Shown in pieces: positions 1-25,112 of a stretch of 25,112 nucleotides of DNA. The notes below the pieces were generated by a model. It did no database searches and had not been told where the DNA came from. It saw only the letters and a list, made by a program, of their open reading frames with translations. A program made the position numbers and the translations under genes. The first letter of the stretch is position 1; each line of letters opens with the position of its first letter. This DNA is from Gemmatimonadaceae bacterium (GTDB lineage Bacteria; Latescibacterota; UBA2968; UBA8231): contig PBSR01000258.1 in NCBI GenBank assembly GCA_002726335.1, forward strand, positions 1 to 25,112. The letters are read 5' to 3'.

Positions 1-79
1 TCCTGAAGAAATCACCATATGTCACCATGGTACCACGACTTACGAAAAAGTACAACCTTCAATTCTTAACAGAGCACTA

Positions 80-673
80 GTGCATCGAGCCCGTTCGATC
101 GACGGGGCGATTGGCGGATCCTTCCGACTGGACCAAACGATCGATGGGTTCATGTACAGCGACAGCCGCGATCTGACCGGGTATGAGGACGGGACGGAGA
201 ATCCCGAGGATCAGGCGGCTGTGGACGCGGCAATCCTGCAGGGGGCCGGTGCTGGGATGGACGGATCAAGTTTTGTCGCCGTGCAGCAGTGGATCCACGA
301 TTTAGGCCTGTTCGAGACGATGCCACAACACGAGCAGGACAACACGATTGGCCGCCGGAAGATCGACAATGAGGAACTCGAAGATGCGCCCGAGTCCGCA
401 CACGTGAAGCGGACGGCTCAGGAGAGTTTCGCCCCGGAGGCGTGGGTGCTCCGGCGATCGATGCCCTGGTCGGATGCGGAGAGAGAAGGGCTGGTGTTTG
501 TCGCGTTTGGTCGGTCGTTCGATGCGTTCGAAGCACAGCTGAAGCGGATGACGGGCGCGGAGGATGGCATCACGGACGCCCTGTTCAAGTTCACCCGTCC
601 TGTTCTGGGAGCCTATTTCTGGTGTCCGCCCGTCAGGGACGGGCATCTGGACCTGAGGGCAGTCGGACTGTAG
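80..673 (+). CDS. DyP-type heme peroxidase, 5'-truncated
   Basis: C-terminal two thirds of a dye-decolourising peroxidase, which uses heme and H2O2 to oxidise diverse substrates. Seen: the family signature GYEDGTENP (the GxxDG motif with the distal catalytic Asp), a His in ESAHVKRT at the usual proximal heme-ligand site, the conserved VLRRSMPW segment, and the C-terminal block DALFKFTRPVLGAYFWCPP. Family members are about 300 residues long; only 197 lie after the GTG at 80. The frame stays open to the window edge, but the roughly 28 residues encoded by bases 2-85 do not resemble a DyP N-terminus and their bases are AT-rich. The real gene therefore probably continued upstream with different sequence. 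The last 41 bases overlap the end of the convergent FAD oxidoreductase gene. The family call is firm; the 5' end is unresolved. Confidence 0.85.
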   Translation: MHRARSIDGAIGGSFRLDQTIDGFMYSDSRDLTGYEDGTENPEDQAAVDAAILQGAGAGMDGSSFVAVQQWIHDLGLFETMPQHEQDNTIGRRKIDNEELEDAPESAHVKRTAQESFAPEAWVLRRSMPWSDAEREGLVFVAFGRSFDAFEAQLKRMTGAEDGITDALFKFTRPVLGAYFWCPPVRDGHLDLRAVGL

Positions 674-2114
674 GCGGCCGATCTGCAACCCCCTTGCGCG
701 GCATGCGCTCGTCCGCCGGCGTCGGCTCCACGTCCGTCATGGCGTCCAGCCAGCCGTGCTCCAGCGTCGGCGCGGCGCCATCCTCGACCAGCTGCTGCCG
801 CAAGCTCGCCGGATCGCCCTGCGCCACATCACCACCGAAGAGAGCCGCCGCTGTACCGGCTGCCTGGCCGAGCATCATCATGGTGCGACTGAGCCGGCAG
901 CTCGAGGCCCCGATCGATGAGAAGCTGGCTCCCCGGCAGGCGACGAGGAGATTGTCGATCTCCAGCGGCAGCAGGCAGCGGTAGGGGATCCCATACGGGC
1001 CGGTGAGCTCACGCGACGGGCGGGCTCCGTGGAAGTCGACGGAGTGGTCGGCGATGGCGACGATGTCATCGTGCTCCTGGGCGGCCAGGCCGGCGTCGAT
1101 GTCCTGTTCGCGCAGCACGTAACGCCCCACGAGACGATACGTCTCGCGCACCCCAAGGGCCGGGCTCATCCAGGTTCGCCGCCAGCGGCCGAAAGGTTCG
1201 GCGTAGCGCGTCTGCATGACGTGCCAGTGCAGTCGCGCCCGGGCAAAGGCGACGTCACGCGCCCGCGAACCCAGATCGTAGGCCTCGGCACCCGTCATCA
1301 GGTGCAGGGGATTCATGTTCAGATCACCGTTGGGGTAGGTGCGGATACTGGTGACAGCCCGGATGTCGTCAGCGTCGACGTCACAGTCATCCGGAAGGGG
1401 CTCGACCCGGGTAGATTCGCCCTCGCCAACGGCGGCGATTCTGTAGCAGGGGCTGGCGTTATTGAGCACGAGTCCATCTGTACAGCTGGCAGAGGTCTCG
1501 CTGTAGACGTCCGGCCCTTCCGGACCGATGGTGTGCCGGCACCCGACACCGCGGGCCACATGGGTGTCGGCGGTGGCGTCGACGAAGACCGCCGCCTCGA
1601 CGCGCAGCTCGTCACCACCGGTGTCACGGGCCAGGACTGCCCGGATCCGCCGGGATGGTCGATCGACATCAACCTCGGTGAAGCTTGTGCGCAGCCGCAG
1701 GTCACAGCATCCGGTGGCCGCGAGAAACTCCTGCATGACATCGTCGAGGGCCTGAGGCTCGAAAGTGACGGGAACGCCCGTGCGTCGGCTCAGGCTCAAG
1801 CGGTAGTCGCTGCGCTCCAGATCGCGATCGTACCAGCCCCAGGGGCGCTCCGGGTGGTAGCTGCACTTGCGCTTCTGCAGGCACACAGCGTCAGGCGTCA
1901 ACCGCAAGTGCTCGTAGAGCTCGGTGCACAGGCCCGTGCCACCGGCGACAGGCTCCCAGTTGTTGACCCCCGCCCAGGTGCTGGTGCCCCCCACACCATC
2001 GGCCGCCTCGAGCAGGACGACGCGAGCCCCCAGCCGGGCTGCAGCGCAGGCGGCACCGAAGCCGCCGCTGCCAGCGCCGACAACGCAGAGATCGGCTGTC
2101 AGGACCTCCCCCAA
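633..2114 (-). CDS. FAD-dependent oxidoreductase (FAD_oxidored family)
   Basis: A 493-residue flavoprotein. The N-terminal Rossmann fold shows VVGAGSGGFG (dinucleotide-binding GxGxxG) at about residues 11-20, then an acidic LLEA end of beta-2 and GVGGTSTWAGVNNW. The C-terminal half has the matching FAD-contact region (LLVACRGASFSSIGASSCRL) followed by MMMLGQAAGTAAAL. This layout fits the FAD_oxidored (PF12831) family, often found near carbohydrate-degradation or amidohydrolase genes. The substrate cannot be read from sequence. No signal peptide is visible. The start is the TTG at 2114: it lies 3 bases after the ppk2 stop, an in-frame TGA blocks any extension, and no other ATG or GTG precedes the nucleotide-binding motif. 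No clear Shine-Dalgarno sequence precedes it, so translational coupling to ppk2 is likely. The 3' end overlaps the convergent peroxidase gene by 41 bases. Confidence 0.85.
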   Translation of the reverse strand: MGEVLTADLCVVGAGSGGFGAACAAARLGARVVLLEAADGVGGTSTWAGVNNWEPVAGGTGLCTELYEHLRLTPDAVCLQKRKCSYHPERPWGWYDRDLERSDYRLSLSRRTGVPVTFEPQALDDVMQEFLAATGCCDLRLRTSFTEVDVDRPSRRIRAVLARDTGGDELRVEAAVFVDATADTHVARGVGCRHTIGPEGPDVYSETSASCTDGLVLNNASPCYRIAAVGEGESTRVEPLPDDCDVDADDIRAVTSIRTYPNGDLNMNPLHLMTGAEAYDLGSRARDVAFARARLHWHVMQTRYAEPFGRWRRTWMSPALGVRETYRLVGRYVLREQDIDAGLAAQEHDDIVAIADHSVDFHGARPSRELTGPYGIPYRCLLPLEIDNLLVACRGASFSSIGASSCRLSRTMMMLGQAAGTAAALFGGDVAQGDPASLRQQLVEDGAAPTLEHGWLDAMTDVEPTPADERMPRKGVADRPPTVRLPSGPDARP

Positions 2115-2117
2115 GAG

Positions 2118-2954
2118 TCAGTACGTCTCGGGCACGAAGGTCTGGTCATCCATGGGCGGCCGCACGTAGCCATCGTCCTGCTGGCGTGGCGGCAGCTCGA
2201 GCTTGGGCGGCTGCAGATCCTCGTGGGGGATCAACTGCAGCAGGTGGGCGATGCAGTTGAGTCGCGCCCGCCGCTTGTCGTCGGCATTAACGACAAATCA
2301 GGGAGCCTGCTTGATATCGGAGTGGCGGAACATGTCGTCCTTCGCCTTCGAATGATCCACCCAGCGAACCCGCGCTTCCAGATCCATCTCACTCAGCTTC
2401 CAGCGTTTGCGCGGGTCGTCCATGCGCTCCTGGAAGCGGGACTCCTGCATCTCGTCGGACACCGAGAAGTAGTATTTGATGAGAATGATCCCGGAGCGCA
2501 CCAGCATGCGCTCGAACTCGGGACAGGAGCGGAAGAACTCCTCCACCTCCGCCTCGTTGCAGAAGCCCATGACTCGCTCGACCCCCGGACGGTTGTACCA
2601 GCTGCGGTCGAACAGCACCATCTCTCACGCCGCCGGCAGGTGGGGGACGTAGCGCTGGAAATACCACTGGGTCTTTTCCCGTTCCGTCGGCACACCCAGG
2701 GCGACGACGCGGGCGATTCGTGGGCTCAGTCGTTCGGTGATGCGCTTTATGACACCGCCCTTGCCGGCGGCATCCCGGCCTTCGAAGATGACGACGACTT
2801 TGAGGCCCTCGTGCTTGATCCACTCCTGCAGCTTGACCAGCTCTTCCTGCAGCCTGTCCAGCTCCGTCTCGTAAAACTCCTTCTTCAGTCGACCCGACTT
2901 GCCGACCGGGCTGGTGGGACTGTCGTTCTTCTTGTTGTTCTTGTTCTTCCCCAT
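2118..2954 (-). pseudogene. ppk2: polyphosphate kinase 2, interrupted by two in-frame TGA codons
   Basis: PPK2 transfers phosphate between polyphosphate and nucleotides. Read through, the frame encodes 278 positions, normal for a class I PPK2. It has a Lys-rich N-terminus, Walker [10 protein letters not shown] (about 59-67), FDRSWYNR (Walker B region, about 115-122) and the C-terminal blocks NADDKRRARLNCI and DDQTFVPETY. TGA at 2625-2627 (position 110) sits where the family has Gly in PAAGEM. TGA at 2298-2300 (position 219) sits where it has Trp in KQAPWxVV. There is no frameshift and flanking residues are well conserved. The ATG at 2954 follows AAGAGGT at good spacing, so it is preferred to the TTG at 2972 that overlaps the mlrC stop. 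The gene lies between mlrC and the FAD oxidoreductase gene in one operon. It could be a very recent pseudogene, a readthrough gene, or an assembly with base errors; as written no full protein is made. Confidence 0.85.
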
Positions 2955-2968
2955 GGGGACCTCTTCAC

Positions 2969-4471
2969 TCAAGCGAGGGGGAATTCGGATGCCGCCAACA
3001 CCTCTTCCTCAGGGTCCAGAGGAAATATGGGGCGCGGGCAGCGGCTATAGGGCAGGCTGTGCAGGTTGGCGCTCGTGGAGCCAGGTACGTCGACTGGGAT
3101 GATACGCGCAGCGATCGACTCGTAGTGGGTGCGGAAGCCGTTGGGTGACTTCATCGACACCAGGTCGAACTCTTCGGGGTCCAGGCCATGAGCGAGGAAC
3201 AGCCGCCGGCCCATGACATGGATGTGCCTTTCGGTGACCAACACTTGGATGGTGTCCGCGATCACGAGGACGGCGGTGCGGCCGGCGTGAGCCCGGGTGC
3301 GATCCTCGTAGAGGAACTCGCCGTCCCCCAGGCTCCGTACGTAGGCCTCAACCCGCAGCGGTGTGTGACGAGCCGGATCGAGGCTGCCCCCCAGATGCAG
3401 ACAGGTGTGGGTGCCGACGCCGGCCTCGATGGCGGCTGCCACGGCGGGCGCATCGACGATCGTCAGCAGGGCCCGCCGGTCAAAGCCGTGCTCGATCAGG
3501 CCACGAAGGATGTGGTTGCTGTCACCTGACGCACCCGAGGACGTGGCATCGGCGGCGTCGGAGAAGACGCACAGGCCGTCGGTCTTGCGGGCCTGACGAA
3601 TCGCGTCGTCGAGCGGCGTGAGGGGAGCCTGCAGACGGGCGCGATGAGACCACAGGAAGCGGGCCATGGCCAGCGCCTCTTCCCGGGCCCAGGCTTGTAC
3701 CCCATCGCCGGCGGACTCGTCGGTGGCCAGAATCACATTGGAGCGCAAGTCGGGGACGTCGGTGAAGGGATTGCCGATCAGGACACCGGCAGCAAGACCC
3801 CGTGGGTCGGCCTCGAAACGCTGACAGCGGCGGATCACTTCGCCAAACAGGCCCGTGGCTGTGAGCAGCTCATCGCCTCGTACGAGCATGGGCAAGCGAA
3901 TTCGCGTGGTCAGGGCCCGGGTGCCGTCGAGCAGTTGCAGCAGCACGTGGGCCGCTCGCTGTCCGGTCTCGTGCTGGTCGGTGTGGGGATAGGTGTGGAA
4001 GGGGAGGATGGCATCGCTGCCGTCGACCATACGATCCGTCAGGATGCCGTGGAGGTCCATGGACAGCACGACAGGTACATCGCCCACCAGCTGTCGAACC
4101 CGCTCGAGGAGGGCGCCCTCGGGGTCCATCTCGAGCTCTCCCACCATGGCACCGTGCAGGGCCAGGTAGACGCCGTCACAACCCGCCCGGATGGCCTCGG
4201 CCACGGAACGGGAGAATTGCTCGAGAAAACGCTGCAGATCGGCTTCTGCCACCGGTCCCCCGGAGCCGGACCAGGCAGTCAGGGCGGTGGCCACGTCAAG
4301 TCCGACGGCGTCGAATACGCCAAGGGCTCCACCCACTTCCGTCGACGTGGCTCCGAGGACGTGCCGCACTTCGGGGCCGTCCACGGCCTGGAAGTCGTCG
4401 TGCACCGTCAGAACGGGATTGAAGGAGGAGGTCTCCTGGATGAAGCCGGCCAGCAGGACGCGTCGTGACAT
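2969..4471 (-). CDS. M81 family metallopeptidase (microcystinase MlrC-like)
   Basis: A 500-residue protein of the MlrC (M81) zinc peptidase family, named for linear-microcystin cleavage; most members act on unknown small peptides or amides. Seen: the N-terminal [10 protein letters not shown] (family HETNTFSP, with Gln in place of His), LALHGAMV, and candidate zinc ligands D139 and H141 in MDLHGI plus H163 in TYPHTD. The D-x-H-21-H spacing matches MlrC. The rest corresponds to the MlrC C-terminal domain. No signal peptide. The ATG at 4471 is chosen because the family N-terminus ([12 protein letters not shown]) begins there; an upstream extension to 4576 would run into the divergent polA gene. 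No good Shine-Dalgarno is seen. A 15-bp inverted repeat covers the start codon. It is the first gene of an operon with ppk2 and the FAD oxidoreductase. The real substrate is unknown. Confidence 0.87.
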
Positions 4472-4482
4472 ACCGCGTATGT
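4468..4482. promoter_or_regulatory. 15-bp perfect inverted repeat over the mlrC start codon
   Basis: ACATAC-CGC-GTATGT, 6-bp arms around a 3-bp centre. It spans the ATG of the M81 gene (4469-4471) and lies in the 79-bp divergent spacer with polA. It could be an operator blocking translation or transcription of the mlrC operon, or a small hairpin. A weak polA promoter may lie at TTGATG (about 4513) with TAGTTT near 4536; this is uncertain. Confidence 0.3.
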
Positions 4483-4550
4483 AACGGAGGCTGGCCTCTC
4501 CGGGCAAACCACCTTGATGCCGATTCTGCACGCGGTTAGTTTGACCTGCC

Positions 4551-7370
4551 ATGTCCACTGCCTCACCTGAGACCAAGACTCAGAGCCAGGCGGATCGCGC
4601 CCTGGGCCGAGCCGCTGAACTCGATCTCGATGACCGCAAGGTGTTGTGTCTGCTCGACGGCATGGCCCTGGCCTACCGTGGCCACTTCGCGCTGATCAAC
4701 AACCCGGTGATGACCTCGTCGGGCATGAACACCTCGGCGCCGCTGGTGTTCATCAACACCCTGCTGGAATTCCTCGAAAAGTTCGAGCCGACGCATATCG
4801 CCGCCGTCTTCGACGCGCCCGGGCCAACGCACCGCCACGTGGAGTTCGCCGAGTACAAGGCGACGCGGGACCGCATGCCGGAGGATCTGAGCTCGGCGTT
4901 GCCCTATGTGTTCAAGCTGCTCGAGGCGTTCCAGATCCCGGTGCTGCGCGTCGAAGGCTGGGAGGCAGACGATGTGATCGGCACCCTGGCCAGGCGCGCT
5001 GACAGCATCGGCATGACGACCTACATGGTCACACCGGACAAGGATTTCGCCCAGCTCGTATCGCAGAACACCTGGCTCTACCGGCCCGGGCGTGCCGGCA
5101 AACCCGCGGATCTGCTGGGTGAGGACGACGTGCTGGCCAAGTGGAAGATCCAGCGGGTGGATCAGATTATCGACCTGCTCGGACTGATGGGGGACACGAG
5201 CGACAACGTGCCCGGTGTACCCGGGATCGGCGAAAAGACGGCGCAGAAGCTGCTGGCCGACTTCGACACGGTGGAAGATCTGCTCGACCGGCTCGATGAG
5301 CTGAAGGGCAAGCGCAAGGAGACGCTGGTCGAGTTTGCCGATCAGGCCCGGTTGTCGAAACGTCTGGTGACGATCGAAACCGAGGTGCCCCTCGATGTCG
5401 AGGTGGAGGACCTCAAGCGCAGCGAAGCAGATCAGGTCGAACTGACGAAACTGTTCTCCGAACTCGAGTTCAACGCCCTGGGCAAGCGGCTCTTTGGCGA
5501 CGACTTCGAGGCCGGTGTGCAGCGCATGAAAGCCGGCGTTGAGGATCCGCACCAGGTCAAGAGCATCGCCGAGGTGGAGCACGACTACCGCCTGGTGGAT
5601 GGAGTTGAAGCTCGTACCGAGCTGATCGCTGAGTTGCAGGACAGCGATCGCTTCGCCCTGGACCTGGAGACTACGAGTCTCAACCCGAAGACCTGCCAGA
5701 TTCTCGGACTGGCGGTGAGCACGAAGGCGCACACCGGAGCTTTTGTCCTGTTCCCTGAAGACGAGAGTGAGAACCGCGCGGTCCTGGAAGAGCTGCGGCC
5801 CCTGTTGGAGGGACCGGGTGTCAAGGTGGGACACAATCTGAAGTTTGATGTGACCGTTCTGCGCTGGCACGGTGTGGGTCTGGGCGGAACCTTGTGCGAC
5901 ACCATGGTCGCCGCCTTCCTGGCCACACCGGACCTGCGTCGCAGCATGGACTACCTGGCCCAGGCCCTGCTCGGGTACCGTCCGATCCCGATCAGCGACC
6001 TGATTGGCGAGCGCGGTTCAGATCAGCGTTCCATGCGCGACGTGCCCATCGAGGATCTGACCGAGTACGCCGCCGAAGATGCTGACATCGCCCTGCAGCT
6101 GTGGGAACGACTGGAACCCCTGCTCGCGGAGTCAGAGCAGGCACAACTCTACCAGCGGGTCGAAGCGCCGTTGATCCCCGTGCTGGCCGCCATGGAGCAC
6201 GCCGGCATCCGCGTCGATCCCGAGATCCTCAAGGTGATCTCCGACGACCTGGCGCAGAAGATCGAGAGCTCGGCGGCGCGCATCGAGGAGCTGGCGGGGG
6301 AGCCTTTCAACCTCAATTCGCCGCAGCAGCTCGGGCAGATCCTGTTCGAGAAGCTCGATCTCGACCCGAATGCACGGCGCACGGCCAAGTCGAAGCAGTA
6401 CAAGACGGACGAGATGGTTCTCACCCGGCTGTCACACGAACACGAGATCGCCAGGCAGATTCTCGACTATCGGCTCTGCACAAAGCTGAAGTCCACCTAC
6501 CTGGACATGCTGCCCGGGGCCATCTTCAGCGGCAGCGGGCGCATCCACACACACTACGAACAGGCGGTGGCGGCGACGGGTCGTATGCAGTCGAGTGGAC
6601 CGAATCTGCAGAACATTCCGATCCGTACCGAGCAGGGCCGTGAGATCCGCAAGGCCTTCGTGCCCGGCGGACCCGAGTACACGCTGCTGTCGGCTGACTA
6701 CTCGCAGATCGAGCTGCGTATCATCGCTGAGATCTCAGGCGACGAACGTATGAATGAGGCCTTCTCCGAGGAGGAGGACATCCACACCGTCACCGCGTCC
6801 CGCATCTACAACGTGCCCCCGTCCATGGTGGATGATGACATGCGGCGCCAGTCGAAGACGGTGAACTTCGGCATCATCTACGGCATTTCTGCCTTTGGCC
6901 TGTCCGAACGTCTGGGCCTGCCGCGCAAGGTGGGGCAGCAGTTCATCGAGCAGTACTTCGAAGAGTATCCCGGCGTTCGCCGCTACATGGACGAGACGGT
7001 CGAGTTCTGTCGCGAGAATGGCTACGTGCGGACCCTCAACGGGCGCCGGCGCTACCTGAAGGACATCAACTCCCGCAATCGGGCGATCCGTTCCGCCGCC
7101 GAGCGCAACGCCATCAATTCGCCGATCCAGGGGACGGCGGCGGACATGATCAAACTCGCCATGGTGACCATCCACCAGCAGCAGCTCGAGCGCGGCTGGA
7201 AGACGAGGATGCTGCTTCAGGTCCACGACGAACTCGTCTTCGATCTGTACCAGGAGGAAGAGGCGGAGGTGCGGCAAGTGGTGGAAGAGGCGATGCAGCA
7301 GGCGATCCCGATGAAGGTGCCGATCGTGGTGGAGATGGGAACGGGGCCGACCTGGCTGGAGGCACATTGA
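4551..7370 (+). CDS. polA: DNA polymerase I
   Basis: A 939-residue Pol I that fills gaps and removes RNA primers in replication and repair. There are three domains. First, a 5'-3' nuclease (about 28-320), with LLDGMALAYRGHF, the acidic DDVIGTLA cluster, GDTSDNVPGVPGIGEKTA and the helix-hairpin-helix region. Second, a 3'-5' exonuclease (about 350-540), with Exo I DLETTSL (about 370), Exo II GHNLKFDV (about 427-434) and Exo III YAAEDADI (about 505-512); the acidic residues are all present, so proofreading should be active, unlike in Taq-type enzymes. Third, a family A polymerase (about 560-939), with motif A SADYSQIELRII (about 712-723), motif B RRQSKTVNFGIIYG (about 765-778) and motif C QVHDELVF (about 890-897). 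The ATG at 4551 is the first in frame, and residues 1-27 are a non-conserved leader. It is divergent from mlrC, and the stop lies 3 bp before the tandem hairpin repeat. Confidence 0.97.
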   Translation: MSTASPETKTQSQADRALGRAAELDLDDRKVLCLLDGMALAYRGHFALINNPVMTSSGMNTSAPLVFINTLLEFLEKFEPTHIAAVFDAPGPTHRHVEFAEYKATRDRMPEDLSSALPYVFKLLEAFQIPVLRVEGWEADDVIGTLARRADSIGMTTYMVTPDKDFAQLVSQNTWLYRPGRAGKPADLLGEDDVLAKWKIQRVDQIIDLLGLMGDTSDNVPGVPGIGEKTAQKLLADFDTVEDLLDRLDELKGKRKETLVEFADQARLSKRLVTIETEVPLDVEVEDLKRSEADQVELTKLFSELEFNALGKRLFGDDFEAGVQRMKAGVEDPHQVKSIAEVEHDYRLVDGVEARTELIAELQDSDRFALDLETTSLNPKTCQILGLAVSTKAHTGAFVLFPEDESENRAVLEELRPLLEGPGVKVGHNLKFDVTVLRWHGVGLGGTLCDTMVAAFLATPDLRRSMDYLAQALLGYRPIPISDLIGERGSDQRSMRDVPIEDLTEYAAEDADIALQLWERLEPLLAESEQAQLYQRVEAPLIPVLAAMEHAGIRVDPEILKVISDDLAQKIESSAARIEELAGEPFNLNSPQQLGQILFEKLDLDPNARRTAKSKQYKTDEMVLTRLSHEHEIARQILDYRLCTKLKSTYLDMLPGAIFSGSGRIHTHYEQAVAATGRMQSSGPNLQNIPIRTEQGREIRKAFVPGGPEYTLLSADYSQIELRIIAEISGDERMNEAFSEEEDIHTVTASRIYNVPPSMVDDDMRRQSKTVNFGIIYGISAFGLSERLGLPRKVGQQFIEQYFEEYPGVRRYMDETVEFCRENGYVRTLNGRRRYLKDINSRNRAIRSAAERNAINSPIQGTAADMIKLAMVTIHQQQLERGWKTRMLLQVHDELVFDLYQEEEAEVRQVVEEAMQQAIPMKVPIVVEMGTGPTWLEAH

Positions 7371-7373
7371 CAG

Positions 7374-7509
7374 GCGCTCGATGGAGCATGCCCGGCTGCG
7401 CCGGGATGCTCATCTCGCGGGCCGTGTTGGAGGCCGACAATGCGCTCGATGGAGCATGCCTGGCTGCGCCAGGATGCTCATCTCGCGGGCCGTGTTGGAG
7501 ACCGACGAC
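7374..7509. repeat. tandem 68-bp repeat, each unit with a long hairpin
   Basis: Two head-to-tail copies (7374-7441 and 7442-7509) start 3 bp after the polA stop. They are near identical: apart from a changed pair inside the stem, differences are confined to the 3' end of the unit. Each unit can fold into a 14-bp stem with two single-G bulges and a TGC loop. The stem pairs ATG with CAT, AGCAT with ATGCT, and CCCGGC with GCCGGG (copy 1) or CCTGGC with GCCAGG (copy 2). The C-G pair 7393/7403 of copy 1 is a T-A pair 7461/7471 in copy 2, so pairing is kept by a double change. No T tract follows, so this is not a classic terminator. It could protect the polA mRNA 3' end or be a dispersed REP-like element. 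No other copy is seen in this window. The rest of the spacer to 7602 holds no gene. Confidence 0.85.
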
Positions 7510-7602
7510 TCGCTGCACTCGCGCGGCTCAACACGGTTCGGGGATTCACCCCGGCCCCGACCCGACCCCAACTGCAATGCAGGCAACCAGGGAGTCTGTC
7601 CG

Positions 7603-8439
7603 TTGATCATTGACACGCACACACACTTTTATGACCCCACCCGCCCGCAGGGCATTCCCTGGCCGCCGGCGGACAACGAGCTGCTGTACCGTACCGTTCT
7701 GCCTGCTCATCACCGTGAGCTGGCAGAACGGGAGGGTATCACCGGTACCGTCGTCGTCGAGGCCAGTTCGTGGCTCGATGACAACCAGTGGATTCTTGAT
7801 CTGGCGGCCGAGGACCCGTGGATCGTGGGCTTCGTCGGACACATCGATCCGGGAGCGGAGTTTGCCGAGCAGCTGGCCCGCTTCGCCGACCATCCCCAGT
7901 TTCTCGGGATTCGGCTCGGTGGCGGAGTCTTCGACGATCTGCACTCGGGAACGGCGTTGCAGGACATCGAGGAGCTGGCGAAGAATCTCCTCGCCCTCGA
8001 TGTCCTGGTGCGCGGCGAGCAGATCGATGCCGTCGGCGCTGTGGCGCGACTGTTCCCCGAACTGCGTATCGTCATCGATCATATCGGCCACGTACCGATC
8101 GACGGTGACGAGCCGGAGGCCGCCTGGCAGGAGGCCATGACCCGCACCGCCGAGTGTCGCAACGTCTACTGCAAGGTGTCGGCGGTAGCCGAGCAGTCGG
8201 TCACCCAGCCCGCACCTTCTGACGCTGACTTCTACCGCCCCACACTCGACGCCCTGTGGCGCATCTTCGGGGAGGACCGGGTCATCTTCGGGACGAACTG
8301 GCCCGTCAGCGACCGGGCCGCCGATTTCGCCGCGGTGGTCGCCATCGTGCGCAATTACGTCGAGGCCCTGGGTCCCGAGGCAGCGGCCAAGTACTGGTAC
8401 GCCAACGGCAAGAAGGCCTATCGCTTCACCGACCGGTGA
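7603..8439 (+). CDS. amidohydrolase family 2 protein (lactonase-like TIM barrel)
   Basis: A 278-residue protein of the Amidohydrolase_2 family (PF04909), which includes L-fuconolactonase-like lactonases and decarboxylases. Seen: the N-terminal metal motif DTHTHFYDP (H6, H8), the strand EGITGTVVVEASS, the later His in IDHIGH (about 160), and near the C-terminus GTNWPVS. At that last motif most relatives have D (GSDWPV), the residue that activates the metal-bound water; here it is Asn (about 232). The enzyme may use another base, belong to a subfamily with Asn, or be inactive on classical substrates. The start is TTG at 7603, 8 bases after AGGGAG (7589-7594); starts further upstream would translate the hairpin repeat. 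It lies between polA and amtB on the same strand. The substrate is unknown. Confidence 0.82.
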   Translation: MIIDTHTHFYDPTRPQGIPWPPADNELLYRTVLPAHHRELAEREGITGTVVVEASSWLDDNQWILDLAAEDPWIVGFVGHIDPGAEFAEQLARFADHPQFLGIRLGGGVFDDLHSGTALQDIEELAKNLLALDVLVRGEQIDAVGAVARLFPELRIVIDHIGHVPIDGDEPEAAWQEAMTRTAECRNVYCKVSAVAEQSVTQPAPSDADFYRPTLDALWRIFGEDRVIFGTNWPVSDRAADFAAVVAIVRNYVEALGPEAAAKYWYANGKKAYRFTDR

Positions 8440-8513
8440 GGCGGTAGAGGACCGGCCTGGCGCTGGCCCTTGTAGGGCGGGACGGATTAGGTTTACATAT
8501 GCACCAGCAGGCC

Positions 8514-8550
8514 GGCGCGACGGACCGGAGAACCGCCCTCGGCGCGACGG
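8514..8550. repeat. direct repeat in the amtB leader region
   Basis: GGCGCGACGG occurs at 8514-8523 and again at 8541-8550, 27 bp apart, in the 142-bp spacer before amtB. A TGCACC half-site like those of NtrC boxes sits at 8500-8505 without its partner half. These could be regulator sites for nitrogen control, but the evidence is thin. No convincing promoter was found in the spacer. Confidence 0.25.
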
Positions 8551-8581
8551 CTGCACACCTCCATAGGGAAGGAAGCAGGAC

Positions 8582-9967
8582 ATGCGATCATCGCCTCACT
8601 CGCTGGCTACGGGGGGCGGATCCGTGATCCGTTCACCGCTGGCAAGCCGCTCGCGGCTCGGTCTTGTCATCTTCGGACTCGCCTGCTGGCTGACGCCGGA
8701 TGCGGCTCTGGCGGACGGACTTGATTCGGGAGACACGGCGTGGATGCTCACATCCACGGCCCTCGTGCTGTTCATGACAATTCCTGGTCTGGCACTGTTC
8801 TACGGCGGCCTTGTCCGCTCCAAGAACGTGCTGTCCGTGCTCATGCAGTGCTTCGCCCTGACCGCGATGATGACGATCATCTGGGTCCTGTGGGGGTACA
8901 GCCTCGCCTTCGACACGACGGGCATGGAAGCGGGTGTCGTCAATCTGCACTCCTTCGTGGGTGGTCTCGACAAGGCCCTGTTGCGCGGTGTCGGGGTCGA
9001 CTCGCTGGCCGGCACGGTGCCCGAGACCGTCTTCGTCACCTTCCAGATGACCTTCGCCATCATCACCCCGGCGCTGATCGCCGGGGCGTTCGCCGAGCGC
9101 ATGAAGTTTTCCGCCATGATGCTGTTCATGGCCATCTGGTCCACCGTCGTCTATGCACCGATCTGCCACATGGCGTGGAGCGGTGACGGCGCTTTCTTCT
9201 GGGACAAGGGGATCCTCGACTTCGCCGGCGGCACGGTGGTGCATATCAACGCCGGGATCGCGGCATTGCTCGTGGCCATTCTCCTCGGCAAACGCCGCGG
9301 CTACCCCGACACCATCATCCCGCCGCACAGTCTCGTGCTGACCGTCATCGGGGCTTGCATGCTGTGGGTGGGCTGGTTCGGCTTCAACGCAGGTTCCGCA
9401 CTGGCCGCCGACGGCGCTGCCGGCATGGCCATGCTGGTGACCCAGGTGGCCACCGCCTCTGCCGCCCTGGCGTGGATGCTGGTGGAGTGGGTGAAACACG
9501 GCAAACCGAGTGTCCTTGGTATCGTCACCGGTGCCGTGGCTGGCCTCGTGGCCATCACCCCCGCCTCCGGGAGTGTCGGTCCGCTGGGCGCCATCGTCGT
9601 CGGGCTGGCCTCCGGGTCCCTCTGTTTCTGGGGAGCTACCAGCCTCAAACACAAGCTGGGTTACGATGATTCCCTCGACGCCTTCGGCGTGCACGGTATC
9701 GGCGGGATCGTCGGCGCCTTGCTGACGGGTGTTTTCGTCTCCGATTCGTTGGGAGGCATGGGCTTGGCCGAAGGCATGACGATCGGCAGCCAACTGTGGG
9801 CGCAGATCGTCGGTGTGCTGTTCACAGTCGTCTATTGCGGCGTGCTGACCTTCATCATCCTCAAGGTCGTCGACGGTCTCGTCGGCCTGCGTGTCGCCGA
9901 GGATGAAGAGGACCGTGGTCTCGACATCTCATTGCACAACGAGCAGGGCTACTACTCAGAGGTCTGA
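8582..9967 (+). CDS. amtB: ammonium transporter AmtB
   Basis: A 461-residue Amt/Mep/Rh channel that conducts ammonium through the inner membrane. A signal sequence (hydrophobic stretch about 26-40, likely cleavage after ALA about 45) precedes the usual 11 membrane helices. Seen: FYGGLVRSKNVLS, the Phe-gate helix FQMTFAIITPALIAGAFAERM near positions 155-175, and the Amt signature DFAGGTVVHINAG carrying D213 and the first pore His, H221. The second pore His, H371, lies in VHGIGGIVGALLTG. All conduction residues are therefore present. The cytoplasmic tail ends in YYSEV. The ATG at 8582 follows AAGGAAG at 6 bp. The PII gene follows after 51 bp, so AmtB is expected to be plugged by GlnK when nitrogen is plentiful. 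Confidence 0.96.
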   Translation: MRSSPHSLATGGGSVIRSPLASRSRLGLVIFGLACWLTPDAALADGLDSGDTAWMLTSTALVLFMTIPGLALFYGGLVRSKNVLSVLMQCFALTAMMTIIWVLWGYSLAFDTTGMEAGVVNLHSFVGGLDKALLRGVGVDSLAGTVPETVFVTFQMTFAIITPALIAGAFAERMKFSAMMLFMAIWSTVVYAPICHMAWSGDGAFFWDKGILDFAGGTVVHINAGIAALLVAILLGKRRGYPDTIIPPHSLVLTVIGACMLWVGWFGFNAGSALAADGAAGMAMLVTQVATASAALAWMLVEWVKHGKPSVLGIVTGAVAGLVAITPASGSVGPLGAIVVGLASGSLCFWGATSLKHKLGYDDSLDAFGVHGIGGIVGALLTGVFVSDSLGGMGLAEGMTIGSQLWAQIVGVLFTVVYCGVLTFIILKVVDGLVGLRVAEDEEDRGLDISLHNEQGYYSEV

Positions 9968-9996
9968 TCACAGAGGTCTGACCTTAGGGGGTCTGA
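9957..9996. repeat. triplicated GGTCTGA motif at the amtB stop
   Basis: CAGAGGTCTGA at 9957-9967 (containing the amtB stop) is repeated as CAGAGGTCTGA at 9971-9981 and again, imperfectly, as GGGGTCTGA at 9988-9996, with spacings of 14 and about 15 bp. It looks like local duplication of the gene end within the amtB-glnK spacer. No function is evident. Confidence 0.6.
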
Positions 9997-10018
9997 CAGA
10001 ACAGGTAAAGGGGTTCCG

Positions 10019-10357
10019 ATGAAACTGCTGAAATGTGTCGTCAGGCCGAACGCGCTGGAAAAGGTGAAAGAAGCGCTCAGCGCGCTCGGCGTGATGGGAA
10101 TGACGGTGAGTGAGGTCAAAGGATATGGACGTCAGAAGGGCCATAAGGAGATCTATCGCGGTGCCGAGTACAATATCGACTTCACGCCGAAGCTGGAGAT
10201 CGAAATCGTCGTCGGTGAGGCCATCGCCGAGCGTGCCATCGACGCGGTGAAAGAGGCGGCCAACACGGGCAATATCGGCGATGGCAAGATCTTCGTCGTC
10301 CCGGTGGACCAGGTCGTTCGCATCCGCACGGGTGAGATGGGGGAGTCGGCGATCTAG
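10019..10357 (+). CDS. glnK: PII signal-transduction protein
   Basis: A 112-residue PII protein. The trimer binds ATP/ADP and 2-oxoglutarate and reports nitrogen status. Seen: the N-terminal strand MKLLKCVVRP, the T-loop KGYGRQKGHKEIYRGAEYNIDFTPK with Q39, K40 and Y51 (the uridylylation site of proteobacterial PII), and the C-terminal block GKIFVVPVDQVVRIRTGE. Length is exactly typical. The ATG at 10019 follows AAAGGGG at about 5 bp. It is placed directly after amtB, the classical glnK position, so GlnK rather than GlnB is preferred; the sequence alone cannot separate the two. A strong intrinsic terminator follows, closing the amtB-glnK unit. Confidence 0.95.
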   Translation: MKLLKCVVRPNALEKVKEALSALGVMGMTVSEVKGYGRQKGHKEIYRGAEYNIDFTPKLEIEIVVGEAIAERAIDAVKEAANTGNIGDGKIFVVPVDQVVRIRTGEMGESAI

Positions 10358-10388
10358 TCGGCCCGTCGGTCCTAACGGAGTGTGAGTC

Positions 10389-10423
10389 AGGCGGCCGTGC
10401 CCACCGGGTACGGCCGCCTTTTT
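10389..10423 (+). terminator. intrinsic terminator after glnK
   Basis: A 10-bp perfect stem, AGGCGGCCGT (10389-10398) with ACGGCCGCCT (10410-10419), extendable to 14 bp through one G-T pair and CCC/GGG around an ACC loop. It runs directly into five T's (10419-10423). It ends the amtB-glnK transcript 31 bp after glnK and separates it from the next gene. Confidence 0.92.
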
Positions 10424-10438
10424 CTGCGGGGCAATCAA

Positions 10439-11923
10439 ATGACAACTGAGGACACGATTCTGCAGCGTGTGACGGGATCCCTCGACGTGCTTCTCCGTCT
10501 GGGTGAGCAGTTCGGGGGGCTGTTTCCGTCGATGATCGACCGCGCGACCCGGCAGATGGTCGCGGATGCCCCGGAGCCGATCCCCGGGCAGCGTGGCGGC
10601 GATCGCTCCTATCGGGGCAGCAACCTGATCCATGACGAGGCGACGCTGCTGACGATGTACGGCCTCGCCGAGGCGCTGAACCGACCCGACTACGAAGTCG
10701 CCGCCGACAGGTACCTGGAACGCTTCGCCACCCACTGTACGGCGACGGTCTCGGGCCTGTTTCCCTGGGGCGAGCACTCCTACTGGGACTTGGAGCGGGA
10801 CTGTGTCGGCGACGGTCAATGGCATCGTGACCCGGAGCGTCGGGGTCAGGCCGTGCACGACCATCTGCGCGCCGCGCCGCAGTGGCTGTGGGATAAGCTC
10901 TCCGGGTTCAACCCGCGCTGCCTGGAGACCTTCGCCGAAGGGCTCGACAACCATTGGTCGACCAACGAGTTGGCTTCGGCCAACGAGTTGGATTCGACCC
11001 GCAAGCCTGGAGAGCCGCTGGAATACATCCGCCACGGCCTGATCGAGCAGCGGGAGTACCATCCCCGCGGGGCGCGATCGTGTGACTTTCCCCGTCATGG
11101 CGGTTTCTTCATCGTCGACTGGGCCTGTGCGTTTCGGGCGACGGGGAGGCAGGACTTCCTGGAGCAGATCCGCAGGATGGTCGACTACTGGTGGCCGAAG
11201 CGGGACGAGCGCGACCTGCTGCTGCTCGAGAGTCGTTCGCCCGAAGAGGACGAACGATTCTACGGTACCAACGCACCGGGACAGACCCTGTCGCTGGCCG
11301 TCAGCCTGCTCGAAGCGGCGCCGCTGCTGACGGACGACGAGCCGCAGCTGGCCGCCACCATGGCCGAACGCGCCACCGCCTACATCGACGGGTTTCTCAG
11401 AGCGCCCCACGATCTCGATCAAGGTATCTTCGTCATCCACTCCAAACGCGACGGCAATACGGTGTTCGAGAAGATGCCGGTGTGGGGCAGTGTGTACGGC
11501 ATCTGGCCCGCCTCGTACGTGGCTCTTACCTGTCTGCTGGGGTATCGGCAGACAGGGGACGAGCGGTTGTTGTCCTGGGCGCGCGCCGCCGGCGAGCGGT
11601 ACGCGGAGGAGCCGATTCCCGCTGGGGTTCAGGCCCCGGCGATGGATGCCGGTCTGGGTCTGGGTCTGCTGGCGGACCTGTATGACGTGACCGGAGAAGC
11701 GACCTGGCTCTGTTCGGCAATGACCCTGGCCGAGTCACTGCTGAAGATCTACTACCCGGATGTGGACGGGAGCCGGGCGGATCTGCCCGTGGGAGCGGCG
11801 GGCATCGATTGGTACGAATCACAGATGGGGCCGGGATTCCTGCTGCACGGGCTGGCGCGAACCGCATTGCTCAACCGCGGCCCTGACGCCTGCCCGCTGG
11901 CCGCGGATTACACGGCCCGTTGA
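10439..11923 (+). CDS. six-hairpin-like (alpha/alpha barrel) protein, function unknown
   Basis: A 494-residue soluble protein without signal peptide or membrane segments. The sequence is rich in paired amphipathic helices with aromatic and acidic loop residues (HDEATLLTMYGLAEAL, GGFFIVDWACAFRATG, NAPGQTLSLAVSLLEAA, WGSVYGIWPASYVALTCLLGYRQTGDERLL, AMDAGLGLGLLADLYDVTG). Such repeats are typical of six-hairpin glycosidases, N-acylglucosamine 2-epimerase-like folds and alpha/alpha-barrel polysaccharide lyases. I cannot assign a catalytic pair or substrate. The ATG at 10439 is chosen because a start at 10382 would translate the glnK terminator. An 18-bp in-frame tandem duplication (10962-10997) gives NELASANELDS in the middle. 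It stands alone after the terminator and before the PurF-like gene. Confidence 0.78.
   Translation: MTTEDTILQRVTGSLDVLLRLGEQFGGLFPSMIDRATRQMVADAPEPIPGQRGGDRSYRGSNLIHDEATLLTMYGLAEALNRPDYEVAADRYLERFATHCTATVSGLFPWGEHSYWDLERDCVGDGQWHRDPERRGQAVHDHLRAAPQWLWDKLSGFNPRCLETFAEGLDNHWSTNELASANELDSTRKPGEPLEYIRHGLIEQREYHPRGARSCDFPRHGGFFIVDWACAFRATGRQDFLEQIRRMVDYWWPKRDERDLLLLESRSPEEDERFYGTNAPGQTLSLAVSLLEAAPLLTDDEPQLAATMAERATAYIDGFLRAPHDLDQGIFVIHSKRDGNTVFEKMPVWGSVYGIWPASYVALTCLLGYRQTGDERLLSWARAAGERYAEEPIPAGVQAPAMDAGLGLGLLADLYDVTGEATWLCSAMTLAESLLKIYYPDVDGSRADLPVGAAGIDWYESQMGPGFLLHGLARTALLNRGPDACPLAADYTAR
10962..10997 (+). repeat. 18-bp in-frame tandem duplication
   Basis: CCAACGAGTTGGCTTCGG (10962-10979) is followed directly by CCAACGAGTTGGATTCGA (10980-10997), with two mismatches. 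It adds six residues (TNELAS/ANELDS) inside the six-hairpin-like protein without breaking the frame. It looks like a fairly recent slippage or duplication event. Confidence 0.8.
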
Positions 11924-11957
11924 GGCCCGGGGCGAGTCCAAGCCGCACATGTCTCCA

Positions 11958-11991
11958 CCCCCTCGCGGGGGGCGCGGACAGGCGCTATATT
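11958..11991 (+). promoter_or_regulatory. GC hairpin and TATATT box in the spacer before the purF-like gene
   Basis: The 211-bp spacer 11924-12134 holds a CCCCC-TCGC-GGGGG hairpin (11958-11971) 35 bp after the preceding stop and an AT-rich TATATT (11986-11991). TATATT could be a -10 element, but no matching -35 is seen 16-18 bp upstream. The hairpin lacks a T tract. The remaining spacer contains a low-complexity CAGCTGCAGCT/GCGGCT stretch near 12080-12110 and nothing else I recognise. Confidence 0.25.
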
Positions 11992-12134
11992 CTCATCTCT
12001 CCCCGCAGTACCCGGGCTCGGCCCGAACACCGGCCAACCCTCGCGATCTTCCATTGCCAACAGATGTACAGACCATCTACAGCTGCAGCTCAAGCTGCGG
12101 CTCCAGCCGCTTCTGCCACCGGTGAGGAACTGCT

Positions 12135-13619
12135 ATGGAAGACGCCGTCCGTCACAACTGCGGATTCTGCGTCGCCCACACCCTGCATGACGCCTATTCC
12201 TTTATTCGCTCGCTGCAGCACCGTGGGCGGGAAGCTGCAGGAATCGCGGCGGTAGGCGAAGGGCGGATCGATGTCATCAAGTGGGCCGGTGGCGTGGACC
12301 GCTTCGACGTCACCGATCTGCACAAGATCTTTCCGAGTCCGAGCTACCATACCTACATGGCGCATGTACGCTACGCCACACGGGGCAGCAAGGAGGAGAT
12401 CCTTGACGACGCCCATCCCCACGTGTTGGGCGGACAGGTGGAGGAGCGAGGCAACCACATCCTGATCCGTGACTGTGAGATGGCAGCGGTGCACAACGGC
12501 CAGGTCGACCTGAGTCATTTCTCCGATCTCGACCTGTCGCGCACAACGTCCTCCTGTGATACCGAGGCCCTGCTCTATCTCTACCGCCGGGACGGCGAGC
12601 AGGAGTTGATGCGACGGGTGCCCGGCGCCTACACCATGGCCATTGCCGACTGGCGCAAGCGAGATGTCATCGTGATGCGCGACCGGACAGGAATCAAGCC
12701 CGGCGTACTCGGCTGGAAGGATGGCAAGTACGGCGTGGCGTCTGAGGACATCGCCTTCCGCAAGAACGGCGGCGAGTTCATCGAGGATCTCGATCCCGGG
12801 TCGACTTACTATCTGTCACCTGAAGGTGAGTTTTCGAAGGAGCCTCTGGTGGCGCCCGAGCCGTCCCACTGCTTCTTCGAATGGAATTACGTCGCCGACG
12901 TGGACTCCATCCTCAACCACCTGTCGGCGCGTCGTGTACGCGAGGTCCTCGGCGAGATCCTGGCCGAGGAGTTCAGTCCCGACGATGCTGATGTGGTCAC
13001 GTTTCTGCCACGTTGTCCGGAGGTGGCCGCCCGCTCGTACGCGCGCAAGGTGGACAAACCCTTCGTCAACATCTTCTACAAGATGCGCGGAGAGCGCTCC
13101 TTCCAGGGATCGAATGCGCAGGACCGCAAGCAGTCGATCGACAACAACCTGCACGTCCTGCCGGGCCTGAAACCGCAACTGGCGGGCAAGACGGTGGTGC
13201 TCATCGATGACAGCATCGTGCGCGGCAACAACTCGATCCGTGCCCGGGAGTTGCTCTACGAACACCTGGGAGTGAAGAAGGCCTACCTCGTGTCCTACAC
13301 GCCCCCCATCGGCATCGTGCCCGACGACGGCATCCCGCGGGGATGTATGTTCGGTGTCGACATGCCGCCAGATCCTCCCGACGGCGAAGGCTTTATCGCT
13401 CGTGGCTGCACCACGGACGAGATCAGCCGCAAGATGGATATGCCCGTCGTCTACGTGTCGGTAGCCGGGATGCTGCAGGCGTTTCAGCGTCTGGGGCTCA
13501 ACTGTGATGACCTGTGCACTTACTGCATCGGCGGCAGCCATCCCTTCGCCAACTCCCTGTCAGCGGTGGCTCAAGAGACGCCCCAACTCGATCTGCTGTC
13601 CATCTCCTCCGGGGGGTGA
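12135..13619 (+). CDS. amidophosphoribosyltransferase-like protein (divergent PurF)
   Basis: A 494-residue two-domain protein. PurF makes phosphoribosylamine from PRPP and glutamine, the first purine step. The N-terminal class II glutamine amidotransferase has CGFCVAH with Cys9 (an 8-residue propeptide would be removed to expose it), then SLQHRGREAAGIA, AHVRYATRG and the VHNGQV loop. The C-terminal phosphoribosyltransferase has the PRPP loop VVLIDDSIVRGNNS from about 354. C246, C404, C461 and C464 (CxxC) match the four-cysteine spacing of [4Fe-4S] Bacillus-type PurF. Oddities: HPH in place of the usual QPF after the Arg loop, RDRTGIKPG for RDPLGIRPL, and an insert around PDDGIPRG. A purF paralogue or class variant is possible. 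GTGAGGAA precedes the ATG. No other purine gene is visible here. The last 60 bases overlap the convergent lipoprotein gene. Confidence 0.82.
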   Translation: MEDAVRHNCGFCVAHTLHDAYSFIRSLQHRGREAAGIAAVGEGRIDVIKWAGGVDRFDVTDLHKIFPSPSYHTYMAHVRYATRGSKEEILDDAHPHVLGGQVEERGNHILIRDCEMAAVHNGQVDLSHFSDLDLSRTTSSCDTEALLYLYRRDGEQELMRRVPGAYTMAIADWRKRDVIVMRDRTGIKPGVLGWKDGKYGVASEDIAFRKNGGEFIEDLDPGSTYYLSPEGEFSKEPLVAPEPSHCFFEWNYVADVDSILNHLSARRVREVLGEILAEEFSPDDADVVTFLPRCPEVAARSYARKVDKPFVNIFYKMRGERSFQGSNAQDRKQSIDNNLHVLPGLKPQLAGKTVVLIDDSIVRGNNSIRARELLYEHLGVKKAYLVSYTPPIGIVPDDGIPRGCMFGVDMPPDPPDGEGFIARGCTTDEISRKMDMPVVYVSVAGMLQAFQRLGLNCDDLCTYCIGGSHPFANSLSAVAQETPQLDLLSISSGG

Positions 13620-14702
13620 ACGCCGTCCGGCGGGGATCACCGCCGTGCGTCCAGCAGGGGACAGCACGCCAAGAAAGCTGGCTGTCCAGCCCAGGGACCC
13701 GTCGAGTCCGAAGGGGCTGTGGCCTCCCCCGGCGTAGTAGTGGGCCTCGATCATTCCTCCCGCAGCCAGAATTGCCTCTTCCAGCGCCCGGGTCTCATCG
13801 ACGGCGACGACATCGTCAGCCGTGCCATGGTGGGCGAGCACCGCCGGCAGGCGATCGGCGAAGTGCAGCGGCGACCGGCGCAGCAGTTCCAGACGCATGT
13901 CCGCCAGCGACAGTTCACCACGCTCCAGGGGATCAACCACCGAACTCTGCAACTGCGGAATGCTGGCCAGATCCGGCGGCGTATCGTCGAGGATGCTCAC
14001 CAGCAGCTGCTGCGCGTACGGTCCGAAGAAATCGGTGGGACCAAAGAAGTCGACAACCCGTACCACGCCGGCTTCGCGAATGGCAGTCAACAGGGCGATG
14101 GCGCCGCCGGCGCTGAAGCCATACGTCGCCGCCCCCGTCGAGTTGACCTCGGGTTGCTCCCAGGCCACGTGGATCAGCGCCAGGGCATCGTCGACCTCAC
14201 CATCCCAGATGCTGATGTCACCCTCCGAGGTCCAGCTGCCCGAGCCATAGGACAGGGTCTTGCCGCGATACGAGGGCAACACGAGAACGAACTGAGAGGC
14301 CCGGATCCCGGCGATGGCGCCGAGACCGAACAGGGAGGACTCGACGTTCACACCGATGTCGCTGAAGTGGGTGTAGGCGAGCACCGGACGGGGAACCACT
14401 GAATTGACCGGAATGACAAGCGCGCCATAGTGCCTGTCGCCCTGCACGAGATGGGACAGGATCCTCACCTCGACGGTATCGATACCGACGGTGACCGTGT
14501 CCCGCTGCAGGATCCGGACCTCACGGGCTGTCACGTCGCGCGAGGCCCAGTCGGCCAGCACAGCGGCGCGTTCAGCCTCGGTGACGGAAGCGAACAGCAG
14601 GGGCAGGTCGGCACGATCGAAGCCGGCGTCGGGGCCGGCGCCGCCGTCGCTGCCGCAGCTATAGAGGAAGACAGCGAGCAACAGGCTGGTTGCGCGCTTC
14701 AA
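13560..14702 (-). CDS. secreted lipoprotein alpha/beta hydrolase
   Basis: A 380-residue predicted lipoprotein. From the TTG at 14702 it begins KRATSLLLAVFLYSC, a short basic n-region, a hydrophobic core and a lipobox-type Cys, then a Gly/Asp-rich linker. The body is an alpha/beta hydrolase: nucleophile elbow YGFSAGG, Asp candidate in HHGTADDVVAVDET and His in YYAGGGHSPFG, so the triad is complete. Substrate (ester or peptide) unknown. The start is chosen because the signal peptide begins there, and the TTG overlaps the stop of the upstream ABC permease as TTGA (14699-14702), implying translational coupling. The C-terminal about 30 residues run past the hydrolase fold and overlap the purF-like gene by 60 bases. 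A 6-bp GC hairpin lies at 13628-13645. A role with the ABC exporter is inferred from position only. Confidence 0.82.
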   Translation of the reverse strand: MKRATSLLLAVFLYSCGSDGGAGPDAGFDRADLPLLFASVTEAERAAVLADWASRDVTAREVRILQRDTVTVGIDTVEVRILSHLVQGDRHYGALVIPVNSVVPRPVLAYTHFSDIGVNVESSLFGLGAIAGIRASQFVLVLPSYRGKTLSYGSGSWTSEGDISIWDGEVDDALALIHVAWEQPEVNSTGAATYGFSAGGAIALLTAIREAGVVRVVDFFGPTDFFGPYAQQLLVSILDDTPPDLASIPQLQSSVVDPLERGELSLADMRLELLRRSPLHFADRLPAVLAHHGTADDVVAVDETRALEEAILAAGGMIEAHYYAGGGHSPFGLDGSLGWTASFLGVLSPAGRTAVIPAGRRSPPGGDGQQIELGRLLSHR

Positions 14703-15508
14703 CTGCCAGTCGAACGATAGCGGGTGACGCCGAAACTCCAGAGGCGCAGACTGACGGCGAGAAAGGCGAAACCCGCCAGGGGTGCCAGCCAGCAGACCGG
14801 GTCGGCCATCGGATCGGTGCGACCGACGATCGCCAGTGCGGGGTAGTAGGTGACACATGCGAGAGGCACGATCCAGGTGAAGAAGCGCCGGAAGTTGTCA
14901 CGGTATATGGTGATCGGGTACTGGCCGGCGAAGTTGCCGCCGTGGGTGACACAGTTGAGGATCTCCAGAGTCTCGACTGTCCAGAAGGACATCATTCCTC
15001 CCAGTACCGACAAGGCATAGAACAAGCTGCCAGCACCGAGAACGGAGAGAACGGTCAGGGCGAGACGGGGTAGGTCGAGACCGAGTCCGAGTTCCATCCA
15101 GGCCCACCCCAGAACGAGGGCTCCCTGAGCGAAGCGGCCGACACGTCGCAGTTGCAGTTCCTGACCGGCCAGTTGCAGGACCGTCGACCGGGGGCGCAGC
15201 AGGACCCTGTCGAACGTGCCGGAGCGAATGGCCTGATGAACGTGCTCGAAGCCGCGGGACGTCGCCTCGGCCAGGGCGAAGCCGGTGTTGACCAGTCCGT
15301 AGAATACGGCGACCTCCGCCAGGGACCAGCTGCGGAGATGGCCGAAACGATCGAACATCACCCACACCGCGACGAACTCGAGGAAGCTGACGGCAAAGGT
15401 GCCGGCCAGCAGCATCAGGAAGGAAGCGCGGTACTGCATCTGGCCTCGCATCGATACCGACACGAGGCGGGCGTAGAGGCTGATTGTCTGGCGCATGGTG
15501 GTGAACAC
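14699..15508 (-). CDS. ABC-2 type transporter permease (second subunit)
   Basis: A 269-residue permease with about six hydrophobic segments. It carries the motif IRSGTFDRVLLRPRS in the first cytoplasmic stretch, which marks the ABC-2 family with paired permeases (PF06182 type). It is partner of the ATPase and first permease directly upstream. The GTG at 15508 is preferred: six G's at 15514-15519 lie 5 bp upstream, and only 2 bases separate it from the previous stop (15511). An ATG at 15496 is the alternative, shortening the protein by four residues. The stop overlaps the start of the lipoprotein gene. The exported substrate is unknown; relatives export lipids, drugs or polysaccharide-related molecules. 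Confidence 0.87.
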   Translation of the reverse strand: MFTTMRQTISLYARLVSVSMRGQMQYRASFLMLLAGTFAVSFLEFVAVWVMFDRFGHLRSWSLAEVAVFYGLVNTGFALAEATSRGFEHVHQAIRSGTFDRVLLRPRSTVLQLAGQELQLRRVGRFAQGALVLGWAWMELGLGLDLPRLALTVLSVLGAGSLFYALSVLGGMMSFWTVETLEILNCVTHGGNFAGQYPITIYRDNFRRFFTWIVPLACVTYYPALAIVGRTDPMADPVCWLAPLAGFAFLAVSLRLWSFGVTRYRSTGS

Positions 15509-15510
15509 GA

Positions 15511-16302
15511 TCAGCCCCCCTGGGCGACCAGGACACGCCGGCCATGAGCCATCAGGGCGCGGCCGAAGAGGATGAGGGCAGCCGCCCATGCCAGTTGGAA
15601 GGCAAGCAGCGACGGGGCCTCGGCGGCGGGAATGTGACCCAGGTACAGCCGGAAGGGGATGTCGATGAGGCCGCGGAAGGGCAGGGAGGTGATCAGAGGC
15701 TGCAGCCACTCCGGGAACATGGGCAGCGGCACGGCCTGTCCCGAGAAGAAGACGACGACGGAGACGACGAGCATCATGGCGCCGTCTCCACTCAACGTCC
15801 ACATGAGGGTGATCGACAGGAGCGTCGTGATCGCCGCCGACAGAACCAGAGCGCAGAAAGTCGATGCGATCCAGGCGAGGAAGGCTTCGGGGCTCGGCGG
15901 CGGGGGCAGGCCGAGAAGGGCCGCGGCGATGATGAACATCGGCACGGCTCGCAGCAGCGTGGGAGCCGTACGTCGGGCCACGGCGCGGGCAAACCAGAGC
16001 GAATACAGATCGACCGGGCGCAGCAGTTCGTAGACGACGCCACCGGTGCGGATCTGAGCGCGGATCTCGGGGTCGACGTTCCACGGGAACAGGCCGAGCA
16101 TGGCCTGCCCCAGCCAGATGTAGCCGACGACCTCGGCCAGGGCCATCGGCGGTGGTTGTGTGGCAGCGGCGTAGAAGGCGGTGTAGGCCTGCACCATGAC
16201 AAAGCCGAAAAACAGCTGGGTGACGATGCCGGCAAAGGCCGCGGCGCGGTACTGCAGCAGGATGCGCGCCGAGGCACTGACGATGGCCAGATAGGGACCC
16301 AC
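15511..16302 (-). CDS. ABC-2 type transporter permease (first subunit)
   Basis: A 263-residue permease with about six membrane helices and the related motif IRTGGVVYELLRPVD, so it pairs with the next permease in a heterodimeric ABC-2 channel. The GTG at 16302 is chosen: it comes 7 bases after the ATPase stop and begins VGPYLAIVSASARILLQYRAAAF, the expected short cytoplasmic lead into helix 1. Longer starts (to 16371) would overlap the ATPase gene and add an unrelated charged stretch. Shine-Dalgarno is weak (GAGAG), consistent with coupling to the ATPase. Confidence 0.87.
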   Translation of the reverse strand: MGPYLAIVSASARILLQYRAAAFAGIVTQLFFGFVMVQAYTAFYAAATQPPPMALAEVVGYIWLGQAMLGLFPWNVDPEIRAQIRTGGVVYELLRPVDLYSLWFARAVARRTAPTLLRAVPMFIIAAALLGLPPPPSPEAFLAWIASTFCALVLSAAITTLLSITLMWTLSGDGAMMLVVSVVVFFSGQAVPLPMFPEWLQPLITSLPFRGLIDIPFRLYLGHIPAAEAPSLLAFQLAWAAALILFGRALMAHGRRVLVAQGG

Positions 16303-16309
16303 GATCGCG

Positions 16310-17296
16310 TCAGCTCTCGCGTTCGCGGTAGAGGGCGGCCACGAGTTCTTCGATGGGCGGGTTTTCGACAAACAGATCGCGTACCGGCCAGCGTGTCGTG
16401 ATCCGGCCGATCAGCTCGGCGGCGGGTGTGTGGTCCGGGTCAAAACGCAGCTGCACCCTGTGGCCATCGACAGCCACGACATCGGCTTCGGGATCCGTCA
16501 CCTCGTGGGCCGTGTCCCCTTCGACATCGACGATGAGGCGCCGTTCCGAGGACACGAGGCGACGCAGGTCACCGACGGTGCCCTGACTGAGAAGGATGCC
16601 GTCGCCGATGACGATGACGCGGGTGCACAGGGCCTCGATGTCGTCCATGTCGTGCGTCGTGAGGATGACCGTGATGCCGCGCTCGCGATTGAGGCGATGG
16701 ATGAAATCGCGCACGGCCAGTTTCGACACGGCGTCGAGGCCGATGGTGGGCTCATCGAGAAAGAGGATCGATGGGGCGTGCAGCAGGGCCGCCGCCAGGT
16801 CACAACGCATCCGCTGGCCGAGGCTGAGCTGACGAACCGGCGTGTCGAGGAAGGGCTCGAGCTGCAGCAGGTCGATCAGCTCGTCGCGAGCCCGCCGGTG
16901 ATCGTCGACAGGGACGCGGTAGATATGCCGCAGCAGGTCGAAGGATTCGACGGCGGGCAGATCCCACCACAACTGGGTCCGCTGGCCGAAGACGACACCG
17001 ATGCGGCGCACGTGTTCGACACGGTCCCGCCACGGCACGAGCCCGTCGATCTCACACACACCCTCGTCCGGAACGAGGATACCGCTGAGGATCTTGACCG
17101 TTGTCGACTTGCCAGCCCCGTTGGGACCGATATAACCCACCAGCTCGCCCGGGTCTACGGTGAAGGAGATGCCGTCGAGGGCGACGATGTCACGGTACCG
17201 ACGGTGCACGAGACCGGCGATGGCGCCACCCAGCCCCGGGCGACGCTCGGCGATGCGGTAGGTCTTGCGCAGGCCGCTGACGGTGGTCTGGGTCAT
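16310..17296 (-). CDS. ABC transporter ATP-binding protein
   Basis: A 328-residue ATPase driving the two permeases encoded just downstream. Seen: Walker A GPNGAGKST (about 59-67), Q-loop region GVVFGQRTQLWW, signature LSLGQRMRC, Walker B ILFLDEPTIGLD, and the switch His in LTTHDMDD. All catalytic motifs are complete. An extra C-terminal domain of about 90 residues after the nucleotide-binding domain (RRLIVDVEGDT... EELVAALYRERES) is typical of NatA-like and ABC-2 exporter ATPases. The ATG is at 17296. Eighty-five bases separate it from the GNAT gene upstream; I see no convincing terminator or promoter there. Confidence 0.93.
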   Translation of the reverse strand: MTQTTVSGLRKTYRIAERRPGLGGAIAGLVHRRYRDIVALDGISFTVDPGELVGYIGPNGAGKSTTVKILSGILVPDEGVCEIDGLVPWRDRVEHVRRIGVVFGQRTQLWWDLPAVESFDLLRHIYRVPVDDHRRARDELIDLLQLEPFLDTPVRQLSLGQRMRCDLAAALLHAPSILFLDEPTIGLDAVSKLAVRDFIHRLNRERGITVILTTHDMDDIEALCTRVIVIGDGILLSQGTVGDLRRLVSSERRLIVDVEGDTAHEVTDPEADVVAVDGHRVQLRFDPDHTPAAELIGRITTRWPVRDLFVENPPIEELVAALYRERES

Positions 17297-17381
17297 CTCT
17301 ACGAGTCACCGTACCGAATGGAACAAGGGCAAGGATTTTCTCAGGATGTGAACCGCAGGGAGATGGGGTGCAGGCGCAGTC

Positions 17382-17951
17382 TCAGGCGCCGCGGTCAGCG
17401 CGCAGGAGAGAGAACATGTACATGTCCTGGAATCGGCCATGCAGATACTCGTACTCGCGCAGCAGGCCCTCGCGGGTGAAGCCGAGACCTTCCAGCAGGC
17501 CACAGGACGCGGCGTTGTCACGGAACACGACGGCCTCGACGCGATTGATCTCGAGCTGCTCGAAGCCGAAGTCGAGGACCCGTCCCAACGCCTCGCTCAT
17601 GATTCCCTGCCGCCAGTACTGGCGGCTCAGGTCGAAGCCCAGCACGGCACGGGCGCTCTGCCGGATCCACAGATTGACGCCGCACGTTCCCAGCAGGTCG
17701 GCGGGCGCATCCGGTCTGCAGATCGCCCAGCGCAGACCGAAGCCACGTTCCTGCCGCTGCCGCCAGACAGCGACGAGTTGTTCGCCCTGGTCCGGATCCG
17801 TAAAGGTGTCCAGGTCATAGTACGCGGTGACGCCGTCGTCGCTGAACTGGCGAAACAGGGCGTCGGCGTCTGTTGTCTTCAACTCGCGCAGCAGCAGGCG
17901 ATCGGTCCGCAGTTCAGGGAAAGGGCCGGAGAACAGGCTGTCGGCGTCCAC
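17382..17951 (-). CDS. GNAT family N-acetyltransferase (RimJ/RimL-like)
   Basis: A 189-residue acetyltransferase of the RimJ/RimL/SpeG-like GNAT branch. Seen: the N-terminal PELRTDRLLLRELKTTDADALF, the middle GFDLSRQYWRQGIMSEAL (acetyl-CoA pyrophosphate loop, R/QxxGxx) and the C-terminal VFRDNAASCGLLEGLGFTREGLLREYEYLHGRFQDMYMFSLL. The length is typical. The GTG at 17951 is chosen because it lies 10 bases after the creatininase stop and immediately before the conserved N-terminal strand. Any earlier start would overlap that gene with unrelated residues. The acetyl acceptor (protein N-terminus or small molecule) cannot be predicted. Confidence 0.88.
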   Translation of the reverse strand: MDADSLFSGPFPELRTDRLLLRELKTTDADALFRQFSDDGVTAYYDLDTFTDPDQGEQLVAVWRQRQERGFGLRWAICRPDAPADLLGTCGVNLWIRQSARAVLGFDLSRQYWRQGIMSEALGRVLDFGFEQLEINRVEAVVFRDNAASCGLLEGLGFTREGLLREYEYLHGRFQDMYMFSLLRADRGA

Positions 17952-17961
17952 AGCGCTGCGC

Positions 17962-18720
17962 TCAGCCGGGGTCGACGAAGTGCAGGATCCGGTCCGACAG
18001 TGCGGCGACGAGGCGCGAGATCCCCGCTTCGCCGCGTTCGGCGGTGGCATCTCGGGCATCGGCGCCCAGCTGGCCATACAGAGGTTGTGCGGGATCGTAC
18101 TCGACCCCTGGATGGCGACCCTCTTCCGGGGGGGCATCACCGCCGGCCCAGGTCGATGCCGCATCGCGCCCCGACGTCAGGGCCGACAGGTCGATGTGCC
18201 GGGGAAACAGGGCCAGACCGTACGAGGTCTCCTCCAGGGCCGCGTGGTCGCCCTGCAGACCGAGATCCCCGCCGATGGTCAACTCGGTGCCGGCGAGGAG
18301 GAGTCCGTCTGGATGCTCCGCAGCCAGCACGGGCACACGCTCGTTCAGCAAGGACTGCCAGGGGTAGTGGCCGGCGAGGAGTACGACGACGCGGAATCCC
18401 GAGGTGAACAGCTGTCGTACGGTCGCGTCGAGAATGGCCGTCGTCGCCTGATCTGGCTGGTAGTGGGTCCAGCGGAAATCCCCGTGGCCGCCACCGCCAC
18501 CCCACCACATGGTCGGCAGGATGGCCCCACCGGTGCGGCTGGCCAGTCGCTGGCAGATGTGATCGGCCTTGAGGCCGTCGTATCCCACCGGCAGGGCCCA
18601 GCCGTGGTGTTCGAGCAGTCCCAGCGGCCAGTAGGCGATCGGGTGGGCGCTGACGAGAGCATGCAGATCGTCGGGGCGCAACTCCTCGTAACGCCGCCAG
18701 GGGAGAGGGGTGTCGGTCAC
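17962..18720 (-). CDS. creatininase family protein
   Basis: A 252-residue metal-dependent amidohydrolase of the creatininase/FAPy-deformylase family (PF02633). Seen: PLGLLEHHGWALPVGYDG, matching the family's P-x-G-S-x-E-x-HG-x-HLP-x-x-TD strand with Glu, His and Asp ligands, and the later HAALEETSYGLALFP (family H-A-x-x-x-ETS). The usual GHGGN motif is LLAGHYPWQ here, keeping the His and losing the Asn, which suggests a distinct subfamily with another amide substrate. The GTG at 18720 lies 7 bases after the DUF1992 gene stop. No Shine-Dalgarno is visible and translational coupling is likely. GNAT follows after 10 bases. Confidence 0.82.
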   Translation of the reverse strand: MTDTPLPWRRYEELRPDDLHALVSAHPIAYWPLGLLEHHGWALPVGYDGLKADHICQRLASRTGGAILPTMWWGGGGGHGDFRWTHYQPDQATTAILDATVRQLFTSGFRVVVLLAGHYPWQSLLNERVPVLAAEHPDGLLLAGTELTIGGDLGLQGDHAALEETSYGLALFPRHIDLSALTSGRDAASTWAGGDAPPEEGRHPGVEYDPAQPLYGQLGADARDATAERGEAGISRLVAALSDRILHFVDPG

Positions 18721-18727
18721 GGCGGCG

Positions 18728-19465
18728 TTACCGCAGCAGGCGGCGCCACCAGGAGGGGCGGGCGGCGCGTACCGCCTGTCTCAGGCGGTCGCCGAGATCC
18801 ACAGGGACGGTCTCGAGGGGCGGACACTCGTCGTCGAAGCGTTGCATCCGTGTTTCGACGCCCACCGGGGTCATCTGAATCCCGGGGGGGAGTGTACGCG
18901 ACAGTGAGACCTGCTCATTGAGTCGCCGGGCGATGTCGGCCGCTTTCGTCAGCGCTTCTTCGACCTTCCGGCGAGCCACGGCACGCCGCCGATTGTGCGT
19001 CGCAACCAAAGCGGCGAGTTCAACTGCCACGGCCTGCCAGTCACCGTCGTCTGCATTGGCTCCTGCGGTACTGGCCAACCAGGTGGGCACTTGGCCAGGG
19101 GTGAAGATCTCCGATACTGGAACCTGTTGCGGCCAGTAGTCTCGTAACTGCTCCTGTAATTCTGCAACCCGGCAGCGTCGGGCGCCCAAGTCGGCCAGGG
19201 CGGCGGCGGCATCGATTTCCGCCAGTTCTGCCAGTTTCTCTGCTTCGCGTCGATCCTGCAGGGGCTGGGGGATGACATTGTGATCGGCCAGCAGCTTGTT
19301 GGCCACGCGGGACTCCGGATCGGCATGGAGATAGTCGCCCAGATCGATGGGGCGTCCCTTGCCTGGGAGGCGTTGGACCACGTCGTCCTGGGCCGCCTCG
19401 GCCAGCAGCTGGTCAAGGGATCGGAATTCCGGTTTGCCGTCGGGCCGTCGGCGCAACTTGCTCAC
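18728..19465 (-). CDS. DUF1992 (DnaJ-C28 conserved domain) protein
   Basis: A 245-residue protein. The N-terminal about 70 residues carry the DUF1992 pattern: LDQLLAEAAQDDVVQRLPGKGRPIDLGDY, then ANKLLADHNVIPQPL. The family includes human DNAJC28 and bacterial YhdN-like proteins; no biochemical role is established. The remainder is helical and charged, with coiled-coil character, ending in a basic WWRRLLR tail that could touch membrane or nucleic acid. The GTG at 19465 is chosen because GGGAG lies 8 bp upstream and the domain begins soon after. It is the first gene of the minus-strand block, with a 17-bp inverted repeat 20 bp upstream. Confidence 0.78.
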   Translation of the reverse strand: MSKLRRRPDGKPEFRSLDQLLAEAAQDDVVQRLPGKGRPIDLGDYLHADPESRVANKLLADHNVIPQPLQDRREAEKLAELAEIDAAAALADLGARRCRVAELQEQLRDYWPQQVPVSEIFTPGQVPTWLASTAGANADDGDWQAVAVELAALVATHNRRRAVARRKVEEALTKAADIARRLNEQVSLSRTLPPGIQMTPVGVETRMQRFDDECPPLETVPVDLGDRLRQAVRAARPSWWRRLLR

Positions 19466-19484
19466 TGGCGTTCTCCCAGGTGGA

Positions 19485-19501
19485 TGTGACTCCGTGTCAC
19501 A
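19485..19501. promoter_or_regulatory. 17-bp inverted repeat, candidate operator
   Basis: TGTGAC-TCCGT-GTCACA, perfect 6-bp arms with a 5-bp centre, in the 173-bp divergent spacer between the DUF1992 operon (-) and the unknown gene pair (+). It overlaps a possible minus-strand -10 (TATTGT, 19499-19504). It recalls CRP-family sites (TGTGA-N6-TCACA) but the spacer is one base longer. No clear -35 is seen. Confidence 0.4.
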
Positions 19502-19638
19502 ATACCCACTGATGAGGTGCGCCGCCAGTCCTCGGTGGGGCGTGCGTCTGTCGGCGCGGGTCGTGGCCCACCCATTCAAGTTTGCTTACGTTGCGTTGCA
19601 GAGCAGCACCCTCCCACCACAATCCTTTGAGGTTCACC

Positions 19639-19869
19639 ATGGCTCATCCCACACAGCAGGAGATCGACGAGATCTCGCCGATCTTCCATGAGGAGATGCT
19701 CCTTCACACTCTTCACCCCGGGGAGCCGGAGTTGTGGGACGAATGGCTGCTGAAGTACTTCCACAAGGATGTGTGGGGGATCCACGCCCACTACAACTGG
19801 TATCCCGTCTCCCATCGTGCAAAGGACCATGAAGACCCGGTCTACACGATGAAAGAGCTTCATGGATGA
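19639..19869 (+). CDS. small His-rich protein of unknown function
   Basis: 76 residues, not recognised. Ten of 76 residues are His, and Trp, Tyr, Glu and Asp are also common (for example FHEEMLLHTLH, WGIHAHYNWYP). No signal peptide, membrane segment or Cys. Spaced His and acidic residues could bind metal or heme, but there is no known motif. The ATG at 19639 follows TGAGG at about 6 bp; an upstream ATG at 19582 has no Shine-Dalgarno and would add a basic non-conserved-looking leader. The 3' end overlaps the next gene by 8 bases, so the two are translationally coupled and probably work together. Being a real gene is supported by this coupling and by clean upstream spacing. Confidence 0.65.
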   Translation: MAHPTQQEIDEISPIFHEEMLLHTLHPGEPELWDEWLLKYFHKDVWGIHAHYNWYPVSHRAKDHEDPVYTMKELHG

Positions 19870-20377
19870 GCTTCAGCAGCAGTGGAATCACCTGGCCAAG
19901 GCCTGTCACACGCTGCAGTGGCTGACCGTCGACGAACAGGAGAGCCCCCCGCCCTGCCAGAAGCTGGCTCTCGCCTGCGTCATCATGGAGGGGCACTACC
20001 ACGCCGCTACGGATGAAATCGCCAAACGAGGCGCCGGCAGGCAACGCCAGGAGCAGGTGCAATCGAACCGCCGCAAGCAGTATACCCATATGTCGGTGTA
20101 TACCCTGCGCCAGGACGCTCCCTACGAAAAGAACGGCTGGCAGATTATCGGTGGCATCGGCGGCCTGCCCGCCACCGGCTACGTGCCACGTTTCGATCCC
20201 GTACCGAAACCGGAAGATGTCAAGCAGAGCCACGAAGAGCTCGTGGTGCAGCGACTCGGAGAGGAGCCGGACTTCGACAAGCACGACGTTCTGTTTGTCA
20301 ACGAAGTGCGCGCCGACCATGAGATCGGTGATCGTTTCCACGGCTGGGAAGTAATCATGAGCGGCCGCGGCCTGTAG
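19862..20377 (+). CDS. protein of unknown function, coupled to the His-rich small protein
   Basis: 171 residues, soluble, not recognised. The N-terminal third is helical (MDELQQQWNHLAKACHTLQWL) with three Cys (CHTL, PPCQK, LACVI). The middle is basic (RRKQYTHMSVYTLRQD). The C-terminal half looks mixed alpha/beta, with GWQIIGGIGGLPATGYVPRFDP and DVLFVNEVRADHEIGDRFHGWEVIM. No membrane segment. The ATG at 19862 lies within the last codons of the preceding gene, overlapping by 8 bases. The stop comes 6 bases before the end of the convergent phosphatase gene. A 7-bp inverted repeat (20368-20391) spans the junction but lacks a T tract. Confidence 0.72.
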   Translation: MDELQQQWNHLAKACHTLQWLTVDEQESPPPCQKLALACVIMEGHYHAATDEIAKRGAGRQRQEQVQSNRRKQYTHMSVYTLRQDAPYEKNGWQIIGGIGGLPATGYVPRFDPVPKPEDVKQSHEELVVQRLGEEPDFDKHDVLFVNEVRADHEIGDRFHGWEVIMSGRGL

Positions 20378-20383
20378 GGGTCG

Positions 20384-22342
20384 TCAGGCCGGGTGAATCA
20401 CCCGCAGCACGATGAATGTCTCATCATCGGCGATCGCTTGAGCACCGCCCCACCTGTCGCTCAGGCGGATCAGCGAATCGACCAGTGCCCGGGCACTCAT
20501 ACCGGACTCCTGTTGTCGCAGGTGGGCGACGATGGGCTCGTATCCCAGTTGCTGCCCCGTCCGGTCCATGCGCTCCGGCAATCCGTCCGTCACCAGGACC
20601 ACGCAGTCTCCGGGGTAGAGGTCTAGCTGCGTGGTTCGATAGGACGCGCTGTGGACGGCCCCCAGGGGCAGCCCGGCCGGGATCAGTTCATCCACCGACC
20701 CATCGGCGCGTATGACGTAGATGGGAGGAATCCCGCCGCCGCTGGCCCGCAATGTGGTCATGCCATCGCCTGCCGGTGGGTCCAGGCTGAAGATCACAAG
20801 CGCCATGTTGTTGCGGCTGCCCAGACGCAGTTCACCGAGAACGCCGTTGATGTGTTCGATCCGCTGCTGGGGGCTGTCACCGGCAGTGGCGAGGAAAGCC
20901 GCCTTCGTACACGCCACGACCAGACCGGCGCTGGCCCCGTGTCCGGTGGCGTCGCCGATGACCCCGAGCAGGCTGTCGGGATTCTCGAGGAAGTCGTAGT
21001 AGTCACCACCGACCTCGGTGGCTGTCCTCTGCCACGCAGCGACCTCCACGAACGGCAGATCCGGCAGCATCTCGGGAAGCAGGCGATGCTGGAGCTCTCT
21101 GGCCGCATTCAACTCGTCGGCCTTGCGGGCGTCTGCCGCAGCGAGCCGCTCCGCGCGCACACCTGCGGCCAGCGCCTGTTCCTGCTGATACTCCTTCTCC
21201 TCGCGCAGCAGCTTGATCCGGTCCGCCAGACCAAGAGAGAACAGGACACTCGTCACGACCCAGCCGATCTGACCGCCATAGACGGTCCAGACGGCCGCCG
21301 GCAGCACCCCCATCGTCATGAGCGTGAAGGTCGTGAGTCCCAGAATGAGGGCAACCGAAGCAGTGAACAGGTATCGGGCGGGTCGGTATCCCTGTCTCAT
21401 CCTGGCACCCTGGGACCATAGAGTGACGATGACGATCGGCAGCGAGATCAGTGTGATCAGCGACCAGGAGATGGACCTACCGACGACTAGCCCCAGCATC
21501 AGGAAAAGGGCGGTCAACCCCATCAGGACGCTCAGTGCCCGGTGAAGGCGCGGTACGCTTCGGGGCGTATCCAGGAACAACTGTGTGAACCGGATGCCCA
21601 CCAGGTGTCCGGCACCCGCCAGCAGGAGCAGGACGGGGAGGGTGATGGATGGAGCACCGGGCCACAGGTACTGACCGGCGAATCCGTTGAGGATGAACCA
21701 TCCCAGGCACGCCTGCCCGACGAAAAGCACATAGTAGAGGTAGCTGCGATCGTTGAGACTGACAAAGAGGAAGAGATTGTAGAGGGTCATCACCCCCATC
21801 ACGCCATAGAACAGACCGAAGACCAGCTGGCTGACTCGGACGTGTCCGGCGAAACCGGCGAGCGACCACAGTCGCAGGGGAACACGCCCGCCGTAGGAGG
21901 CTGCCACCCGCAGGAAGGCCATATTGGGCTCATCGGCCGGAGACAGCGGAAAAACGAGGGTCCGCGTCGGCAGGGGTCGGGAGGTATGGGGCAGCGTCAT
22001 ACCGGCCTTCATGTGCCGCCACTGCTGCTGGGCACTGACGAAGAGGTCAACCTGATCGAGGGCAGGATTGTCGACTTCGAGCAGCAGTCGCTGACTCGAG
22101 GCGGGCAGGCGGAACCGGAACCAGTGAGAGTCACTGCCAGGGGGCAGGTTGGGCACCACGTCGCTCACAGGCTGGTACTCGGCCAGCAGGGCTTCATCAA
22201 ATCTTAACGTCCCCCCCGGATCGAGCAGAACCGCCAGGTCCCGCAGCTGCTCGGGGTGACCCCGGTCCGGGTCAGGGGCGTCCTGCTGCGCGGACAGCGC
22301 GCTGCACCCGATGGCGCCAAATATGAGGATCATCACTACCAT
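20384..22342 (-). CDS. 7TM-DISM receptor with SpoIIE-type PP2C phosphatase domain
   Basis: A 652-residue membrane signalling protein. An N-terminal hydrophobic signal (about 1-18) is followed by a periplasmic 7TMR-DISMED2-like beta-sandwich sensor (about 30-165), seven membrane helices (about 170-370, 7TM-DISM), a coiled-coil linker (about 375-420) and a PP2C/SpoIIE Ser/Thr phosphatase domain (about 425-650). Metal-binding acids are present: D447 and D450 in GGDYYDF, D464 in IGDATGHGAS, later LVTDGLPERM and IADDETFIV. Such proteins dephosphorylate anti-sigma-factor antagonists or act in general stress and carbohydrate-sensing pathways. No partner STAS or anti-sigma gene lies nearby. The ATG at 22342 is used; no Shine-Dalgarno is visible. 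Confidence 0.9.
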   Translation of the reverse strand: MVVMILIFGAIGCSALSAQQDAPDPDRGHPEQLRDLAVLLDPGGTLRFDEALLAEYQPVSDVVPNLPPGSDSHWFRFRLPASSQRLLLEVDNPALDQVDLFVSAQQQWRHMKAGMTLPHTSRPLPTRTLVFPLSPADEPNMAFLRVAASYGGRVPLRLWSLAGFAGHVRVSQLVFGLFYGVMGVMTLYNLFLFVSLNDRSYLYYVLFVGQACLGWFILNGFAGQYLWPGAPSITLPVLLLLAGAGHLVGIRFTQLFLDTPRSVPRLHRALSVLMGLTALFLMLGLVVGRSISWSLITLISLPIVIVTLWSQGARMRQGYRPARYLFTASVALILGLTTFTLMTMGVLPAAVWTVYGGQIGWVVTSVLFSLGLADRIKLLREEKEYQQEQALAAGVRAERLAAADARKADELNAARELQHRLLPEMLPDLPFVEVAAWQRTATEVGGDYYDFLENPDSLLGVIGDATGHGASAGLVVACTKAAFLATAGDSPQQRIEHINGVLGELRLGSRNNMALVIFSLDPPAGDGMTTLRASGGGIPPIYVIRADGSVDELIPAGLPLGAVHSASYRTTQLDLYPGDCVVLVTDGLPERMDRTGQQLGYEPIVAHLRQQESGMSARALVDSLIRLSDRWGGAQAIADDETFIVLRVIHPA

Positions 22343-22455
22343 GGCAGACCGCCCAATCAGTCAGATCCAGGGAGACGTGTCAACGCCACGGTGCCCATCG
22401 CTCAAGCCACGCTCCACCATGGACCCCCGGTGACCTGCGACGTTACTTGGGCTCT

Positions 22456-23907
22456 ATGGCCGGTTCTCCCAACATCCTCGTCATCCTCACGGATCAACAA
22501 CGCTTCGACACGCTCGCAGCCTACGGAAACCGCATCTGCCAGACACCGGCGACGGACCGGCTTGCCCGCGAGGGGATGACCTTCATCCACGCCTTCACGC
22601 CCACATCTCTCTGCTCCCCTGCCCGGGCGTCGCTGCTGACAGGACTGTACTCACACAATCACACGATGACGGATCTGACGAACACGAGGATCCCATCGAT
22701 CAAGGAACTGCCGGGGCACCTGACCAGCTTCGCCACTCTCCTGCAGCGGGCAGGTTACGATACCGGCTACGTGGGCAAGTGGCACTGCGGGGCGAGTTCC
22801 TCACCACTCGACTGGGGATTCGACGAGTACCAGCCGGGGGAGGGGTGGCACGAGTGGCGGCCAGCAGGAGTCGAGTTGGAGAACGAGTCGGCGATCCGTC
22901 TCGGATATGATCGATCCAGACCCATGGCCGCGCGGGTGGCGTGCCCCCTGGAGGAGTATCCGGAGCTGGGCCGCACCGATGCGGCGATCGACTTTCTCGA
23001 GCGGCAGGTGGCGAGCGAGGGGTCGTTCTTTCTGCAGTTGAACTACTTCGGCCCGCACTATCCACACTACCTGCCCGAGCCCTACCATTCCATGTACGAC
23101 CCGCTGGACATCCCTGCCTGCCCGAACTTCAAGGCCCGGTCCACCACGCCCCACTACGGCGATCGCTGGCTGCGTCAGCGCTGGAGTCCAGACACCGATG
23201 AGTGGGCTCCCTATGCCGAGATCGTGGCTGCTCAATACGGTCAGGTTACCCTCCTCGAGCACGAGATCCAGCGTGTACTGGACGCCCTCGACCGCCTCCA
23301 ACTCGCCGACGGGACGCTCGTTATTTTCGCCAGCGACCACGGAGAACTGGCCGGCGCCCATGGTCTGATGCAGAAGGGCGCCGTCGCCTACGACGAGCTC
23401 TATCGCGTACCCCTCATCGCCCGCTGGCCCGGGGTGATCGATCCAGGCTCGTCGTGCGACTCGATGGTGAACCTGTTCGACCTCATGCCTACGATCCTCG
23501 AGGCGGCCTGCTGCCAGCCACCGGATGATATCGACGCCCGGAGCCTGTTGCCGCTGCTCGAGGGTCAATCCCCGGCGGATTGGCCGGAGCAGGTCTTCTG
23601 CGAGTATCTGGCCACCCAGGCGGGAGACATGGCGCTGAAGATCTTGCGGACCAGAACACACAAGCTGGCCGTCAATCTTTCAGATGGGGATGAACTCTAT
23701 GACCTGGAGGACGATCCGGGAGAGACGAAGAACAGGATCGGGCAACCCAGCTGCGCCCCGGTTCTGAAGGATCTTGCCAGACGGCTGGACACGGAAATGA
23801 GACGCACCCATGACCCGCTCGCGCCTCGCTTCCAGCGCCGGATGGCGCCATATCTGCGGGTGGCTGATGGCCGCGGAACGACGGGGAACTCGCCGTCGCC
23901 TGGGTAG
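22456..23907 (+). CDS. sulfatase (type I, Cys-type), cytoplasmic
   Basis: A 483-residue sulfatase of the alkaline-phosphatase superfamily (PF00884). Seen: the N-terminal ILVILTDQQRFD metal site (D13, Q14), the sulfatase signature LCSPARASLLTG with C53 as the residue converted to formylglycine (CxPxR), GYVGKWHCG, and the second metal and acid site ASDHGELAGAHGLMQKG. The catalytic set is complete. No signal peptide is seen, so it should act inside the cell, on an imported sulfated sugar or phosphonate ester. Activation needs a formylglycine-generating enzyme encoded elsewhere. The ATG at 22456 is preferred to the TTG at 22447. It stands alone: the 113-bp spacer to the divergent phosphatase gene has no clear promoter. 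Confidence 0.9.
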   Translation: MAGSPNILVILTDQQRFDTLAAYGNRICQTPATDRLAREGMTFIHAFTPTSLCSPARASLLTGLYSHNHTMTDLTNTRIPSIKELPGHLTSFATLLQRAGYDTGYVGKWHCGASSSPLDWGFDEYQPGEGWHEWRPAGVELENESAIRLGYDRSRPMAARVACPLEEYPELGRTDAAIDFLERQVASEGSFFLQLNYFGPHYPHYLPEPYHSMYDPLDIPACPNFKARSTTPHYGDRWLRQRWSPDTDEWAPYAEIVAAQYGQVTLLEHEIQRVLDALDRLQLADGTLVIFASDHGELAGAHGLMQKGAVAYDELYRVPLIARWPGVIDPGSSCDSMVNLFDLMPTILEAACCQPPDDIDARSLLPLLEGQSPADWPEQVFCEYLATQAGDMALKILRTRTHKLAVNLSDGDELYDLEDDPGETKNRIGQPSCAPVLKDLARRLDTEMRRTHDPLAPRFQRRMAPYLRVADGRGTTGNSPSPG

Positions 23908-23965
23908 ACCAACGACCAGACTAGGATGTCATGGGTGAGGAAGAATGTGGCGCGAACAGGCGCCG

Positions 23966-24624
23966 TTACCCGGCACTGCCTTCGGGGTTCCCGGGGGCAT
24001 CGTCCTCCGGAAGGTTCGCTTCCAGTTCGGCCAGCTGGGGCTCGACGATGCTCGTGTAGCAGTCGGGGCAGATACCGTGACTGAAGCTGACGTCAGCGTA
24101 GTGCTCGATATAGCCTTCGACCTGCTGCCAGTAGTTGCCGTCGTTGCGGATCTTCTTGCAGTAGGAACAGATCGGCAGCAGGCCCTGCAGCGTCTTCACC
24201 TTGCCAAGGGCGTCCTCCAGTTCGGTGACGCGCTGGGCGAGTTGGCTCTGTAGTTCGACGACGCGCTCACCGACGCCGATCCGGGCTGCCAGTTCCCGCC
24301 GGCGAAACGGCTTGGTGATGTAGTCGTTGGCCCCGGCATCGAGACCCGAGACGATGTCTTCTTCGGCATCGCGGGTCGTGAGCATGATGATATAGAGGCC
24401 CTCGAGACCTTCGGTCTGGCGCGCCTGGCGGCAGACGTCGATGCCGTCGAGCGCTCGGGCATCATCCAGTCGAGGATCGCCAGAGACGGGGGAGCAGCCT
24501 GCTGCAGCGCCTCCCATGCCTGACCGCCATCGGTGCAGACCACGACCTCGTGTCCCCAACCGCTGAGCGTCTTCTCCAGCAGCAGTCGGGAAGTCGGCTC
24601 GTCTTCGGCGATGAGGATTCTCAT
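23966..24624 (-). pseudogene. response regulator with coiled coil and CxxC/CxxC module, frameshifted
   Basis: A receiver-domain protein read in two frames. From the ATG at 24624: MRILIAEDEPTSR (acidic D8), then LAILDWMMPE with the phospho-acceptor D52. The frame then breaks and the receiver resumes in another frame as LDGIDVCRQ, followed by DYITKPF, a coiled coil (VVELQSQLAQRVTELEDAL) and the terminal module LLPICSYCKKIRND ... GICPDCYTSI with two Cys pairs. That module is common behind receiver and PAS domains. The junction reads GAGCGCTCGAC where GAGCTCGAC would restore the family text PELDGIDVCR, so one GC dinucleotide (within 24451-24454) appears extra. Removing it gives 218 residues. It could be a true mutation, an assembly error, or, less likely, recoding. 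A 5-bp GC inverted repeat (23949-23964) lies just beyond the stop. Confidence 0.85.
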
Positions 24625-24635
24625 GGCGGCGGGTG

Positions 24636-24869
24636 TCAGCCCTGGTACTGACCTGCTGCGGTGTCGTCGTCATCACCCTCGCGCACCAGGATCGCGGCGG
24701 GTATCAGCACACAATAACCGACGACGAGCAGGATCGGCGCCACTGTCAGAGACAGGAAACCGTCCACCGGGGGCACGCGCAACAGTCCATACCCTGCGGC
24801 TATGACCAGAAGGCCAACGCCGAAGAGAAGCCAGTTCTTGCGCGTGAAGGGCAGTTCGGAGCCAACCAC
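24636..24869 (-). CDS. small two-helix membrane protein, DUF3098-like
   Basis: 77 residues. A short cytoplasmic PFTRKNWLL lead, one membrane helix (about 14-30), a short loop, then a second helix in LTVAPILLVVGYCVLIPAAIL and an acidic tail GDDDDT. The FTRKN...GYG...APILLVVGYCVLIP pattern resembles DUF3098-type proteins of FCB-group bacteria, of unknown function. The GTG at 24869 follows AAAGG at about 7 bp and is taken as the start. It lies 23 bases after rplS and 11 bases before the response regulator, so the three probably share a transcript. Confidence 0.75.
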   Translation of the reverse strand: MVGSELPFTRKNWLLFGVGLLVIAAGYGLLRVPPVDGFLSLTVAPILLVVGYCVLIPAAILVREGDDDDTAAGQYQG

Positions 24870-24892
24870 GTGATGCCTTTCGCTAGTCTTCG

Positions 24893-25112
24893 TTATCGCT
24901 TTTCGCGGATCCGGGCCGAACGGCCCTTGCGGGCGCGCAGGTAGAACAGGCGGGCTCGACGGACACGTCCACGGCGGGTGGGCTCGATCTGCGAGATCCG
25001 CGGCGAGTGCAGCGGGAAGATACGTTCCACGGCGATTCCCTGAGTCACCTTGCGGACGGTGAACGTTGCGTGAATGCCCGATCCCTTACGCTGGATGACG
25101 TCGCCTTCGAAA
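24893..25112 (-). CDS. rplS: ribosomal protein L19, partial at window edge
   Basis: The C-terminal 72 residues of 50S protein L19, which sits at the interface with the 30S subunit. Read from 25111 on the minus strand: [37 protein letters not shown], then [18 protein letters not shown] and the end ARIREKR with TAA at 24893-24895. These match the L19 core and C-terminus closely. The 5' part, about 40-45 residues, lies outside the window. It heads a probable transcript continuing into the DUF3098-like gene. Confidence 0.95.

Follow-up and report, generated by a model that had tools for sequence, protein, structure and literature searches.

A tandem 68-bp hairpin unit downstream of polA in a Latescibacterota contig looks like a local duplication

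Two adjacent 68-bp units, each folding into a hairpin, lie directly behind polA in contig PBSR01000258.1 (assembly GCA_002726335.1), of which a stretch of 25,112 nucleotides, referred to here as the window, was analysed. A first-pass annotation had observed that the stem-loops of the two copies differ only by a coordinated change at one base pair. It had read this as selection on the fold and had proposed an unnamed REP-like family or a structure at the 3' end of the polA mRNA. The locus raises the question of whether the pair belongs to a dispersed family, is a fold maintained by selection, or is the product of a local event within one lineage.

Locus and structure of the repeat unit

The polA gene (4551–7370, + strand) encodes a DNA polymerase I of 939 amino acids with Pfam domains PF00476, PF02739, PF01367 and PF01612. 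It is followed on the same strand by a spacer of 232 bp (7371–7602) and a gene for an amidohydrolase of 278 amino acids (7603–8439; Pfam PF04909), the true start of which, as judged from relatives, is probably the TTG at 7603, preceded by GGGAG. Three bases separate the polA stop codon from the first unit (7374–7441), and the second (7442–7509; the TRF array ends at 7506) adjoins it in direct orientation and exact register. The positions originally reported for the repeat, 7374–7509, were exact, and the units are identical at 63 of 68 bases. The five differences, at unit columns 20, 30, 60, 66 and 68, are transitions without exception; the last three lie beyond the hairpin, in the unit's final nine bases. 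The fold predicted for the spacer also pairs CCGTGTTG (7490–7497), from the tail of copy 2, with CAACACGG further downstream (7529–7536); the copy 1 equivalent of CCGTGTTG could compete for this pairing, which lies within 7490–7536.

The hairpins occupy 7375–7419 in copy 1 and 7443–7487 in copy 2 (both + strand), with cores at 7380–7414 and 7448–7482 of the same structure. Each core is a stem of 15 pairs (6 + 6 + 3), in which the arm GAT-(G)-GAGCAT-(G)-CCCGGC is followed by a TGC loop and then by its complement, the bulged G residues lying at columns 10 and 17 (7383 and 7390 in copy 1). Beyond a TC/TC internal loop, an outer stem contributes three further pairs (CGC/GCG), yielding 18 pairs in all. 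The two bulged Gs and the TGC loop were described correctly at first pass, but the stem length of 14 bp given there falls one pair short of the core.

A 29-base core pattern with 25 fixed bases and up to three mismatches had an expectation of 0.00 in shuffled sequence. Sixty dinucleotide shuffles of the whole window contained one hairpin of at least 15 bp in total, compared with three in the window itself, two of which are the unit hairpins and the third of which lies inside the amidohydrolase gene. The rarity of such patterns and hairpins in shuffles indicates that the hairpin and its duplication are real. Fold z-scores of the unit ranged from -2.2 to -2.3 on the + strand and from -3.1 to -3.5 on the - strand. 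The hairpin in the amidohydrolase coding sequence (7694–7731) has 15 bp, equal to the pair count of the unit cores, and a loop of 6; another, different hairpin of 13 bp is present in the amidohydrolase gene of the relative G022 (locus L173, 3584–3613).

A T tract is absent from the sequence at the array, and the two terminator-like sites called between 6800 and 10200 both lie elsewhere, in agreement with the initial reading that this is not an ordinary intrinsic terminator. Rfam covariance models yielded no matches above gathering score in the window.

The tandem could in principle have been created by misassembly, and the record is apparently derived from a metagenome. With five mismatches between them, the copies do not represent one set of reads simply assembled twice. 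Additionally, the protein P0001, on a separate contig of 2010 bases, covers part of copy 2 (MPGCARMLISRAVLETDDS...) with the copy 2 residues, one residue differing downstream; this contig supports copy 2 and says nothing on copy 1. An assembly artefact is accordingly considered highly improbable.

The spacer (7371–7602) is free of stop codons in all three + frames, so that a predicted amidohydrolase can run into the repeat, as in the case of P0001, which starts inside copy 2. A coding origin of the unit was rejected on codon-position G+C, which was unlike that of the neighbouring genes, and searches of Pfam, PDB sequences, a protein collection and five relative genomes returned only noise or P0001. 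A phage or plasmid origin was also rejected, there being no phage match and only weak plasmid matches (best E 0.1). Relatives of the amidohydrolase were not found in viral contigs.

The paired change in the stem

Columns 20 and 30 of the unit are stem partners, forming C-G in copy 1 (7393/7403) and T-A in copy 2 (7461/7471). The copies are otherwise identical over columns 2–46, and the double change had therefore been correctly identified as the sole difference within the stem-loop.

The frequency of such an event by chance was estimated by placing five differences at random and counting Watson-Crick-compensated stem pairs. A compensated pair arose in 7.7% of cases when only transitions were permitted, as seen here, and in 2.6% when any substitution was permitted, figures on which it bears that the locus was chosen for displaying a paired change. 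Owing to the ambiguous end of the unit, variants were also simulated with four differences over 66 sites (5.0% for transitions, 1.6% for any substitution) and with three over 65 sites (2.6% and 0.9%). Given exactly two differences within the 45-nt hairpin, these are stem partners in 0.018 of placements. By itself, the significance of the paired change is weak; the evidence is suggestive and is no proof of selection.

Predicted + strand energies were -26.2 kcal/mol with C-G, -24.0 kcal/mol with U-G and -24.7 kcal/mol with U-A, so that a two-step route would be cheap, the U-G intermediate costing little. According to PMC8794818, compensatory changes in RNA genes are consistent with single-event template switching in imperfect palindromes, and 61.0% of simultaneous changes are of the A-T/G-C or C-G/T-A types. 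The change described here resembles this quasi-palindrome mutation in being a paired change in an imperfect palindrome, and C-G to T-A is a common type. That study, however, concerns RNA genes with reconstructed ancestors, whereas here two copies are compared. Three-base loops are under-represented among its simultaneous compensatory changes (3.52% versus 6.11%). The template-switch tract would also need to be short, because both bulged Gs were left unrepaired.

Since chance alone accounts for 2.6–7.7% and a single template-switch event of the kind outlined in PMC8794818 could suffice, the statement that the double change implies selection on the fold is too strong and was not established. At least three explanations of the paired change are adequate, and they are not separable with two sequences.

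Search for further copies and comparison with REP elements

The core pattern with four free bases had no exact match in genome_contigs, described as comprising one genome per species for 84,980 species, and a degenerate core pattern had none in viral_contigs. None of 25 genomes of the order matched with up to three mismatches over 41 bases, nor did any of 64 genomes of the phylum with up to two mismatches over 28 bases. A third copy is absent from the rest of the 25-kb window. The whole spacer matched nothing in G001–G003 better than E 0.22.

A covariance model built from both copies, which scored its own copies at 102.7 and 102.0 bits, returned matches at E ≤1 in 8 of the 25 order genomes and, under stricter filters, at E ≤0.1 in 2 of the 64 phylum genomes. 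The top score in relatives was 24.6 bits; the covariance search suggested at first pass therefore produced matches at noise level and no copies. The highest-scoring match (G024:C161; 24.6 bits, E 0.098) retains the two bulged Gs and lacks a single pair among those it spans. It was rejected as a divergent copy and treated as a chance match because it lies inside a long open frame, of 491 amino acids, identified by reading and not by Pfam as a histidine kinase with a receiver domain. The other phylum match at E ≤0.1, in G041 (24.0 bits), was rejected as well, being by eye mainly a common GTGTTGGAG stretch. In a narrow search of the literature on Latescibacterota or Latescibacter, no repetitive extragenic or intergenic tandem-duplicated stem-loop was found.

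In PMC3733652, REPs are described as elements of high copy number, located downstream of genes and with GTAG or CGTC on one side, those of the GTAG type being associated with RAYT transposases. Judged by that description, the unit is similar to a REP in being a short palindrome with a small loop and 1-nt bulges that lies downstream of a coding region and in tandem copies. It differs in that both copies in the window have direct orientation within a 68-bp unit, in the lack of GTAG and of a stem-adjacent CGTC, and in the lack of detected dispersed copies, the copy number being two in the 25-kb window with none found in the searched relatives or collections. Neither GTAG nor GTRG is present on either strand of either copy. 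CGTC occurs in copy 2 only, on the reverse strand and 16 nt off the outer stem, GYAG occurs only across the loop, and GTMG only in the unit tail; the loosest form of the tag, GYRG (as GCGG), overlaps the paired bases at the foot of the outer stem (columns 44–47).

The Y1 transposase domain PF01797, present in 8 of the 25 order genomes, was not found in G022, G024, G025, G001 or G002, and a Pfam scan of 20 frames of the window did not detect it either (86 ORFs of at least 100 amino acids were listed). The look-up for a RAYT gene, proposed together with the repeat family, was thus negative in the nearest genomes and in the scanned frames. As the unit shares the location of REPs and lacks their tag, it was not classed as one.

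Orthologous spacers in relatives

The junction of polA and the amidohydrolase gene was seen on one contig in five relatives (G022, G024, G025, L001 and L004), and the unit is absent from the orthologous spacer in all five; besides the G genomes, polA junctions were read at 3 of 80 listed loci. The distance from the polA stop codon to the DTHTH motif is 241 bases in the window, 21 in G022, 123 in each of G024 and G025, 42 in L001 and 24 in L004. The shortest spacer is that of the nearest relative, G022, in which 371 of the last 400 residues of PolA and 234 of 275 residues of the amidohydrolase are identical. The spacers of G024 and G025 are homologous to one another. Their best alignment with the window spacer covers 17 nt at the unit start (15 matches, two gaps), a score reached by 22 and 26 of 300 shuffles, and a remnant of the unit in these spacers is possible from the alignment. 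In L002, whose PolA is 58% identical, a different gene was read after polA. L001, L002 and L004 come from contigs with the label Gemmatimonadetes or Gemmatimonadota, and one of the nearest amidohydrolases, 85% identical (P0004), bears the source name Candidatus Latescibacteria.

With five orthologous spacers lacking the unit, it looks like a lineage-specific product of the spacer and not an ancestral element. The suggestion of an unnamed REP-like family was not borne out: the searched collections and relatives contained no second locus, GTAG is missing, CGTC is not adjacent to the stem, the Y1 domain was not found in the nearest genomes and the orthologous spacers are without the unit. Of the refuting observations named at first pass, the absence of further copies was thus obtained for the searched relatives.

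Gene-end hairpin units in sister species

A TRF census covered 130 stretches (1,536,917 bases) from five relatives, with a close look at the arrays of G024:C86 and G025:C181; further arrays were recorded, many of them in G014. Both contigs carry arrays of 88–92-bp units at gene ends, in each of which lies a short palindrome, such as GGCAACGCAAGCGTTGCC or GGCAATGCTTTGCATTGCC. These are located at 2250–2330 and 2767–2977 of L194 (G024:C86) and at 3270–3533 and 4063–4310 of L227 (G025:C181), and a gene-end unit lies at about 1290–1375 of L273 (G022:C481). Behind a gene ending in ENEPxAA, the unit is present once in G022 (C481) and once, as a partial copy, in G024 (C86 near 2258–2319). In G025 this gene is followed by a tandem array, the extra copies of which repeat the tail of the gene including its stop codon. 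In G024 as well as G025, another gene close by ends in a tandem array. When one such unit was used in a similarity search at E ≤0.01, matches were confined to 3 of 25 genomes (G022, G024 and G025), on one contig each. These loci show that the clade multiplies gene-end palindromes by local duplication without wide dispersal.

The sister-species units resemble the window unit in placing a palindrome at the 3' end of a gene, in tandem at some loci. They differ in that their sequence is unrelated and uncompensated stem changes are present, and the G024 unit, unlike that of the window, has a GTAG next to its palindrome on the reverse strand. In the sister-species palindromes, a loop change accompanies one paired C-G/T-A change and other changes break pairs, which provides no argument for strict selection on the fold.

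Origin of the repeat

The explanation that we favour and consider probable is that a palindrome of the spacer was duplicated in tandem within this lineage, the paired change most likely arising from one template-switch event. That a duplication took place is suggested by the two copies and by the absence of the unit from the five orthologous spacers. Within a lineage-specific spacer of approximately 230 bp, a 68-bp segment containing a natural palindrome would have been duplicated in tandem, after which the copies would have diverged at five sites, two of them stem partners. The partner change would most likely represent a single template-switch (quasi-palindrome) event in which one arm was corrected to match its counterpart; alternatively, it may have arisen by two compensatory steps via a G-U intermediate or by plain coincidence. 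If transcribed, the array would give the polA mRNA a 3' end with two stable hairpins, which might hinder 3' exonucleases or loosen the coupling to the gene that follows. A role as an mRNA 3'-end structure at polA is possible on the basis of the predicted fold.

Were the hairpins a selected 3'-end or intercistronic pair, stabilising the polA mRNA or attenuating read-through into the amidohydrolase and ammonium transporter genes, the paired change would be compensatory. The strong fold on both strands (z -2.2 to -3.5), the low-cost U-G intermediate on the + strand and the pairing with each other of the only two bases changed within the 45-nt hairpin (0.018 of placements) are consistent with this. 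The argument, however, concerns one pair only, for which chance over five differences amounts to 0.026–0.077, long-term constraint is not visible with 0 of 5 orthologous spacers carrying the unit, and there is no Rfam match; selection of this kind is regarded as rather unlikely. More doubtful still is a REP-like dispersed element restricted to the species or genus. Its bulged palindrome directly downstream of a coding region and in tandem, features of REPs according to PMC3733652, and the degenerate GYRG tag (GCGG) at the outer stem foot (columns 44–47) would fit such an element, but no copy was found in the searched genomes or elsewhere in the 25-kb window, GTAG is absent, CGTC is confined to copy 2 and the Y1 domain was not found in G022, G024, G025, G001 or G002. 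We hold it to be equally improbable that the pair is the founder of a species-restricted, tag-less hairpin family, spread by local tandem duplication and kept foldable by template-switch repair.

On the evidence of the collections searched, the unit pair appears to be an ordinary duplication at one locus rather than the mark of a novel repeat family. It offers a clean, small example of why a single compensated base pair does not prove that an RNA structure is under selection. Taken with the units of the sister species, it suggests that hairpins at gene ends in this clade can arise and multiply locally; should the pair prove to be the founder of a hairpin family, new 3'-end RNA structures would arise repeatedly in the clade.
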